A DNA stretch of 64,000 nucleotides, taken from NCBI RefSeq assembly GCF_030770395.1, contig NZ_CP132480.1, positions 4,799,277 through 4,863,276 on the forward strand, given 5' to 3'. The DNA is from Telluria beijingensis (GTDB taxonomy: Bacteria > Pseudomonadota > Gammaproteobacteria > Burkholderiales > Burkholderiaceae_D). Under the pieces are notes generated by a model. The model saw nothing but the letters and a program-made list of their open reading frames with translations, made no database searches and was not told the DNA's origin. The stretch's first letter is position 1. Every line of letters starts with the position of its first letter. Shown piece by piece: positions 1 through 64,000 of this stretch. The position numbers were made by a program, and so were the translations under genes.

Positions 1-128
1 GCGGCATTAAACACTGTTGTCTGTTCTTTCGTGCGCAGCCTAGCATGGATGGCGCAGGCCGGTTTTTCGATTGGTCTGCCGGACAAACGGCTATAGTGAC
101 GTTTTATCCACTCCGGCAATATCCCACC

Positions 129-1022
129 ATGCGCCTGTCCAGCCTGCTTCCTTTCTTCCTGTGCGGCGCACTCCTGAACGCCACCGCCGCCCCGATGAAA
201 CTCGACGATTACCTGGCCCTGAGCGGCCCCGCCCCCTCCGCCAAGCTGGCCTATGGCCCCGCCCCATCGCAATATGCCGAACTGTTCGTGCCGCAAGGCG
301 CCGGGCCATTCCCGGTGGCGGTGCTGGTGCATGGCGGCTGCTGGACCAGCAAGTTCGGCGGCATCACCCAGTTCCGCAACATGGCCGGCGCCCTGGCCGC
401 GCGCGGCATCGCGGTGTGGAATGTCGAATACCGGCGCGTGGACGAGGAAGGCGGTGGCTATCCCGGCATGTACCTCGACATGCATGCGGCGCTCGACCTG
501 CTCGCCGCCAACGCCGCCGCGCACAAGCTCGACCTGGAACGCATCGTCGCGGTCGGCCATTCGGCTGGCGGCCAGCTGGTGCAGTGGATCGCGGGACGCG
601 CGCGCATCCCGGCCGGCAGCCCGCTGCACCGGGCCAATCCCCTCAAGGTCGACCGCATCGTCAGCCTGGGCGGCCTGGCCGACCTGCGCCACGAGGCGGC
701 GCTGATCAAGTCCAGCTGCGACCGCGACATCGCGCAACTGGCCGGCACGCCGAGCCCTGGGCGGCCAGACGTGCTGGTCGATACCAATGCCGCCGACCTG
801 ATGCCCAATGGCAGCCGCACCTGGCTGGTGACGGGCGAACTCGATACGATCTCGCCACCGCGCGTGGCCCGCGACTACGCCGCGCGCGCGAAAGCGGCCG
901 GCGACGCAGCCGAGGTCGTGATCCTGCCGAACGCCAGCCATTACGACGAAGTGGCGGCGACCTCGCCAAGCTGGCCGCAGGTAGTGCGGGTGATCGAACA
1001 GGCGCTCGCCATCCCACGCTGA
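129..1022 (+). CDS. Exported alpha/beta hydrolase (esterase-like)
   Basis: A 297-residue alpha/beta-hydrolase, probably periplasmic. The N-terminus (MRLSSLLPFFLCGALLNATA) is a classical signal peptide, which is why the ATG at 129 is preferred over an upstream in-frame ATG at 45. The oxyanion-loop motif VHGGCW is near residue 65 and the nucleophile elbow GHSAGGQ places the catalytic Ser at about residue 145. Near the C-terminus a Glu-Leu-Asp and an Asn-Ala-Ser-His can supply the acid and histidine. The HGG motif suggests the BD-FAE/esterase-lipase branch; the substrate cannot be told. The Kelch gene follows after 16 bp, so the two are probably cotranscribed. Confidence 0.85.
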   Translation: MRLSSLLPFFLCGALLNATAAPMKLDDYLALSGPAPSAKLAYGPAPSQYAELFVPQGAGPFPVAVLVHGGCWTSKFGGITQFRNMAGALAARGIAVWNVEYRRVDEEGGGYPGMYLDMHAALDLLAANAAAHKLDLERIVAVGHSAGGQLVQWIAGRARIPAGSPLHRANPLKVDRIVSLGGLADLRHEAALIKSSCDRDIAQLAGTPSPGRPDVLVDTNAADLMPNGSRTWLVTGELDTISPPRVARDYAARAKAAGDAAEVVILPNASHYDEVAATSPSWPQVVRVIEQALAIPR

Positions 1023-1038
1023 ACGAAGGAGTACCATC

Positions 1039-2046
1039 TTGAAACGCATCGTGCCGGCGCTGCTGGCAATGACCCTGCTTGGCACTTCCGGCGCCGCCAT
1101 GGCGCAGGCCTGGTCGCGCCTGGCCGACACCTCGCTGGCGCGCCAGGAAATCTATCCTACCGTCCTGGACGGCAAGATCTACGTGGCCGGCGGCATCCTG
1201 ACGGCGGCGCCGGGCTTTACCGACCTGTTCGAATCCTACGATGCGGCCACCGACCGCTGGACGCGACTGGCGCCGCTGCCCGAAGGCCGCCACCACATCG
1301 CCCTGGCCGCGGCGGGCGGCAGGATCTACGGCATCGGCGGCTTCTCGGGCGCGATTCCCGACTGGCGCGCGCACGCCTCGGTGTTCGTGTACGACCCGAA
1401 GTCCGGCCGCTGGTCGAATGGCCCTTCCCTGCCGCAGGCGCGGGCCGAAGGCGTGGTCGCGACGAGCGGCGACAGGATCTATTTCATCGGCGGGCGTATC
1501 CCGACCAGCGCCGGCGCAAGGCACATCGGCGAGCACGCCGACACCAGCCGGGCCGAGGCCCTGGACGTCCGTTCGGGACGCTGGGAACGCATCGCCGACG
1601 CCCCCAGCGCGCGCAATAGCGCCGCCGGCGCGGTCATCGGCGACAAGATCTATGTGGTCGGCGGGCGCCAGATGGTGGCGCAGGCCGATGGCCGCTCGCG
1701 TCCGGTCAACGTGGCGACCCTGGAAGTATATGACCCGGCGACCAACCGCTGGGAAACCCGGGCCCCGATGCCGCTGGCCCAGGGCGGCCTGGCGGCGGCG
1801 GCCCATGGCGGCAAGCTGTATGTGTTCGGCGGCGAGCAGTTCGTGCCGCAAGCGAAGGTATTCGGCGAGTCCTGGGTCTACGATCCGGCGCTCGACCGCT
1901 GGTCGGCGCTGCCGGCCATGGCGACGCCGCGGCACGGGCATGGCGCCGCCGTCGTCGGCCAGCGCATCTACCTGATGGGTGGCGGGGAAAGGGTCGGGGT
2001 GGCGGCCAGTGCGGTGCATGAAGCGCTGGCGATGCCTGTGCGTTGA
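1039..2046 (+). CDS. Exported Kelch-repeat beta-propeller protein
   Basis: A 335-residue secreted protein with a signal peptide ending AAMAQA and six Kelch blades, each marked by a hydrophobic-Tyr-x-x-Gly-Gly signature (IYVAGG, IYGIGG, IYFIGG, IYVVGG, LYVFGG, IYLMGG). Six blades make a complete propeller. The start is a TTG at 1039, chosen because AAGGAG lies 7 bp upstream (1026-1031) and the signal peptide begins right there. Kelch propellers bind proteins or carbohydrates and sometimes form oxidases or epimerases (NanM type); which applies here is unknown. It sits 16 bp behind the hydrolase gene, suggesting a shared periplasmic role. Confidence 0.85.
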   Translation: MKRIVPALLAMTLLGTSGAAMAQAWSRLADTSLARQEIYPTVLDGKIYVAGGILTAAPGFTDLFESYDAATDRWTRLAPLPEGRHHIALAAAGGRIYGIGGFSGAIPDWRAHASVFVYDPKSGRWSNGPSLPQARAEGVVATSGDRIYFIGGRIPTSAGARHIGEHADTSRAEALDVRSGRWERIADAPSARNSAAGAVIGDKIYVVGGRQMVAQADGRSRPVNVATLEVYDPATNRWETRAPMPLAQGGLAAAAHGGKLYVFGGEQFVPQAKVFGESWVYDPALDRWSALPAMATPRHGHGAAVVGQRIYLMGGGERVGVAASAVHEALAMPVR

Positions 2047-2285
2047 CGTTGTCCGAGGGACTGGCTGCAGGACGATGCGCGTCGCGCGGGTACAACGCTA
2101 AGCTTGGCCAATAGGCAACAACCTCGAAGAAATATTGCTGAATTACCACAAATTACTTTCCCAGTGTTGCTTTCAATTTACCATGCGGCAATAATTGCTT
2201 GCAGGTACATTCTTACGCCACGTTGTGTCCCGCCGCCGCATTATCGCCCAGGGCGCGATCTTCCTGACCCATTCATACGCTCACC
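2047..2285. other. AT-rich intergenic leader of the giant RTX gene
   Basis: About 240 bp without a gene, distinctly richer in A and T than its surroundings between roughly 2100 and 2200. It presumably carries the promoter of the 2231-residue protein gene. No clear operator or hairpin was recognised. Confidence 0.4.
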
Positions 2286-5200
2286 ATGACCGATCAAACG
2301 CTCAACGACGCCACTTACGGCGATTCCGTGCCAGTCACCGGCCCCTTCACCATCGCCGCGGCCCGTCCGGGCCAGTCCGGCACGATGTGGGTCAACGATG
2401 GCGGCGTGGCCAACTCGCCATGGAGCGGCAGTGGCGAGGGGCGCGAACTGTCGTTCATCATCAACAGCGTTCATTACCCGGCTTCCTACGACGCAGGCTT
2501 GCGCGGCCGCTTCGAATACGATACCGGCGATGGCCAATGGCATACGCTGCTGGTGCTCTACCAGGATGGCCGGGTCAATCCGAGTGTCGACCACGACAAC
2601 GGAGGCACCCCCGCGCCCTACGGCGCGACGATTCGCTACGTCGACGAGCGCCCGAACGACGACACCACGCAGGAAATCCATATCCGCTTCTTCAACCCCG
2701 TGACCAACAGCGGCTTCACCAGCTCCAGCTTCAAGGTCGCCGCCGACCTGGCGCCGACCGGCATCGAGGCCAATACGCTCAACCTGTGGAGCAACAGCGC
2801 CGCCGGCGACGACGTCGCCACCCTGAGCGCGCTCGACACCGGCACCACCGTGGGCGGCCTGTACGAACTGGTCGACCAGTCGCAGGCAGGCCTGTTCGAA
2901 GTCGACGGCAATATGCTCGTCAAGGGCAGCGGCGAACTGGCCGCCGGCCAGACCGCCAGCGTCACGCTGCGCTATTACGACGCCTTCAGCCGCTACCCGG
3001 ACGGCACGCCGATTCCCGGACAGGGCGTGGAACAGACGCTGACCTTCACCGGCCGCGCCAACCCGACCGGGCTGGGCCCCGAGGTGCATGTCAACACGAC
3101 CACTGACGGGCAGCAGGATACGCCGCAAGTGGCCGTCCAGGCCGATGGCAGCTACATGATCGCCTGGGCCTCGGCATTCAGCGTGAGGGGGCAGAAGTTC
3201 GATGCGGCCGGCGCCAGGGTCGGCGAAGAGTTCCTCATTGCAGCCGACTCGCATACGCCGGCCATCGCCGCGCTCGACGACGGCAGCTACGCGGTCGCCT
3301 ATGTTCACAACCAGGACAACGTGAAGGTTCGCCTGGTCGACGCCGGCGGGACGGTTGGCGCGGCCATCGACGGTCCGTCCGACCTGACGGGCTATCAATG
3401 GTATCCGGTCATGACGAAACTGGCCGACGGCGGGTTCGCCGTGGCCTGGGCCACCCAGGGCGCCAATAACAACTGGGACATCATGTCGCGCGCGTTCGAC
3501 GCCGACGGCGTGGCGGTCCCCGGCAGCGAAGCGATCGTGCACGGCAGCTCCGACGGCTGGCAGTGGAACGCCGGCATCGGCACACTCGACGACGGCAACT
3601 ATGTGGTGACCTGGGAATCGAAGGACGGCAGCTTCGGCGCCCGCGCCACCGTGATGGCGCAGGTGATGGGCGCGAGCGGCCCTGTCGGCAGCGCCATCAC
3701 GGTGGCCGCGGAGGTCGCGGACTCGGTGTACGCCAAGGTGGCCGGACTCGCGGGCGGCGGCTTCGTGGTGGTCTACGAGGCCAGCGGCACCACCGAAGGC
3801 GGCGTGACCGACAGCGACCGGAACCACAACGTCTTCGCACGCATCTACGACGAGAGCGGCAACCCGGATGGTCCGGCCTTCGTGGTCAGTGCCGACGTGG
3901 CTGGCAACCAGGTGCAGGCCGTCGTCACCGGCCTGGACGACGGCGGCTTCGCCATCGCCTGGGTCTCGAGTACCGACCCGGAAGGCAATGGGGATGTGTT
4001 CGGCCGCAGCTTCGACGCCGACGGCACGCCGCGCCAGGACTACGACATCCTGCTCAACGAAACCGGCCGCAGCAACTACCAGGGCCAGCTCGCCGTCGCC
4101 GCGCACGGCGGCGGCGGCTTCGTCGCCACCTGGCTCGACACCGCGGGCGACGGTCCCGGCGACTACGGGATCGTCGCGCGCGTGGTCGACCCGGACGGCG
4201 GCAACACCGTCAACCACAAGCCGCAGCTGTCGCGCGGCGCGACGCTCGATGCGATCCTCGAGGACGTGGCGAGCCTGAACGTGGAAGACGTCTCCGACAG
4301 CGCCAATCCGCCACCGAACCGGGGCACGGACGTGGCCGACCTGGTGGACGATTCCGGCTACGCCGATCCCGACGGCGATCCCCTGGCCGGCGTGGCCATC
4401 AGCGGCAACACGGCCAATCCGCTCACCCAGGGACGCTGGCAATATTCGAACGACCCGGATGGGAAGTTCTGGAAGGACATCGGCACGGTCTCCGCCACGT
4501 CCGCGGTGCTGCTGCCGGCCGGCGCGACCACCACCCACATCCGATTCGTGCCAGTGGCCGATTTCAATGGCGCACCTGGCGGCCTGACCGTGCACGCCAT
4601 CGACGCGACCGGCGGCGACCTGCCATTCTCCCGCTGGAACGGCGCCGTCGAGACCGGCCAGCGCATCGACCTCACCGATCTCGACGCCAGCTCGCCGGTG
4701 TCCAATGGCGTCGCCTGGGGCATCCAGGTCACCGCCGTCAACGATGCGCCCGTGATCGCCAACCTGGGCAGCGCCGACAACCAGAGCATCGCCGCCTCGG
4801 CCGGCGCCGTGCCGCTGGACCTGGGCACGGCCGTGGTCGTGACCGACGTCGACAGCGCCGACTTCGCCGGCGGCGCCCTGTCGGTCATGATGAGCGACCG
4901 CCAGGGAGGCGACGTCCTTGCCTTGGCGACCGGCGGTGCGGTCAGCCTGTCGGCCGGCATGACGACCGGCAGCATCGTCTCGGTGGATGGCGTCTCCGTC
5001 GGCACCATCGGCCCGGGAGACGGCAACGACCAGGATCTCGTCGTGCTGTTCAACGCCGGCGCCAACGCGGCGTCGGTCACCAAGCTGATCCGTGCGCTCA
5101 CCTTCGACGCCGGCCCGACCGCGGGCGAGCGCCATGTGAGCGTCGTCGTCAGCGATGGCGATGGCGGCATGCCGATGTCGAACCCGGCCACCACCGTGAT

Positions 5201-8200
5201 CACGGTCACGGCCAACCCGACCGTCACCATCGGCGCCGACCGCACGGACTTCGCGGCCGGCGAGCGCGCCGGGCTGACCTTCACCTTCAGCGACGTGCCG
5301 AATGGCTTCGCCGAGGACGACATCAGCATCAGCGGCGGCACGCTGGACGACTTCGCCGCCACCTCCGACCCGAAGGTCTACACCGCGACCTTTACGCCCA
5401 ACGCCGGCGAGAACAGCCTGGCCGCCAGCGTCTCCATCGCCGCCGGCAAGTTCACCGACGCCGACAACCGGGACAACCTGGCGTCCAATGTGCTGTCGCT
5501 GACCGGCGACACCGCGGCGCCCGTGGTGCGCGATGCCAACCTGTGGCTCTCGGGCGGCACCGGCACCGGCGGCACTTACAGGATCGGCGACCAGCTCGTG
5601 GCCACATGGAACAATAGCGCCAGCGGCGACAACAACCTCGACCTGGCGAACGTGACCTTCGACCTGAGCCAGTTCGGCGGCAGCGCGAACGCCAGCGCTA
5701 TCCAGCAGGGCGGGCACTGGAGCGTCACCCACACGATCACGGCCGGCGCCATCGATGCCCTCGACCTTAACTTCAGCGTGCGGGCCGAAGACACGGCCGG
5801 CAACGTCACGGTGCGCGCCGACAGCACCGGCGCGACGGTCGACAACGTGGCGCCGAACGTGAGCGGCGCGGCGATCTCGCTGTCCGGCGCGACCGGCGTC
5901 GGCGGCGTCTTCCTGGCGGGCGACACCGTCACCGCCACCTGGACCGGCGAGGGCCACGGCGACCTGGCGGCGGTCGGGTTCGATTTCAGCCAGTTTGGCG
6001 GCGGTCCGGTGGTCGGTGTCGCGACCTCCGGCGGCTGGAGCGCCAGCCATGTGATCGCGAACGGCGTGGCGGTTAGCGGCGCCGGCGTCACCGTGAGCGC
6101 TACCGACGACGCCGGCAACACGGCCTCGCACGACGGCGGCAGCGCCAACGTGGACGCCTCGCGTCCGACCGTGACCAGCATCACGCCCGTGACCACGCCG
6201 GGCGCCGGAGACAGCACGCGCTCCTACACGGTGGTGTTCAGCGAGGCCGTCGACGGGGTCGAACCGGGCGACTTCCTGGTGGCCACCACCGGCAGCGCCA
6301 CCGGCAACCTGGCCGGGATCAACGGTTCCGGCACGACCTGGACGGTCGACGTCGACCAGATCGGCGGCCGCGGCACGCTCGCCCTGACGCTCAAGGACGA
6401 CAGCGGCATTCTCGATGCGGTGGGCAACCTGCTGGCCGACGGCACCAGCAGCGATCCGGCGGCGGTCGGCGCCAATACCGCCCCGGTCATCGGCGCCCAC
6501 GGCGGCGGCGGCAGCGGGGCCATCGAAGTGGCCGAGGCGCGCACGGCGGTCACCGCCTTCACCGCCACCGACGCCGACCAGGATCCGCTCGCTTACAGCA
6601 TCACCGGCGGCGCCGACGCCGCCCTGTTCGGCATCGACGCGGCCACCGGCGCCCTGCGCTTCCTCAGCGCGCCGCTGGCGGCGACGCCGACGGACGCCGG
6701 CGCCGACGGCGTCTACGACGTCACCGTGACCGTCAGCGACGGATTCGGCGGCGCCGACAGCCAGTCGCTGGCCGTGACGGTGCTGGCCGACCTGGACCGC
6801 GACGGCATCGCCGACATCCACGACGACGACCTCGACAACGACGGCGGCCTGAACGACGCGGAAACCGCGGTGCCGAGCGCCTGGGTCGACGGCGCCGTCG
6901 GTCCGACGGGCGACGGCAACGGCGACGGCCTGGCCGACAACACGCAGCGCAACGTCACCTCGCTGCAGACCGCGGGCGCCGGCGCGCCGTACGCCACCGT
7001 CGCCGTCGGCGACGGGCTGGTCCTGAGCGCGGTGGCGGCATCGGCCGCCCCGACCAGCGGCCTGCCGCGCAACGTCAAGCTGCCGCTGGGCCAGCTGGAG
7101 TTCACGATCGGCCAGGTCGCCCCGGGCGGCACCGTCCAGGTCTCGGTCTACGTCGATGCGACGGAGAAGGTCAACAGCTACTTCAAGATGGACAATACCG
7201 GCAAGTGGGTCAACATCGCCAAGTCCTTCTCCACCGTCGGCACCAAGACCAGGATCACCTTCGACCTGGTCGATGGCGGCGTGCTCGATGCCGATGGCAC
7301 GGTCAACGGCAGCATCAGCGATCCGGGCGGCGTGGCGATGCTGACCCCTCTCATCACCAGCAACGGCGGCGCCGTGACGGCGACGACCACGGTCAGGGAA
7401 GGAGCGCGCGTGGTCACGGCCGTCACCGCGACCGCAGAGGCAGCGGTCGTCTATACCCTGGGCGGCGCCGATGCCGCCTTGTTCGAGATCGACCAGGCCA
7501 CCGGCGTACTGCGCTTCCGCGAGGCGCCCGACTACGACAAGCCGCAGGACACGGGGGGCGCCGCGCACGACAACAGCTACGTGGTGGAGGTGACGGCGAC
7601 CGATTCCCATGGCGCCGACACCCAGACGCTGACGGTGAACGTGGCCAGGGCGAACACGCCGCCGGTGGGCAATCCGGCGCCGACGCCAAGCACCGTCGAC
7701 GGCGTGCACATCACCACCGGCACCATTATCAACAGCAGCGGCGGCACCAGCCAGGTGATCACGGTGCCAGTGGTGCAGCCTGGCCGCGTCGACCAGGTCG
7801 GCGGCAACGACGTGGCCGATATCCCGCTGGTCAAGGACGCGGGCGGCGTCCCGCTCCTGAGCGTGCAGGTGCCGACCGGCATGGGCCTGGAAGCGACCGG
7901 CAGCGGCGCCCCCAGGGCCGCGGGCGACTCGCTGGCCGACCTGATCCGCGAGATCCAGGAACATACCGACGACGGTTCGCGCGACCAGGCCAGCCTGACG
8001 GGCGGCGGTTCGTCCTTCCTGTCGAACCTGGCGGCCGGCACGCCGCTGCTGGTGCAGACCATCGTGCCGACCGCGGCCGCGGGCGCGGCCGGCCCCGATG
8101 GCGCGCTGGTCATCACAGGCGCATCGCCGACGGCCGGCAATCCGCTGACGGCGCTTGTGATCGACGCCCGCGGCCTGCCCAAGGGGGCGACGCTCGAACT

Positions 8201-8981
8201 GCAGAACGTCGAATTCGCGGCGGTGATCGGCGAGGTCAGGGTGACCGGCGGGGCCGGCGCCCAGACCGTGTGGGGCGACGGCGAGGCGCAATACCTGGTG
8301 CTGGGGGACGGCGACGACGTGCTGCACGGCGGCGCCGGCAACGACACCGTCGGCAGCGGCGCCGGCAACGACCGCATCTACGGCGATGCCGGCGACGACC
8401 TCGTGTTCGGCGGCCAGGGCGACGACTTCATCGACGGCGGCAGCGGCAGGGACACGCTGCTGCTGGCCGGGGCCGGACGCGCCGAGTACACGCTGCGCGT
8501 CAAGGATGGCATGCTGGAAGTGAAGCACCTGGTGGACGGCGCCGATGGCACCGACCTGGTCGCCGGCATCGAGGTCCTGCGTTTCGGACCGAACGGACCG
8601 GAGATCGACTTCAACGCCAGCGAAGTGGCCCACCTGGTGCGCCTGTACAGCGCCGCCTTCGACCGCCAGGCCGATACCGGCGGCATCAACCACTGGATCG
8701 CCATGCACGAAGCCGGCATGGCGCTGCACGACATCGCGGACTACTTCATGGGCACCCAGGAAGCGGTGGCGATGTATGGCAGCCTGTCGAACGAAGCGTT
8801 CGTCGCCAGGCTGTACCAGGTGGCGCTGCACCGCGAAGGCGATGCCTCCGGCATGGCGTTCTGGACCGGCACCCTGGACAGCGGCGTCATCGACCGGGGC
8901 GACGTGCTGTGGAATTTTGCGGCGTCGGATGAGAATGTCGGACTGGTTGGCGTGATCGATACGTCGGTCGATACGATCTGA
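2286..8981 (+). CDS. Giant multidomain RTX/DUF4214 adhesin-like protein
   Basis: A 2231-residue, almost Cys-free protein without a signal peptide, built like a type I secretion substrate. In order: an N-terminal unrecognised region (about 1-260); repeated beta-strand units with the pattern DDGGFAIAW (about 265-640); cadherin-like and Ig-like modules (about 650-1500, including TDADQDPLAYSI); an Asp-rich calcium segment (LDRDGIADIHDDDLDNDGG, about 1500); a region resembling the choice-of-anchor U domain (about 1600-1690); another cadherin-like module; RTX nonapeptides such as GGAGNDTVGSGAGND (about 2005-2060); and a C-terminal DUF4214 pair (about 2115-2220). Known families with this plan are exported by ABC/HlyD/TolC systems and fold outside in calcium. 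No exporter gene lies next to it; one lies at 62-64 kb. Probably an adhesin or matrix protein; the ligand is unknown. Confidence 0.85.
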   Translation: MTDQTLNDATYGDSVPVTGPFTIAAARPGQSGTMWVNDGGVANSPWSGSGEGRELSFIINSVHYPASYDAGLRGRFEYDTGDGQWHTLLVLYQDGRVNPSVDHDNGGTPAPYGATIRYVDERPNDDTTQEIHIRFFNPVTNSGFTSSSFKVAADLAPTGIEANTLNLWSNSAAGDDVATLSALDTGTTVGGLYELVDQSQAGLFEVDGNMLVKGSGELAAGQTASVTLRYYDAFSRYPDGTPIPGQGVEQTLTFTGRANPTGLGPEVHVNTTTDGQQDTPQVAVQADGSYMIAWASAFSVRGQKFDAAGARVGEEFLIAADSHTPAIAALDDGSYAVAYVHNQDNVKVRLVDAGGTVGAAIDGPSDLTGYQWYPVMTKLADGGFAVAWATQGANNNWDIMSRAFDADGVAVPGSEAIVHGSSDGWQWNAGIGTLDDGNYVVTWESKDGSFGARATVMAQVMGASGPVGSAITVAAEVADSVYAKVAGLAGGGFVVVYEASGTTEGGVTDSDRNHNVFARIYDESGNPDGPAFVVSADVAGNQVQAVVTGLDDGGFAIAWVSSTDPEGNGDVFGRSFDADGTPRQDYDILLNETGRSNYQGQLAVAAHGGGGFVATWLDTAGDGPGDYGIVARVVDPDGGNTVNHKPQLSRGATLDAILEDVASLNVEDVSDSANPPPNRGTDVADLVDDSGYADPDGDPLAGVAISGNTANPLTQGRWQYSNDPDGKFWKDIGTVSATSAVLLPAGATTTHIRFVPVADFNGAPGGLTVHAIDATGGDLPFSRWNGAVETGQRIDLTDLDASSPVSNGVAWGIQVTAVNDAPVIANLGSADNQSIAASAGAVPLDLGTAVVVTDVDSADFAGGALSVMMSDRQGGDVLALATGGAVSLSAGMTTGSIVSVDGVSVGTIGPGDGNDQDLVVLFNAGANAASVTKLIRALTFDAGPTAGERHVSVVVSDGDGGMPMSNPATTVITVTANPTVTIGADRTDFAAGERAGLTFTFSDVPNGFAEDDISISGGTLDDFAATSDPKVYTATFTPNAGENSLAASVSIAAGKFTDADNRDNLASNVLSLTGDTAAPVVRDANLWLSGGTGTGGTYRIGDQLVATWNNSASGDNNLDLANVTFDLSQFGGSANASAIQQGGHWSVTHTITAGAIDALDLNFSVRAEDTAGNVTVRADSTGATVDNVAPNVSGAAISLSGATGVGGVFLAGDTVTATWTGEGHGDLAAVGFDFSQFGGGPVVGVATSGGWSASHVIANGVAVSGAGVTVSATDDAGNTASHDGGSANVDASRPTVTSITPVTTPGAGDSTRSYTVVFSEAVDGVEPGDFLVATTGSATGNLAGINGSGTTWTVDVDQIGGRGTLALTLKDDSGILDAVGNLLADGTSSDPAAVGANTAPVIGAHGGGGSGAIEVAEARTAVTAFTATDADQDPLAYSITGGADAALFGIDAATGALRFLSAPLAATPTDAGADGVYDVTVTVSDGFGGADSQSLAVTVLADLDRDGIADIHDDDLDNDGGLNDAETAVPSAWVDGAVGPTGDGNGDGLADNTQRNVTSLQTAGAGAPYATVAVGDGLVLSAVAASAAPTSGLPRNVKLPLGQLEFTIGQVAPGGTVQVSVYVDATEKVNSYFKMDNTGKWVNIAKSFSTVGTKTRITFDLVDGGVLDADGTVNGSISDPGGVAMLTPLITSNGGAVTATTTVREGARVVTAVTATAEAAVVYTLGGADAALFEIDQATGVLRFREAPDYDKPQDTGGAAHDNSYVVEVTATDSHGADTQTLTVNVARANTPPVGNPAPTPSTVDGVHITTGTIINSSGGTSQVITVPVVQPGRVDQVGGNDVADIPLVKDAGGVPLLSVQVPTGMGLEATGSGAPRAAGDSLADLIREIQEHTDDGSRDQASLTGGGSSFLSNLAAGTPLLVQTIVPTAAAGAAGPDGALVITGASPTAGNPLTALVIDARGLPKGATLELQNVEFAAVIGEVRVTGGAGAQTVWGDGEAQYLVLGDGDDVLHGGAGNDTVGSGAGNDRIYGDAGDDLVFGGQGDDFIDGGSGRDTLLLAGAGRAEYTLRVKDGMLEVKHLVDGADGTDLVAGIEVLRFGPNGPEIDFNASEVAHLVRLYSAAFDRQADTGGINHWIAMHEAGMALHDIADYFMGTQEAVAMYGSLSNEAFVARLYQVALHREGDASGMAFWTGTLDSGVIDRGDVLWNFAASDENVGLVGVIDTSVDTI

Positions 8982-9002
8982 GCCGAACGGACGAGCGAAG
9001 CT

Positions 9003-9305
9003 TCACATCTCCCGGCAACGGCGCGCCAGCGGCGCCACGACCACCAGGTCGCTGCGCGCCAGCGCCACGCAAGGCAGGATATAAGCCTCACGTTTCTCGT
9101 CGAACGACAGGCCCGGCCACTCGATCGTATACGCCACGGTGCCCGCTTGCAGCCGGCAGATGCAGGTCCGGCAAGTCCCGTTGCGGCAGGAACTCGGCGC
9201 ATCGAACCCGGCCGCCTCGAGCGCCTGCAGCAGGGTCGTATCTTCTTGCGCGGTAAAACTGGCGCCGAGTGGCACCAGCGTGACGGTGTGGGATTGGGTC
9301 GACAT
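9003..9305 (-). CDS. Plant-type 2Fe-2S ferredoxin
   Basis: A 100-residue single-domain ferredoxin. Cluster ligands are Cys40, Cys45 and Cys48 (CRNGTCRTC) with the distant fourth ligand Cys79 in AYILPC, the CX4CX2C...C layout of plant-type 2Fe-2S proteins. It is cytoplasmic and probably carries electrons to an oxygenase or reductase encoded elsewhere, since no partner is adjacent. Its 3' end faces the giant RTX gene with 21 bp between, and its 5' end is divergent from the L,D-transpeptidase gene. Confidence 0.88.
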   Translation of the reverse strand: MSTQSHTVTLVPLGASFTAQEDTTLLQALEAAGFDAPSSCRNGTCRTCICRLQAGTVAYTIEWPGLSFDEKREAYILPCVALARSDLVVVAPLARRCREM

Positions 9306-9426
9306 GGCCCCGATTGTAGCGCCGGACGGGACAAACCGGGCCCGGGCGGTGAGTTCGTTCTCGCACAGACCCGGATGGGTGATGTCACTACGCTAAGGTT
9401 TCCAGATGCACATTGCAGGAGACCGT

Positions 9427-10470
9427 ATGACGAAAGCTACCGCACTGACCCTGATCGCCGCCCTCGCAGGCGCCCTCCCCCATGCCCATGCCCATGCGCA
9501 ACAGCAGGTAGCCCCGCAAGTTCCGCCGCCCGCCACCACGCAACAGGCGCCGCTCCAGAACGCCCCGACGCAACCCGGCGTGATTGCCCCCGGCGCCGTG
9601 CAAGACCCCGCCATCGCCGAGCAGGCCGAATTCGAACGCCTGCTGCGGGCGCAAGTGCTGCTCGAGCGCATGTACCTGTCGCCGGGCGAAATCGATGGCG
9701 CCTATGGCTCGAACATGCGCCAGGCCCTGAACACCTACCAATCCATGCGCCAGCTGCCCGTAACCGGCAAGCTCGACGACGCCACCTGGAACGCCCTGAA
9801 TACCGACCCGAGCCCCACGCTGGCCGAGTACACGATCACCGACGAAGACGTGGCCGGCCCCTTCCAGCCGATTCCGTCCACCATGATGGGCAAGGCGAAA
9901 CTGTCCGCCCTCGGCTACGCCAATGCCCTCGAAGGCCTGGGCGAGAAATTCCACGCCAGCCCGGCCCTCCTGCAACGGCTGAACCCGGGCAAAAGCCTGG
10001 CGCGCGCCGGCGAGCGGATCGTGGTGCCGCATGTGAGCGGCAAGCAGCCGCTGCCGCCGGCGGCGAAGGTCGTGGTACGCGATTCGACCAAGACCCTGCA
10101 ACTGTATGACGCCGGCGGCCAGTTGCTGGCCCAGTATCCGGTCTCGACCGGCAGTAGCCGCGATCCGCTGCCGATCGGCAATTGGAAAATCAATGGCGTG
10201 CACGCCAACCCGGTCTACAACTACAACCCGAAACTGTTCTGGGACGCCAAGCCGGGCGACAGCAAGACGCAGATCAAGCCGGGCCCGAACAACCCGGTCG
10301 GCGTGATGTGGATCGACCTGTCGAAACCGCACTACGGCATCCACGGCACGCCGGTGCCCGGCCACGTGGGCAAGACCGAGTCGCATGGCTGCATCCGCCT
10401 GACCAACTGGAGCGCCGCCGAAGTGGGCGCCGTGGTCGGCGAAGGCACCGATGTGGAGCTCGTTAGTTAA
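9427..10470 (+). CDS. L,D-transpeptidase with peptidoglycan-binding domain
   Basis: A 347-residue exported YkuD-family enzyme. Domains: signal peptide (to about residue 25, ending HAHAQ), a Pro/Gln-rich linker, a PG_binding_1 domain (about 75-120, with GAYGSNMRQALNTYQ), and a C-terminal YkuD domain with HGTPVPG and the catalytic SHGCIRLTN, nucleophile Cys322. The family forms 3-3 peptide cross-links in peptidoglycan or attaches proteins to it. Start 9427 was chosen over an ATG at 9406 because GCAGGAG lies just upstream (9415-9421). The M23 peptidase gene follows after 38 bp, making a likely cell-wall remodelling pair. Confidence 0.92.
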   Translation: MTKATALTLIAALAGALPHAHAHAQQQVAPQVPPPATTQQAPLQNAPTQPGVIAPGAVQDPAIAEQAEFERLLRAQVLLERMYLSPGEIDGAYGSNMRQALNTYQSMRQLPVTGKLDDATWNALNTDPSPTLAEYTITDEDVAGPFQPIPSTMMGKAKLSALGYANALEGLGEKFHASPALLQRLNPGKSLARAGERIVVPHVSGKQPLPPAAKVVVRDSTKTLQLYDAGGQLLAQYPVSTGSSRDPLPIGNWKINGVHANPVYNYNPKLFWDAKPGDSKTQIKPGPNNPVGVMWIDLSKPHYGIHGTPVPGHVGKTESHGCIRLTNWSAAEVGAVVGEGTDVELVS

Positions 10471-10508
10471 ACCTGGCAGCGGCGCGCAGACGCCGGATGG
10501 AGAACGCG

Positions 10509-11201
10509 ATGAAATGGCTGGTGACCCTGATTGTTGGCGCGCTATTGGGCGCCGCGGTGTTGTTCATATTGCTGAGCGACCGGTCCGGCTCGCCGGCGCC
10601 GGACGTCGTCGCCACCGCGCCGCCGGCGTCCAATCCGGGCGGCGTGCCCGCGGCGCAGATCGAGGGCCAGCTGCCGCCCGCGCCGGTGGTCGAGCCCAAC
10701 CTGCAGGACGCCGACCTGCCGCTGCGGCCCGAACTCGCCGCCGGCGAGACACCGGCGACGCCCACCATGCCCGGCAAGCTGCTGGTGCCGGTGCAGGGCA
10801 TCGCCTCGAGCCAGCTGACCGACACCTTCTATCAACCGCGCGGCGAACAGCGCCAGCATGAAGCGCTCGACATCATGGCGCCGACCGGCACGCCGGTGGT
10901 CGCGGCGGCCGACGGCAAGGTGGTCAAGCTATTCCAGAGCAAACCGGGCGGCCTGACGGTCTACCAGTTCGACCCGAGCGAACAATATGCCTATTACTAC
11001 GCCCACCTCGACCGCTATGCCGACAACCTCCAGGAAGGCATGGAGGTCAAGCGCGGCGACATCGTCGGCTACGTCGGCGCGACCGGCAATGCCGACCCGG
11101 CCGCGCCGCACCTGCACTTCGCCGTCGTCGCGCTGACGCCCGAGAAGCAATGGTGGAAAGGCACCCCGCTCAATCCGTTTCCACTAATGTCCGACCAGTA
11201 G
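10509..11201 (+). CDS. M23-family metallopeptidase (LytM-type)
   Basis: A 230-residue membrane-anchored or exported peptidase. It has one N-terminal hydrophobic segment (MKWLVTLIVGALLGAAVLFI), a Pro/Ala-rich linker to about residue 75, and an M23 domain. The zinc motif reads H-E-A-L-D (HxxxD) followed by PHLHFAV (HxH), so the active site is intact. The family cuts peptidoglycan stem-peptide cross-links in the periplasm. Start 10509 was preferred to an ATG at 10497 because GGAGA precedes it. It lies directly behind the L,D-transpeptidase gene, and its 3' end overlaps the convergent M4 protease gene by 32 bp. Confidence 0.88.
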   Translation: MKWLVTLIVGALLGAAVLFILLSDRSGSPAPDVVATAPPASNPGGVPAAQIEGQLPPAPVVEPNLQDADLPLRPELAAGETPATPTMPGKLLVPVQGIASSQLTDTFYQPRGEQRQHEALDIMAPTGTPVVAAADGKVVKLFQSKPGGLTVYQFDPSEQYAYYYAHLDRYADNLQEGMEVKRGDIVGYVGATGNADPAAPHLHFAVVALTPEKQWWKGTPLNPFPLMSDQ

Positions 11202-13005
11202 CCGGCGCGGACGACGGCTCGGCCACCGGCTCGTCGACGTCCGCCCCCACATTGATCGCCGCATAGGCGCGCTGCACCGCCACCGCCTCGCGTCCGCCGG
11301 CGCCATACAGTTCGGCGGCGGCCTCGATCATCTTGACGCGCGCATCCGCGTAATTGGTGCTGGACGTGAACTTGGTCGAGTTGGCGCGGAACCAGATGCG
11401 GAAGGCCTTGTCGATGCCGATGCCCGTCATCGCCAGCGGCTGCTTCACCAGGTAGCGGCTCCAGGCGTCGTTGCCGTTCTCCGCACTGGAACCCTTGGCC
11501 AGGAAGTAGAACATGCGGTTGTTCGGGCCGCTGCTGTAATGGACGTCCAGCCGGCGCAGGCCCGTGCTCCAGGCGTCGTGGCTGTTGCCGTCCTTGCTCG
11601 GCTTGGTCATCCAGCGCAGCGGCGTGCCGGTGCGGCTGATCTCGCTGCCCAGCATCCAGTCGTTGCCCGTCTCGGGAATGACGTCGCCCTTGCCGCCGCC
11701 GCGCGCATAGGCCTCGACCACCTCGCCCGCGATGTCCGAGCTCGATTCGTTCAGGCCACCGGGCTCGCCCGAGTACACCAGGTTCGAGGTCGCCGCCGTG
11801 ATGCCGTGCCCCATCTCGTGACCGACCACGTCGATCGACGCCAGGTTGGTGAAATGCGTGCCGTCGCCGATGAACATGCAGCGGCAGGTGTCGCTGTAAT
11901 AGGCGTTGTCGTAGCCGCGGTTGACGTGCACCGCGATGTGGGTAGCCGTGTCCTGGCCGTCGAGCGCCAGCCAGCCCAGCACGTTCTTGTGCATGTCGTA
12001 GGTGTTCTTCAAGCCCCACATGGCGTTGACGGCGGCGGTCTGGCCGTTCGGTCCCGTGGTGCTGCCGCCCTCGACGAACTGCTTGCCGTCGCCCCAGGTG
12101 TTGACGGTGCTGGTGTAGACCCGGCCGCTCGAGGTGCCGTGGTTCGCGTTGGTGATCGCCATCGCGCCGAACGAGCCGCCCTTGCCGCGTTCCGGGTCGA
12201 GCATCTGGTAGACGTTGTTGGCGAAGGTGGTGCTGAGCGGCACCTCGCCGTTGTACTGGCTCTTGCCGATGCCCTCCACCGTCTGCAGCATGTTCCAGCG
12301 GTCGATGATGTCGCCGTTGCGGGCGCTGACCACGACGTCGTAGTACAGGGGTTGTTCTCCGCTGCGCATGCGCAGGCGCACCAGCCAGGCCAGCTCGTAG
12401 CGGTCCACCGTCTCGACCAGGTCGACCGCGTTCAGTTCGGCATCGAGCTTGCCCTCCGCGCCGGGCGCGCGCTCGTCGCGCATGATCGGATAGATGAGCA
12501 GTTCGGCCGTCGGCGGCGTGACGTTGGCCACGCCCTCGGGCATCTCGCGCAGCGCGGCGTTGATCGCGGCGCGGCGGCCGATGGTGGATTTCACGTTGAA
12601 GCCGGCGGTGGCGCCCTGCATGCGGTTGGCCGCGCCGCGTCCCAGGTGCAGGCGGCGCGGCGAGGCGCTCTCGGACACGATCTGGCCGCGCGCATCGAGC
12701 ACCACCACGGATTCGGAGCCGAAGATCCGCAGCCCCTTGTACAGGTGGGCGGCGCGCACCACGTGGGTGCCCTGCACGCCCGGGTGCTGGGCCATCACCT
12801 TGTAGCCGTGGTCGGCGTCCAGGCCGACCGCCGGGCGGCGCGCCGCCAGCTGGTTCACGACCTGGGCCTGGGCCTTGCCGTCCAGCTTGAGCGGCGGCCC
12901 CATCATCGGCGCCGCCAAAGCGGCGGGCGCGACAGTCAGGGCAAAGGGCGCGAACAGGACGGCAGCCGCCAGCAGGGCTGCCTTGAGAAGCGGTTGCGGG
13001 ATCAT
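11170..13005 (-). CDS. Secreted M4 (thermolysin-like) metalloprotease
   Basis: A 611-residue preproenzyme. It has a signal peptide of about 34 residues ending ALAAP, an FTP/PepSY-type propeptide (about 40-230), then the M4 catalytic domain with zinc ligands in HEMGH (about residues 396-400) and the third ligand Glu in NESSSD about 20 residues later. The C-terminal helical half is present, and the total length is normal for a thermolysin family precursor. Start 13005 was chosen because GGAGA precedes it; an in-frame upstream ATG at 13047 would bury the signal peptide. It probably acts outside the cell as a broad neutral protease. The last 32 bp overlap the convergent M23 gene. Confidence 0.92.
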   Translation of the reverse strand: MIPQPLLKAALLAAAVLFAPFALTVAPAALAAPMMGPPLKLDGKAQAQVVNQLAARRPAVGLDADHGYKVMAQHPGVQGTHVVRAAHLYKGLRIFGSESVVVLDARGQIVSESASPRRLHLGRGAANRMQGATAGFNVKSTIGRRAAINAALREMPEGVANVTPPTAELLIYPIMRDERAPGAEGKLDAELNAVDLVETVDRYELAWLVRLRMRSGEQPLYYDVVVSARNGDIIDRWNMLQTVEGIGKSQYNGEVPLSTTFANNVYQMLDPERGKGGSFGAMAITNANHGTSSGRVYTSTVNTWGDGKQFVEGGSTTGPNGQTAAVNAMWGLKNTYDMHKNVLGWLALDGQDTATHIAVHVNRGYDNAYYSDTCRCMFIGDGTHFTNLASIDVVGHEMGHGITAATSNLVYSGEPGGLNESSSDIAGEVVEAYARGGGKGDVIPETGNDWMLGSEISRTGTPLRWMTKPSKDGNSHDAWSTGLRRLDVHYSSGPNNRMFYFLAKGSSAENGNDAWSRYLVKQPLAMTGIGIDKAFRIWFRANSTKFTSSTNYADARVKMIEAAAELYGAGGREAVAVQRAYAAINVGADVDEPVAEPSSAPATGRTLVETD

Positions 13006-13084
13006 CTCGTCTCCATCCGGTATGCCGGGCCGGGTGGCGCCGGTCATCGACCATGATGGACGAGCCTGATAAGGTCGGTTTGCT

Positions 13085-13126
13085 CAAAAACAATGACCGC
13101 GTTGCCAATGTTGGCAAGGCGGTCAT
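13085..13126 (-). terminator. Rho-independent terminator of the dehydrogenase operon
   Basis: A hairpin with 16-position arms: ATGACCGC and TTGCCAA (13093-13108) pair with TTGGCAA and GCGGTCAT (13111-13126), one mismatch. On the minus strand it is followed by TTGTTTTTG. It lies just downstream of the 13151-14955 gene pair. Confidence 0.85.
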
Positions 13127-13150
13127 CGTGGGTGGCCCGCAGGGCCGGAT

Positions 13151-13756
13151 TCAGCGGTAGCGCCGGCCGCGCCGCTGCATCAGGTAGCAGGCGACGCCGA
13201 TCACGGCCGCGCCCAACGCGACCTTCTTCGCCAGCCCGGCCGGGTTGTGCTTGAGCTCGGACTTGATGCCCATCTCGGCCAGGATGTTCGGCACCTTGCC
13301 CTTGGCCAGGTCGTCGCCGATGCCTTCCACCACATTGACGCGGTCGGCCAGCAGCAACAGCAGCCAGTGACGGACATCGTTCTCGGTGGATTTGAACGCC
13401 AGGCGCCGGATGGCGCCCGACAGGCCGGACGGCGGCTGCACCGACCCGAACAGCGGCGTGCGGCCGGGACGCTCGGTCGAGACCAGGACTTCGACGTGCT
13501 GCTCTTGCGGCGCCGGGTCGCCGTCCGGCACGTTGATGAAGCGTGGCGGCGTGCGTTCCATCGGCACGCCGGGGCGGTTCTTGCGGTCGAGGTCGGCGCC
13601 CCAGCCCTGGATGTGCTGCAATTGGTCGCGGGTCGGGCGGCGCGGTGCGATGTGGCCGTGGACGTGGCCGACGTGGCCGTCGCCGTCATGCTCGCCCGGC
13701 GCGTGGTGGCCGTCGTGCTGGTCGTTGGCGCTGACGATATCGTTGCGTGTTTCCAT
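13151..13756 (-). CDS. Hypothetical protein with His-rich N-terminus
   Basis: A 201-residue protein of no family I recognise. The N-terminus carries a His/Asp/Gly-rich stretch (about residues 12-36, including HVGHVHGH) that could bind metal. The middle is Pro/Arg-rich, then comes a helical region and a near-terminal hydrophobic segment (VALGAAVIGVACYLMQRR, about 178-195) resembling a C-terminal membrane anchor. Start 13756 was chosen for the AGGAG 5 bp upstream. It lies 14 bp behind the zinc-dependent dehydrogenase gene and before the shared terminator, so the pair is an operon. A role in supplying metal to, or placing, the dehydrogenase is only a guess. Confidence 0.7.
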   Translation of the reverse strand: METRNDIVSANDQHDGHHAPGEHDGDGHVGHVHGHIAPRRPTRDQLQHIQGWGADLDRKNRPGVPMERTPPRFINVPDGDPAPQEQHVEVLVSTERPGRTPLFGSVQPPSGLSGAIRRLAFKSTENDVRHWLLLLLADRVNVVEGIGDDLAKGKVPNILAEMGIKSELKHNPAGLAKKVALGAAVIGVACYLMQRRGRRYR

Positions 13757-13770
13757 ATTTTCTCCTGGAC

Positions 13771-14955
13771 TCAATGCTGGACGCTGGCCTTGACGGCGCG
13801 CACTTCATTGGCGCGCGGCGGGACGAGGATGGTCTTGATGCAGTTATCGAGCTTACTGGAGAAGATATGATAGGCATCCGACACTTCTTCCAGCGGCACG
13901 CGGTGGGTGATGATCTGCTTCGGATCGATCCGGCCGGCGCGGATGTGCTCGATCAGGCGCGGCAGGTGGCGCCGCACGCTGGCCTGGTTCATGCGCAAGG
14001 TCAAGCCCTTGTTCAGCGCGTTGCCGATCGGGACCGCGTTGAAGGTGGGGCCATAGACGCCGACGATCGACACATTGCCGCCCTTGCGCACCGAGTTGAT
14101 GCACCAGTGCAGCACGGTGGCCGAACCGGCCTGCATCATCGTGTAGACGCCGGTGATGGTCTGCATGGTGTTGCCGGCCGCTTCGCAGCCGACGGCGTCG
14201 ATGCAGACGTCGGCGCCCACCCAGTCGGTCATCTTCTTGATGTGCAGCGCCATGTCCTTCACTTCCTTGAAGTTCACGACCTCGCATTGTGCGTAGCGCT
14301 TGACGAACTCGAGGCGATATTCGACCTCGTCCACCACGATCACCCGCCCGGCTCCCATCAGCCAGGCCGACTTGGCGGCGAAGATGCCGACCGGACCCGC
14401 GCCGAACACGACGACCGTGTCGCCTTCCTCGATGTCGCCCATCTCGGCCGCCTGGTAGCCGGTGGGCAGCGCATCGGTCAGCAGAACGGCGTCGTCGTCG
14501 TGGATGTCGTCGGGGATGACCATCGGGCCGACGTCGGCCATCGGCACCCGCACGTACTCGGCCTGGCCGCCATCGTAGCCACCCGCCGTGTGCGAATAGC
14601 CGTAGATCGCGCCCACCGCCGTGGACTGCGCATTCGTGTTGTGGCAATTGCCGTACAGCTCGTGCTGGCAAAGCGTGCAGGAACCGCAAAAGATATTGAA
14701 TGGCACCAGCACCTTGTCGCCGACCTTCAGGTTCTGCACGCTCGATCCCACCTCTTCCACCACGCCGATGAACTCGTGGCCGAAGGTATGGCCGACCCGG
14801 GTATCGGGCACCAGGCCGTGGTACAGGTGCAGGTCCGACCCGCAGATGCAGGCCCGGGTAACGCGCACGATGGCGTCGCCGGGATGCTCGATGACGGGGT
14901 CGGGCTTGTGATCGGCGCGGACCCGATATGGCCCGCGGTAATTCATTGCCAGCAT
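13771..14955 (-). CDS. Zinc-dependent alcohol/formaldehyde dehydrogenase
   Basis: A 394-residue medium-chain dehydrogenase. The catalytic zinc site is visible as C-I-C-G-S-D near residue 38 and GHEFIG near 59. The structural zinc lobe is FCGSCTLCQHELYGNC (about 89-104), with three spaced Cys plus a fourth. The Rossmann motif VVFGAGPVGIFAA is near residue 173. The extra length and the region VDEVEYRLEF resemble glutathione-independent formaldehyde dehydrogenases and related FDH-like proteins, so oxidation of formaldehyde or a short alcohol with NAD is likely, though the substrate is not proven. First gene of a two-gene operon ending in the terminator at 13085-13126. Confidence 0.88.
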   Translation of the reverse strand: MLAMNYRGPYRVRADHKPDPVIEHPGDAIVRVTRACICGSDLHLYHGLVPDTRVGHTFGHEFIGVVEEVGSSVQNLKVGDKVLVPFNIFCGSCTLCQHELYGNCHNTNAQSTAVGAIYGYSHTAGGYDGGQAEYVRVPMADVGPMVIPDDIHDDDAVLLTDALPTGYQAAEMGDIEEGDTVVVFGAGPVGIFAAKSAWLMGAGRVIVVDEVEYRLEFVKRYAQCEVVNFKEVKDMALHIKKMTDWVGADVCIDAVGCEAAGNTMQTITGVYTMMQAGSATVLHWCINSVRKGGNVSIVGVYGPTFNAVPIGNALNKGLTLRMNQASVRRHLPRLIEHIRAGRIDPKQIITHRVPLEEVSDAYHIFSSKLDNCIKTILVPPRANEVRAVKASVQH

Positions 14956-15122
14956 GGAGGCTCCTTCACAATTCGGTTGTTGACGGCTCGTGCAAGAACG
15001 AGCTGATGTGACACAAATTTATGTTAAAACGTCACGAATTGCGATAGGCGCACGGAAACGAATGCGGACTCTATCGAATAAAATCAGTTAACTATGTACA
15101 AATGGCAATTATTCAGTGCCAT

Positions 15123-15998
15123 TTATAGCTGACGGGCATCGAATGTATTGCAGTCTGCAACTTGCCCGCTTTTCAGTCCGCGCTGGAACCAGCGCACCCG
15201 CTGGGCCGAAGTGCCGTGGGTGAAGGAATCGGGCACCACCACGCTGCGCGACTGTTTTTGCAGGGCGTCGTCGCCGATGGCGCTGGCCGCGTTCAGCGCG
15301 GTTTCCACATCGCCCTGCTCCAGGATCTTCGAACGTTGATTGGTGCGGTTGGCCCACACGCCGGCGAAGCAGTCGGCCTGCAATTCCTGGCGCACCGACA
15401 GGGCATTGCCCTGGGTCTCGCTGGCGCGCTGGCGGGCCGCATGCACCTTGTTCGAGATGCCCAGCAGGTTTTGCACGTGGTGGCCGACCTCGTGCGCAAT
15501 CACGTAGGCCTGGGCGAACTCGCCCTCGACATTGAAGCGCTGCTGCATGGTGCGGAAGAAGCCCAGGTCGATATACACCTTGCTGTCGGCGGGGCAATAA
15601 AAGGGCCCCGTCGCGCTCTCGCCGACACCGCAGGCAGTATTGGTACGGCCTTCGAACAGCACCAGCCGGGCCGGCGTGTACTGCGCACCCTGTTCGCTGA
15701 ACAACTGGGCCCAGGCATCCTCGGTATAGGCCAGCGTGGTGCGCACGAAGCGGCTTTCGCGGTCGTCGGCGCGCTCGCCGGGCGCCTGCTCGACCTGCGC
15801 CTGCCGCTGTGGCGGCGCGCCGCCCGACAGTAGGCCGAGGATGGTAGCCGGCGATACGCCCAGGAAATATGATGCAACCAGGGCGACGACGATGGTGCCG
15901 ATCCCGATCGAGCGCCCGCCGAAGCCGAAGCCCCCGCCGCCGCCACTACCGCGGCGGTCTTCCACATTGTCGCTTTCCCGGTCGCCTTCCCAACGCAT
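15123..15998 (-). CDS. YpfJ-type putative neutral zinc metallopeptidase
   Basis: A 291-residue membrane protein of the YpfJ/zinc_peptidase family (PF04228). It has a charged N-terminus with a Gly-rich run, one membrane segment (IGIGTIVVALVASYFLGVSP, about 29-48), then a periplasmic domain with the zinc motif HEVGHHVQNLLG (about residue 170) and a downstream D-C-F-A-G-V-W segment. The length matches the family, whose substrate is unknown. It lies 28 bp downstream of a 60-residue small ORF on the same strand and may be cotranscribed with it. Confidence 0.88.
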   Translation of the reverse strand: MRWEGDRESDNVEDRRGSGGGGGFGFGGRSIGIGTIVVALVASYFLGVSPATILGLLSGGAPPQRQAQVEQAPGERADDRESRFVRTTLAYTEDAWAQLFSEQGAQYTPARLVLFEGRTNTACGVGESATGPFYCPADSKVYIDLGFFRTMQQRFNVEGEFAQAYVIAHEVGHHVQNLLGISNKVHAARQRASETQGNALSVRQELQADCFAGVWANRTNQRSKILEQGDVETALNAASAIGDDALQKQSRSVVVPDSFTHGTSAQRVRWFQRGLKSGQVADCNTFDARQL

Positions 15999-16026
15999 CG
16001 TTTCTCCTCGGCTGCTGCGGCGCCGC

Positions 16027-16209
16027 TCAGCGGCTGCCGCGTTTCAGGTTGCAGGTGTCGGCGCGCTCGCGCGCATCCTTGCCGCGCAAGTCGTCCAGCG
16101 CGCCCAGGCCGGCGCGCAATTCGTCGTGCAGTGCGCGTTCGCGGCGCTCGCGCGCGATCTCGCGCGCCATGCGACCGCGCGGCACTTCGTCCAGTTCCAT
16201 GCTCGTCAT
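16027..16209 (-). CDS. Small charged protein upstream of the YpfJ-type peptidase
   Basis: A 60-residue, very Arg/Glu-rich helical peptide (e.g. MAREIARERRERALHDEL) with a single Cys. A purine-rich GAGAGAGAAAA lies just before the ATG, and a second ATG four codons in is an alternative start. It stops 28 bp before the metallopeptidase gene. No family recognised. High GC makes short random ORFs common, so this call is tentative. Confidence 0.5.
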   Translation of the reverse strand: MTSMELDEVPRGRMAREIARERRERALHDELRAGLGALDDLRGKDARERADTCNLKRGSR

Positions 16210-16344
16210 GATGTTTTCTCTCTCGCTACCGGTTCCGATGTGTCCCGGTTGACTACATCATGCACCAAATCCGGCCCGCGCACGCACACATTCTCCGTGC
16301 GCGCGCGCACGGAATGACCGCACCGCGCATGCCACGCTGGCGGC

Positions 16345-17280
16345 ATGAACCCATCCAATGCCAATGCCCTGCTCACCCTCGGCAAGGTGCTGCGCCAGGC
16401 CGGCTACCATTTCATGACGGTCACGCCGTCGACCCACCGCCGCATCAACAACCGGCCCGGCAACGAGCGCGCGCACGACCTGCGCGGCGTGTTCGGCTGG
16501 AGCCGGCCGTTCGATGCCGGCCTGCTGCCGGCCAGCGTGCTGGACCTGATGCGCGAAGCCGGCGTGCTGGCGCACACGGATGACGGGCTGCGTTCCACCG
16601 TGCGCGCATCGACCCTCGACGACATGCTGCTGTTCCACTCGGCGTGGCCGACGCGCGACGACGACGCCGTGTTCTTCGGGCCCGACACCTACCGTTTCGT
16701 GCATGCCATACGGCGCGGCTTCGCCTTCGTCGGCGCCGGCCCGGTGCGCGCGGTGGACATCGGCTGCGGCGGCGGCGCCGGCGCGCTCGCCATCGCCCGC
16801 AAGTTCCCGCATGCCGAGGTGATCGGCGCCGACGTCAACCCGAAGGCGCTCGACCTGGCCATGGTCAATGCGCGCCTGGCGCAGGCCCACAACGTCGCGC
16901 TGTGCCAGAGCGACCTGTTCGACGGCGTGCAGGGCGACTTCGACCTGGTGGTGTCGAATCCGCCCTTCGTGATCGATCCGGATGCGCGCCGTTACCGCCA
17001 CGGCGGCGGCGAACGCGGCGCCGAACTGTCGCGCCGCATCGCCGAACAGGGGCTGGCGCGCCTGCGCCGCGGCGGCAGCCTGATGCTGTACACCGGCGTG
17101 GCCCTGTGCGGCGCCCACGACCACTTCCTGGACAGCCTGCGCCCGACCCTGGCGGCGCAATGCGATGCCTGGACCTACGAGGAACTCGATCCCGACATCT
17201 TCGGTGGCCAGCTGGGGGAACCGGGTTATGAGGACGTGGAGCGGATCGCGGCGGTATGGCTGCACGCGGTCAAGCGCTGA
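16345..17280 (+). CDS. Class I SAM-dependent methyltransferase (PrmC/HemK-like)
   Basis: A 311-residue methyltransferase. The N-terminal 110 residues form a helical recognition domain. The catalytic core has motif I VDIGCGGGAGALAIA (about 133-147), motif II IGADVNPKAL, and the N-P-P-F motif at residues 205-208 typical of enzymes that methylate amide or exocyclic amino nitrogens (PrmC, RsmC, TrmN6-like). No neighbour suggests whether the target is protein, rRNA or tRNA. It is transcribed away from the YpfJ operon, and its end overlaps the convergent winged-helix/ATPase gene by 11 bp. Confidence 0.85.
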   Translation: MNPSNANALLTLGKVLRQAGYHFMTVTPSTHRRINNRPGNERAHDLRGVFGWSRPFDAGLLPASVLDLMREAGVLAHTDDGLRSTVRASTLDDMLLFHSAWPTRDDDAVFFGPDTYRFVHAIRRGFAFVGAGPVRAVDIGCGGGAGALAIARKFPHAEVIGADVNPKALDLAMVNARLAQAHNVALCQSDLFDGVQGDFDLVVSNPPFVIDPDARRYRHGGGERGAELSRRIAEQGLARLRRGGSLMLYTGVALCGAHDHFLDSLRPTLAAQCDAWTYEELDPDIFGGQLGEPGYEDVERIAAVWLHAVKR

Positions 17281-18601
17281 GCAGGTAGCGCCTGGTCATG
17301 CCACATATGCGCATGCCGGGCATGGCCCCACCCGGAGCGACGACGATCAGCGACTTCGCGACCAGCGCCGGCAGGCATTGCGCGGCCCCTTCGCCGGCGG
17401 CGCGCACCGCCTCGTCGACGCCGAACAGGCCGTCGAAGTGCGCGCAGGCGCGCAGCACGTGCAGCTCGGCCGGCGTCAACAGCCGCAGGCTCCAGTCGAG
17501 CGACGCGCGCATGCTGCGCTGGCGCGCCAGCGCGGTGCGCCAGCCGCTGTCGAGCAGGCGCGCGTCGTCGTCGAACAGCTCCGCCGCCGCCTCCAGTCCG
17601 AGTGCGCGGATGCGCGCCGCGGCAAACCCCAGCGCCAGCGGCACCCCATCGAGCCGGCGGCACAGGCGCCCCGCCAGCGACAGCTGGTGCGCGGTGGGCG
17701 CGATTCCCGCGCGCTCGACGAGCAGGCGCAGCGCCGGATAAGCCAGCGCCTGCGCCGGATCGCGTCCCGGGTCGGCCGGCGGACAGGCGAGCGGCGCCAG
17801 GCGGTGTACCCGTTCGCCATCATGTACCAGGGGTTGGCGGCTGGTGGCGATGACGTCGACGCCGTCGGCGGCGCGCAGCAGCTCCTCCAGCTGGCGCGCC
17901 GCGGCCTCGGACACATGTTCGCAGGTGTCCGCCACGACCAGCATGCTGCGCCGCGCCAGGCGGCCCGCGACTGCCTGCGCCAGGCCTTCCCGCGGGGCCA
18001 GGATGCCCAGCCCCGCCGCCAGCGCGCCTTCGACCAGGCCGCCATGTGCGCATGGCGCGAAATCGATGAAGCAGGCGCCATCGGAATAGTCGGCCTGCCG
18101 CCGTCGGGCCAGCGCCAGCGCCAGGGCGGTCTTGCCGATCCCGCCCGGTCCGACGATGGTGAGCAGGCGCCGCGGCCCGGCATGCAGCAGGCCCAGGTCC
18201 GCGTCCCTTCCCAGCAGCGGCCAGTCGGCCGCCGGCAGCGCGCGCGGCACGGATGCGGGCGCTGGCGCCGGTGGCGGGTCTTCGGGCAGCGCGATCACCG
18301 GCGCCACGAAGCTGTAGCCGCGGCCCGGGACGTTGGCGATATAGCGCGCCGCGCCGGCGTCGTCCTGCAGTGCCTGGCGCAGCGCGCGCACGTGCACCCG
18401 CAGGCAGCTGTCCTCGACCAGGCTGCCCGGCCACACCGCCCGTTCGAGCTCGGCGTGGCTGAGCACCTCGCCCGGGCGCGCGGCCAGGGCGCCCAGCAGG
18501 TCGATGGCGCGTCCGCCGAGCGGCACCACGACCGGACCGCGGCGCAGCTGGCGCGCGTGGCGGCACAGGCGGAACGGCCCGAAGGCCAGTACCTCAGGCA
18601 T
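17270..18601 (-). CDS. Winged-helix regulator fused to a P-loop (AAA/NB-ARC-like) ATPase
   Basis: A 443-residue transcription regulator. Residues 1-100 form an OmpR/PhoB-type winged helix (HVRALRQALQDD, ending in Y-I-A-N-V-P-G-R-G-Y-S-F). After a Pro/Ala linker comes an ATPase with Walker A GPGGIGKTALAL (about 150-161), a Walker B-like LVVADTCEH, and a sensor-like ATSRQPL. Relatives of this type usually continue with a long TPR-like C-terminal half; this protein stops soon after LVAKSLIVV, so it is short or truncated. Its start overlaps the end of the 117-residue winged-helix gene by 8 bp, so the two are co-translated. Confidence 0.8.
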   Translation of the reverse strand: MPEVLAFGPFRLCRHARQLRRGPVVVPLGGRAIDLLGALAARPGEVLSHAELERAVWPGSLVEDSCLRVHVRALRQALQDDAGAARYIANVPGRGYSFVAPVIALPEDPPPAPAPASVPRALPAADWPLLGRDADLGLLHAGPRRLLTIVGPGGIGKTALALALARRRQADYSDGACFIDFAPCAHGGLVEGALAAGLGILAPREGLAQAVAGRLARRSMLVVADTCEHVSEAAARQLEELLRAADGVDVIATSRQPLVHDGERVHRLAPLACPPADPGRDPAQALAYPALRLLVERAGIAPTAHQLSLAGRLCRRLDGVPLALGFAAARIRALGLEAAAELFDDDARLLDSGWRTALARQRSMRASLDWSLRLLTPAELHVLRACAHFDGLFGVDEAVRAAGEGAAQCLPALVAKSLIVVAPGGAMPGMRICGMTRRYLLSA

Positions 18602-18947
18602 CGCCGCACACGCTCGCCAGGCGGCGCACGGGCACGGCCAGGCAGTAGCCCTCGCCGGCCAGGTTGACCAGGTGCGGGCAGTCGGCGCCGCCGCCCAGCA
18701 GCCGGCGCAGGTTCCTCACCTGGGCGCGCAGGTTGATGTCTTCCACCACCGTATCGGGCCACACGCCCTGCATCAGGGTGCGCTTGGCCACCACCTCGCC
18801 GGCATGGCTGGCCAGCAGCACAAGCAGGTCGAAGGCGCGTCCTCCGAGCGCCACCGGCTGCCCGCCGCGCAGCAGGCGCCGCGCCGCCGGCATCAGTTCG
18901 TAATCCAGGAATGCCAGCGTCTCGAACGCCGGCCTGCCGTTGTCCAT
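18594..18947 (-). CDS. Stand-alone OmpR-type winged-helix DNA-binding protein
   Basis: A 117-residue protein made almost only of a Trans_reg_C winged helix: GGRAFDLLVLLASHAGEVV, the recognition-helix region NLRAQVRNLRRLL, and the terminal hairpin H-L-V-N-L-A-G-E-G-Y-C-L. There is no receiver domain, so it cannot be a normal response regulator; it resembles the DNA-binding domain of the next gene, with which it overlaps by 8 bp. The two may act as a heteromer, with the second supplying an ATP-driven switch (inference). It is divergent from the NarL-type regulator gene. Confidence 0.75.
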   Translation of the reverse strand: MDNGRPAFETLAFLDYELMPAARRLLRGGQPVALGGRAFDLLVLLASHAGEVVAKRTLMQGVWPDTVVEDINLRAQVRNLRRLLGGGADCPHLVNLAGEGYCLAVPVRRLASVCGDA

Positions 18948-19017
18948 GATCGTCTCCCTTGCAGTTCAGGTTCCGGCGCCGCCGTGTGGCGCCGTGGCGC
19001 CGCGTCATTACAAAATA

Positions 19018-19032
19018 TTGATTTGCAATCAA
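19018..19032. promoter_or_regulatory. Small inverted repeat between divergent regulators
   Basis: TTGATT-TGC-AATCAA is a perfect 6-bp inverted repeat in the AT-rich gap between the winged-helix operon and the NarL-type gene. It may be an operator for either regulator; this is inferred only from position and symmetry. Confidence 0.35.
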
Positions 19033-19140
19033 GAAGCGGCATAATGGGAAGATAGCGGGCAGATCCCTGGTGCAGCAGGCCCAATCGGGGGGGATGGCGT
19101 GACGGCAGCCCGCGATAACCATGACAGTCGAACGGAAAAC

Positions 19141-19794
19141 ATGAACGACGCCACCGACAGCGCGACGGACGATGCGCCGGGCGCGCGCATCCGCGTGCTG
19201 CTGGTCGACGACCACCCCTTGATGCGGCGCGGGATCGCGGGCGTGCTCGAGGAAGCGCCCGACATCGAGGTGGTGGCGGAGGCCGATGACGGCTTCCAGG
19301 CGCAGGAACGCTACCGCGAGCTGCTGCCGGACGTGACCCTGATGGACCTGGCCATGCCGCGCTGCGGTGGCATCGAGGCGATCCGCGCCATCCGCAGCGC
19401 CGATCCGCACGCCTGCATCATCGCCGTCACTACCTATGCCGGCGACGGCCAGATCCAGCGCGCGCTGGAAGCCGGCGCCGCCGGCTATGTCTTGAAAAGC
19501 ACGCTGTGCGTGGGCGTGGCGGAGGTGGTGCGCTCGGCCCACGCCGGCCGGCGCGTGCTGGCGCCCGACCTGGCCCAGCGCCTGACGCGGGCCAGGCCGG
19601 AGCAACTGACCGCGCGCGAGCGCGACGTGCTGGCCCTGGTCGCCCAGGGCCACGGCAACCGCGAAGTGGCGCGCGAACTGGGCATCGCCGAAGAGACGGT
19701 CAAGGGCTACATGAGCAATGTGCTGCAGAAGCTGCAGGCCAGCGACCGCACGCATGCGGTGGTGATCGCCCTGCGCCGCGGAATGCTGGACTAA
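19141..19794 (+). CDS. NarL/FixJ-family response regulator
   Basis: A 217-residue two-domain regulator. The receiver (about 15-130) has the acidic pair in LLVDDHP and the phospho-acceptor Asp in TLMDLAMP, with Thr in VTTYA and Lys in VLKS. The C-terminal LuxR-type helix-turn-helix (about 150-215) has LTARERDVLALVAQG and the recognition helix EETVKGYMSNVLQKL. The ATG at 19141 is preferred; an upstream GTG at 19099 behind a G-run would add 14 residues. No histidine kinase is adjacent on this side; the CHASE kinase at 20749-23118 is the nearest. Presumed target genes unknown. Confidence 0.88.
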   Translation: MNDATDSATDDAPGARIRVLLVDDHPLMRRGIAGVLEEAPDIEVVAEADDGFQAQERYRELLPDVTLMDLAMPRCGGIEAIRAIRSADPHACIIAVTTYAGDGQIQRALEAGAAGYVLKSTLCVGVAEVVRSAHAGRRVLAPDLAQRLTRARPEQLTARERDVLALVAQGHGNREVARELGIAEETVKGYMSNVLQKLQASDRTHAVVIALRRGMLD

Positions 19795-19837
19795 CCGCCG
19801 CCCCATCCATCACGCCGCAACGCGCAGATTATCTCCG

Positions 19838-20134
19838 ATAGGGTCAGTGTAGATTTTATTGTAAATTTCCCTTAAACCTTCCTTTCCAATTAGGGTCAGA
19901 GTCGAATTCTTTGATAACTTCTTGCTGGCGGCCACGTTTCTGGCCAAAATTTTGCGCTAGCGGCCGATGATGGCCATGAAACCAGTCGCTACACGATGTG
20001 ATAGGTCAAGGATGCGATGGATGCCAAGTCGGATCGACCTCGTTCTGCAATCAATTTCTCAATAATTTGACTCTGACCCTAATTGGAAAGGAAGGTTTTG
20101 GAGAAATTGCAAATTAAATCTACACTGACCCTAT
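19838..20134. repeat. Nested inverted-repeat element (MITE/REP-like), about 300 bp
   Basis: Long imperfect terminal inverted repeats of about 70 bp flank about 155 bp of unique sequence. Each arm carries two copies of the motif: outer AGGGTCAGTGTAGATTT (19840 onward) and its complement at 20115-20132; inner TAGGGTCAGAGTCGAATT (19891-19908) and its complement at 20064-20081. CCTTCCTTTCCAATTAGGG is shared by both arms. The centre has no ORF, so it is non-autonomous. The GTAG/GTCG tetranucleotide in the motif recalls REP elements mobilised by RAYT (IS200-like) transposases; that link is inferred. Confidence 0.7.
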
Positions 20135-20188
20135 TTACCCGTATGGCATGGGAAGCCGGTGTTTGCGAGGGTTAAGCGAAATGGAATG

Positions 20189-20216
20189 AAAAAAGCCACC
20201 TTGCGGTGGCTTTTTT
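20189..20216. terminator. Bidirectional Rho-independent terminator
   Basis: AAAAAAGCCACC, loop TTGC, GGTGGCTTTTTT: a perfect 12-bp stem with A and T tracts on both sides. On the minus strand it lies 9 bp past the CCA end of the tRNA-Ser remnant, so it is probably that gene's original terminator. Confidence 0.85.
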
Positions 20217-20225
20217 CATGCTGCT

Positions 20226-20278
<53 letters not shown>

Positions 20279-20319
20279 CAGAGTAGAATTATTGAGCAAT
20301 TTCTCCGCAATCCGGGTAA

Positions 20320-20431
20320 ATAGGGTCAGAGTAGATTTAATTGCCAAGATCTTTTTGGAATCGCGTTGAAGGTATATTTCTGAGTGGCTGGTTATAAAAG
20401 AAATTGAAAAATAATTCTACTCTGACCCTAT
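20320..20431. repeat. MITE-like element, about 110 bp
   Basis: TAGGGTCAGAGTAGATTT at 20321-20338 and its near-complement AATTCTACTCTGACCCTA at 20413-20430 face each other and enclose about 75 bp of AT-rich, non-coding sequence. Same motif family as the element at 19838-20134. Confidence 0.65.
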
Positions 20432-20554
20432 TTATTTTGGTCGTCAAATTGCTAGTGTCGAGAAATTTTATTTCGTTAAAAGAAATTTTTCGTAAAAGGT
20501 AATTTCTCCGGTTTTATTCTTGTAATGTCGTGCAATGAATAAGGCGTTCAGTAA

Positions 20555-20716
20555 TTAGGGTCAGAGTAGAATTGTTGAGCAATATCTCGTCGCCTGGAAT
20601 GAATCGGGGACAGAGTCAGCGTGGGTGGCAATTTCCTTCCGTAGAGATTAATGAGGGTCGGAGTCGAATTAAAAGCAATTCTAAGGAATTGCTCAATAAA
20701 TCTACTCTGACCCTAA
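20555..20716. repeat. MITE-like element, about 160 bp
   Basis: TAGGGTCAGAGTAGAATT (20556-20573), a diverged copy GAGGGTCGGAGTCGAATT (20653-20670) and an inverted copy AAATCTACTCTGACCCTA (20698-20715). The first and last copies are both followed inward by TTGAGCAAT, extending the inverted repeat. It ends about 30 bp before the stop of the convergent histidine kinase gene. Confidence 0.65.
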
Positions 20717-20748
20717 TGGGAGTTTGTGGGGGGCTTATGGGGCAGTGC

Positions 20749-23118
20749 TCAGGGGTGGGCGCCGATGTCGGGTTCGGCCAAGGCTTTGACTACCGGTGCG
20801 GTATGGCGGGGCAGGTAGATGGTGACTGTCGTGCCGGCGCCGGGGGTGCTTTCGAGGCGGATCTGGCCGCCGCTTTGGCGGACGAAGCCGTGGGCCATCG
20901 AGAGGCCGAGGCCGGTGCCCTTGCCTTCGGGCTTGGTGGTGAAGAAGGGCTCGAAGGCGTGTTCCATGACCTCGGGCGGCATGCCGTGGCCGTTGTCGGC
21001 GACTGTGATCGCGACGTAGTCGCCGGGCGCCGGTTCGCCCGCGAGCTGGCTGGCGCCTGGGGCGATCGTCAGGTTGGCCAGGCGCAGCGCGATGCGGCCG
21101 CTGCCTTCCATCGCGTCGCGCGCATTGATCACCAGGTTCAATAGCACGTGCTCGAGCTGGTTCGGATCGACCAGCGTCGGCCACAGGTCGGGCGGGGCGC
21201 TGCGCTCCAGGACGATGTCGTCGCCGGCGGCGCGCTGCAGCAGGCTGTCGCTGCGCTCGAGCAGTTCGGCCACGTCGACCACGCTCGGATGCAGCGGCTG
21301 GCGGCGCGCGAAGGCGAGCAGCTGGCCGGCCAGGCGCGAGCCGCGCTCCACCGCGTCGAGCACATTGTGCAGGCGCTTGCGGCTGGGCGGCCCTTCGGCG
21401 CGCAGTATCAGCTGCACGTTGGCGCTGATGATGTGCAGGATGTTGTTGAAGTCGTGCGCCACGCCGCCGGTGAGCTTGCCGACCGCCTCCAGCTTCTGCG
21501 CGCGCGCCAGCGCCTGGCGCGCTTCATCCAGGCGCTGCTGGCGCTGCGCCTCGCGCGCCTCGGCCTCGCGGCGCGGCGTGATGTCGCGCACGAACACGGT
21601 GGCGCCGGCGCCGTCGCCCGGGGGCAGCAGGGCTACCGCCAGCTCCACCGGGACCCGGCGCCCGCTGGCGTGCAAGACCTCGGTCTCGGTCGGCGGGCCG
21701 GCCACGGCGCCCGCGCCGCCGCGCGCGAAGGCGTCGAAGGCGCTGCGGAAGGCGGCGCGCCGCTCCTCCGGCAGCAGGTGCTCGGCCGGGCTGCCGATCG
21801 CCTGCGCGGCGTCCAGGCCGAAGATGCGCGAGGCCTGCGCGTTCCAGTCGGTGATGCGGCCGTGGCGGTCCACCGCGACGAAGCCGTCGTGGGCAGTCTC
21901 GAGGATCGTCTTGAAGCGCCGCCCGTCGGCCGCGATGCGGTCGTGCGATTCGCGCAGCTCGAGCGTCATCGCCCGCGCCAGCTGCAGCGCGCGCCGGCGC
22001 GAGCCGGCCAGCAGCCAGACCACCAGGCTGACCAGGAAGCCCAGCACCACCCCGGTGGCGGCCACCGTCTGCGGGCGGTCCTGGTCGAGCGTGGCCTCGA
22101 GGCTGGCGCTGGACGCCATGCGGACGGTCCAGGTGCGTCCCGCGATGCTCAGGCGGGTGGCGGTGGAAAAGCGCGGCGTCCCGACGCGGTCGGCGCCCGG
22201 TGAGCGGTACAGCAGCGCGTCGGGCGCCATGTGGTCGCCGTCGTAGATCTCGACGTCGAGCGTGGGCGCCGCGATGCCCCCCACGCCGCGCATCAGGTCT
22301 TTCATGCGGAACGGGGCGTAGACCCAGCCCGCCAGCGCGGCGCGGCGCTGTTCGACGGTCTCGACGTCCAGCCCGCGGCGGTACACCGGCAGGTACATCA
22401 GCACACCCGAGTCGGTGCCGGACCCTTCCTGCACCAGCACCACCTTGCCGCTGAGCGCCGCCTGGCCGCTGTCGCGCGCCGCCGCCATGGCCGCGCGCCG
22501 CACCGGTTCGCTGTACATGTCGAAGCCGAAGGCGCGCAGGTTGCGCGCATTGAACGGCTCGATGTGCGAAATCGCGCTGCGCGGCGCTTCACCGTCAACT
22601 GGATGCACCCGGTACTCGGGAAAACCCTCGGCGCGCACCCGCGCCTCGTGCGCCGCCAGTGCGCCCGGCGGCAGCGCGGTGGCCACCGCCAGGGCTTCCA
22701 GCCCGGCGAACGACTGGTCCAGGCGCAGCACCTGGTAATACTCGGCGAATTCGGCCCGGCCCAGGTCGACCGAGCCGCGCAGGTAGCCGCGCGCGCCGCG
22801 CAGCACCTGTTCATACACCAGCAGGCGCCGCACGATGCTGTTGCCCATGTCGCGGGTGCGGTAGTCGAAGGCCTCATGCAACTGGGCCTCGGCGCTGCGC
22901 TGGGCGCTGGACCAGGCGCCGAAGGTGATCAGGAGGGTCAGCACGAACACCAGTAGCGCCATCAGGAGTGGCGCATGGCCGGCGACGGACGCCGGTGGCG
23001 GGACTGGGGGGCGATTGGCGGTCTGCTGCATGTCCTTGTGCGTGGCAGCCGTGGCGGCGGGGTTGATCGGAGGGACCGGACTCCGTAGGATACGCATCCT
23101 TGCATTGACGGGGCGCAC
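20749..23118 (-). CDS. CHASE-PAS sensor histidine kinase
   Basis: A 789-residue membrane kinase. After a Pro-rich N-terminus it has a membrane segment (LLMALLVFVLTLLITFGAW, about 50-70), a periplasmic CHASE domain (about 75-330), a second segment (VLGFLVSLVVWLLAG, about 355-370), a PAS domain (about 405-530), HisKA with the phospho-accepting His in GGVAHDFNNILH, and HATPase with NARDAM, G-H-G-M and the G-box GTGLGLSM. There is no receiver domain, so a separate regulator is needed; the NarL-type regulator at 19141 is a possible partner. The start is uncertain: GTG 23118 with AAAGG upstream is used; ATGs at 23097 and 23031 are alternatives. Confidence 0.88.
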   Translation of the reverse strand: MRPVNARMRILRSPVPPINPAATAATHKDMQQTANRPPVPPPASVAGHAPLLMALLVFVLTLLITFGAWSSAQRSAEAQLHEAFDYRTRDMGNSIVRRLLVYEQVLRGARGYLRGSVDLGRAEFAEYYQVLRLDQSFAGLEALAVATALPPGALAAHEARVRAEGFPEYRVHPVDGEAPRSAISHIEPFNARNLRAFGFDMYSEPVRRAAMAAARDSGQAALSGKVVLVQEGSGTDSGVLMYLPVYRRGLDVETVEQRRAALAGWVYAPFRMKDLMRGVGGIAAPTLDVEIYDGDHMAPDALLYRSPGADRVGTPRFSTATRLSIAGRTWTVRMASSASLEATLDQDRPQTVAATGVVLGFLVSLVVWLLAGSRRRALQLARAMTLELRESHDRIAADGRRFKTILETAHDGFVAVDRHGRITDWNAQASRIFGLDAAQAIGSPAEHLLPEERRAAFRSAFDAFARGGAGAVAGPPTETEVLHASGRRVPVELAVALLPPGDGAGATVFVRDITPRREAEAREAQRQQRLDEARQALARAQKLEAVGKLTGGVAHDFNNILHIISANVQLILRAEGPPSRKRLHNVLDAVERGSRLAGQLLAFARRQPLHPSVVDVAELLERSDSLLQRAAGDDIVLERSAPPDLWPTLVDPNQLEHVLLNLVINARDAMEGSGRIALRLANLTIAPGASQLAGEPAPGDYVAITVADNGHGMPPEVMEHAFEPFFTTKPEGKGTGLGLSMAHGFVRQSGGQIRLESTPGAGTTVTIYLPRHTAPVVKALAEPDIGAHP

Positions 23119-23229
23119 GCGACTTTAGGCCTTTGTCAACGAAGCTTGTCAACCGGGACCATTGGATGCTCTTTGCCGAATGAAACATTCTAATAAAAAA
23201 TCTTGCCGCCGCAATTGCAGCAAAGCCGG

Positions 23230-23670
23230 ATGAGACGACTGGCGACACGCCATTGGCCGCTGAGCGCGCTGGCCGCCCTGTGCACGCTGGCGCTGCTGTG
23301 CGCAATGCTGGCGCCATTGAAGGGCGCCAGCCAGGCGCTGCTGCTGGCCTTCCCGGCCGCGGCCAACGAAGCCCTGGCGCTGCCGACCGAGATCCGCCTG
23401 ACGCGCGGCGTCCAGGACGTGCTGCTGCTGCGCAACGAGGGCCGGACCCCAGTGGTGTTCGGCCCGCTCCGGATCGGCCCCGGGCGCGAAACAAGCCTGC
23501 CGTTCGGCGAAGCCGGGCTGTATACCTATGCCTGCCCGCCGGTGGTAGGCAAGTTGGTGCGGGTGCGGGTGGTGGATGCGCCCGACCCCGGCTGGGGCCG
23601 GCTTCGCTGGCGCCTGGACAATCTGCGCCAGTGGCTGCGCTACCTGCCCCTGCGCGCGCCGGACGACTGA
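23230..23670 (+). CDS. Hypothetical membrane-anchored or exported protein
   Basis: A 146-residue protein with an N-terminal hydrophobic segment (about 8-40) and a small beta-rich domain (about 50-125) containing LLLRNEGRTPVVFGPLRIGPG and the single-Cys segment Y-T-Y-A-C-P. The layout weakly recalls cupredoxin-fold domains, but no His ligand set is visible, so copper binding is not claimed. Start 23230 (ATG) is preferred to an upstream TTG at 23203. It is divergent from the CHASE kinase and precedes the LON-domain gene by 57 bp. Confidence 0.6.
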   Translation: MRRLATRHWPLSALAALCTLALLCAMLAPLKGASQALLLAFPAAANEALALPTEIRLTRGVQDVLLLRNEGRTPVVFGPLRIGPGRETSLPFGEAGLYTYACPPVVGKLVRVRVVDAPDPGWGRLRWRLDNLRQWLRYLPLRAPDD

Positions 23671-23727
23671 AAAAACGCCCGCGATCGACCGCAATCGTAC
23701 ACCCGCAACGGCCCCGATTCTGTCATC

Positions 23728-24357
23728 ATGGGGCCCATGTCGACGATTTCCATGCCACTGTTCCCGCTCAGTACGGTGCTGTTCCCGGACGGGGTGTTGC
23801 CGCTGCAGGTGTTCGAGGTGCGCTATCTCGACATGGTCAGCCGCTGCATCCTCGACGGCACGCCGTTCGGGGTGGTGCTGCTGACGCATGGCCACGAGGT
23901 GCGCCGTCCCGACGCCGAGCAGGAGCGCTTCGTCGCCGCCGGCACCATCGCCTCGGTCACCGAGACCACCACCGAGACCCCCGGCCTGCTGCAGGTGCTG
24001 TGCCGCGGCGGCGCCCGCTTTTCGGTGGTCACCGCCGAGCAGCGCGTCAACGGCCTGTGGATGGCCGAGGCGCAACTGGTGGAAGACGACCGCACGGTGC
24101 GCATCCCGTCCGAGCTGCAGGGCGCCGCCGATGCGCTCGACCGGGTGATCAATTCGCTGCACGACGTTCCGCAACAGCGCTGGCCGGTGCAGCCGCCGTT
24201 CCGGCTCGACGACTGCGGCTGGGTGGCCAACCGCTGGTGCGAGTTGCTGCCGCTGCCGAACCAGCAAAAGCATCATATGCTAATGCTCGACAATCCCGTG
24301 ATCCGGCTCGAATTGCTGCATGACGTGCTGGATGAACATGGCTTGATCACTTCCTAG
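23728..24357 (+). CDS. LON substrate-binding domain protein
   Basis: A 209-residue protein consisting only of the LON N-terminal (substrate-binding) domain: MPLFPLSTVLFPDGVLPLQVFE at the start is diagnostic, and the helical second half follows. It has no ATPase or protease domain, so it is not Lon protease; such short proteins (YcbX-neighbour/peptidase S16-like) are common in Betaproteobacteria and their role is unclear. A second ATG at 23737 may be the true start. The anti-sigma-like gene begins 21 bp downstream. Confidence 0.85.
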   Translation: MGPMSTISMPLFPLSTVLFPDGVLPLQVFEVRYLDMVSRCILDGTPFGVVLLTHGHEVRRPDAEQERFVAAGTIASVTETTTETPGLLQVLCRGGARFSVVTAEQRVNGLWMAEAQLVEDDRTVRIPSELQGAADALDRVINSLHDVPQQRWPVQPPFRLDDCGWVANRWCELLPLPNQQKHHMLMLDNPVIRLELLHDVLDEHGLITS

Positions 24358-24378
24358 CCACCACCGCATGGGCCCGGC

Positions 24379-25140
24379 ATGAAATTCTCTGACGATCTCC
24401 TCATCGGGTATATCAACGGCGAACTGGCCGAGCCGGCGCGCGCGGCGGTCGAGCGGGCCATGCGGGCCGATCCGGTACTGGCCGCGCGCATCGCCCACCA
24501 CCGCGCCGAACTCCAGCTCAAGGGCACTACCCGCAATGGCCGCATCGGCGTCTCGGCCAACGGCCACGACGGCAACGGCCATGCCCGCGCCAGCGTGCCG
24601 CCCTGCGGCGCCAAGGTAGTGCAGCTCAACAGCCTGCGGCCCGGACGCACGGTGCCGCCGCCGCAGATTGCCTACAGCAACTGGTGCAAGCGGCACTGGA
24701 TGGCGGTCGGCGCCGCGCTGCTGCTGGGCGTCGGCGCGGGCGCCTTCGGCTGGCACAGCCTGGCGCAGGCGCCCGGCCTGGCCACCCTCGACCACGAGAA
24801 CGGCGCCCTGGTGGCGCGCGGCGAGCTGGTGGCGGCGCTGGACGGCCAGCTGGCCAGTCCCGGCCCGTCCGGCAGCGGGGTGCGCATCGGCGTCACTTTC
24901 GTGGCCAAGGACGGCGGCTATTGCCGCAGCTTCGTGGTCGACACCACTGCCGGCCTGGCCTGCCTCAAGGACCGGCGCTGGACCATCCCGGTGCTGGCCC
25001 AGGATGGCAGCGGCGCGGCCTGGGTCGACAACAGCCAGCCGCCGCCCGCCGTGCGCGACGCGATCGCGGCGCGCATCGCCGGCGCCATGCTCGATCCGGC
25101 GGCCGAACGGGCGGCCCAGCAGCGGGGATGGACGCGGTGA
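24379..25140 (+). CDS. Transmembrane anti-sigma-factor-like protein (orphan)
   Basis: A 253-residue protein with the opening pattern of transmembrane anti-sigma factors: FSDDLLIGYINGELAEPARA, then helices with RAMRADPVLAARIAHHRAEL. A single membrane segment lies around 108-126 (WMAVGAALLLGVGAGAFGW), followed by a periplasmic domain with two Cys (Y-C-R-S and A-C-L-K). Such proteins normally hold an ECF sigma factor inactive and are encoded just after it. Here no sigma factor gene is adjacent, and the zinc-binding HxxxCxxC motif is absent, so the partner must lie elsewhere or the protein has another role. Confidence 0.7.
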   Translation: MKFSDDLLIGYINGELAEPARAAVERAMRADPVLAARIAHHRAELQLKGTTRNGRIGVSANGHDGNGHARASVPPCGAKVVQLNSLRPGRTVPPPQIAYSNWCKRHWMAVGAALLLGVGAGAFGWHSLAQAPGLATLDHENGALVARGELVAALDGQLASPGPSGSGVRIGVTFVAKDGGYCRSFVVDTTAGLACLKDRRWTIPVLAQDGSGAAWVDNSQPPPAVRDAIAARIAGAMLDPAAERAAQQRGWTR

Positions 25141-25425
25141 GGCGGGCGGCCGGCAAACGGCGCCATGCTGCATTGCGGCAGGGGACCGCTTTCTTTTGGT
25201 AAACTGTCTGAAAACAGGCCGGCATATACATGGGTGGCGATTTCGGGTATCGTGTCACCCGCTAAAAGTGTCTCTACGTCCGCTTTATTCGGCTTGCCGC
25301 CGCCAGCCGGCCACTCCCCGGTCCCTGCCATATGCGCCGGAGTCCGGTTCCCGTTCCGCCCTTCGCTGCGCGTCCCTCGACCCGCGACGGGGAGAACATG
25401 CCCGATCGTAGAGCTGAACGAATGA
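25141..25425 (+). other. Long leader region upstream of the RhlE-type helicase
   Basis: A 285-bp gap. Long 5' leaders are usual for RhlE/CsdA-type helicases, whose mRNAs are often cold- or self-regulated, but no defined element could be read here. An open frame through it (25165-25425) looks non-coding. Confidence 0.35.
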
Positions 25426-27033
25426 ATGCAACCAAATAATATGTCTGATTCTCCGAGCAACATCGTGAACAACAGCGACGTCGTCGCCACCCCGGACGCC
25501 GCGCCTGCCGTCCCGGCACCGGCCACGGCGTCCGCCGCCCCGGCCCCAGCGCCGGCCGCCGCCGAGGCGCCCACGGTGCGTTTCGCCGATTTCGGCCTGG
25601 CGCCGGAAATCCAGCGCGCGCTCTCGGACCAGGGCTACGTCCATCCGACCCCGATCCAGGCCCAGGCCATTCCCGTGGTGCTGCAGGGCCGCGACGTCAT
25701 GGGCGCCGCCCAGACCGGCACCGGCAAGACCGCCAGCTTCTCGCTGCCGATCCTGCAACTGCTGATGCCGCACGCGAACGCCAGCATGTCGCCGGCGCGC
25801 CATCCGGTGCGCGCCCTGGTGCTGGTGCCGACCCGCGAGCTGGCGGTGCAGGTGGCCGACAACGTCAAGGCCTATGCCCGCCACACCCCGCTGCGCGCCA
25901 CCGTGGTGTTCGGTGGCATGGACATGAAGCCGCAGACCGAGATCCTGCGCCGCGGCGTCGAGATCGTGATCGCCACCCCGGGCCGCCTGCTGGACCACAT
26001 CGAGCAGAAGAATGTCAGCCTGGGCCAGGTGCAGATGCTGGTGATGGACGAAGCCGACCGCATGCTCGACATGGGCTTCCTGCCCGACCTGCAGCGCATC
26101 ATCAACCTGTTGCCGAAACAGCGCCAGAACCTGATGTTCTCGGCCACCTTCTCGCCCGAGATCAAGAAGCTGGCCAACACCTTCCTCAACAACCCGCTGA
26201 CCATCGAAGTCGCGCGCAGCAACGCGACCGCCGAGAAGGTCACGCAGGTGGTCTACAAGGTCGACGAAGAGCAGAAGCGCGACGTGGTCGAGCACCTGAT
26301 CCGCTCGCGCGACATGAAGCAGGTGATCATCTTCTCGAACACCAAGATTGGCGCCTCGCGCCTGTCGAGCCATCTCGAGAAGCGCGGCGTCAAGGCCTCG
26401 GCGATCCACGGCGACAAGACCCAGCAGGAGCGCATGGCGGCGCTGGACGCCTTCAAGAACGGTACCGTCGAGGTGCTGGTGGCGACCGACGTCGCCGCGC
26501 GCGGCCTCGACATCTCCGATTTGCCGGCCGTGATCAACTACGACCTGCCGTACAATGCCGAAGACTACGTGCACCGCATCGGCCGTACCGGCCGCGCCGG
26601 CGCCTCGGGCGACGCATTGTCGGTGTACTCGGACAAGGACGAGCGCCTGCTGGCGGACATCGAGAAGCTGATCAAGCAGACCATCACGCGCGGCACGCTG
26701 GAAGGCTTCGTGGCGCCGACCGCGCGTGGGCGCGAAGGCGGCCGTGACTTCGGCGGCCGCGAGGGTGGTCGCGACAGCGGTCGCGACTACGCCTCCCGCG
26801 ATGCCGAACGCGGCCCCCGCCGCGGCGACGATGCCGGTCGTGGCGCACCATCGCGCGGACCGCGCTCGCTCGGTCCGGGCGCACGCCGCGAGAAAGTCGA
26901 TCCCTGGTTCCTCAAGCCCTACGAGCCGACCAGCAGCCCGCGTCGCGACGATGTGGTGCCGAACTCCGTGGCCAAGCCGGCCAAGCAGAAGCTGGCCTTC
27001 CTGCTTGGCGGTGGACCGAAGCCGCAGGCTTGA
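25426..27033 (+). CDS. rhlE: DEAD-box RNA helicase, RhlE type
   Basis: A 535-residue ATP-dependent RNA helicase. A low-complexity Ala/Pro-rich N-terminal tail (to about 45) precedes the Q motif and the two RecA-like domains: AQTGTGKT (motif I), PTRELA, TPGR, DEADRMLDMGF (motif II), SAT (III), ARGLDI (V) and HRIGRTGRAG (VI). The C-terminal tail (about 430-535) is rich in Arg, Gly and Asp, an RNA-binding tail. The DEAD variant and F-x-x-x-G-L start (FADFGLAPEIQ) fit RhlE. It remodels structured RNA in ribosome assembly and decay. A second ATG at 25441 is possible. Confidence 0.93.
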   Translation: MQPNNMSDSPSNIVNNSDVVATPDAAPAVPAPATASAAPAPAPAAAEAPTVRFADFGLAPEIQRALSDQGYVHPTPIQAQAIPVVLQGRDVMGAAQTGTGKTASFSLPILQLLMPHANASMSPARHPVRALVLVPTRELAVQVADNVKAYARHTPLRATVVFGGMDMKPQTEILRRGVEIVIATPGRLLDHIEQKNVSLGQVQMLVMDEADRMLDMGFLPDLQRIINLLPKQRQNLMFSATFSPEIKKLANTFLNNPLTIEVARSNATAEKVTQVVYKVDEEQKRDVVEHLIRSRDMKQVIIFSNTKIGASRLSSHLEKRGVKASAIHGDKTQQERMAALDAFKNGTVEVLVATDVAARGLDISDLPAVINYDLPYNAEDYVHRIGRTGRAGASGDALSVYSDKDERLLADIEKLIKQTITRGTLEGFVAPTARGREGGRDFGGREGGRDSGRDYASRDAERGPRRGDDAGRGAPSRGPRSLGPGARREKVDPWFLKPYEPTSSPRRDDVVPNSVAKPAKQKLAFLLGGGPKPQA

Positions 27034-27064
27034 TCGTCAACGCCACAACGATTCGCTAGCTCCA

Positions 27065-27172
27065 GCACGTCGTCCCCGCGCAGGCGGGGATCCAAGTTTC
27101 ACGCCGCACCACTGACGTCGATTTAAGTGGCTGCGCTGATTAACTTGGGTCCCCGCCTGCGCGGGGACGACG
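27065..27172. repeat. Facing pair of GC-rich palindromic repeats
   Basis: CGTCCCCGCGCAGGCGGGGA (from 27071), running on into TCCAAG, and its inverted copy at 27144-27172 lie about 50 bp apart. Each is itself a hairpin (CCCCGC/GCGGGG), and together they form a larger one between the convergent helicase and kinase genes. This is the widespread dispersed palindrome type with the core ...CCCGCGCAGGCGGG...; a relative sits at 53372-53531. It may also act as a terminator. Confidence 0.75.
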
Positions 27173-28528
27173 TTCTTGCGCTGACAGTGCGAAGCGCAGT
27201 CCCGGATTGGCCTGCTGCGCCACCAGCCGCCACCCGTGCGCACGCGCGACTTCGTGGCAGATCGACAGCCCCAGCCCGGCGCCATGGTCGCGCCGGTGCG
27301 GCCCGCGCCAGAAACGCTCGAACAGCAGCGGCAACTGGGCGGCAGCCACGCCCGGCCCCAGGTCGCGCACCGACAGGCTATCCGCCGTGATTTCCACCGT
27401 GACCGTCGAACCGGCCGGCGCATGCTCGATCGCGTTCTCCAGCAGGTTCTTCAACAGCGTAAACAACGCGCCGCGGTCGGCCCGCCATGCAGGCAGATCG
27501 TCCGGCGCCGACACCGCCAGCGTCACGTTCGCCGCGTCTGCCATGCGCTGCAGGTAGCCGATCGCCTCGTCGACCACCTCGCGCACCTCCACCATGCCAA
27601 AATCGTAGTTGGCCGCCTCGCTGGCCTCGGCCAGCAGCAGCAACTGCTGCACCTGGCGCGTCATGTAGGCGACGTCTTTCAACAGGGCGGCGCGGTCGTC
27701 TTCGCCCTCCACGCCGAGCTCCACCTGGGCCCGGATCATCGCCAGCGGCGTCTTGAGTTCGTGCGCCGCGTTGCCCAGGAATTCCTGCTGCGCGCGAAAA
27801 GCCTGTTCGAGCCGCTCCAGCGCGCGGTTGAAGCTGTCCACCAGCGGCGCGATCTCGGCCGGCACCGCGTCGGTGCGCAGGCGCGCATGCATTGCATGCA
27901 GCGAGATGCCGGCCGCCGACGCCGACACGTCCTGCAGCGGGCGCAGGGTGTAGCGCAGCGTGATCCAGGTCGTCAGGCCGAAGGCCACCAGCAGCACCAG
28001 CGTGAACAGGGCGATGCCGGCGCCCACCAGCGGCATCGCGACCCGGTGCAGCAGGTGCATCATGCGCTGGCTGACGGCCACCTGCAGGCGCCAGTCGCGG
28101 CCGCCGCGCACCAGCGGTTCGCTGGCGCCGAAGAACTGCACGCCGCCGCGCTCGAACTCAAATCGTTCCCGGACCGATTTGCGGTCCGTCGTGCGTGGCA
28201 AAACGTCGTCCGGCCAGAAGCCATGACCCGCCTCGGACCACAGCACCACCCGGCCGGCATCGTCCACCAGCCGGTAGGCGACTTCGCGTCCCAGGCTGTC
28301 GAAGGCCCAGCGCAGCGCATGGTGGTCCTCGTCCCCCAGTTGCGGCCGGCCGTCGCGGTCGAAGTGCACCTTGGTCGCCAGGTCGCCGGCCATGTCGGAC
28401 AGGTCGACTCTAGCCAGCACGCTGGTGCGCAGCGCAAGAAAGGCGACCAGCACCACCAGCATGATGCTGAGCAGGGCGCCGGCGATGAAGGCCATGACGA
28501 CCTTGAGGCGGATGCTATTGAGCCGCAT
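27140..28528 (-). CDS. Sensor histidine kinase of the MipA/RND locus
   Basis: A 462-residue membrane kinase. Two membrane segments (about 6-34 and 163-188) flank a periplasmic sensor of about 125 residues; HAMP follows, then HisKA with His in GNAAHELKTPLAMIR, and HATPase with NLLENAIEHA, D-L-G-P-G-V and GAGLGLSI. The start ATG at 28528 overlaps the regulator gene by 14 bp, so they are translationally coupled. The last ten residues (RRPRAGGDPS) are encoded by the palindromic repeat at 27144-27172, with the stop codon just beyond it. It probably senses an envelope or toxic stress and phosphorylates the neighbouring regulator. Confidence 0.9.
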   Translation of the reverse strand: MRLNSIRLKVVMAFIAGALLSIMLVVLVAFLALRTSVLARVDLSDMAGDLATKVHFDRDGRPQLGDEDHHALRWAFDSLGREVAYRLVDDAGRVVLWSEAGHGFWPDDVLPRTTDRKSVRERFEFERGGVQFFGASEPLVRGGRDWRLQVAVSQRMMHLLHRVAMPLVGAGIALFTLVLLVAFGLTTWITLRYTLRPLQDVSASAAGISLHAMHARLRTDAVPAEIAPLVDSFNRALERLEQAFRAQQEFLGNAAHELKTPLAMIRAQVELGVEGEDDRAALLKDVAYMTRQVQQLLLLAEASEAANYDFGMVEVREVVDEAIGYLQRMADAANVTLAVSAPDDLPAWRADRGALFTLLKNLLENAIEHAPAGSTVTVEITADSLSVRDLGPGVAAAQLPLLFERFWRGPHRRDHGAGLGLSICHEVARAHGWRLVAQQANPGLRFALSAQERRPRAGGDPS

Positions 28529-29201
28529 CGTCTTCGCGCAGCACATAGCCGACGCCCCGCAGGTTGACGATGCGCTGGCGCGAGCCGATCGCCGCCAGCT
28601 TGCGGCGCAGGCGGTGCAGGGCCACGTCGAGCGCGTTCGGCGTCACCGCTTCGTTCAGGCCCCACGCCGCCGCCTCCAGCGCGCCGCGGCGCACAGTGGT
28701 CTCGTGCTTGCGCAGCAGGAGGAGCATGATCTGCATCTCGGCCGGGGCCAGGGTGATGCGCTCGTCGCCGCAGCACAGCAGGTCGGCCTCGGGCAGCAGC
28801 GCCAGGTCGCCGTTGGCGTGTGCCAGCGGCCGGAACTCCACCGGGCGGCGCAGCAGGGCGCGCACCCGCGCCACCATCTCGTCCATCGCGAACGGCTTGG
28901 CGAGATAGTCGTCGGCGCCGGCCTCGAGACCCTGCACGCGGTCGTGCAGCGCTTCGCGCGCCGTCAGCACCAGGCAGGGGATGCCCAGACCAGCGGCGCG
29001 CATCCTGCCCAGCAGCGCCAGGCCGTCGCCGTCGGGCAGGCCGCGGTCGAGGATCAGCGCCTGGTAGGACATCTGCTGCAGCGAAGCCCAGGCGGCGTCG
29101 ATGCGGGTGGCCACGTCGACCGCAATGCCGGCCGCCGCCAGGCCCTTGGCGATCAACAGGGCCAGGCGCTCGTGGTCTTCGATCAGGAGTACGCGGCTCA
29201 T
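28515..29201 (-). CDS. OmpR-family response regulator of the MipA/RND locus
   Basis: A 228-residue regulator. The receiver has LLIEDH at the N-terminus, phospho-acceptor Asp in ALILDRGLPDGDG (about residue 52), Thr in VLTAR and Lys in YLAKPF. The winged helix (about 130-222) ends with the typical N-L-R-G-V-G-Y-V-L. It is the middle gene of a mipA-regulator-kinase operon: its ATG overlaps the mipA stop codon (ATGA) and its end overlaps the kinase start. Likely targets are this operon and the divergent RND pump. Confidence 0.92.
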   Translation of the reverse strand: MSRVLLIEDHERLALLIAKGLAAAGIAVDVATRIDAAWASLQQMSYQALILDRGLPDGDGLALLGRMRAAGLGIPCLVLTAREALHDRVQGLEAGADDYLAKPFAMDEMVARVRALLRRPVEFRPLAHANGDLALLPEADLLCCGDERITLAPAEMQIMLLLLRKHETTVRRGALEAAAWGLNEAVTPNALDVALHRLRRKLAAIGSRQRIVNLRGVGYVLREDDAAQ

Positions 29202-30010
29202 TTGAAGCGGTACAGGTAGCCGAGGAAGACCCGGTTTTCAGTCGACTTGTCCACCAGCGGGCTGTCCTTGATTTCCTTCGCCAGGCGCGTCACCTCGAAG
29301 TCGACGAAGACGGAATGGCGCTGGTCAAACATATAGATCCCGCGCACGCCCACTTCGGCATTCACGCCCGATTCGCCCCGATAGGCAGCACGTCCTGCGC
29401 GCACCTCGTCGGCGCGCACGCCGTAGTAATAGTCGACGTACTTCTTGTCGTGCCAGTTCGCCGCCACGCGCGGCGTGATCATCACGCGCTCGCCGATATG
29501 CCATGTCTTCTCCAGGCCCAGGTTGAAGCGCTTGCCCTTGCTATTGCCCGATGCATCGCCCAGGGCCTCGGCGGTGACGTCGAACCAGTCGCTCTTCCAT
29601 TCGATTCTAGCACCGGCCCAGAAGCCGCTTTTCCTTTCCCGCATGCCGGCCAGGATCGGCGTGTCCTCGATATCGTCGTCGTCGTAGCCGCTGCCGTCGT
29701 AGCGCGCGACCAGGTCGACGTTGATGGTATGCGAGGCCGCCGGTTCCAGACTAAGCAGCTTGAAGCCGAGCTGCGGCCCGATGATCGAGACCCAGCGGTT
29801 CTCGTACTGCACGAAGGGGATCGCCATGTTCTCGCGGTCGATGCCGGCATAGGCCTTGTCCATCGTGATGGCGCCGACGCCCAGCGCCCACGACGATTGG
29901 GGCGGGCCGTCGCCGCCCGGCTGGGCCAGGGCGGGCAGGGACCAGATCATGGTCGCGGCGAGCAGCGACAAGTGCGCCAGGTGGCGTTGCAGGAAGGGTG
30001 GGGTAGGCAT
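29198..30010 (-). CDS. MipA/OmpV-family outer membrane protein
   Basis: A 270-residue precursor with a signal peptide ending LPALAQ. The mature part is beta-strand-rich with alternating aromatic residues and ends in the C-terminal signature Y-L-Y-R-F-K typical of outer membrane barrels; WALGVGAITMDKAYAGIDRE is close to the MipA/OmpV start. Family members are scaffolds for murein enzymes or unspecific pores and are often controlled by a linked two-component system. First gene of the operon; the stop overlaps the regulator start (ATGA). Confidence 0.85.
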   Translation of the reverse strand: MPTPPFLQRHLAHLSLLAATMIWSLPALAQPGGDGPPQSSWALGVGAITMDKAYAGIDRENMAIPFVQYENRWVSIIGPQLGFKLLSLEPAASHTINVDLVARYDGSGYDDDDIEDTPILAGMRERKSGFWAGARIEWKSDWFDVTAEALGDASGNSKGKRFNLGLEKTWHIGERVMITPRVAANWHDKKYVDYYYGVRADEVRAGRAAYRGESGVNAEVGVRGIYMFDQRHSVFVDFEVTRLAKEIKDSPLVDKSTENRVFLGYLYRFK

Positions 30011-30067
30011 GGGGAAGTCTTTCGAGTTGTTGGAAGCGCCATGCTCGGCCCCCTCGTCTTACCCGAC

Positions 30068-30120
30068 ACTTACCGAAGCACCCGGCCCGACGACTTTCGG
30101 ACGACAGCGCTTCGGTAAGT
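30068..30120. promoter_or_regulatory. Perfect 12-bp inverted repeat between mipA operon and RND operon
   Basis: ACTTACCGAAGC (30068-30079) and GCTTCGGTAAGT (30109-30120) are perfect complements 29 bp apart in the 170-bp divergent promoter region. The spacing fits two regulator-binding half-sites or a loop-forming operator as well as a hairpin. The obvious candidate binder is the OmpR-type regulator encoded next door (inference). Confidence 0.55.
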
Positions 30121-30180
30121 ATTCGGAAAGCCAACCGGGCCGATAGTCCGGTGCGTTGCCGACCCCAAGAGGACCCCACC

Positions 30181-31308
30181 ATGAACACATTCCGCAAGCT
30201 GGCGCTTGTCGCCGCGACCGCACTCGCCGGCGCCGCCCTGGTCGCCGCGCTCACTTCCGCCGACGAAGCAACCAGCGTAGTCAGTCACGCCACCCGCGGC
30301 GCCGGCCAGCCGGCGCTGGCCGTGGCCGCGACCACGCTCACCCGGGACACCATCCCGACCCGCATCGCCGCCAGCGGCAATATCCAGCCCTGGCAAGAAG
30401 CCAGCATCGGCGCCGAGGCGAACGGCCTGCGCCTGGTCGAGGTCAGGGTCAATGTCGGCGACCGGGTGCGCCGCGGCCAGCTGCTGGCGCGCTTCGCGGC
30501 CGAGACGGTCGAGGCCGAACTGGCGCAGGCGCGCGCCGCGCTGGGCGAGGCCGAAGTCTTGCTGGCCGAGGCGGCGGGCAAGGCGCGCCGCGCGCGGCGG
30601 CTGGCCGAGAGCGGCGCCATGGCGCTGCAGGAGATCGAACAGCAGGTCAGCGCGGAGCACGCGGCCGCGGCGCGGGTCGAGGCGGCGCGCGCGGTGCTCG
30701 CGACCCAGGCCCTGCGCCTGGCCCAGACCCGCATCGTGGCGCCCGACGACGGCATCGTGTCGCTGCGCGCGGCCACGGTCGGCGCGGTGGCGCCGGCCGG
30801 CCAGGAACTGTTTCGACTGATCCGCGGCGGGCGCCTCGAATGGCGCGCCGAAGTGGCCGGGCGCGACCTCGACCTGTTGCGCCCCGGGCAGGTGGTGAAC
30901 GTCACGCTGGCGGGCGGCCAGATGGTCGGCGGCCGGCTGCGCATGCTGGCGCCGGCGATCGACCTGCAGACCCGCAACGGCCTCGCCTACGTCGACCTGG
31001 CGCCGCATCCGGGCGCGCGCGCCGGCATGTTCGTGCGCGGCGAATTCGACCTCGGCGAGAGCGCGGCCGAGACCCTGCCGCAAAGCGCGACCCTGCTGCG
31101 CGAAGGGTTCAGCTATGTGATGCGGATCGGACGTGACTCGCGCGTGGTGCAGACCCGGGTGGCGCTTGGCCGGCGCAGCGGCGACCGGATCGAGATCCTG
31201 GACGGACTGTCCATCCAGGACCGGGTCGTGGCCGCCGGCGTGGCCTTCCTGGGCGACGGCGACCTGGTGCGCGTGACCCCCGATGCCGGCCAGCAGGCGC
31301 GCCGATGA
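30181..31308 (+). CDS. RND efflux periplasmic adaptor (HlyD/AcrA family)
   Basis: A 375-residue membrane fusion protein with an N-terminal signal or anchor (about 5-25). It has a barrel-sandwich hybrid domain split by an alpha-helical hairpin rich in Ala/Glu/Arg (about 110-175), a beta-barrel, and a membrane-proximal domain near the C-terminus. ASGNIQPWQEASIGAEANG and VNVGDRVRRGQLLAR are typical lipoyl-like motifs. The ATG at 30181 follows AGAGG. It bridges the inner-membrane pump to an outer-membrane channel. Its stop overlaps the pump start (ATGA). No TolC-type gene follows, so a channel encoded elsewhere must serve. Confidence 0.9.
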   Translation: MNTFRKLALVAATALAGAALVAALTSADEATSVVSHATRGAGQPALAVAATTLTRDTIPTRIAASGNIQPWQEASIGAEANGLRLVEVRVNVGDRVRRGQLLARFAAETVEAELAQARAALGEAEVLLAEAAGKARRARRLAESGAMALQEIEQQVSAEHAAAARVEAARAVLATQALRLAQTRIVAPDDGIVSLRAATVGAVAPAGQELFRLIRGGRLEWRAEVAGRDLDLLRPGQVVNVTLAGGQMVGGRLRMLAPAIDLQTRNGLAYVDLAPHPGARAGMFVRGEFDLGESAAETLPQSATLLREGFSYVMRIGRDSRVVQTRVALGRRSGDRIEILDGLSIQDRVVAAGVAFLGDGDLVRVTPDAGQQARR

Positions 31309-34300
31309 CACTGAATCTCTCCACCTGGTCGATCCACAACCCGGTCCCCGTCATCCTGCTGTTCGTCCTGCTCACCTTCGCCGGCCTGATGGCCTTCGCC
31401 GGCATGAAGGTGCAGAACTTCCCCGACATCGACCTGCCCACCGTCACCGTGGCGGCGTCCTGGCCCGGCGCCTCGCCGGTCCAGGTGGAAACCGAGGTGG
31501 CGCGCCGCATCGAGAACGCGCTGGCCACGGTGCAGGGCGTCAAGCATATCCGCAGCCATGTGAGCGATGGCCAGGCGAGCATCACGGTCGAATTCGTGCT
31601 CGACAAGCCGGTGCAACTGGCCGTGGACGACGTGCGCGACGCCGTCGCGCGCGTGCGCGGCGACCTGCCGCCCGAGCTGCGCGATCCCGTGATCCGCAAG
31701 GCCGAACTGGCGGGCGGCCCGATCCTCACCTATGCGATCGCCTCGACCCGCATGGACCTGGAAGGCCTGTCCTGGTTCGTCGACGACACGGTCACCCGCG
31801 CCCTGCTGGCGGTGCCCGGCGTGGGCAGCGTCGCGCGCGTGGGCGGCGCCAGCCGCGAAGTGCGGGTCGAACTCGATCCCGGCCGCCTGCTGGCGCTGCG
31901 CACCACGGCGGCCGACATCTCGCGCCAGTTGCGCGCGGTGCAGCAGGAAGCGTCCGGCGGACGCACCGGCTTCGGCGGCGCCGAGCAATCGGTGCGCACC
32001 ATCGCCACGGTGCGGACGGCGGCCCAGATCGGCGCCATCGAACTGGCGCTGGCCGACGGCCGCCGCATCCGGCTCGATGACGTGGCCAGCGTCAGCGATA
32101 CCGTGGCCGAGCCGCGCGCGGCCGCCTTCCTCGATGGCGCGCCCAGCGTCGGCTTCGAGATCGTGCGCGCCCGCGGCGCCGGCGAACTCGAGGTGGCAGC
32201 TGGCGTGCGCGCGGCGCTCGACGGCTTGCGCGAGCGCCACCCGGGCGTGAAAATCACCGAGGCCTTCAGCCTGATCGACCAGGTGGAGGAAAGCTATGCC
32301 AGCTCGCTGCGCATGCTGGTCGAGGGCGCCCTGCTGGCGGTGCTGGTGGTGTTCGCCTTCCTGCGCGACTGGCGCGCCACCGCGGTAGCGGCAGTGGCGC
32401 TGCCGCTGTCGGTGATCCCCACCTTCGCCCTGATGCAGGCGATGGGCTTCACGCTCAATATCGTCACCCTGCTGTCCTTGTCGCTGGTGGTCGGGGTGCT
32501 GGTCGACGACGCCATCGTCGAGGTCGAGAACATCGAGCGCCACCTATCGATGGGCAAGCCGCCGCTGCAGGCGGCGATCGACGCCTCGCGCGAGATCGGC
32601 CTGGCGGTGGTGGCCACCACCTTCACCCTGATCGCGGTGTTTTTGCCGACCGCCTTCATGGGCGGCACCGCGGGCAAATTCTTCGTGCAGTTCGGCTGGA
32701 CCGCGGCCGGCGCCGTGTTCTTTTCGCTGGTGGTGGCGCGCCTGCTGACGCCGATGATGGCGGCCCGGCTGCTGCGCGCGCCGGCATCCACGGCCCGGCG
32801 CGAGCCGGCCTGGATGCCGCGCTACCTGGCCTGGGCCGGCTGGTGCCTGCGCCACCGCCGCGCGACGCTGGGCGGCGTGGCGGCCCTGGTGGCGGCCGGC
32901 ATCGGCCTGGCGGCCATCCTGCCGGCCACCTTCATCCCGGCCGACGACGACGCCCAGACCCAGGTGACCCTGACCATGCCGCCGGGGACCGAGCTGGGGG
33001 CGACGGTCGCGATGGCCGAACGGGCGCGCCTGGCCCTGGCGCAGCATCGCCACCTGCGCCAGGTCTATGCGGCGATCGGCGGCGGCAGCAGCGGCGATGG
33101 CGGGCCATCGGATGCGTCGGCCGCGGCCATGGCCGACGTGCGCACGGCGCGGCTGACACTGACCCTGACGCCGCGCCCGATGCGCGATGGCCTGCGCAAG
33201 CAGCAGATCGAGCGCGAGCTGCGCGCGCTGCTGGCCGACCTGCCCGGGGTGCGGGTCCAGGTCGGCGCCGGCGGGTCCGAGGTGTACACGCTGGTGCTGT
33301 CGGGCGAGGACGGGGCCGCCTTGGCGCGCCATGCGCCGCTGGTCGAGCGCGACCTGCGCACGCTGGATGGCATCGGCGCGGTCGTGTCCAGCGTCAGCCT
33401 GCTGCGGCCCGAACTGGTGGTGACGCCCGATTTCGCGCGCGCCGCCGACCTCGGCGTGACATCGAACGGCATCGCCGAGACGCTGCGCATCGCCACCGTC
33501 GGCGACTACCAGGAACACCTGGCGAAGCTGAACCTGGAACAGCGCCAGGTGCCGGTGCTGGTGCGCCTGGGCGAGGCCGCGCGCGCCGACCTGGACACGC
33601 TCAAGCGCCTGCCGGTGCCGGGCGCGCGCGGGCCGGTGGCGCTGGAACACGTCGCCACGCTCGAGCATGGGAGCGGGCCGGTGGAGATCGCGCGCCTGGA
33701 CCGCCGGCGCCATATCGGCTTCGACATCCAGCTCGACGGCCTGGCCATGGGCGACGTCGAGCAGGCGCTGCTGGTGCTGCCCAGCCTGCGCCAGCTGCCG
33801 CCCGGGATCGAGCGTACCGCGGCGGGCGACGCCGAAGAAATGGGCGAACTGGCGATCGGCTTCGGCCTGGCCATGCTGACCGGCGTGCTGTGCATCTACA
33901 TGGTGCTGGTATTGCTGCTGCGCGGCTTCATGCAGCCGCTGACCATCCTGGCCGCGCTGGCGCTGTCGGTGCCGGGCGCCTTCCTGGCGCTCTACGTGAC
34001 CGGCGCGGCGCTGTCGATGCCATCGATGATCGGCCTGGTCATGCTGATGGGGATCGCCACCAAGAATTCGATCCTGCTGGTCGACTACATCGTCATCGCA
34101 CGCGAGGAATATGGGCTGGGGCGGAGTGAGGCCATCCTCGACGCCTGCCGCAAGCGCGCGCGGCCGATCGTCATGACCACCATCGCGATGGGCGCCGGCA
34201 TGCTGCCGGTGGCGCTGGGCTGGCTGGGCGACCCGAGTTTCCGGGCGCCGATGGCGATCGTCGTGATCGGCGGGCTGCTGACGTCGACCTTTCTCAGCCT

Positions 34301-34385
34301 GCTGGTGATCCCGGTTGTGTACAGTGTCGTGGACGACCTGGTACGGAGTGTGACACGCGCAACAGTCCAGGGTTGCATTGCTTGA
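31305..34385 (+). CDS. RND efflux pump inner-membrane subunit (AcrB/MdtB-like)
   Basis: A 1026-residue, 12-TM proton-driven transporter of normal family length. The first membrane helix starts at about residue 12 (NPVPVILLFVLLTFAGLMAF) and a large periplasmic loop follows. The proton-relay Asp-Asp pair is visible in GVLVDDAIVEVEN (about 405). A second large loop precedes TM7-12, with MIGLVMLMGIATKNSILLVDY near 910. The motifs fit the HAE/MdtB-type drug exporters rather than heavy-metal CzcA pumps. It is translationally coupled to the adaptor. Divergent placement next to a MipA two-component operon suggests control by that regulator. Confidence 0.93.
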   Translation: MTLNLSTWSIHNPVPVILLFVLLTFAGLMAFAGMKVQNFPDIDLPTVTVAASWPGASPVQVETEVARRIENALATVQGVKHIRSHVSDGQASITVEFVLDKPVQLAVDDVRDAVARVRGDLPPELRDPVIRKAELAGGPILTYAIASTRMDLEGLSWFVDDTVTRALLAVPGVGSVARVGGASREVRVELDPGRLLALRTTAADISRQLRAVQQEASGGRTGFGGAEQSVRTIATVRTAAQIGAIELALADGRRIRLDDVASVSDTVAEPRAAAFLDGAPSVGFEIVRARGAGELEVAAGVRAALDGLRERHPGVKITEAFSLIDQVEESYASSLRMLVEGALLAVLVVFAFLRDWRATAVAAVALPLSVIPTFALMQAMGFTLNIVTLLSLSLVVGVLVDDAIVEVENIERHLSMGKPPLQAAIDASREIGLAVVATTFTLIAVFLPTAFMGGTAGKFFVQFGWTAAGAVFFSLVVARLLTPMMAARLLRAPASTARREPAWMPRYLAWAGWCLRHRRATLGGVAALVAAGIGLAAILPATFIPADDDAQTQVTLTMPPGTELGATVAMAERARLALAQHRHLRQVYAAIGGGSSGDGGPSDASAAAMADVRTARLTLTLTPRPMRDGLRKQQIERELRALLADLPGVRVQVGAGGSEVYTLVLSGEDGAALARHAPLVERDLRTLDGIGAVVSSVSLLRPELVVTPDFARAADLGVTSNGIAETLRIATVGDYQEHLAKLNLEQRQVPVLVRLGEAARADLDTLKRLPVPGARGPVALEHVATLEHGSGPVEIARLDRRRHIGFDIQLDGLAMGDVEQALLVLPSLRQLPPGIERTAAGDAEEMGELAIGFGLAMLTGVLCIYMVLVLLLRGFMQPLTILAALALSVPGAFLALYVTGAALSMPSMIGLVMLMGIATKNSILLVDYIVIAREEYGLGRSEAILDACRKRARPIVMTTIAMGAGMLPVALGWLGDPSFRAPMAIVVIGGLLTSTFLSLLVIPVVYSVVDDLVRSVTRATVQGCIA

Positions 34386-34411
34386 TACTTATAAAATTTA
34401 CATGCGATAAT
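34382..34411 (+). promoter_or_regulatory. Sigma-70-type promoter of the acyltransferase gene
   Basis: TTGATA (34382-34387) and GATAAT (34406-34411) with an 18-bp spacer, in an AT-rich strip. The -35 box overlaps the stop codon of the RND pump gene. Confidence 0.6.
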
Positions 34412-34427
34412 ATTTCTATATGGCTAT

Positions 34428-34449
34428 CTTGCTGTTGATAAACAGCAAG
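34428..34449 (+). promoter_or_regulatory. Hairpin in the acyltransferase leader
   Basis: CTTGCTGTT, loop GATA, AACAGCAAG: a perfect 9-bp stem between the predicted promoter and the ribosome binding site AAGGA (34458-34462). There is no T-run, so an operator or RNA control element is likelier than a terminator. Confidence 0.45.
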
Positions 34450-34468
34450 CTCCTCATAAGGAATTCTC

Positions 34469-36433
34469 TTGCATACCGAACGCCAGGCCATCGCCGCCGC
34501 CCAACACTTACCCTACCGAGCAGACATCGACGGCATGCGCGGCATCGCGGTCCTGATCGTCGTCCTGTTCCATGCCTTCCCCAAGGCGCTCTCCGGCGGC
34601 TTCGTCGGTGTCGATATCTTCTTCGTGATCTCGGGTTACCTGATCTCGACCATCCTGATGAAGGAGTTCGGGAGCCAGTCGTTCACCTATGCGAATTTCT
34701 ACGCGCGCCGCGCCCGGCGCATCTTCCCGGCCCTGATCCTGGTGCTGGCGGCGACGCTGGCCTTCGGCTGGATCGCGATGTTCCCGGACGAACTGAAGCT
34801 GCTCGGCAAGCACGTGGTCGGCGGCGCCGCCTTCGTCTCGAACGTCTTCCTGTGGTTCGAGGTCGGTTACTTCGACACCGCGGCCGAGACCAAGCCGCTG
34901 CTGCACCTCTGGTCGCTGGGGATCGAAGAGCAGTTCTATATTGTCTGGCCGATCCTGCTGGCCCTGGCATATCGCTTTCGCGCCAGGGTGTTCTGGCTGA
35001 CCCTGGGCCTGCTGGTGGTGTCGTTCGGCGTCAACGTCGGCGGCATCGCGCAATTCCCGAGCGCGACTTTCTATTCGATCGCCAGCCGCGCATGGGAACT
35101 GGCCATCGGCGCGCTGCTGGCCTGCCTGAGCCTGGGCCACGGCCCGGCCGCCCTGGTGGCCGCGGTCGATGGCAACGGCGTGGCGCGGCGCAATGCGCTG
35201 TCGGTGCTCGGTCTCGCCCTCATCGTCGCCGCCTGCCTGCTGGTGCGCGGCGGACAAGGCTTCCCCGGCTGGTGGGCCTTGCTGCCGACCCTGGGCGCGG
35301 CAGCCCTGATCGCCGCCGGCCCGCAGGCCTGGGTGAACCGGGTCATCCTGTCGAACCGCCTGCTGGTCTGGGTGGGCCTGATCAGTTATCCGCTCTACCT
35401 GTGGCACTGGCCGCTGTTGTCCTTCGCCCAGGTCGTCGAGTCGGGCGTGCCGGCTTTGCGGATCCGTGTCGCGGCGGTCGTGGCGGCGGTGGTGCTGGCC
35501 TGGCTGACCTACCGGCTGGTCGAGCAGCCGATCCGCCGCCAGCGTCGTCACGGCGGGGCGGTTGCGGTCGTGCTGGCGCTGCTGGTGGTGGCGCTGGGCG
35601 GCTTCGGCGGCTGGGTCTACCAGAAAGACGGCCTGCCGCAGCGGACCAGCATCGTCGAGAATGCGAATGCCCAGAAGTCGCTGATCCTGGTGGAAGACCG
35701 CGAGAACGCCGCCGCCTGCAAGAAGGAGTATGGTTTCGAGACGATCTATGAATACTGCCTGAAGGCGAAGATCGGCCAGCCGCCGACGGTGGCCCTGATC
35801 GGGGACAGCCACGCCTACCACGTGGTCGCCGGCCTGACGAAATACTACACGGCACGCGGCGAGAACCTGGTGTATTTCGGCACCGCGATCCCGCTGATCG
35901 GCGCGCCGGCATCGACGACCGACTATTACCAGCAGGCGACGCCGAAGATGCTGGAGCTGGCGCTCACGACCGACAGCATCAGGAAGGTGATCATCTCCAC
36001 GATCCTGAAACACGAGACCGACTCGGACCACGGCCGGCTGCTGGTCCAGCAGTTCCGCACGACGATCAAGGCCTTCCTGGATGCGGGCAAGGAAGTCATG
36101 TACCTGTACGACGTGCCGACCCTCGACTTCGACCCGCGCGCCTGCATCCGCCGCGCCGGCGTGGCCAGCTCGACGACCAACCGTGACTGCACCATGGATG
36201 TCGAGGACTACAACAAGGCGGTCAGCGCGCACAACGCGGTCGTGGCGTCGGTGCTGAAGGAGTTCCCGGGCGTGACCACCTTCGCGCCGGCCAGGTATAT
36301 GTGCGACGACGAGCACTGCAAGGGCATGATCGATCGCGCGCTGATGTACCGCGATAACAATCACCTGAGCTATGAAGGCGACCTGTATGTCGGCGCGAAG
36401 TTTGCCGAGGAACAGGCGGCCGCGGGGCGTTAG
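34469..36433 (+). CDS. OafA-type acyltransferase with C-terminal SGNH domain
   Basis: A 654-residue membrane O-acyltransferase. Residues 15-370 hold the Acyltransferase_3 domain: RADIDGMRGIAVLIVVLFHA with the catalytic His, GGFVGVDIFFVISGYLI, the R-R-A-R-R-I-F-P motif and about ten membrane segments. The periplasmic C-terminal half (about 400-650) is an SGNH hydrolase-like domain: LIGDSHAYH carries the Ser, and D-N-N-H-L near residue 632 carries the Asp/His pair. Such two-domain proteins acetylate O-antigen or exopolysaccharide sugars. The start is TTG with AAGGA 6 bp upstream. It ends with a 4-bp overlap with the convergent LOV kinase gene. Confidence 0.9.
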   Translation: MHTERQAIAAAQHLPYRADIDGMRGIAVLIVVLFHAFPKALSGGFVGVDIFFVISGYLISTILMKEFGSQSFTYANFYARRARRIFPALILVLAATLAFGWIAMFPDELKLLGKHVVGGAAFVSNVFLWFEVGYFDTAAETKPLLHLWSLGIEEQFYIVWPILLALAYRFRARVFWLTLGLLVVSFGVNVGGIAQFPSATFYSIASRAWELAIGALLACLSLGHGPAALVAAVDGNGVARRNALSVLGLALIVAACLLVRGGQGFPGWWALLPTLGAAALIAAGPQAWVNRVILSNRLLVWVGLISYPLYLWHWPLLSFAQVVESGVPALRIRVAAVVAAVVLAWLTYRLVEQPIRRQRRHGGAVAVVLALLVVALGGFGGWVYQKDGLPQRTSIVENANAQKSLILVEDRENAAACKKEYGFETIYEYCLKAKIGQPPTVALIGDSHAYHVVAGLTKYYTARGENLVYFGTAIPLIGAPASTTDYYQQATPKMLELALTTDSIRKVIISTILKHETDSDHGRLLVQQFRTTIKAFLDAGKEVMYLYDVPTLDFDPRACIRRAGVASSTTNRDCTMDVEDYNKAVSAHNAVVASVLKEFPGVTTFAPARYMCDDEHCKGMIDRALMYRDNNHLSYEGDLYVGAKFAEEQAAAGR

Positions 36434-38139
36434 TCGGCGCGCTTGAGGGCTGCCCCGACCCGCTCCAGCAAGTCCTGGTGCTGGTAGGGCTTGGACAGCA
36501 CGTCCAGCGTGCCGCTGGGCTTGCCCCGTCCCGGCAACTCGTCCATATAGCCGGTGGTGACCAGCACCGGCAGGCCGGGACGCCTGGCGTGGACCCGCTC
36601 GATCAGTTCCAGCCCGTTCATCCCGCCCGGCATGATGACGTCGGTGAACAGCAGGTCGATGTGCTCGCCGGCTTCCAGCATGCCCAGCGCGCGCTCGCCG
36701 CTGGACGCCGACACGACCTCGTAGCCGGCCATCGCCAGCATCGCCTCGGCCAGCTCGCGCACGTCGTCGTTGTCCTCGACCACCAGGATGCGGCAGCGCC
36801 GCCGCTGCGAATCGTCGGCGGTGTCGCCGCCTTGCCCGGCCGGCGCGAGGTCATCGCCGGCGGCCTGCGCGGCGACCCGGAACACCATGCGCACCTGCGT
36901 CCCTTCGCCCGGCGCACTCTCGATGTCGAGCCTGCCGTGCGATTGCTGCACGAAGCCGTGCACCATCGCCAGGCCCAGTCCCGTGCCCGGTCCCTTGGTG
37001 GTGAAGAAGGGTTCGGTGGCGCGGCGCCTGACCTCGGGCGTCATGCCCTGGCCTTCGTCCTTGACGCAGATGCACACATACTCGCCGGCCGGCAAACCCA
37101 GCAGGCGGCGGCGCGCGTCGCCCAGCACCGCAGTGCCGACCGTGACGGCGCCGCCGCCGGGCATCGCATCGCGCGCATTGAGCACCACGTTCAGCAGCGC
37201 CATCTCGAGATAGGTCGGGTCGATGGTGCAGGACGGCAGGCCGGGTTTCAGGTCGAGCCGCAGGTCGATCTTCTCGCCCAGCGTGCGCACCAGCATGTCC
37301 GAGAACTCGACTACCAGGCTGTTGAGGCTCAGGCATTTCGGTTCCAGGCGCTGCTTGCGGGCGAAGGTCAGCAGTTGCTGGGTCAGCTTGGCGGCCTGCA
37401 TCGTGGCGCGCTGGGCGCGCCGGATCGGCTCGGCCGCCTTGTGCTGGGCGCCGGCGCCCAGCACCGCGACCTCGAGGTTGCCGTTGATGACTTGCAGCAG
37501 GTTGTTGAAATCGTGGGCCATGCCGGCCGAGAGCTGGCCGATGGCTTCCATCTTTTGCGCCTGCAGATAGGATTCCTGGCTGTTGCGGCGATCCGAAATG
37601 TCCATCTGCGAAGCGAAGAAATACAGCAGCGTGCCGTCCTGGTCGAAGATCGGGCCGAAGAACAGCGCGTTCCAGAACGGCGTGCCGTCGGCCTTGTAGT
37701 TCAGCAAGTCCACCGCCACCGCGCGTTCTTCCTGCACCGCGCGGCGCAGCTCGGCCACCGTCGCGCGGTCGGTATCCGGGCCTTGCAGGAAGCGGCAGTT
37801 GCGGCCCAGGATCTCGTGTTCCTGGTAGCCGGTCAGGTCGACGAAGGCGCCGTTGGCGAACACGATCGGGTTGTCTTCCTGGCGCGGATCGGTGATCAGC
37901 ATCGGCATGCGGGTCATTTCGACCGCGGCGAAGAAGATGTTGCCGCGGTCTTGCAGCCCTTCGCGCTCGATGTAGCCGGCTTGCCAGTGGTTGACGCCCG
38001 GATTGTCCCCGGGGGCGCCCATCGGGTGCACGGCATTGCCCTCGACCTCGCCATCGGCCGGCACGCCGCGGCTCTGGCCGCCGCCTTGCACATCAAGTTC
38101 TTTCTTGAGTGAATCGTCTTTTGTCGGTCCGAGTACCAT
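36430..38139 (-). CDS. LOV-domain hybrid histidine kinase (blue-light sensor)
   Basis: A 569-residue soluble hybrid kinase. After a low-complexity N-terminus a LOV domain (about 70-185) contains GRNCRFLQ with the flavin-adduct Cys at about 115; the flavin contacts are also present (Asn in LLNYKADG, Asn in PFWNALFF, Gln in FFASQMDIS). HisKA carries its His in GMAHDFNNLLQ (about 209), HATPase has NARDAM and GTGLGLAM, and a C-terminal receiver has its phospho-Asp in LLFTDVIMPG (about 500) with Lys in VLSKPY. It should respond to blue light by Cys-FMN adduct formation. The ATG at 38139, with AGGA upstream, is preferred to a 35-residue N-terminal extension. No output partner is adjacent. Confidence 0.9.
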   Translation of the reverse strand: MVLGPTKDDSLKKELDVQGGGQSRGVPADGEVEGNAVHPMGAPGDNPGVNHWQAGYIEREGLQDRGNIFFAAVEMTRMPMLITDPRQEDNPIVFANGAFVDLTGYQEHEILGRNCRFLQGPDTDRATVAELRRAVQEERAVAVDLLNYKADGTPFWNALFFGPIFDQDGTLLYFFASQMDISDRRNSQESYLQAQKMEAIGQLSAGMAHDFNNLLQVINGNLEVAVLGAGAQHKAAEPIRRAQRATMQAAKLTQQLLTFARKQRLEPKCLSLNSLVVEFSDMLVRTLGEKIDLRLDLKPGLPSCTIDPTYLEMALLNVVLNARDAMPGGGAVTVGTAVLGDARRRLLGLPAGEYVCICVKDEGQGMTPEVRRRATEPFFTTKGPGTGLGLAMVHGFVQQSHGRLDIESAPGEGTQVRMVFRVAAQAAGDDLAPAGQGGDTADDSQRRRCRILVVEDNDDVRELAEAMLAMAGYEVVSASSGERALGMLEAGEHIDLLFTDVIMPGGMNGLELIERVHARRPGLPVLVTTGYMDELPGRGKPSGTLDVLSKPYQHQDLLERVGAALKRAD

Positions 38140-38262
38140 GTGGCTATCCTGGGCGCTACCGGCGGCGGCATGCCAACCGGTTCGCCTCCACTGTAGCCCG
38201 ACCGCTTGCCCTGCCTCCGTTCGTGAGCGCACAGAGACGCTCACTCGGGGCAGCCGTTCGCC

Positions 38263-40374
38263 TCAGTCCAGCGGCGTGGCGATCACGATCTCGCCCAGCG
38301 CGATGCCCAGCTGGCGGGTATCCTGCGAGCCGTCGAACTCCTTGGGCGAGATCGGCTGCGGCACCTCGATCACGATGCTGCGCTGGGCGCCGTCGGTCTC
38401 CAGCGTGAGCAGCACGTTCTTCATCGGATGGTGCGGGATGCGGAAGGTGGTGCTGGCATCGCCGATGCGTAGCACGAAGGGCAGGTCGGCGTTGCCGGCA
38501 TAGCTCGAGGCGCGGATCTTGAGGCGCACCTTCCGCGGCAGCACGGTGTTCAGGTGCAGCACCACCTGCTTGCCGTTCGACCAGGCGCCGAACGATTCCG
38601 GATGCGACAGCCCTTCGACGCTGGCGAGGATGCCGCCCGGCGGCTTGCTGAAGTCGACCTGGCCGATGCGGCTCTCGGGCACGCTGATGCGATACAGCGA
38701 GAATTCGTCGGTGGCCACCACCGGCTTGTACTGGGGCGGCATGGCGTGCTTGCGCATCACCAGCAGCCATTTGTGGTGGGCCGGCAGCTCGTCTTCGGCG
38801 ATCGGCGCGTTTTCTTCCAGCAGCAGCAACTCGGTGTCCTTGTCGTCGATGTGGAACTGCGCGCGGATCATCTCGATCGCGTTGAAGCCGGCCACCGTCA
38901 GGTATTTGCGCTCGGCCGGCGGCACGTTCGCCAGCACCGCCTGGCCGGCGCGGTCGGCGGCGGTGATCTCGTGGTTGAACCTCGCGGTGATGTAGTGCGA
39001 CGAACTCAGGCCGCCCAGGATCAGCAGCGGCAGCGCGAGATAGACGAACAGGCGCGCTCCCATCGCCTTGCCCATGGCCCAGGCCAGCAGCGTGGCCAGG
39101 CCGATGGCGATGATCACGCGGCCCTGCCAGCGGTCGGCCTTGAACTTGAAGATGTCCGGGCCGTCCACCGGGTTGTAGGCGTAGTTCGGCAGCTTGACCA
39201 GGGCCAGCAGCATCAACACGGCGATGACGCCGGCGATCGCCCAGCGCAGCACGGGACGCGCATCGTCTTCGCGCCGGCCCAGGGTGGCCGCCGCGATCAG
39301 CCACAGCAGCGGCAGCACGAAGCTGTAGTAGCGCATGTGCAGGCGCCAGCCTTCGTCGGCCGGCGCGTGCGGCGACACCAGCGAGGCGGTGAACAGGATC
39401 GTCACGCTCACCGTGGCGCCCGCCGCCAGCAGGGCCCAGACCTGCAGCCGGCCGGCGCCGGCATCCGGGGAGCCGGCCGGGTGGCGCACCGGTTTGCGCA
39501 GCAGCGCGTGCAGCGTGATCGCGATCGGCAGCGGCACCAGCATCGCCAGCACCATCAGGTGGCCCTGGGCGCTGACCAGGATCGGTCCCAGCGTCTCGGC
39601 CATGGTGCGCGCGCCGGCCGAATTGGCATTGGCCTGGTAGAACCCGCCCAGCAGGTGCAGGCCGGCCTCGCCCGCGATCAGCCAGCCCAGGCCGAACTTG
39701 ACGGCGGCTCCCGCCGCCAGCGTCAGCGCCACCGAACCCAGGGCCGGCAGCAGCCAGCGTCCGCCCACGCTCCAGCGCGCGTACAGCATGTATAGCACCA
39801 GCGGCGGCACCAGGAACAGGGCATGCACCTTGATCAGCGACAGCACGCCCAGCACCACGCCCAGCGCCAGGCTCCAGCGCAGCAGAGGCCAGCCGATGCC
39901 GGCCAGCGCCACCCAGCTCAGCACGCAGAAGCCGAAGTAATAGAAGGTCTCCGGCATGAAATAGGTGGTGTACAGGTTCAGCGGCGCCAGGGTGGCGGCG
40001 ACCGCCATCGCCAGCGCCATGCCGCGGCCGGCGACCTGGCGCCCGATGCCGTAGACGAAGGGCGCCGCGCCGACCATGAACAGCACATTGGCCGCGTGGA
40101 TGCAGTCGTAGAAGCGCGCGCCGCAGGCATTGCTGCCGCGCGCCATCCACAGGTAGAGCCACGACGGCAGGATCGATTCACTGAGCTCCTGCAGGCGCGA
40201 CATGCGGCTATACGACCATTCGTCGGCCATGATCTGCGGCTGGGTGCCCCAGGTGCGGATCAGGAGATAGGCGGTGATCGCGGCGAACAGCGCCGCGACG
40301 GCGGCCTGCGTCCAGCTGCGCCCGGCGCGGTTGGCGGCGAGTGAAGCGAAGTCTTGTCGGTCGAACGCGGTCAT
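38263..40374 (-). CDS. GT-C-like membrane glycosyltransferase with C-terminal beta domain
   Basis: A 703-residue membrane protein. About eleven hydrophobic segments fill residues 20-460. An acidic motif, M-A-D-E-W-S-Y, sits in the first large loop where GT-C enzymes keep their catalytic Asp/Glu. The C-terminal 240 residues are soluble and beta-rich and contain FGAWSNGKQVVLHL; the same AWS(N/D)G pattern occurs at the end of the 640-residue protein of this operon. It probably transfers a sugar from a polyprenyl-phosphate donor on the periplasmic side. ATG 40374 overlaps the GtrA stop (ATGA); the long upstream frame is not coding. Last gene of the polysaccharide operon. Confidence 0.78.
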   Translation of the reverse strand: MTAFDRQDFASLAANRAGRSWTQAAVAALFAAITAYLLIRTWGTQPQIMADEWSYSRMSRLQELSESILPSWLYLWMARGSNACGARFYDCIHAANVLFMVGAAPFVYGIGRQVAGRGMALAMAVAATLAPLNLYTTYFMPETFYYFGFCVLSWVALAGIGWPLLRWSLALGVVLGVLSLIKVHALFLVPPLVLYMLYARWSVGGRWLLPALGSVALTLAAGAAVKFGLGWLIAGEAGLHLLGGFYQANANSAGARTMAETLGPILVSAQGHLMVLAMLVPLPIAITLHALLRKPVRHPAGSPDAGAGRLQVWALLAAGATVSVTILFTASLVSPHAPADEGWRLHMRYYSFVLPLLWLIAAATLGRREDDARPVLRWAIAGVIAVLMLLALVKLPNYAYNPVDGPDIFKFKADRWQGRVIIAIGLATLLAWAMGKAMGARLFVYLALPLLILGGLSSSHYITARFNHEITAADRAGQAVLANVPPAERKYLTVAGFNAIEMIRAQFHIDDKDTELLLLEENAPIAEDELPAHHKWLLVMRKHAMPPQYKPVVATDEFSLYRISVPESRIGQVDFSKPPGGILASVEGLSHPESFGAWSNGKQVVLHLNTVLPRKVRLKIRASSYAGNADLPFVLRIGDASTTFRIPHHPMKNVLLTLETDGAQRSIVIEVPQPISPKEFDGSQDTRQLGIALGEIVIATPLD

Positions 40375-40760
40375 TTGAAGATCCAGTATTTGCCAAGAAG
40401 GAAGCTGTTGATCGAGATCAGCGGCAGCGAGGCGATCTTGCCGGCCACCGGCATCCCGAACAGGCTGTCCGCCAGCGCGACGCAGCCGAGCGTCAACACG
40501 TAGTTCAGGGCCACCACGCACAGGTAGCGCCCGAAGTTTGCCGGCGTGGCGGCGGCGTCGAAGGTGACGCGGCTGTGCCAGGCGTAGTTGACCAGCAGGC
40601 CGGTCCCGAAACCGACCGTGGTGGCGACGGCGAAGTGGGCGCCGCCCTGCAGCAGCAGGTGCAGCACGCCGATGTCGACCACGGCCGACAGCACGCCGCC
40701 GGCCAGGAACAGGATCAGCTGGCGCGAGCGCCCCAGCAGGCGAAGGAGCGACGCCGTCAT
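40371..40760 (-). CDS. GtrA-family membrane protein (second copy)
   Basis: A 129-residue protein with four membrane helices. FLAGGVLSAVVDIGVLHLLL, the conserved G-F-G-T-G-L-L-V-N-Y and the ending S-F-L-L-G-K-Y-W-I-F are typical GtrA motifs. GtrA proteins are thought to flip polyprenyl-phosphate-linked sugars across the inner membrane. It is clearly related to the GtrA protein just upstream (similar length and motif order), suggesting duplication. Start and stop both overlap neighbours by ATGA. Confidence 0.85.
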   Translation of the reverse strand: MTASLLRLLGRSRQLILFLAGGVLSAVVDIGVLHLLLQGGAHFAVATTVGFGTGLLVNYAWHSRVTFDAAATPANFGRYLCVVALNYVLTLGCVALADSLFGMPVAGKIASLPLISINSFLLGKYWIFK

Positions 40761-41149
40761 CGGTACACCCAGCGCTTGCCGAGGATGTAGCCGTTGATCG
40801 AGGTGATCGGCAGCGATAGCAGCTTGCCGGCCAGCGGATGGTCGAACAGGTGGGCCGCCAGCGCCACGCAGGCCAGCATCAGGCCATAGTTCATGGCGAT
40901 CACGCACAGGAAGCGGACAAACGTGCCGGCGCTGGCGCGCTTGTCGAAGATGCGGCTCTGGATCGCGAAATTGAGCAGCAGGCCGGTGCCGAAACCGGCG
41001 CTGGCCGCCAGCGAATAATGCACGCCGACCGACAGCAGCAGATGCATCAGGCCGACGTCGACCAGCGCGCACAGGGTGCCGCCGGCCACGAACACGGCGA
41101 ACTCGCGCCAGCGCGGCGGCATGCGCATGGCGAGATCAGCCTTGTTCAT
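40757..41149 (-). CDS. GtrA-family membrane protein (first copy)
   Basis: A 130-residue, four-helix GtrA protein: VFVAGGTLCALVDVGLMHLL, GFGTGLLLNFAIQSR, and the end I-N-G-Y-I-L-G-K-R-W-V-Y-R. Presumed flippase or flippase partner for a polyprenyl-phosphate sugar made by the GT2 enzyme encoded just upstream, as in gtrAB serotype-conversion loci (family knowledge). Its start overlaps the GT2 gene by 14 bp and its stop overlaps the second GtrA gene. Confidence 0.86.
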   Translation of the reverse strand: MNKADLAMRMPPRWREFAVFVAGGTLCALVDVGLMHLLLSVGVHYSLAASAGFGTGLLLNFAIQSRIFDKRASAGTFVRFLCVIAMNYGLMLACVALAAHLFDHPLAGKLLSLPITSINGYILGKRWVYR

Positions 41150-42185
41150 TGCGGCGGCGGAACAGCGTTTTCTTGTGCAGCGGCCGGGTCGGCACCGAGG
41201 CGATGTCGTAGGCCAGGAAGGCCAGGATCAGCTGCACGCCCATGATCACCGGCAGCGCCGCCAGCATCACGGTGCCGGCCGGGGTGGCGATGCGGTCGCT
41301 GGCCGAATCGAGCCAGTGCGACACGCCGTACACGGCGCCGAAGGCCACCAGCAGCAGGCCCAGTGGCAGCTCGAGCGAGGCCAGCGACATATTGCGCAGG
41401 TAGTAGTTGTAGAACAGGCGCTTGCCCAGGTTGCGCACGTGCTTGGCCGCGAACTCGGTGACTACTTTCGAGATCTTGAGGTTGCTGACTTCGTCGCCAT
41501 ACTTGGCGTCCATCGGCACGTCGGCCACCACCGCGCCCAGGGTGTTCAGGCGGAACAGCATATCGGTCTCGAAGAAGTAGCGCCGGCTGATCTTGTCGAA
41601 GGGCAGGTGGCGCGCGCAATCGGCGTGGATCGCCGTATAGCCGTTGGTCGGATCGAACAGGTTCCAGTAGCCCGACGAGACCTTGGTCATCAGCGACAGC
41701 ACCGCATTGCCGAACAGGCGCATGGCCGGCATCTGCCGGATCTGCTCGAGGTCGAAGAAGCGGTTGCCCTTGGTGTAGTCGGCCTCGCCGGCCAGGATCG
41801 GCGCCACGAAGTCGGGCAGCAGGGCGGCGTCCATCTGGCCGTCGCCGTCGATCTTGACGATCACGCTCGCACCATCGGCGATCGCGGCGCGGTAGCCGGT
41901 CATCACGGCGCCGCCCACGCCCTGGTTCTCGGCATGTTCGAGCACCGTCACGCGCGGATCGCTGCAGTTGGCGCGCACGAAGGCGCCGCTGGCGTCCGGG
42001 CATTTGTCGTCGACCACATAGATGCGCGCGACCTCGGGGCCAATGCCGGCGATCACGCCGATGATGTGGCGCGTGACGCGGTAGCTCGGGATCACCACCG
42101 CGATGGTGGCGGCGGTGTTGCCAGTGATAGGGACGGGGACGCCGACAGGGGCGGGATCCAGAATGGGAGTCATCTCAAGGTTCAT
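41136..42185 (-). CDS. Family 2 glycosyltransferase (polyprenyl-phosphate sugar synthase-like)
   Basis: A 349-residue GT2. The GT-A domain has VVIPSYRV, a first acidic pair in IYVVDDKCPD and the metal-binding KIDGDGQMD. The C-terminal part has two membrane segments (about 268-288 and 310-330). This form matches GtrB/dolichol-phosphate mannose synthase-like enzymes that load a sugar on polyprenyl phosphate. Two GtrA genes follow, as in gtrA-gtrB modules. An ATG four codons in (42173) is an alternative start. It follows the 640-residue membrane protein gene by 2 bp. Confidence 0.88.
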   Translation of the reverse strand: MNLEMTPILDPAPVGVPVPITGNTAATIAVVIPSYRVTRHIIGVIAGIGPEVARIYVVDDKCPDASGAFVRANCSDPRVTVLEHAENQGVGGAVMTGYRAAIADGASVIVKIDGDGQMDAALLPDFVAPILAGEADYTKGNRFFDLEQIRQMPAMRLFGNAVLSLMTKVSSGYWNLFDPTNGYTAIHADCARHLPFDKISRRYFFETDMLFRLNTLGAVVADVPMDAKYGDEVSNLKISKVVTEFAAKHVRNLGKRLFYNYYLRNMSLASLELPLGLLLVAFGAVYGVSHWLDSASDRIATPAGTVMLAALPVIMGVQLILAFLAYDIASVPTRPLHKKTLFRRRNEQG

Positions 42186-42187
42186 GT

Positions 42188-44110
42188 CTATGGAGCCGGC
42201 ATGGCGCGCAGGTTGATTTCGCGCAGGAAGAAAGCGAGCTGGCGCGGATCGGAGGCGCCGGGCGAACGGGGCGATTCATGTTCGAGTTCGATCGTCAGGG
42301 CCGGGCCCTGGCTGGCCGCGGCGGGCAGCGCCAGCGGGCCTTCGCGGTCGAGCAGGTGCCAGCCGAGGTCGACGCCGTTCACGCTGACCCGGGTGCGGCC
42401 CTCGTTCTCGAGGTAGGCGCCGCTGATCAGGATCTGCTGCGCGCGCATGGCGCCCACCTGCACGACGATGCGCGAACGGGGGCCATCGGACCAGGCGCCA
42501 TCCCAGCCCGGGCCATTGGCCTCGAGCGTGCTCCAGCCTTCGGTCAACGCGACCTGGGTGCCGGCGCGCAGGTCGGCGAACTGGAAGCTGCGCTGGACCA
42601 GGTCGCCGGCGGTGCAGCGTACCGCGCCGTCGATATAGCGCCAGCCGCGGGTGCTCCCGGTGATGGCGTTATCCGGCGCGATCATGGCGCCGGCGCCGCA
42701 CACGAGGGCATCGGCGCCCGGATTCGACGCATTCACCAGCGTCTTCACCGGCGCGCCATTCATGCGATAGGTATAGACCTGGTCGGGGCTGATGTAGTTG
42801 TCGTGGTTGCCGGCGCGTTCGGCGAAGATTTCCGGCTCCGGGTGGTAGAGAGATGGCGCCTGCGCCATCACCCGGTTGGCGAGCGGGCTGAATTCGGTGT
42901 ATTTGTAGCTGTCGGCATGCACCATGGCCAGCGCCTGCAGCGCCGCCACGCCGGCGATCAGCGCTGCCGGCCAGCGGCGCGCGCGCAGCACGGCCAGCAG
43001 CACGAACAGCAGCGGCATCGACGACCAGAACGCATAGCGCATCATGCCGGCGGCGTCCGAATTCCAGTTCAGCACCGCCAGCGCCGGCACGGCCAGGGCG
43101 AGCAGGAACAATATCGCCACCAGCAGCACGCGGCGCGCCAGGGCGCCGGTCGCGGCGCCCCACAGCAGCACGGCCGCGAGCAGGCCGGGCAGGCCGATCG
43201 CCATGCCCTGGTTGAGGTCGAAGAAGAAGGAGAACAGGCGCGTGCCGCCGACCAGGGTCGGGTCGGAGAACTTGCGGGCGATGATGTTCGGCACCCCGTA
43301 TTCGTAGAGATTGAACAGCACCGGCAGCGCCAGCACCGCCATGCCGGCCGCCAGGCCGACGATGTTCTGGCGCGTGACTTGCGCGCGCAGGTTGGCCGCA
43401 AGGCCGGCGCCAGTCTGCCAGTCGAGGCATAGCTTGAGCAGCGGCGCGAAGCCGAAGAAGAACAGGATGGTGGGGTTCTGCCAGCTGGCCACCCCGGCCA
43501 GCACGGCCCCGCGCAGCGGCGCGCCGCCGGTGTAATACAAGAGGCCCGCCAGCAGCAGGGCGGCGGAGAGGCATTCGGGACTGGTCCACTGCCAGTACAG
43601 GGCGCCGCCGCACAGCATGAACAGGCCAAGGCCGGCCCAGGCCCGCGTCTCGCACGTGAAGAAGTGGCGCAGCGCCAGGCCCAGCACGAACACGGCCGCC
43701 AGGTTGACCGCCATGAAGGCCTTGAACGGCGCCAGGCCCAGGGTGTCGAACACCTTGAACGGCGCCGCCGCCAGCAGCGAATAGCCGAAGAAGTGCACCG
43801 GATAGACGTCGCCGTCCTTGCCGCGCGCAAAAGCCGCGTACAGGTCCTGGTCGCCGGCGCGCATGCCGCGTTCGAGTTCGTCGAACGGGTAGCGGTAGGC
43901 TTCGCCCAGCAGCGCGCGGGTGCGCTCGATGTTTTCCAGGCGGATGTCCGGCGTGCCGTGGCTGGCGATGGCGACGGTGTCGAGCGTGTACTCGACCAGG
44001 TCGCCGCGGTAGGCCGGCGCATGCTTCACCATCAGCACGGCCATGAACAGGGCCATCAGCAGCGGGAAGCGCCAGCGCGCAAGGAAGGAAGGGGCGGTGT
44101 TGGCAATCAT
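42188..44110 (-). CDS. Polytopic membrane protein, probable GT-C glycosyltransferase
   Basis: A 640-residue protein with about ten hydrophobic segments over residues 12-400 and a soluble C-terminal domain (about 410-640). Acidic residues in the first loop (GDLVEYTLD) fit the GT-C pattern. The C-terminal domain contains GWDGAWSDGPRSRIVVQVG, related to the AWSNG segment of the 703-residue protein; both may be carbohydrate-binding beta-sandwich modules. No family name is certain. It lies 3 bp behind the HAD-UbiA gene and 2 bp before the GT2 gene. Confidence 0.72.
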   Translation of the reverse strand: MIANTAPSFLARWRFPLLMALFMAVLMVKHAPAYRGDLVEYTLDTVAIASHGTPDIRLENIERTRALLGEAYRYPFDELERGMRAGDQDLYAAFARGKDGDVYPVHFFGYSLLAAAPFKVFDTLGLAPFKAFMAVNLAAVFVLGLALRHFFTCETRAWAGLGLFMLCGGALYWQWTSPECLSAALLLAGLLYYTGGAPLRGAVLAGVASWQNPTILFFFGFAPLLKLCLDWQTGAGLAANLRAQVTRQNIVGLAAGMAVLALPVLFNLYEYGVPNIIARKFSDPTLVGGTRLFSFFFDLNQGMAIGLPGLLAAVLLWGAATGALARRVLLVAILFLLALAVPALAVLNWNSDAAGMMRYAFWSSMPLLFVLLAVLRARRWPAALIAGVAALQALAMVHADSYKYTEFSPLANRVMAQAPSLYHPEPEIFAERAGNHDNYISPDQVYTYRMNGAPVKTLVNASNPGADALVCGAGAMIAPDNAITGSTRGWRYIDGAVRCTAGDLVQRSFQFADLRAGTQVALTEGWSTLEANGPGWDGAWSDGPRSRIVVQVGAMRAQQILISGAYLENEGRTRVSVNGVDLGWHLLDREGPLALPAAASQGPALTIELEHESPRSPGASDPRQLAFFLREINLRAMPAP

Positions 44111-44113
44111 GGA

Positions 44114-45571
44114 TCAGAGCGAGGCAAGCGTTGCCAGCAACAGGCACAGGGCGACGACGACCAGGCTCACTTTATCCTTGCTGACGTAGAGCACCGGGTC
44201 TTCGTTGACTTCGCCGCGGAAGGCCAGCACCCACAGGCGGCCGAGCCAGAATACCAGCAGCGGCAGGATGCCGCCCAGCAGCTCGGGGGTGCGGTACTGT
44301 TCCAGCACGTTCGACGAATTAAAGTAGAGCATGAACACCAGCACCGACACGAAGGCGGTGTTGACGCCCATGATCGCGATCGGCATGCGGTCAGCGGTGG
44401 TGTAGCCGCGGCCGCGCGTCTTTTCCTTGCCGTCGCGCTGCAGGTTGAACAGCTCGCTGTGGCGCTTGAGCAGGGCCAGGCTCAGGAAGATGAAGAAGGA
44501 AAACGCCAGCAGCCAGAACGAGGGCGCGATCATGGTCGCCGCGCCGCCGCCCAGCACGCGCAGCGTGTACAGGATCGCCAGCGTGACGATGTCGACCATC
44601 AGCAGGCGCTTGAGTACCAGCGAATAGGCCACGGTGCTGGCGAAGTAGATCAGCACCACCAGCAGCAGCAGGGGGCTGAACCAGGCGCACAGGCCGATCG
44701 CGGCCAGCGCCAGCAGCGGGCTGCTGATCAAGGCCAGCGGCAGCGGCAGGGCGCCGGAAGCGATCGGCCGCTTGTGCTTGGTCGGGTGCACGCGGTCGTC
44801 CTGGGCGTCCAGGGCGTCGTTGAGCAGGTAGGCGCTCGAGGCGCACAGCGAGAAGCCGATGAAGGCCACCAGCGCCGCGTTGAAGGTCCACAGGTCGAAC
44901 TCGTGGCCGGCCAGCATCGGCACGAACACCAGCAGATTCTTGAGCCACTGGCGCGGGCGCATGGCCTTGACCAGGGCCTTCAGGGCGCCGCCGCGCACGC
45001 TGCCCGAGTGGCTGGTGGCGCGGCCATCCGACAGTTGGAACGGTTTATGGGTGACCGAGATCGCGCCTTCGCAGCTGAGCCACACCGCCAGGTCGGCGCG
45101 CGAATTGCCGACGTAGTCGTAGCCGCGCTCGCCGAACAGCGCGCACAGCTCGCGCGCCTTGTTGTGCGAAGTGAAGTTGACGCTGTCGGTGGCCAGCACC
45201 TGGTCGAACAGGCCCAGGTGGGCCGCGATCTGCTCGGCGAAGCGGCGCTGGGCGCCGGTGGCCAGGATCACGCGCCGGCCTTCGGCGCGCGCGGTCGCGA
45301 TCAGCGCCAGCACGACCTTGTCATAGGGTAGCGCCGCCGGATCGAGCTCGACCTGGCTGGCGATCTTGTCCTTGAAGCCGGCCTTGCCGAGGAAGAGCCA
45401 GAGCGGCAGCTGCCAGGCGCGCAGGAAGTGCTTTTTCAGGAACAGGACGATCGATTCCCACAGCAGGTCGGAATGGATCAGGGTCCCGTCCAGGTCGATC
45501 ACCAGCGGGCGCATGTTGGCCCCCGCCTTGGTGCCCTCCTTAGTGCCTCCATCTACGCGCTGCTCATGCAT
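44114..45571 (-). CDS. HAD phosphatase-UbiA prenyltransferase fusion (DPPR synthase-like)
   Basis: A 485-residue fusion. Residues 20-195 are a HAD-family domain with LVIDLDGTLIHSD and ILATGAQRR. Residues 205-485 are a UbiA-type integral membrane prenyltransferase with about eight or nine helices, the Asp-rich motif NDALDAQDDRVHPTKHKRPI and a second motif near YSLVLKRLLMVDIVTLA. The first motif closely follows mycobacterial decaprenyl-phosphate phosphoribosyltransferase, which makes decaprenyl-phosphoryl-5-phosphoribose; a phosphatase must then remove the 5-phosphate, a role the HAD domain could fill (inference). AGGAG precedes ATG 45571, which overlaps the upstream GT gene by 8 bp. Confidence 0.85.
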   Translation of the reverse strand: MHEQRVDGGTKEGTKAGANMRPLVIDLDGTLIHSDLLWESIVLFLKKHFLRAWQLPLWLFLGKAGFKDKIASQVELDPAALPYDKVVLALIATARAEGRRVILATGAQRRFAEQIAAHLGLFDQVLATDSVNFTSHNKARELCALFGERGYDYVGNSRADLAVWLSCEGAISVTHKPFQLSDGRATSHSGSVRGGALKALVKAMRPRQWLKNLLVFVPMLAGHEFDLWTFNAALVAFIGFSLCASSAYLLNDALDAQDDRVHPTKHKRPIASGALPLPLALISSPLLALAAIGLCAWFSPLLLLVVLIYFASTVAYSLVLKRLLMVDIVTLAILYTLRVLGGGAATMIAPSFWLLAFSFFIFLSLALLKRHSELFNLQRDGKEKTRGRGYTTADRMPIAIMGVNTAFVSVLVFMLYFNSSNVLEQYRTPELLGGILPLLVFWLGRLWVLAFRGEVNEDPVLYVSKDKVSLVVVALCLLLATLASL

Positions 45572-48461
45572 CGTGTTCTCCTCCGGCGTGGCCGGGCAGG
45601 GTGCGGTACCAGCGTCCGCGGATCAGGTTGCCGACGACCTGCTGCGCGCTCTGGTCCCAGGTCAGCCATGGCATGCCGGTCGAGGCCGGGGCCTGGCCGG
45701 CGCGATGCAGGGCCAGCCACGCGTCGATCGACGCGGCCAGGTCTTGCGGCGCCATGCCGTCGAAATAATGGGCGTGGATGCCGGCCACTTCGCGGAACAC
45801 CGGCAGGCCGCGCGCGATGATCGGCGTGCCATGCTGGGCGGCCTCGATCAGCGGCAGTCCGAAACCCTCGCCTTCGGACGGGAACAGCAGGGCCGAGGCG
45901 CCGGCATACAGCTTGAGCAGCATCTCGTCCGAGATGCCGGCCAGCCAGAACAGGCGCTTGCCGAGTTCGGGGTGGGTCTTCATGCGCTCGGCCACCGCAT
46001 CGACCATCCAGCCCTGCTTGCCGACCACGACCAGGTTGGCGTCGACGCCGCGCTCCCACAGCTGCTCGAACGCGGCCAGCGCCTGGGCATGGCCCTTGCG
46101 CGGCTCGACCGTGCCGACCATCAGGAAGCTTGGCCGCTGCGCCAGGGCGCCCAGCACGATCGACGCGTCCGGCGGCAGGCCGGTGCTCGGCGCGCTGGCA
46201 TTGATGTCGGCGCCCAGGTGGAACCAGCCCAGTTGCAGCGGCAGTTCGCGCTGCAGGCCCTGCTGTTCGTACCAGGTCGCCAGTTCGTCGGCCACGGCGC
46301 GCGAGATGCACAGCACGCCGTCCGCCACCTTGTGCACGGTGCGCAGGAAGTCGCCGAAGCCCTGGTCGGTCCCGAACGGGAACACGTCCGGACGCAGCAT
46401 CGGCAGGATGTCGTACATGCAGAAATAGATCTCGACGCCGCGGTCGCGCATCGACAGCAGCAGGCGCTCGTTCTGGTGCACGCCGGACAGGAACAGGTCG
46501 AGGCCGAAGAACACGTCGCCCGGATGCAGGTCGACCGGCGCGTCTTCCATCATCACCATGTCTTCGCCCACCAGGCCCAGGCCGAAGCGGCGCGCGTAGT
46601 GGTAGGGGCGGTTGCCGCCCGTGGTGAACACCGGCTCGACGCGGTAACCGGCCGGCGGGGTCGCGATGAGGGACAGCAGGATGCTGCGCACCACGCGCTG
46701 GATGCCGGTCTTGAGGTCGGTCTGGACCAGGGCCGAGACGTCCACCAGCAGCTGGCGGGTCGGCGGCGCGGGCAGGTTGAAGGCGATGGCTTCGGCCAGC
46801 GCCGGCAACGCATCGTCGGCGCAGCGCCGGGCGGCGGCCGATACCAGCGCGCGGTAGCCGGCATGCGGGCCGCGGCCAGGCGTGGCGAAGTGCTCGATCG
46901 CTTCCATGCACAGGCGTCCGGCGTGGGCCGGGGCGTGTTCGGTTTCCATGAAGGCCAGCGCGCGCGCGCCGAGGGCGCCGCGGCGGGCCGGATCGCCGTG
47001 CAACTGCGCCAATGCGTCGGCCAGTTGGGCGGTCTCGAATTCGTCGGGCAGCATGACCACCAGGTCGCTGTCGATGGAGGCGGTCGAACCGTGGGCGTTG
47101 ACGATCGTCGGCGCGCCATACAGCAGGCAGTCGAGCACCGCGGCCGAGGTCTCGCCGCGCGAGGAGCCGCGCAGTTGCACCGCGGTGTCGCAGGCGATTA
47201 CGTAATCGGCATAGGTGGCGGCATCGGCGAAGCCGGTGATCGTGATGCGGTCGGCGCAGGCGCTGTTCTTGATCTTCTTGCTCAAGTCGCTGCCATAGCG
47301 GCTGCTGTCGTTCTGGCCCACGAACACGAGTTGGCAATTGGGGTCGTTCGCCAGCGGCGAGGCCAGGAACGCGTCCAGCAGCTCGTCATTGAGCTTGGTC
47401 GGGCCCAGCATGCCGAAGGTGCAGACGAGGTAGTCGCTGTCGCGCAGCTTGAGCCGCTGGCGCGCGGCGGCGCGGGCGGCCGGGGTGGCGCTGCCTTCGG
47501 GCTTGCCGCGCAGCAGGGGCACGCTGCGCCAGTCCTTGCCGGCGCCTTCGCCATACCACTGGGCGGCGAGCTGCTTGGGGAATTCGGAGTGGACGATGAC
47601 GCCGGTGGCGTGATCGAGCACGCCGCGGTTGCTCGGATACTTCCAGACCGCGCGGTTGCGTCCCGCCTGGCGGTGGCCCAGCAGGCCCGTGTAGCCGTGC
47701 GACTGGTACAGCGCGCGCAGGAAGCCCTGCGGCAGCACGCGGTCGTTTTCCAGGTAGTCGAGCACGTTCGACAGGTAGAAATCGTGCAGCACCACGATGC
47801 CCGGCACGGCGCGCAGCAGGTCGAACATATGCCCGTGCACCGGCGAATTGCCGAAGTGGTAGACCACGCGCTGGAATTCGTGGGCATGGGCGCGCAGCCA
47901 ATCCGGGCTGCGCTGCGGGAACGATGCCAGGCGCGGGTCCGTCACCGGGTCCTGGTCGACGATCAGTTCGATGTCGTACCAGGCCGCCAGCTCGGGCACC
48001 AGTTCGGCGCTGTAGTCGGCGATGCCGGATTTTTGCGGCGGCAGCGGCGACACATAGGCCAGGCGCGGACGCCTGGCCGGGGCGCCGGGCGCCGCGCGTT
48101 CGGCGGCAGTGGCCTGCACCCGCGTCCATAGTTGGGTGATCTCTTCCTGGCCCGCGACCACGCTCGGCACACCGGCCGGCGCGCTGCCCGTCGTCACCAC
48201 CACGGAAGGTTCCAGGCTGGCCAGCGCGCCGTCGCGCAGCAGCGTGGCCAGGGCCGGGTCGGCCGGCAGGGAAAACGGCCGCACGCGGCTGCGCGGCACC
48301 AGGCCGTCGAAGGCGAGGCGCAGGCGGTCGCTGGCCTCCGGCTCGCTGGCGGGAGTGGCCAGCCACAGCTCGTGGCCGGCGGCCAGGCGCGCGAGGTCGC
48401 GCATCTGCGCCAGGGTGTCGTGTGACGCCGGTCCGGCGAGGAAATCGATGACGATGCGCAT
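45564..48461 (-). CDS. Tandem two-domain GT4 glycosyltransferase
   Basis: A 965-residue cytoplasmic protein with two GT-B (GT4) units. The first (about 130-540) begins YVSPLPPQKSGIADYSAELV and carries RGETSAAVLDCLLYGAPTIV. The second (about 565-950) carries GTVEPRKGHAQALAAFEQL and the donor-site motif PSEGEGFGLPLIEAAQHGTP. The first 120 residues form an unrecognised domain. Two catalytic units suggest that it adds two sugars in turn or polymerises a repeat, as dual-domain transferases of ABC-dependent O-antigen loci do. It sits 3 bp after the FkbM methyltransferase gene. Confidence 0.88.
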   Translation of the reverse strand: MRIVIDFLAGPASHDTLAQMRDLARLAAGHELWLATPASEPEASDRLRLAFDGLVPRSRVRPFSLPADPALATLLRDGALASLEPSVVVTTGSAPAGVPSVVAGQEEITQLWTRVQATAAERAAPGAPARRPRLAYVSPLPPQKSGIADYSAELVPELAAWYDIELIVDQDPVTDPRLASFPQRSPDWLRAHAHEFQRVVYHFGNSPVHGHMFDLLRAVPGIVVLHDFYLSNVLDYLENDRVLPQGFLRALYQSHGYTGLLGHRQAGRNRAVWKYPSNRGVLDHATGVIVHSEFPKQLAAQWYGEGAGKDWRSVPLLRGKPEGSATPAARAAARQRLKLRDSDYLVCTFGMLGPTKLNDELLDAFLASPLANDPNCQLVFVGQNDSSRYGSDLSKKIKNSACADRITITGFADAATYADYVIACDTAVQLRGSSRGETSAAVLDCLLYGAPTIVNAHGSTASIDSDLVVMLPDEFETAQLADALAQLHGDPARRGALGARALAFMETEHAPAHAGRLCMEAIEHFATPGRGPHAGYRALVSAAARRCADDALPALAEAIAFNLPAPPTRQLLVDVSALVQTDLKTGIQRVVRSILLSLIATPPAGYRVEPVFTTGGNRPYHYARRFGLGLVGEDMVMMEDAPVDLHPGDVFFGLDLFLSGVHQNERLLLSMRDRGVEIYFCMYDILPMLRPDVFPFGTDQGFGDFLRTVHKVADGVLCISRAVADELATWYEQQGLQRELPLQLGWFHLGADINASAPSTGLPPDASIVLGALAQRPSFLMVGTVEPRKGHAQALAAFEQLWERGVDANLVVVGKQGWMVDAVAERMKTHPELGKRLFWLAGISDEMLLKLYAGASALLFPSEGEGFGLPLIEAAQHGTPIIARGLPVFREVAGIHAHYFDGMAPQDLAASIDAWLALHRAGQAPASTGMPWLTWDQSAQQVVGNLIRGRWYRTLPGHAGGEHDA

Positions 48462-48464
48462 GGC

Positions 48465-49907
48465 TTAACTATCCGACTGCTGGTTACCGCGGGCGCGTTG
48501 CAGGTCGGCCAGCACGGTGCGGGCCGACTGCGGCAAGCCCTTGAGTTCTTCGGGGACCTCGACGCCGAACGACGCCTGCTGCTGCGGCGGATCGAGCTTG
48601 ATCGAGGCGATCGAGGCGCTGACGCGCTCGTTGATCGCGGGATGGCTGCGCAGCACCGGGATCACCAGGCGCCGCACGCGCTCGTTGGCGGTGAGGCGGT
48701 TGACGATGCGGCGCGCCAGGTTCGGGCGGCGCAGCGCGATCGCCAGCGAGCCGGCGGCGCGCAAGGGACGGGTGACCTTCCACGAGGTGCTGGCCAGGGT
48801 CGCCTTGAGGCGCTCGTCGACGCCGCGCGCCCAGTCCGACAGCTGGCGCGCGCTTTCGTGCACGTGGGCCAGCTGTTCCTGCAGCAGGGTGATTTGTTCG
48901 TCAGCGCGCTGCTTTTCTTCTTCGGCGCGGCGGATCTCGCGCGCCAGGGTGTCCTGCTCGGTGCGCAGCGCGATCTCCAGGCGCACACGACGCTCCTCGG
49001 CGTCCTTCGCCTCGGCTTCGGCGTGCGCCGCCAGCGCCTGCAGCCGCGATTCCGATGCCTGCAGCGCCATGTTCTGCGCCACGGCCTGCTGCTCCGCCTT
49101 TGCCGCCAGCGCACGCAGCCGTTCTTCCGACGCCTGCAGCGCTTCTGCCTGCGTCCGCAGCGCTCCTGCCTGCGCCTGCAGCGATTCTTCCTGCGCCTCG
49201 ACGTTGGCCCAGGCACGGTCCAGGTGGTAGGAGATGAAGGCGTCGAACACGTTCGGCTGGATGCCGAAGTGCTGCATCAGTTCAGGGTGTTCCTCGGCCA
49301 CGTACCAGCGATTGAGGCCGTCGAACCAGGCGAAGCGGTAGCCCTGGGTATCGACCAGGTGTTCCCAGCTGGCGTGGTTGGTCTCGCGGCTGTTGGGCAG
49401 CGTAGCCTCGATCACCAGCACCCACGGGCGCCAGCGCTTGAAGTCCATGCCGCGCAGGACGTCGCCTTCGAAACCTTCGACGTCGATCTTCAGGAAGTGG
49501 ACCTCGCCGCGCACGTGTTCCTCGCACACCGAGGCCAGGGTGCGCACCGGCACCTTGAGTTCGGCGACCGTATGGCCTTCGGCGCGGTGCATCTCGGCCA
49601 CGGCCTGGTCGGGCGAGGCCCAGCCGCGCACCTCGGGCACGTCATACAGCGTCAGTTCGCCGTTGTCGGCGCCGGCGGCGATCGCCAGGTTGATGTCGCG
49701 CGGGCGCTGCTCTTCGAACTGCGCATGGAAGGCCGGCAGCGGCTCGATGCTGATGCCGCGCCAGCCGCGCTCGTAGAAGGCCTTGGTGACCGAGTGCTCG
49801 ACCGGGTCGCTGGCGCCGACGTCGATGTAGAAACCGTCGGCGACGTGGCCGAGGGCGCGCCACAGCAGCACGTCCTCGGCGTTCTGGGAATAGGAAACGA
49901 ATGTCAT
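48465..49907 (-). CDS. FkbM-family methyltransferase with coiled-coil C-terminus
   Basis: A 480-residue protein. Residues 1-225 are an FkbM-type SAM methyltransferase: FVSYSQNAEDVLLWRAL, FYIDVGASDPVEHS (motif I) and HFLKIDVEGFEGDVLRGMDF. Residues 240-365 are a long Gln/Ala/Glu coiled coil with heptad-like units (EALQASEERLRALAAKAEQQ). The rest is basic and helical. In ABC-exported O-antigens a methyltransferase with a coiled-coil ruler can cap the chain end and set its length (the WbdD principle); this gene has that architecture and lies next to Wzt. The start ATG 49907 overlaps the wzt stop (ATGA). Confidence 0.87.
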   Translation of the reverse strand: MTFVSYSQNAEDVLLWRALGHVADGFYIDVGASDPVEHSVTKAFYERGWRGISIEPLPAFHAQFEEQRPRDINLAIAAGADNGELTLYDVPEVRGWASPDQAVAEMHRAEGHTVAELKVPVRTLASVCEEHVRGEVHFLKIDVEGFEGDVLRGMDFKRWRPWVLVIEATLPNSRETNHASWEHLVDTQGYRFAWFDGLNRWYVAEEHPELMQHFGIQPNVFDAFISYHLDRAWANVEAQEESLQAQAGALRTQAEALQASEERLRALAAKAEQQAVAQNMALQASESRLQALAAHAEAEAKDAEERRVRLEIALRTEQDTLAREIRRAEEEKQRADEQITLLQEQLAHVHESARQLSDWARGVDERLKATLASTSWKVTRPLRAAGSLAIALRRPNLARRIVNRLTANERVRRLVIPVLRSHPAINERVSASIASIKLDPPQQQASFGVEVPEELKGLPQSARTVLADLQRARGNQQSDS

Positions 49908-51127
49908 GTGCGTTGGATGTCGATGGCCGGGTCGAGCCAGGCCGAACCTTCGAAATGGGGCCGGCGCATATTCATCACGGTGAATACCAGGGCCAGGTCG
50001 CGCCATTCATAGTTGTTGACCAGGTGGGTGTCGGTGCTGACGATGGCGGTGGCGACCGAATAGCTGCCCGGGCCCAGGTTCATCGGGAAGGCGAAGCGGT
50101 AGACCACCTCTTCGCCGGCCGCCACGTCGTCGAGCGGCAGCTGCTTGAGGTGGGTATTGGTGCCGTACATCGGCTGGCCCAGGCGGTCCTTGATCATGTA
50201 GCCGAGCACCATGCGCGGGATCGGGGCGTTAACCTGCACCCGCACCTCGAGGGTGACCGGGCTGCCGACGTCGACCACTTCGACCCGCTCGCCGTGTTCG
50301 TCGAGCAGGGCGATGTCGCTGACGGTGGCTTCGCCGGTGCCGGACACGGTCTGGACCTTGCCATCGGAGGTTTCGCCCTGGCGCACGGTGTCGTTCTCGC
50401 GCTCGGCGATCATGGCGTTGTAGTAGTCCATGATTTCCTCGGGCTTGCCTTCGCGCGCCAGGCGCCCGCCGTCGAGCAGGATGGCGCGGTCGCACACCGA
50501 CTGGATCGCCTGCTTGTCGTGCGAGACCAGCAGCAGGGTGGTGCCCTGTTTCTGGAACTGGCGGATGCGGTCGAAGCTCTTGTGCTGGAAGTAGGCGTCG
50601 CCCACCGACAGCGCCTCGTCGACGATCAGGATATCGGGCCGGCGCGCGGTGGCGACCGAGAACGCGACCCGCATCTGCATGCCGCTCGAGTACACCCGCA
50701 CCGGCTGGTCCATGTAGTCGCCGATGTCGGCGAAGGCCTCGATCTGCGGCATCAGTTCGGTGATCTGCTCGACCGTCATGCCCAGCAGCTGGCCGGCCAT
50801 ATAGGCGTTCTGGCGGCCGGTGAAGTCGGGGTGGAAGCCCATGCCCAGTTCGAGCAGGGCGGCCACGCTGCCATCCATCCAGACGTTGCCGGTGGTGGGT
50901 TGCGTGGTGCCGGTGATCAGCTTGAGCAGCGTGCTCTTGCCCGCGCCGTTGATGCCGATCAGGCCCACGGCCTCGCCCGGCGACACCGTGAAGCTGACGT
51001 CGCGCAGCACCCATTTGAGCGTATGGCGCGGGCCGCCGAACGGCAGCATCCATTCGGCCAGGCGCGACAGCCGGGTCGGATAGGTTTTATAGGCCTTGCC
51101 CAGGTTGGAGACGGTAATCGTGCCCAT
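49904..51127 (-). CDS. wzt: O-antigen/polysaccharide ABC transporter ATPase with Wzt_C domain
   Basis: A 407-residue ATPase. The nucleotide-binding domain has Walker A GINGAGKSTLLKLI, a signature region V-Y-S-S-G-M-Q-M-R, Walker B DILIVDEALSVGD and the switch His in LLLVSHD. Residues 270-405 form a beta-sandwich Wzt_C domain, which in known systems binds the capped end of the polysaccharide. Together with the permease just upstream (1-bp overlap, TGATG) it exports undecaprenyl-linked polysaccharide. The C-terminal specificity domain fits the presence of a cap-adding FkbM methyltransferase immediately downstream. Confidence 0.93.
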   Translation of the reverse strand: MGTITVSNLGKAYKTYPTRLSRLAEWMLPFGGPRHTLKWVLRDVSFTVSPGEAVGLIGINGAGKSTLLKLITGTTQPTTGNVWMDGSVAALLELGMGFHPDFTGRQNAYMAGQLLGMTVEQITELMPQIEAFADIGDYMDQPVRVYSSGMQMRVAFSVATARRPDILIVDEALSVGDAYFQHKSFDRIRQFQKQGTTLLLVSHDKQAIQSVCDRAILLDGGRLAREGKPEEIMDYYNAMIAERENDTVRQGETSDGKVQTVSGTGEATVSDIALLDEHGERVEVVDVGSPVTLEVRVQVNAPIPRMVLGYMIKDRLGQPMYGTNTHLKQLPLDDVAAGEEVVYRFAFPMNLGPGSYSVATAIVSTDTHLVNNYEWRDLALVFTVMNMRRPHFEGSAWLDPAIDIQRT

Positions 51128-51927
51128 CAGAGTTCATCCACCATTTCACCGGCGCGCTTGCGGAACAGGCGCATGCCGAAACCGCACAGCAGCAGCGCCA
51201 GCAGCGCCACCAGGCCGATCCGCTGCCAGTCGGGCGCCGTGCCGTGCACCAGCACCGCCTGGTAGGCTTCGATCAGCGGCACCATCGGGTTCCAGGCCAG
51301 CATGCCGCGGATTTCGTCGGGCAGGATCGAGGCCGGATACACGATCGGGGTCAGCCAGAACCAGAACTGCATCGCGATCGTCACGAACTGGCCGACGTCG
51401 CGGAAAAAGACATTGAGTACGCCGACGATCATGGCCAGGCCGATCGCCAGCAGCACCTGCACCAGCAGCACCGGCAGGATGGCGGCGAACATCAGGCCCG
51501 GGAAATTGCCGGTCGCGACCAGGAAGATCAGGAACAGGCCGAAGATGATGGCGAAGTTGACCAGCGAGCTCAGCACCACGATCACCGGCAGGCAGATGCG
51601 CGGGAAGCTGATCTTCTTGATCACGTTGGCCTGCTCGATGAACATGTTCTGGCCGCGCGCGACGATCTCGGCGAACAGGCCCCAGGTCAGGATTCCGGCG
51701 CACAGGTAGATCGAGTAGGCGAAGCCCGATTCGGCGCCGGGCAGGCGGGTGCGCATGACCTCGGAAAAGATCACGGTGTACACCAGGATCATGGCGAGGG
51801 GACTGAGCACCGACCACAGGGCGCCCAGCATGGCATTGGCGTATTTCGACTGGAATTCGCGTTTGACGCTGCCCAGCACGAAACCGCGGTAGGCCCACAG
51901 GCCGCGCAGCATCAGGGGCGAAATCAT
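51127..51927 (-). CDS. wzm: Polysaccharide ABC transporter permease
   Basis: A 266-residue ABC-2 type permease with six membrane helices. YANAMLGALWSVLSPLAMIL near residue 30, the conserved amphipathic region, and FWFWLTPIVYPASILP near residue 190 match Wzm/TagG/RfbA-type exporters. It forms the membrane channel with the Wzt protein encoded next. First gene of the ten-gene minus-strand operon that runs to 38263; a TATAAT -10 lies about 90 bp upstream. Confidence 0.93.
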   Translation of the reverse strand: MISPLMLRGLWAYRGFVLGSVKREFQSKYANAMLGALWSVLSPLAMILVYTVIFSEVMRTRLPGAESGFAYSIYLCAGILTWGLFAEIVARGQNMFIEQANVIKKISFPRICLPVIVVLSSLVNFAIIFGLFLIFLVATGNFPGLMFAAILPVLLVQVLLAIGLAMIVGVLNVFFRDVGQFVTIAMQFWFWLTPIVYPASILPDEIRGMLAWNPMVPLIEAYQAVLVHGTAPDWQRIGLVALLALLLCGFGMRLFRKRAGEMVDEL

Positions 51928-52018
51928 GGGGCGATGGCGTTGAAAAGCGCCCGGGATGGGGGCGGCAAGGTTGTCGTCACGGTGGCTTGTCTATGAAATG
52001 CTGGAGGGTGAGGGCGAA

Positions 52019-52024
52019 ATTATA
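52019..52024 (-). promoter_or_regulatory. -10 box of the polysaccharide operon
   Basis: A perfect TATAAT on the minus strand, 92 bp upstream of the permease start in the 179-bp gap before the CRP-like gene. No good -35 hexamer is visible, which suggests an activator-dependent promoter, but no CRP-type site was found here. Confidence 0.45.
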
Positions 52025-52106
52025 CCCCACGGTCCAGCTCACATATTGTTCAATTGTAACGACGTGTCATCGCCTGGTGATCGTCTGCGGTAGTGCAGGA
52101 TGCTAC

Positions 52107-52856
52107 TTATTCACCTTGCACCAGTTTGTCCAGGGCATCCGGCTTGACGATGACCAGGCGATTGGCATCCTTCTGCACGATCCCCTGCTGGACCAGCGCC
52201 GCCAGCGCCCGGGTCACGGTCTCGCGGCTGGTATTGATCATATTGGCAATGTCTTGATGCGTCGGCAGGTTTTCCAGCACCAGCGGCCCGCCGGGCGCGA
52301 CTTGCCGCCGCTCCTGCATCGACAGGTAGGTATAGATGCGCTTGGCCGTATTGTTAATGCTGAGCAGTGCGCGGAATTCGGAATCGCGCTGGATCTTCTG
52401 CGCCAGGTGGCGCAGCATCTGGTTCGCCACAGACGGCGAGTGCGAGAACAGGTGCATCGCGGTCGTGGCCGGCAAGAACGCTACCACCACCGCGGTCAGC
52501 GCCACCACCGAGGCCGAGCGGGTCGAGTTATTGATCAGCGCAATCTCGCCGAAGAAGTCGCCCGGCATCAGCATGCGCAGGCCGATCGCCCGCCCATCCT
52601 CGGTAATGTCGACCACCTGCAATTGGCCGGACAGCAGGAACAGCAGGCCGTCGCCATGTCCACCCTTCTGCAGGACGATCTCGCGCTTGGCATAGTGACG
52701 GAAACGCAACTCCTGCTTGATGGGGACGAGTTCTTCATCGCTGAGGTCGGCCAGCAGCGGAATCTTGCGCAGGTGAACCTGCGCTTCCAGCTTCTTGGGG
52801 ATCAGCGGCGCGTCGGGCGCCGGCGTCATGCTGCCGATGGAGGGGTCTCGGTTCAA
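52107..52856 (-). CDS. Crp/Fnr-family transcription regulator, CRP-like
   Basis: A 249-residue regulator. The cyclic-nucleotide domain (about 25-150) keeps the phosphate-binding cassette: FGEIAL and TRSASV give the Gly-Glu and Arg-Ser pairs that contact cAMP in E. coli CRP. The helix-turn-helix reads PTHQDIANMINTSRETVTRA; the residues R-E-T-V-x-R match the CRP recognition helix that reads TGTGA. There are no N-terminal cysteines, so it is not FNR. The TTG at 52856 is preferred because GAGG precedes it; ATG 52829 is the alternative. It probably forms an operon with VanZ. Three sites fitting its predicted target lie at 57874-61967. Confidence 0.88.
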   Translation of the reverse strand: MNRDPSIGSMTPAPDAPLIPKKLEAQVHLRKIPLLADLSDEELVPIKQELRFRHYAKREIVLQKGGHGDGLLFLLSGQLQVVDITEDGRAIGLRMLMPGDFFGEIALINNSTRSASVVALTAVVVAFLPATTAMHLFSHSPSVANQMLRHLAQKIQRDSEFRALLSINNTAKRIYTYLSMQERRQVAPGGPLVLENLPTHQDIANMINTSRETVTRALAALVQQGIVQKDANRLVIVKPDALDKLVQGE

Positions 52857-52864
52857 TTCATGCC

Positions 52865-53194
52865 TCAAAAAATCGGGGCGACCAGGCAGGTCGAGAGCGC
52901 CGCGAAGGCGATGCCGCCCGCATTGGCCGCCAGGTCGCGCCAGCAGAAGCGCCGGTCGGGCAGCAGGGACTGCAGGCATTCGATGACCCAGCCCGCGAGC
53001 AGCAGGCCCAGCAGCCACAACAGGGCCGAGGACATATCGTGCGCAAGCGGCAGCGCCAGACCGGTCAGGATAGCAAAACTGACAAAGTGCAACACCTTGT
53101 CGTTCGGGAGGGGCGGGAGCCAGCGGTTGGGGACCAGGCAGCCGACGGTGACGGCCAAGGCGGCCAGCACGAACAGCAATGCGTTCCAGCCCAT
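52865..53194 (-). CDS. VanZ-family membrane protein
   Basis: A 109-residue protein with about four hydrophobic segments and the VanZ signature: D-K-V-L-H-F-V-S-F-A, then W-V-I-E-C-L-Q, and R-F-C-W-R-D-L-A-A-N-A-x-G. VanZ proteins are small membrane proteins of poorly known role, linked to cell-envelope stress or antibiotic resistance. It ends 8 bp before the TTG start of the CRP-like gene, so the two are probably cotranscribed. Confidence 0.85.
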   Translation of the reverse strand: MGWNALLFVLAALAVTVGCLVPNRWLPPLPNDKVLHFVSFAILTGLALPLAHDMSSALLWLLGLLLAGWVIECLQSLLPDRRFCWRDLAANAGGIAFAALSTCLVAPIF

Positions 53195-53371
53195 CAGAAC
53201 GAGCCCATCTGTTTAACGAAAATCATACGGGCATGATTGTATATGCTCGGGCCTGGCTGTGCGTGGTTTACCTGTGCGGGCTGCGGCATTTCGGCACGCG
53301 TGTGTCGGTCAACAGGCGCCGATCGTCGTTGGCGCCGTTAGCACGTCATCAAGTGCCGCTAGCGCGTAGCA

Positions 53372-53531
53372 CGTCATTCCCGCGCAGGCGGGAATCCAAG
53401 GCTCTCCGAGTTGCCACTTCTATAAGCAGGATTGGTGTGCTGGCTGCCTTGGATTCCCGCCTGCGCGGGAATGACGGCTTCAGAGGTAGCGGGAATGACG
53501 GCTTCAGAGGCAGCGGGAATGACGGCGTCGG
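53372..53531. repeat. Dispersed palindromic repeat pair plus 24-bp tandem units
   Basis: CGTCATTCCCGCGCAGGCGG begins the copy at 53372-53401 and its inverted copy lies at 53447-53476. Starting at the end of the second copy, a 24-bp unit GGGAATGACGGCTTCAGAGG plus (T/C)AGC repeats at 53467-53490, 53491-53514 and partly 53515-53531. This is the same family as the pair at 27065-27172. The repeat forms the 3' end of the acyltransferase gene. Confidence 0.75.
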
Positions 53532-54636
53532 GGGCCGCGTGACTGACGGCGGCAGGCCGCCGCAGCCAGCGCCGCGCTGCACGCATCGCCGGCGCCTCGA
53601 CCCAGTGCCAGGACAGCAGGGACAGCGGCACCAGCGCCACCAGGCACAGCGCCAGCGCCAGGTGCGGCGTAGCGCCCGGCACCAGCTCGCTGATCATCAT
53701 CAGCACCGGCCAGTGATAGATATACACGGCATACGAATAATCGTGGCGCTGCACGTGGCCCAGGCCGCGCAGGCGTGCGCTGCCGATCCACAATGCCAGC
53801 GCGGCCACCGCCAGTGCGATGCCGAACCAGGTGAGCGGATGCTGGGTCATGGCCACCGAACGGGTCCAGTTGAGCCCCACCAGCGCCAGCGCGCACAGGA
53901 CGTGCACGGCGCCGATGCGCAGTTGCGGGGCCAGGGTCTGCAGCAGCACGCCGGTCAGGAACAGCGACCACAGGCGCACTTCCCACAGGTAGCCGCTCAG
54001 CACCTCGGGGAACAGGTTGGCCGCCAGCAGCAAGAAGATGGCGGCGCCGCGCAGCCACTGGCGCATCGGCAGCATGGCGGCCACGCCGACCAGGGCCAGC
54101 ACCACGTACATGCGGCCTTCCCAATACAGGGTCCACAGCACGCCGTTCAGGTTGCGGCCGCCGAACACGCCGGGAATGCTCAGCTCTTCGGGCGGGATAT
54201 TGTATTGAAGCCAATGCAAAACCGTGTTGCCGAAAATATAGCGCCACGGCGCCGGATCGAACAGGCCGGCCACGCCCTGCACCGAAAAGAACGCCACCGC
54301 GACCACGGTGCACAACAGCGTGGCCACGAACAGGCCCGGCACGATGCGCGCCACGCGGCGCACGGCGAAGCGGCCCAGGTGCGGATCGCGCAGCCAGCTC
54401 TGGCTGACGAACATGCCGCTGATCAGGAAGAAGATGCCGACCGCCAGCGCGCCGACATCGGTCACCGGGCGTAGCCTGGACGTGAGAGGATCGAGCCCCG
54501 CCGCGACTGGGCTCATCTGGTAAGCGTGGTACACCACGACCGCCAGCGCGCACGCCAGGCGCACGGCGTTGAAGCCGTTATCGTGGGTTTCGGTGGCGGC
54601 GCCCAGGGTGCGCGCTGGCGGCGAAAAAAGGGACAT
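53374..54636 (-). CDS. OafA-type membrane acyltransferase with repeat-encoded tail
   Basis: A 420-residue Acyltransferase_3 protein with about ten membrane helices. GFNAVRLACALAVVVYHAYQ carries the usual Arg and His, GIFFLISGMFVSQSW follows, and Y-S-Y-A-V-Y-I-Y-H-W-P is near residue 325. It has no SGNH domain. It probably O-acetylates a surface sugar. The last 55 or so residues are not part of the family: they are encoded by the palindromic repeats and contain three copies of an eight-residue unit like E-A-V-I-P-A-T-S. ATG 54636 follows AGGA; the stop of the upstream beta-barrel gene lies 3 bp before it. Confidence 0.85.
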   Translation of the reverse strand: MSLFSPPARTLGAATETHDNGFNAVRLACALAVVVYHAYQMSPVAAGLDPLTSRLRPVTDVGALAVGIFFLISGMFVSQSWLRDPHLGRFAVRRVARIVPGLFVATLLCTVVAVAFFSVQGVAGLFDPAPWRYIFGNTVLHWLQYNIPPEELSIPGVFGGRNLNGVLWTLYWEGRMYVVLALVGVAAMLPMRQWLRGAAIFLLLAANLFPEVLSGYLWEVRLWSLFLTGVLLQTLAPQLRIGAVHVLCALALVGLNWTRSVAMTQHPLTWFGIALAVAALALWIGSARLRGLGHVQRHDYSYAVYIYHWPVLMMISELVPGATPHLALALCLVALVPLSLLSWHWVEAPAMRAARRWLRRPAAVSHAAPDAVIPAASEAVIPATSEAVIPAQAGIQGSQHTNPAYRSGNSESLGFPPARE

Positions 54637-54638
54637 GG

Positions 54639-55901
54639 TCAGCGGTCCTGCCATTGCCAGCTGAGCTGGATCTGGCGGTTATCGTATTGGAAGATCGAGA
54701 TGTTTTCGCGATTGCGCACCAGGCGCGTCTCGAGCCGCAGCCACTGGTTGCGGGCGATCGGCCACGACAGGATGGCGCGCGCGACCCGGGTGTTCTGGTC
54801 GCGCACCGTGTTGATCAGGCCCGGCGCGTAGGCTTCGCTGCTGCGCCAGCTCTGGTAGCTGTACGAGATTTCTCCGCTCACCTCGCCCCACAGGGCGCGC
54901 CGCGCCAGCAGGGTGGTGCTGTAGCCGTGGCGGTCGCCGCCCGGACGCTCGCGCACCGCGTGGTCGGCCTGCCAGCCCTGGTTCAGGCTGGCGTAGACCT
55001 TGTCGCCGCGCCAGCTCAATTGGCCCAGCACGTCGTAGGCATTCGAATCGAAATTGGTGAGCGTCGAATAATCGTTGCGGGTAATCCCGCCCGTGACGTG
55101 CAACTGCATGCGGCTGGGCAGCGGCAACGGCACGCCGGTGCGCGCCAGCAGCTGCAACTGGCGCTGGTACAGCTTGCCGCCCAGGGCGGTGAAACCGACC
55201 ATGCCGGTGGCGCGCACCGGCCAGGCGCCGAAGCGGTACTGGCTGTCGACCCCGGCGTACACCGAATCGCTGTCGTACTGGCGCAGCGAGTCGTTGCGGC
55301 GGCCGAAGTACTGGGCGAAGCCGGACAGGCCATTGGGCGTCAGGTCGCGCGTGTGCTCGACGTTGAGCGCCGTGTAGTTGTCGTGCTTGGGCAGGAACTC
55401 GTCCTGCAGCGGCAATTCGATCTGGCCGCCGTCCTGCTCGACGATGTAGCTCGGGTTGCGCGCGCCCTGGTTGACGTTCATGTCCAGGCCACGCGTCACG
55501 CTGACCGAGGTTGCGCTCAGGGGTTGCCACTCGTCGCAGCCGCTGTCGCGCGCCTCGGCGATCAGTTCCAGGATCGCGCGCGGCGGGTCGAAGCGGGTCT
55601 CGATGATGGCGAACAGGCGCTCGGCCTCGTCGACATGGCCCAGGCTGCACTGCACCAGCGCCACCTCGAGATAGGCGCCGGCGTGTAGCGATTCCTTCTC
55701 GATCACGCGCACCAAGGTGTCCGAAGCGTCGTTCTTGCGGCCTTCGGCGATTGCCTGCAGGGCGTTCTCGTACAGGATCTGCACTTCGTTGGGCGGCGCC
55801 GCGTCCGGCTCCACCGCGCCGGCGCCGGCGCATGCGGCCAGGCAGGCGGCCAGCAGCATCCGGCGCAGGTGGGTGCTCACTGATGGAAATGAAGATCTCA
55901 T
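54639..55901 (-). CDS. Exported TPR plus outer-membrane beta-barrel protein
   Basis: A 420-residue protein. It has a signal peptide (MLLAACLAACAGAGAVE region), two or three TPR-like helices (about 40-115, ENALQAIAEGRKNDASDTL), then about 290 residues of amphipathic strands rich in Tyr, Trp, Gln and Arg, ending in I-Q-L-S-W-Q-W-Q-D-R. This plan matches porin-like proteins with a periplasmic TPR, such as Slam (surface lipoprotein assembly modifier) relatives; that assignment is tentative. ATG 55901 overlaps the cyclase stop (ATGA); a longer in-frame reading to 57611 is a shadow of the cyclase gene. Middle gene of a cyclase-barrel-acyltransferase operon. Confidence 0.72.
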   Translation of the reverse strand: MRSSFPSVSTHLRRMLLAACLAACAGAGAVEPDAAPPNEVQILYENALQAIAEGRKNDASDTLVRVIEKESLHAGAYLEVALVQCSLGHVDEAERLFAIIETRFDPPRAILELIAEARDSGCDEWQPLSATSVSVTRGLDMNVNQGARNPSYIVEQDGGQIELPLQDEFLPKHDNYTALNVEHTRDLTPNGLSGFAQYFGRRNDSLRQYDSDSVYAGVDSQYRFGAWPVRATGMVGFTALGGKLYQRQLQLLARTGVPLPLPSRMQLHVTGGITRNDYSTLTNFDSNAYDVLGQLSWRGDKVYASLNQGWQADHAVRERPGGDRHGYSTTLLARRALWGEVSGEISYSYQSWRSSEAYAPGLINTVRDQNTRVARAILSWPIARNQWLRLETRLVRNRENISIFQYDNRQIQLSWQWQDR

Positions 55902-57766
55902 GCCTGCGGCGCGAAAGTGAACAGGGGTGTGGGCTTGCCTTTGCCGCGCAGGATGCGTTCGCCCAGGGCCAGGAACTGGTGGCGCCGCGCCAGCGCGACG
56001 GTGCCGGGGCCGATGATGGCGCTGTGCGGATAGTCGCGCGCGGCCTGTTCCAGGCGCGACGCGGTGTTGACGCTGTCGCCCACGGCGGTATAGATGCTGC
56101 GGAAGGCGGTACCGAAGTCGCCCGCCATCGCCGGCCCGCTCTCGATGCCGATGCGCACCCGCAGCGGCTTGTAGCCGGCGGCGCTGCGCTGCCGGCTCAG
56201 CTCCTCGACCCGCGCCAGGATCGCGCGCGCGGCGTCCAGCGCCAGGTCGGCGTGGTGGGCTTCGGGCAAGGGCGCGCCCCAGAATGCGACCAGGCCGTCG
56301 CCGGTGTACTTGTCGAGCGTGCCCTGGTGGGCGATCACCGGACCGGTGAGGCAATCGAGGAATGCCTGGGTCAGGCGCGCGGCTTCTTCCACCGGCAGCG
56401 CCTCGACCTGGGTGGTATAGCCTTCCATGTCGGCGATCAGGGTGGTCACTTCGAGCTGGCGCGGCTTGAGCGGATCGATCATGTCGCTGCGCAGCAGCTG
56501 TTGCACCACCGATGGCGCGACGTACTGGCGCAGGGTGTCGAGCAGGTGGCGCGAACGGGCCTGCGCCACCTGCCACTGGTAAGGCACGGCGAACGCCAGC
56601 AGGAACAGGCTGGTGGCCAGCGGTCCGCTGACCGAGAACACCGGATCGTGGGCGCTGGCGAGATAGGCCAGGCCGACCCAGGCTAGCGAGATCAGGCCCA
56701 GCAGGCCGACGCTGGTCAGCGCCGACAGGCGCGGGAAGGCGAACATGGCGAACAGCACCGAGCCGGCCGCGAACAGCAGGGCCAGCGTGGCGCCCGGCCA
56801 GCGCGCGGGGGCCTTGCCCTGCTGGAGGTCGAGCAACTGCGACAGCATCGCCGCCTGCACGCCCAGGCCGGGCCGGTTGCTGCCGAGCGGGGTGGCGACG
56901 CGGTCGCCCTGGCCCAGCGACGACGAACCGATCAGCACCAGGCGTCCGGCGAAATCTTCGCGCGCGTAGGCGCGCTCGAGCACCTCGGCGGCGGTGACCA
57001 CTGTATACGCGCTCCAGTCGCGCCGGAAATCGACCCGGGTCTGCAATGGGCCGTCGATCGCCGGCGCCGGCTGGCCGGAGCAGCAGGCCAGCAGGGCCAG
57101 CGACAGGGCCGGCCAGCGTTTGCCTTCGAACGTGGTCCACAGCGGCAGGCGGCGCAGCACCCCGTCCGGATCGTGCACGAAGCCGATATTGCCGACCTGC
57201 GGCGCGCCGGCCAGGCCAGCATGGTTGGCGATGAAGCCGGTGGCGGGCAGGGCCGCCACCGGGGCGCCGGGCGGCGCGGCAGGCGAGTGGGCCAGCACGC
57301 CCTGGCGCAGGGCGACCGGGCGCTCGCGCATATAGTCGAAGGCGTGGGCCAGCACCACCGGTCCATGGTTGCTCAAGGCCGCCAGCCGGGCATCGCCTTC
57401 GGGGTCGGCGGCGTCCGAGAACAGGATGTCGAGCGCGACCCCGCGCACGGCATAGTCGCCGAGCAGCGTCTCGACCAGGTCGGCGATGCGCGCGCGCGGC
57501 CAGGGCCAGGGGCCGAGCTGGGCGGTGCTGCTCTCGTCGATGTCGACCACCACGATGCGCGGCTCGGGGGCATCGGTGGCGCGCAGCTTGACGAACACGT
57601 CGCGCAGCCATTCACTGCCGAAGGCCGCCGCGCCCGGCTGCGACTGGGCGTATACGCACAGCAGGAAGGCGAGCAGCGAGATACAGGCCTGCACCGCGCC
57701 GCGGCGCAGGCGCGGCAGGCGCAGGCTCGAAGATGGAGGGAAGGCGGGCACGCTCGGTGTGGTCAA
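55898..57766 (-). CDS. CHASE2-domain adenylate/guanylate cyclase
   Basis: A 622-residue class III cyclase. It has an N-terminal membrane segment (about 25-42) and a periplasmic CHASE2 domain (about 45-320; IVVVDIDESSTAQLGPWPWP is typical). Three closely spaced membrane helices (about 328-405) follow, then a cytoplasmic cyclase domain (about 430-620) with metal Asp in TLIADMEGYT and YTGDGLVAFW, and G-D-S-V-N-T-A-S-R-L-E near the end. It turns a periplasmic signal into cAMP or cGMP; base specificity cannot be assigned safely. It heads an operon with the beta-barrel and acyltransferase genes and is divergent from fecR. Confidence 0.9.
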   Translation of the reverse strand: MTTPSVPAFPPSSSLRLPRLRRGAVQACISLLAFLLCVYAQSQPGAAAFGSEWLRDVFVKLRATDAPEPRIVVVDIDESSTAQLGPWPWPRARIADLVETLLGDYAVRGVALDILFSDAADPEGDARLAALSNHGPVVLAHAFDYMRERPVALRQGVLAHSPAAPPGAPVAALPATGFIANHAGLAGAPQVGNIGFVHDPDGVLRRLPLWTTFEGKRWPALSLALLACCSGQPAPAIDGPLQTRVDFRRDWSAYTVVTAAEVLERAYAREDFAGRLVLIGSSSLGQGDRVATPLGSNRPGLGVQAAMLSQLLDLQQGKAPARWPGATLALLFAAGSVLFAMFAFPRLSALTSVGLLGLISLAWVGLAYLASAHDPVFSVSGPLATSLFLLAFAVPYQWQVAQARSRHLLDTLRQYVAPSVVQQLLRSDMIDPLKPRQLEVTTLIADMEGYTTQVEALPVEEAARLTQAFLDCLTGPVIAHQGTLDKYTGDGLVAFWGAPLPEAHHADLALDAARAILARVEELSRQRSAAGYKPLRVRIGIESGPAMAGDFGTAFRSIYTAVGDSVNTASRLEQAARDYPHSAIIGPGTVALARRHQFLALGERILRGKGKPTPLFTFAPQA

Positions 57767-57837
57767 ATAGCAACGGCTAGTCGGTGGTCACCGAGTATAT
57801 CGTCGGTCTGCGGCAAACAGCGCAGTTCTAGAGGGAA

Positions 57838-57843
57838 ATTATA
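57838..57843 (-). promoter_or_regulatory. -10 box of the cyclase operon
   Basis: A perfect TATAAT on the minus strand, 72 bp upstream of the cyclase start. It lies on the other side of the CRP-type site at 57874-57889, about 30 bp from it. Confidence 0.5.
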
Positions 57844-57873
57844 CCGCGGCACTTTAGTGAGAATTGATTAGAA

Positions 57874-57917
57874 TGTGACCGTCGTCACGTCCAGCCGACT
57901 CGGATGCGACAGATAAT
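57874..57917 (+). promoter_or_regulatory. CRP-type site and -10 box upstream of fecR
   Basis: TGTGACCGTCGTCACG (57874-57889) matches TGTGA-N6-TCACA in nine of ten fixed positions. GATAAT (57912-57917) follows after 22 bp, the class II activator geometry. The fecR start codon is 23 bp further on, with GGAGGGA as ribosome binding site. Confidence 0.65.
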
Positions 57918-57940
57918 CGCGAAGATGGAGGGAAAGTAAT

Positions 57941-59407
57941 ATGCGGCGGTTAATTATTCTTGCGAGTATGACATTGATGGCTTCCGCCGTACAGGCGGCC
58001 GAGGCTGGCAAGGTCATCTTTGTTGCGGGCGCAGCACAGGTTGTGGATCGCAAGGCGGCGGAAGGCGATGCCGTGCAAGAAGGCGAACTGCTGCAGACCG
58101 GCGCCGACGGCTTTATCTATGTGAAGACGACCGATAACGGCCTGTTCATCCTCCGTCCGAATACGAAAGCGCGCATCGTCGCTTACCACATCGACAAGGC
58201 CAACCCGGAAAACACCCGCGTCAAGCTGGAGTTGATCAGCGGCGTGGCGCGCAGCAAGTCGGGCGACGAGGTCAAGCGCGCGCGCCAGAACTTCCGTTTC
58301 AATACGCCGGTCGCGGCCATCGGCGTGCGCGGCACCGATTTCACCGTGTTTACCGACGATACGACGTCGCGCGTGTCGGTGCTGTCGGGCGGCATCGTGG
58401 TGAGCGGCTTTGGCGATACCTGCCGTCCGGATGGCGGCGGGCCGTGCGAAGGTGCGCGTAGCCGCGAGCTGTCGGCGGCGCAGCGTGGGCAGTTGCTGCA
58501 GATCCAGCAGGGTGCCGCGGCGCCGCAGTTGCTGAATGGGACCAGCGTGGTGCCGGAGGCGCATGTGCTACCGGCTGGCGCGCCAGTGGCGGCGGTACGT
58601 AATGGCCCAGTGACCCAGGTCGAAATGAATGTTGATGTCAAAAAGAGCGAGCAACTGGTCGACAACGTGATCAATAAGCCGAGGCCGACGCCGACGCCGG
58701 ATTCCGGGACGAATCCAAATCCAGCGCCGGGCCAGGATCCGAATCCGGCCCCGCCGACAAATCCGGAACCGCCGCAACCAGAGCCGTCGCAGCCGGAACC
58801 GTCGCAGCCAGAACCGCCGCAGCCAGAACCGCCGGTAGTGACGCCGGTCGATCCAGTCCCGCCGGAACCCGTACGGCACGCGGGAATCCAGTGGGGCCGC
58901 TGGCAGCGCGTCACGGGACCAGCCCCCGACTTCAACCTGACCCTGGAAGGAGCCAAGCACCAACTGGTAGCTGTGAAAGGCAATTTCGCGATCTTCCGTA
59001 CCGCGGGACAGGAGTATGTCGTGCCAGAGCGTGGCGGCATGGGATTCAAGCTGGCGGGTAGTGAAGCCTATATCTACACCTATTACACACCTACGGGGGG
59101 GCTGTACACGCCAACGGCGGCAACGCTGTCGAATGGCGAATTGAATGTCGATTTCGGCAGAAGGAGCTTCACGACTTCGTTCGACCTGTCCAGCAAGGAT
59201 GAAAAATTCAATTTCCGGGGCGATGGTACGCTGGGTGCCGATGGCACACTCTATGGCAACCGGGCGGAGGGGCGCCCAGGACTGATCACCGTGGATGGCC
59301 TGTTGTCCAACGACAAGGGGGGCGGTGCCGCTTATATCTTCGACGGCAGGATCGATGAGCGGCGTACCGTCAATGGTGGTACTTCCTGGTTGCCCGAGTC
59401 CCGATAG
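57941..59407 (+). CDS. FecR-domain exported protein
   Basis: A 488-residue periplasmic or surface protein with a signal peptide ending SAVQAAE. Residues 25-160 are a FecR domain (GKVIFVAGAAQVVDRKA, then FNTPVAAIGVRGTDF, the hallmark). A Pro-rich linker (about 245-300) consists of short repeats of the type Q-P-E-P-S. The C-terminal 180 residues form a beta-rich domain (FNLTLEGAKHQLV...). It lacks the cytoplasmic anti-sigma part of the FecR iron regulator, so it is probably a structural or sensor FecR protein. It faces the CHASE2 cyclase, a pairing that suggests it feeds the cyclase input (inference). GGAGGGA precedes the ATG. Confidence 0.87.
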   Translation: MRRLIILASMTLMASAVQAAEAGKVIFVAGAAQVVDRKAAEGDAVQEGELLQTGADGFIYVKTTDNGLFILRPNTKARIVAYHIDKANPENTRVKLELISGVARSKSGDEVKRARQNFRFNTPVAAIGVRGTDFTVFTDDTTSRVSVLSGGIVVSGFGDTCRPDGGGPCEGARSRELSAAQRGQLLQIQQGAAAPQLLNGTSVVPEAHVLPAGAPVAAVRNGPVTQVEMNVDVKKSEQLVDNVINKPRPTPTPDSGTNPNPAPGQDPNPAPPTNPEPPQPEPSQPEPSQPEPPQPEPPVVTPVDPVPPEPVRHAGIQWGRWQRVTGPAPDFNLTLEGAKHQLVAVKGNFAIFRTAGQEYVVPERGGMGFKLAGSEAYIYTYYTPTGGLYTPTAATLSNGELNVDFGRRSFTTSFDLSSKDEKFNFRGDGTLGADGTLYGNRAEGRPGLITVDGLLSNDKGGGAAYIFDGRIDERRTVNGGTSWLPESR

Positions 59408-59449
59408 CAACAACGATTCAGTTCCCTCGCTACTGCAGAGTTCAATAAT

Positions 59450-59477
59450 AAGGCACTGTTAAACGCAGTGCCTTTTT
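59450..59477 (+). terminator. Rho-independent terminator of fecR
   Basis: AAGGCACTG, loop TTAAACG, CAGTGCCTT followed by TTT: a perfect 9-bp stem ending about 65 bp after the fecR stop codon. Confidence 0.88.
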
Positions 59478-59749
59478 CATTCGCCATATGGTTCTAATAT
59501 CGTTTCCCTACACGAATTCATCTGCTCTGCCGTTGATAGAATTGGTGAGTATTTAACGTCGAACGTTACTGCCATTTTGTTTCAATTTGTAAGTCACGAA
59601 GTTTCATCGAATCGTCGGAATTTGTCGCGATTCGGACCATACGTACCTGTCGCCAGAGGGAAAAGGGGGTGATTCTTGATTTACATTGGCGCTTCTCGGA
59701 TAATAACCCGCCGAAATTCCGGATTCCTGATAGAAATACTGGGTTTCAA

Positions 59750-59792
59750 TGTGATGGCTGTCACATTAACTCGATTTGTGTTCTGTCATGAT
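59750..59792 (+). promoter_or_regulatory. Perfect CRP-type site and -10 box upstream of the DUF4214 gene
   Basis: TGTGATGGCTGTCACA (59750-59765) is a perfect TGTGA-N6-TCACA palindrome. CATGAT (59787-59792) begins 21 bp later, placing the site centre about 41 bp before the predicted transcript start (class II). The start codon is at 59879 behind AGGAG. Confidence 0.75.
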
Positions 59793-59878
59793 GCGGTTCG
59801 TTGGAGCTGCAGGACACCTCAAGTGAGACTGCAATCGACTTAAATCTTGATCATTTTCGATCTATACAGGAGCTTTAC

Positions 59879-61849
59879 ATGGCAACCCAGTACGACAACG
59901 CAATCCAGCAGCTGTACGTGGCTTACTTCAACCGTCCTGCTGATGCATCGGGCATCACCTTCTGGGCGAATGCAATGGCCAATGGCGTGACCACCGCGCA
60001 AATCTCGGCTGCTTTCGCTGCCTCGGCTGAATACCAGACCGAATACAGCCAAACCACCTACACCGGCGTCGTGACCCAGGTGTACGACAACCTGTTCGGC
60101 CGCGCTCCGGATGCAACCGGCTTGGCATTCTGGGTCAAAGCCCTGAACGACAAGACCCTGACCATCGACAACGTCGTCGATTTCATCGCTCGCGGCGCGC
60201 AAGGCACCGACGCAGCCGCCATCGCTGCCAAAGTCAAGGTCGCTACCGCCTTCACCAACGCGCTGGACACTGACGCTGAAAAAGCTGGCTACAACGGCAC
60301 CGAAGCTAACGATGCTGCCAAAGCCCTGCTGTCGACCATCAAGACCGATGCACAAGCAACCGCTGCAATCGTTCCAGCAACCCTGGACGCAAGCGTCGCT
60401 GCCGTGATCAAAGCTGGCACCCCGTTCACCCTGGAAGCTGGCCTGGCCTCGCTGGCTGCCGCTGAGAAAGCAATCACCGACTTCCTGGCTGACGTCGAAA
60501 TCGTTGATGAGAACGGCGACGAAATCGAAGACGTCGATGCTGACGCAATCGAAGCCAACGTCGGTATGGCTGACGAGATGGTCGGCGAACTGATCACCGT
60601 CGGCACCTACGCTGGCGCACGTGACAGCGTGAAAGTTGCTCTGATCGCTGAACAGCAAGCTCAGAACGCTGAAGACCTGGAAGAAGCCAACGAAACCCTG
60701 GCTGACGCACGTGCTGAAGTCGCCAAGGTCTCGGGCCTGGGCAATGCCATCGCTGCCGCTACCTCGGCTGAAGAAGCTGTTGGCGAAGCAGAAGAAGCTG
60801 CGGCAACCGCTGACGCAGCCCTGGCTGGCGCACTCGGTTCGTTCCGCTCGCTGAACAGCGCGAAAGGCACCATCACCGTTGTTGACGGCACCATCGTACT
60901 GGCACCTACCCCAACCACCGAAACGCCTGCTCCTGCTCCAGTCACCCTGGCTGCAATCGACGAAGAAGACGGCGTGTGGGTCGTTGACGAAGACGTCACC
61001 GCTTCGAACTACCCTGGCCTGGCCGCTGTGATCACCGCTGGCAATGCACAGCTGGTGGCGGCTGCTGAAGTCTCGGAAGCCGAAGACAACCTGCTGTTCG
61101 CTCAGATCGAAGTCGAGTACCGCGATCGTGACGCGACCGGCACCGCCGCTCTGCGCGCACTGGTGACCGATGGCTTCCTGGGCGACGTGACCGTGCCGAG
61201 CAGCGGCACCCCGACCATCGCTAACCTGCGTGACCAGCTGGCTGCCCTGCAAGGCGAAGGCGATGCTGACGCGATCCAGGACTACAAAGACGCACTGCAG
61301 AACTTCCTGGATGTGAACACCTCGAACCTGGCTGACGACGTCGCTGAGGCTGACGAAGCCATCAACGGCGACGAAGGCGTGCAGGCTCGTATCGATGCAC
61401 TGGCTGACGCAGTCGAGTACCTGGAAGCCGCCAAGGCCCTGGAAACCGAACTGGCATCGCTGATCGAAGCACGTGACGCTGCTCTGGCTGACTTCGAAGA
61501 CAACGACTACCTCGAGCCAGTGATGCTGGACGCTAACAAATTCGGCACCACCGGTTCGGACATCTTCGTCTTCGACGGCGAAGCAGTCTCGATCAGCGCC
61601 TTCGGCCGCTCGGGCGATGACGTCCTGTTCGTTGGTTCGGGCTTTACCCTGAACGAAGGTGACACCGACGACGGCGATAACGCTGTTCTGGAAGTGTTCT
61701 TCAACCAGCGTGGTAACAACGCCGAGATCATCATCGAAACCGAAGCATACGGTTCGGATCTGGCAGCTGGCGCTGGCGTCAAGGTCATCACCCTGACCGG
61801 CGTGAACGTCGAAGACCTGACCTTCGAAAACGGCATCATCACCCTGTAA
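59879..61849 (+). CDS. Acidic Ala-rich DUF4214 protein, probable type I secreted/surface protein
   Basis: A 656-residue protein with no Cys and no signal peptide. The N-terminus holds two DUF4214 units (about 8-55, AIQQLYVAYFNRPADASG; 58-110, VTQVYDNLFGRAPDATG). The middle is Ala/Glu/Asp-rich and helical (about 190-560). The C-terminal 100 residues are beta-rich, opening FGTTGSDIFVFDGEAVSISA, as in RTX-type secretion ends, and finish N-G-I-I-T-L. Codon use differs sharply from neighbours (GCT, CGT, GAA and GCA instead of GC-ending codons), as in very highly expressed genes. It has its own CRP-type promoter, AGGAG and terminator. The exporter genes follow directly. Possibly an S-layer-like or abundant secreted protein. 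Confidence 0.85.
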   Translation: MATQYDNAIQQLYVAYFNRPADASGITFWANAMANGVTTAQISAAFAASAEYQTEYSQTTYTGVVTQVYDNLFGRAPDATGLAFWVKALNDKTLTIDNVVDFIARGAQGTDAAAIAAKVKVATAFTNALDTDAEKAGYNGTEANDAAKALLSTIKTDAQATAAIVPATLDASVAAVIKAGTPFTLEAGLASLAAAEKAITDFLADVEIVDENGDEIEDVDADAIEANVGMADEMVGELITVGTYAGARDSVKVALIAEQQAQNAEDLEEANETLADARAEVAKVSGLGNAIAAATSAEEAVGEAEEAAATADAALAGALGSFRSLNSAKGTITVVDGTIVLAPTPTTETPAPAPVTLAAIDEEDGVWVVDEDVTASNYPGLAAVITAGNAQLVAAAEVSEAEDNLLFAQIEVEYRDRDATGTAALRALVTDGFLGDVTVPSSGTPTIANLRDQLAALQGEGDADAIQDYKDALQNFLDVNTSNLADDVAEADEAINGDEGVQARIDALADAVEYLEAAKALETELASLIEARDAALADFEDNDYLEPVMLDANKFGTTGSDIFVFDGEAVSISAFGRSGDDVLFVGSGFTLNEGDTDDGDNAVLEVFFNQRGNNAEIIIETEAYGSDLAAGAGVKVITLTGVNVEDLTFENGIITL

Positions 61850-61896
61850 TGATCCGCTGAGAAGGCGCCCGTGGCCAGCCTCTGGCCGCAAGCGAC

Positions 61897-61931
61897 AAAA
61901 ACCCCGCAACCCCGGTTGCGGGGTTTTTTTT
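61897..61931 (+). terminator. Strong Rho-independent terminator of the DUF4214 gene
   Basis: CCCCGCAAC (61902-61910) pairs with GTTGCGGGG (61915-61923), followed by eight Ts. It separates the DUF4214 transcript from the exporter genes. Confidence 0.93.
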
Positions 61932-61951
61932 CGCATGGAAACGACAGATTG

Positions 61952-61992
61952 TGTGATCGGCATCACATATTTCGAAGGTTATGCCTCATAAT
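61952..61992 (+). promoter_or_regulatory. Perfect CRP-type site and -10 box upstream of the type I exporter
   Basis: TGTGATCGGCATCACA (61952-61967) is a perfect TGTGA-N6-TCACA palindrome. CATAAT (61987-61992) begins 19 bp later, close to class II spacing. The exporter gene starts about 50 bp beyond the predicted transcript start. Confidence 0.75.
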
Positions 61993-62048
61993 GGCGTGCC
62001 GAGCTCGCTAACAGCCTGCTTCGACGGCGAACCGCGACACGCCACCGA

Positions 62049-63926
62049 ATGTCGTTTCCAGTCTTAGATATGAAAAATAACTTCTCCAAGCCGAAGAACG
62101 AAATCACCGAGGCGTTGCAGATCTTCAAGAAGACCTTCATCACCATCGGCGTGTTCAGCGCGATCACGAATATGCTGGCGTTGGTCCCGTCGCTGTACAT
62201 GATGCAGGTCTACGACCGCGTCTTGGCCAGCCAGAACGAGCTGACCCTTGCCATGCTGACGGTCCTGATGCTAGGCGCCTACCTCATGCTGGCTTCGCTC
62301 GAAATGATCCGCTCCTTCGTGCTGGTGCGCGTCGGCAACCGCTTCGACATGATGATGAACAAGCGCGTGTACACGGCGGCTTTCCAGCAGAACCTGAAGA
62401 CCTCGGGCGCCAACGCCGGCCAGGCGATGTCCGACCTGACCAACGTGCGCCAGTTCCTGACCGGCAATGCGCTGTTCGCCTTCTTCGACGCGCCGTGGTT
62501 CCCGATTTACCTGGCGATCATCTTCTTCTTCCAGGTACCGCTGGGCTTCTTCGCCCTGGGCGGTACCCTGGTCCTGATCGTGCTGGCCGTGGTCAACGAA
62601 CGCATCACTCGCAAGCCGCTGGCCGAAGCCAACGCGCTGTCGGTCGAAGCCAACACGATGGCTACCAACAACCTGCGCAATGCCGAGGTCATCGAATCGA
62701 TGGGCATGCTGCCCAACCTGATGAGCCGCTGGTTCAAGGTCCACAGCAAGTTCCTGGGCCTGCAGGCCAATGCCAGCAACAAGGCTGGCATGATCAATGC
62801 CGGCACCAAGTTCACCCAGCTGTCGCTGCAATCGCTGGTGCTCGGCCTCGGCGCGCTGCTGGTCATCGAACACAAGATGTCGGCCGGCATGATGATCGCG
62901 GCCTCGATCCTGGTCGGCCGCGCCATGCAGCCGGTGCAGCAGGTAATCGGCGCCTGGAAGAGCGTGGGCAGCACCCGCAGCGCCTATGGCCGCCTGGTCG
63001 CGATCCTGGAAGCGAATCCGAAGCGCGAAACCGGCATGTCGCTGCCCAAGCCGCGCGGCGCCCTGACGGTCGAAGGCGTTACCGCCTCGCCGCCGGGCGT
63101 CAAGGCGCCGGTGGTGCGCAACGTCAGCTTCGGCCTCGAGCCAGGCGACGTGCTGGGGGTGGTGGGTCCGAGCGGTTCGGGCAAGTCGACCCTGGCGCGC
63201 CTGCTGATCGGCATCTGGCCGGCAATGATGGGCAAGGTGCGCCTGGACGGCGCCGACATCTATCAATGGAACAAGGCCGAGCTCGGCCCGCACATCGGCT
63301 ACCTGCCGCAGTCGATCGAGTTGTTCGCCGGCACCGTGTCCGAGAACATCGCGCGCTTCGGCGACGTCGATGCTGAAAAAGTGGTGACCGCCGCCCAGCG
63401 CGCCGGCGTGCACGAGATGATCCTGCACCTGCCGGAAGGCTACGACACCAAGCTGGGCGACGGCGGCGCAGGCCTGTCCGGCGGCCAGCGCCAGCGCCTG
63501 GCGCTGGCCCGCGCCATGTACGACGATCCGGCGCTGATCGTGCTCGACGAGCCGAATTCCAACCTCGACGAAGTCGGCGAAGCCGCCCTGGTGAAGGCCG
63601 TGCTCGAGCTGCGCCAGCGCGGCAAGACGATCGTGCTGATCACCCACCGCCAGGCGGCGCTGAACGCGACCACCAAGCTGCTCATGATGCGCGACGGCGC
63701 GGTGGCGGCCTTCGGCCCGACCCAGAAGGTGCTGGAAGCGATCAACGAAGCCAACCAGAAACAGATCCAGGCGCAGAAGGCGGCGCTCGCGGCCAAGGGC
63801 CAGGCGATGCTGGCCAAGCAGCAGGCCCAGGCGCAGGCTAAACCACAGCCACAGCCACAGCCACCGGCGCCGGCGCCGGAAGCGCAGGGCAACGATACTT
63901 CCGCGACCACGGAACAGGGACAGTAA
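62049..63926 (+). CDS. Type I secretion system permease/ATPase
   Basis: A 625-residue ABC exporter of the PrtD/HlyB-like type without a peptidase domain. Six membrane helices lie in residues 25-310; SLYMMQVYDRVLASQNELTL is characteristic of the PrtD class. The ATPase domain has Walker A GPSGSGKSTLARLL (about 375), signature LSGGQRQRLALARAM, Walker B LIVLDEPNSNLD and switch His in LITHR. The C-terminus is a Gln/Ala/Pro-rich tail. It drives one-step export of C-terminally signalled proteins, most likely the DUF4214 protein just upstream. No clear ribosome binding site; ATG 62070 is an alternative start. A HlyD-type gene begins 5 bp after its stop. Confidence 0.92.
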   Translation: MSFPVLDMKNNFSKPKNEITEALQIFKKTFITIGVFSAITNMLALVPSLYMMQVYDRVLASQNELTLAMLTVLMLGAYLMLASLEMIRSFVLVRVGNRFDMMMNKRVYTAAFQQNLKTSGANAGQAMSDLTNVRQFLTGNALFAFFDAPWFPIYLAIIFFFQVPLGFFALGGTLVLIVLAVVNERITRKPLAEANALSVEANTMATNNLRNAEVIESMGMLPNLMSRWFKVHSKFLGLQANASNKAGMINAGTKFTQLSLQSLVLGLGALLVIEHKMSAGMMIAASILVGRAMQPVQQVIGAWKSVGSTRSAYGRLVAILEANPKRETGMSLPKPRGALTVEGVTASPPGVKAPVVRNVSFGLEPGDVLGVVGPSGSGKSTLARLLIGIWPAMMGKVRLDGADIYQWNKAELGPHIGYLPQSIELFAGTVSENIARFGDVDAEKVVTAAQRAGVHEMILHLPEGYDTKLGDGGAGLSGGQRQRLALARAMYDDPALIVLDEPNSNLDEVGEAALVKAVLELRQRGKTIVLITHRQAALNATTKLLMMRDGAVAAFGPTQKVLEAINEANQKQIQAQKAALAAKGQAMLAKQQAQAQAKPQPQPQPPAPAPEAQGNDTSATTEQGQ

Positions 63927-63930
63927 AAAC

Positions 63931-64000
63931 ATGCAACTCGTAAAGAAACAGGAACAAGCGTCGGAGGTTATCTCCCACGTCGTCGAGCCGGTCGACGTCG
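63931..64000 (+). CDS. Type I secretion periplasmic adaptor (HlyD family), 5' end only
   Basis: The window ends 23 codons into this gene (MQLVKKQEQASEVISHVVEP...). The gene position directly behind the ABC exporter and the charged N-terminus with VISHVVEPVDV fit the HlyD/PrtE adaptor that links the exporter to TolC. The identification rests mainly on context because most of the gene is outside the window. Confidence 0.65.
   Translation, partial: MQLVKKQEQASEVISHVVEPVDV

Follow-up and report, generated by a model that had tools for sequence, protein, structure and literature searches.

The window, i.e. the whole stretch of 64,000 nt analysed here, encodes on its forward strand a FecR-domain protein, a DUF4214 protein and a predicted type I secretion exporter, and on its reverse strand a predicted CHASE2 adenylate cyclase, a candidate outer-membrane protein and a CRP-family regulator (Table 1).

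Table 1. Genes, candidate regulatory sites and other features of the locus (window coordinates).
Feature	Position	Strand	Details
CRP-family regulator, R-E-T-V-T-R recognition helix	52107..52829	-	start codon inferred
TPR-like N-terminus and probable beta-barrel outer-membrane protein	54639..55901	-	start overlaps cyclase stop (ATGA)
CHASE2 class III adenylate cyclase (predicted)	55898..57766	-	PF05226 (CHASE2) and PF00211 (Guanylate_cyc)
CRP-type site, FecR promoter	57874..57889	+	TGTGA-N6-TCACG; 1 mismatch, final base
-10-like hexamer GATAAT, FecR	57912..57917	+	22 bp after site; 30.5 bp from site centre
FecR-domain protein	57941..59407	+	PF04773, E 2.7e-11; orthologs in 47 loci
CRP-type site, DUF4214 promoter	59750..59765	+	perfect TGTGA-N6-TCACA
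-10-like hexamer CATGAT, DUF4214 gene	59787..59792	+	21 bp after site; 29.5 bp from site centre
DUF4214 protein, 656 aa	59879..61849	+	PF13946; pI ~4; no Cys
Terminator-like hairpin and T run, between DUF4214 and exporter genes	61897..61931	+	-28.1 kcal/mol, z -6.2
CRP-type site, exporter promoter	61952..61967	+	perfect TGTGA-N6-TCACA
-10-like hexamer CATAAT, exporter	61987..61992	+	19 bp after site; 27.5 bp from site centre
Type I secretion ABC exporter, PrtD type	62049..63926	+	TIGR01842, 747.9 bits

A signal-peptide-like start and a Pro-rich linker, both judged by eye, make the FecR-domain protein probably periplasmic, and the DUF4214 protein is presumed, from gene adjacency and the shared promoter motif, to be a type I secretion substrate. 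HlyD (HlyD_3) and OEP genes come after the exporter, outside the window, and were both found in L081, giving the type I secretion gene set of PrtD-type ABC protein, HlyD adaptor and outer-membrane channel. The vicinity of the locus also holds a Wzt-type polysaccharide exporter, and a SapC gene adjoins that of the CRP in the related locus L086.

The cyclase carries both domains of the class III enzyme that an earlier note on this DNA had placed here, and is the sole PF00211 (class III) match in the genome; profile searches covering classes I and III found no class I match. Residues D446, K486 and D490 are present in 48/48 aligned rows with letters there, and T560, N567 and R571 in 49/49; we take these to be the two metal-binding Asp (D446, D490), the substrate K and T/D (K486, T560) and the catalytic N and R (N567, R571). 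The best PDB match is an adenylate cyclase (1wc1). Since the K486/T560 pair is that of adenylate cyclases, cAMP is favoured over cGMP as the product, narrowing the original proposal, which had allowed either nucleotide. For the outer-membrane candidate the TPR match is weak and no Pfam barrel family matched, the barrel having been judged by eye. Before the cyclase gene, many relatives share a conserved TTACA-like element followed by TTTGTAGCAA, with a TATACT hexamer farther downstream (by eye). The idea that the FecR-side site also governs the cyclase gained no support, the cyclase upstream region showing no class II layout relative to that site.

The regulator comprises a PF00027 (cNMP_binding, 76.1 bits) and a PF13545 (HTH_Crp_2, 55.8 bits) domain. 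Whilst the gene and its family were as the earlier note described, the 5' boundary given there (52856) is not a start codon, and the ATG at about 52829 is the likely one. The FGEIAL, TRSASV and R-E-T-V-x-R residues are present as reported, the helix reading RETVTR here and in all 49 locus orthologs, and the phosphate-cassette residues E104, R113 and S114 are invariant in the same set. E. coli CRP binds cAMP and TGTGA through these residues. At the position hand-aligned to CAP Thr127, 48/49 orthologs carry Asp, which could change ligand choice, and the Ser128 position is Ser in 49/49; distant homologs, aligned by eye, have Ser (four genomes) or Ala (G115 and G068) in place of the Asp. With 73.2 bits against the NF008732 equivalog model, for which the curated cut-off is 266, the protein is CRP-like and not, by that model, the E. 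coli CRP equivalog. The genome holds ten cyclic-nucleotide-domain proteins, and the R-E-T-V-x-R helix occurs only in the locus CRP; judged by family signatures, three of the other nine look FNR-like, two resemble enzyme fusions and one appears to be without a DNA-binding part.

All three CRP-type sites that had been claimed, two of them perfect and one with a single mismatch, were found in place, and they are the window's only TGTGA-N6-TCACA matches at up to one mismatch. Shuffled windows reached three such matches in 7 of 100 cases, so the evidence from the window alone is weak. In the 6,017,275 bp genome, the perfect pattern occurs twice, at 59750 and 61952 of the window, both in the locus, against no copies of a reversed control pattern; the three sites are real, and near-unique in the genome. 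At up to one mismatch the genome has 22 places versus 24 for the reversed control, so a wider regulon is not visible at this stringency. A global CRP regulon was not supported by the same comparison. Thirteen of the 19 other one-mismatch places were inspected, and ten of these lie inside stop-to-stop frames of at least 198 aa.

The hexamers GATAAT, CATGAT and CATAAT, pointed out previously as lying 19-22 bp past the sites, were recovered at 22, 21 and 19 bp. Taking as the -10-like box the best match, by sequence only, within 23.5-36.5 bp of the site centre, the three promoters show a predicted class II CRP-dependent layout (a site near -41.5 and a -10 hexamer). Conservation was assessed in Oxalobacteraceae loci giving 48 rows for FecR (47 loci), 45 for the DUF4214 gene (44 loci) and 40 for the exporter (39 loci). 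Conditional on the cyclase, by which the main locus set was picked, the FecR site is present at up to one mismatch in 48/48 rows (perfect in 18, with 29 of the 30 single mismatches in the last base), the DUF4214 site is perfect in 44/45 and the exporter site in 40/40, so the sites are indeed retained in related genomes. The spacing from site centre to -10-like box is 28.5-31.5 bp in all 48 FecR rows and exactly 27.5 bp in 38 of the 40 exporter rows. Across 49 loci, 100 of 104 perfect sites stand before a FecR, DUF4214 or exporter gene (genes placed by tblastn), and the remaining four have positions compatible with missed or cut-off gene copies. The DUF4214 row of L029 has three mismatches because the gene matched by tblastn is not the site's neighbour; a perfect site is present at L029:8114. 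No site at up to one mismatch was found in L060, though cyclase and CRP are present.

Amongst evaluable exporter orthologs the site is perfect in 27/32 and within one mismatch in 29/32, and in the three genomes without it a CRP homolog was also not found at E 1e-25. Four evaluable relatives keep the exporter without a detectable CRP homolog, and the site is missing in three of them; G065 has a perfect exporter site, yet a CRP homolog was not found in this genome, which is 86% complete. Site and CRP go together in 31/32 evaluable exporter-bearing genomes, CRP being assumed present in the 23 that bear the cyclase, and the single motif proposed for the FecR, DUF4214 and exporter promoters is upheld. 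Exporter paralogs of 41-45% identity (seven matches in four genomes), used as a negative control, had the site at up to two mismatches in 0/5 upstream stretches. Three genomes have distant versions of the locus, whose proteins are 24-42% identical to those of the window; CRP, FecR, cyclase and the outer-membrane protein are all retained, and in two of the three a perfect site precedes the DUF4214 gene. The 26 genomes that bear the cyclase have 80 perfect sites between them, of which 55 are no more than 15 kb away from the cyclase and 25 elsewhere, compared with 12 matches to the reversed pattern in the same whole genomes. G001 has five more perfect sites far from the locus, and in G000 the perfect pattern was not found outside it. 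One recurrent sequence, TGTGAAACGTGTCACA, was considered as a fourth target (G011, G045 and G075, and listed for G052 too) and set aside as unrelated; it immediately precedes a gene for a small membrane protein, which we take to be YggT-like.

A self-contained cAMP circuit is, in our judgement, quite probably the best explanation of the locus. An envelope signal would stimulate the CHASE2 cyclase to produce cAMP, which would load the CRP-family protein encoded 3 kb beyond the cyclase gene. Loaded CRP would then bind one site at each of the three promoters and recruit RNA polymerase by class II activation; provided that the -10-like boxes are correct, these sites have their centres at about -39.5 to -42.5. 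The predicted outputs are the periplasmic FecR protein, the acidic DUF4214 protein, which would be secreted or sit at the surface, and the type I exporter (ABC, HlyD, TolC-like) that may export it. FecR, in turn, probably modulates CHASE2 or the outer-membrane partner or exerts feedback on one of them. Of the cyclic-nucleotide regulon postulated in the earlier note, the three-promoter wiring is well supported, in the form of a private local circuit rather than a global CRP regulon.

Other readings of the same observations were weighed. Control of the three promoters by the locus CRP with a ligand other than cAMP (cGMP, another nucleotide or none) is rather unlikely: the Asp in 48/49 orthologs at the CAP Thr127 position would fit it, as would the response of Sinorhizobium meliloti Clr to both cAMP and cGMP, described in the excerpts available on that system, but the cassette E, R and S are invariant, the adjoining cyclase has the adenylate-type K486/T560 pair, and the distant homologs, aligned by eye, carry Ser or Ala instead of this Asp. 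We consider it improbable that CRP is a repressor released or engaged by cAMP, for although a protein bound around -41 would cover part of the -35 region and could keep polymerase out, the site stands where a -35 element would be, and the kept spacing to the -10-like hexamer is that of a class II activator.

With ten cNMP-domain proteins in the genome, another CRP/FNR-family member could in principle read the sites; this is very unlikely given that the R-E-T-V-x-R helix is absent from the other nine and that the site was lost with the locus CRP in three of four evaluable genomes. That the palindromes arose by chance, or were kept for some unconnected reason, is scarcely credible: the frequency of triple matches in shuffled windows speaks for chance, whereas the location of both perfect genomic copies at the locus, and conservation in related loci whilst the flanks vary, contradict it.

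E. coli CRP class II promoters combine TGTGA-N6-TCACA centred at about -41 with an R-E-T-V-x-R helix and a cAMP cassette. The locus resembles them in motif, approximate centring, recognition helix and cassette, and differs in that only three promoters were found, all near the regulator, in having a class III rather than a class I cyclase and in the Asp at the Thr127 position. Type I exported S-layer systems include Caulobacter RsaADEF and Campylobacter Sap; like these, the locus pairs a type I exporter with an acidic protein of variable length that has no Cys, with the Wzt-type exporter nearby and SapC in L086, but the protein family is another and an S-layer here is putative, suggested by composition. 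We know of no cAMP control of either S-layer system.

The closest known system is the CHASE2 cyclase/NsrA/Clr pathway of S. meliloti, for which the available excerpts describe CHASE2 adenylate cyclases (CyaD1, CyaD2 and CyaK), the outer-membrane beta-barrel signal partner NsrA, the CRP-family regulator Clr, and a FecR-domain target, SMc02177 (PMC13001267, PMC7529298, PMC5498481). Clr has TT at the C-helix Thr127/Ser128 positions. As far as these excerpts go, both systems have a CHASE2 cyclase, a CRP-like regulator and a FecR-domain target (here by site only), and the locus has a candidate outer-membrane beta-barrel partner (by eye). In contrast, the Clr box is of the TGTT-N8-AACA type, which the TGTGA-N6-TCACA sites here do not match; the Clr regulon is bigger than the three promoters here; S. 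meliloti has 28 class III cyclases, against one class III match here; and the excerpts name neither a type I exporter nor a DUF4214 protein amongst Clr targets. In a Burkholderia biofilm operon, according to the portion of the source available, a FecR-domain gene likewise adjoins that of a CHASE2 sensor, in this case a histidine kinase, so that the output is a two-component system instead of cAMP (PMC5192318). The literature searched yielded no example of a CHASE2/CRP-type circuit coupled with type I secretion and a DUF4214 protein.

The textbook view of cAMP-CRP is of a global regulator. In this soil bacterium the sequence evidence points to a private cAMP circuit of few promoters, with cyclase, receptor and targets within about 15 kb, in which the sole cyclase of the two classes searched, one regulator and three near-identical sites probably turn on a secreted surface protein together with its pump. 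More tentatively, and with some doubt, we suggest that in these Oxalobacteraceae cAMP may serve as a private messenger (one cyclase, one receptor, three promoters) for a single exported coat, with FecR reporting the state of the coat or its export via the outer-membrane protein and CHASE2. The locus offers a compact setting for identifying the CHASE2 stimulus and the role of the FecR partner, and a way into the regulation of DUF4214 surface proteins.

The earlier note had read three CRP-type sites (TGTGA-N6-TCACA) before the genes for a FecR protein, a DUF4214 protein and its type I exporter (ABC) as class II promoters of one cyclic-nucleotide regulon, and our re-scan, which allowed up to one mismatch, returned the same coordinates and mismatch counts and no fourth site in the window. 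Three such matches were also reached in 7 of 100 shuffles of the window, which by itself is weak evidence for the sites; the whole genome makes the case strong. Over its single contig of 6,017,275 bases the perfect pattern occurs in exactly two places, the DUF4214-side and exporter-side sites, and the reversed control pattern in none; by our own arithmetic, two random sites would both fall within a given 12 kb about four times in a million. The genome-wide scan proposed in that note thus finds perfect sites only at the locus, whereas places with at most one mismatch (22, vs 24 for the control) do not exceed the control, so that at this stringency a wider regulon does not show.

CRP-type sites and neighbouring genes of the window
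Feature	Position (strand)	Remark
CRP-type site, FecR side	57874-57889	one mismatch, last base
CRP-type site, DUF4214 side	59750-59765	perfect
CRP-type site, exporter side	61952-61967	perfect
CRP-like regulator	52107-52829 (-)	
Probable outer-membrane protein	54639-55901 (-)	
CHASE2 class III cyclase	55898-57766 (-)	
FecR protein	57941-59407 (+)	
DUF4214 protein	59879-61849 (+)	
ABC exporter	62049-63926 (+)	

Conservation in related genomes, which the earlier note had suggested as a check, is evident. Of the 54 loci retrieved with the cyclase as query, 49 (L026-L072, L076 and L077, from Massilia, Duganella, Pseudoduganella, Rugamonas and related MAGs) were scanned and five at 28-32% identity (L073-L075, L078, L079) left out. 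These 1.0 Mb hold 104 perfect sites, 100 of them before FecR, DUF4214 or ABC genes located by tblastn; the other four (L029:8114, L031:8021, L042:167, L067:199) fit missed genes or end-cut copies. Sites are absent from two scanned loci, L077, which covers one side of the locus only, and L060, which has no FecR or ABC match. With the window added to the rows from 47 (FecR), 44 (DUF4214) and 39 (ABC) loci, a perfect site is found in 40/40 ABC and 44/45 DUF4214 rows (in the 45th, L029, the match lies elsewhere than the gene beside its site). All 48 FecR rows have a site too, perfect in 18 and with a single mismatch in 30, of which 29 fall at the last base.

The class II spacing is likewise seen both in the window and across the rows of related loci. 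Measured from the site centre, a -10-like hexamer begins after 27.5 bp in 38 of 40 ABC rows, after 29.5-31.5 bp in 41 of 45 DUF4214 rows and after 28.5-31.5 bp in 48/48 FecR rows. Because the best-matching hexamer in a range was taken, the spacings for FecR and DUF4214 carry some bias; this would not easily explain the ABC spacing, where 39/40 rows match at no fewer than five of the six bases. If the hexamer is placed at -12 to -7, the site centre falls at about -39.5 to -43.5 (-42.5, -41.5 and -39.5 in the window) and the geometry is that of a class II layout. At promoter INDEPENDENCE, a strong terminator-like hairpin (~61897-61931, -28.1 kcal/mol, z -6.2) separates DUF4214 from ABC, so that the exporter genes probably need a promoter of their own, and the third site stands where this would be expected. 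Before the cyclase, many relatives (L026-L070, FecR-side site to cyclase start) share a TTACA...TTTGTAGCAA element and a TATACT hexamer, which suggests that the cyclase is under another regulator. An identical perfect palindrome, TGTGAAACGTGTCACA, stands directly before a small membrane-protein gene in several relatives (L082:4949, L083:4956, L084:5037) and is absent from the window's genome.

Ten proteins of this genome carry PF00027, and R-E-T-V-x-R occurs in the window's regulator only. Judged by sequence signatures, L006, L007 and L008 probably have FNR-like helices, L009 and L010 resemble enzyme fusions and L003 is without a DNA-binding part; the helices of L005, L011 and L012 are of other kinds. 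All 49 orthologs, L060 included, carry RETVTR as recognition helix and E104, R113 and S114 in the cassette. Judged by sequence, the regulator is CRP-like, with a CRP equivalog score (73.2 vs a cut-off of 266 bits) far below that cut-off. At the residue that matches CAP Thr127 in our alignment, 48 of the 49 orthologs have Asp, the distant homologs of genomes G053, G012, G027 and G060 have Ser, and those of G115 and G068 have Ala; this Asp may be a changed ligand contact that matters for ligand choice. Next to the CRP gene, both here and at many related loci, lies a Wzt-type polysaccharide ABC exporter (49904-51927 in the window).

The cyclase (E ≤1e-60) occurs in 26 of 116 family genomes, each of the 26 with at least one perfect site. 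Of their 80 perfect sites (vs 12 control matches), 55 share a contig with the cyclase and are no more than 15 kb from it; of the 25 elsewhere, four immediately precede an exporter gene that sits on a different contig (G013, G087, G098, G108); five perfect sites lie far from the locus in G001, which argues against a circuit private to the locus. The 90 genomes without the cyclase contain 106 perfect sites, in 51 of them, vs 57 control matches. Distant versions of the locus in G060, G027 and G115 (identities: CRP 40-42%, FecR 40-42%, cyclase 29-36%, outer-membrane protein 24-26%) have a perfect site some 130 bp upstream of the DUF4214 match in G060 and G115 and, in G027, a one-mismatch site near a contig end without a DUF4214 match, and the exporters of G053 and G012 each have two tandem perfect sites. 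RETVSR and FGEL...RSAS are kept in the CRPs of all five genomes, and the G068 CRP combines RETVSR with CGEL...RSAS. A SapC-family gene, which we take from its name to be S-layer related, adjoins the CRP homolog in G053 (L086:1007-2622), some 4 kb away from the tandem-site exporter.

Exporter orthologs (at least 63% identity) were found in 34 of the 116 genomes, 24 with a close cyclase and 10 without; those of G009 and G046 run into a contig end, leaving 32 evaluable. Of these genomes, 27 have a perfect site close upstream, two have one with a single mismatch (G058, G019), one has a site with two mismatches (G070), and G040 and G090 have none. Five of the 10 genomes without a close cyclase have a CRP homolog at E ≤1e-25 (G012, G027, G053, G060, G115), and each of these has a perfect site; none was found at that threshold in G040, G070 and G090, which are without the site, nor in G046, with its truncated exporter, nor in G065, a genome only 86% complete that keeps a perfect site. 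Weaker cyclase homologs (E ≤1e-10) occur in 8 of the 10, G040 having one partial match (34%) and G070 and G090 none at that threshold. If the 23 evaluable cyclase-bearing genomes are counted as CRP-bearing, site and CRP go together in 31 of 32; motif loss, which the earlier note had named as refuting its reading if seen in close relatives that keep the genes, thus appears mainly where the regulator was not found.

The cyclase (CHASE2 + Guanylate_cyc) is the single PF00211 match in its genome, where class I PF01295 has none. Its residues for metal, substrate (K486, T560) and catalysis do not vary, and its best solved relative is the adenylate cyclase 1wc1. A Lys/Thr pair marks ATP as the substrate, and its presence indicates the same here. 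The following gene, whose start overlaps the cyclase stop codon, probably encodes a TPR/barrel outer-membrane protein, judged from a weak TPR match and a barrel recognised by eye. HlyD and OEP genes lie downstream of ABC. The DUF4214 protein has 656 residues in the window and 651 to 1748 across loci (46 rows with the window; L060, 311 aa, and L029, 532 aa, were left out, the match not being the gene at a site), and all 46 proteins are acidic (pI 4.05-4.53) and Cys-free. This length varies between species while the promoter stays conserved (59879-61849 and its L026-L076 orthologs). Just outside the window, a second DUF4214 protein follows the exporter genes (L081:5365-10302; 1645 aa, RTX repeats, an Ig-like domain).

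The S. meliloti cAMP pathway is made up of CHASE2 cyclases, NsrA (an outer-membrane barrel) and Clr (PMC13001267, PMC7529298), the Clr target smc02177 encodes a FecR-domain protein (PMC5498481), and Clr binds both cAMP and cGMP (PMC10127613). A Burkholderia FecR-CHASE2 kinase operon (PMC5192318) has the same sensor pairing with a different output. Our literature search, outside which most subscription papers fall, turned up no paper that ties a circuit of this kind to type I secretion or to DUF4214. In the circuit that we propose, an envelope signal would act on the CHASE2 cyclase, whose cAMP would engage the local CRP at the three putative class II promoters, with the FecR protein, the surface protein and its exporter as outputs. 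FecR is a trans-envelope partner in known systems and a likely target here, and may therefore serve as a feedback element; the exported product would, in our preferred reading, be a surface coat.
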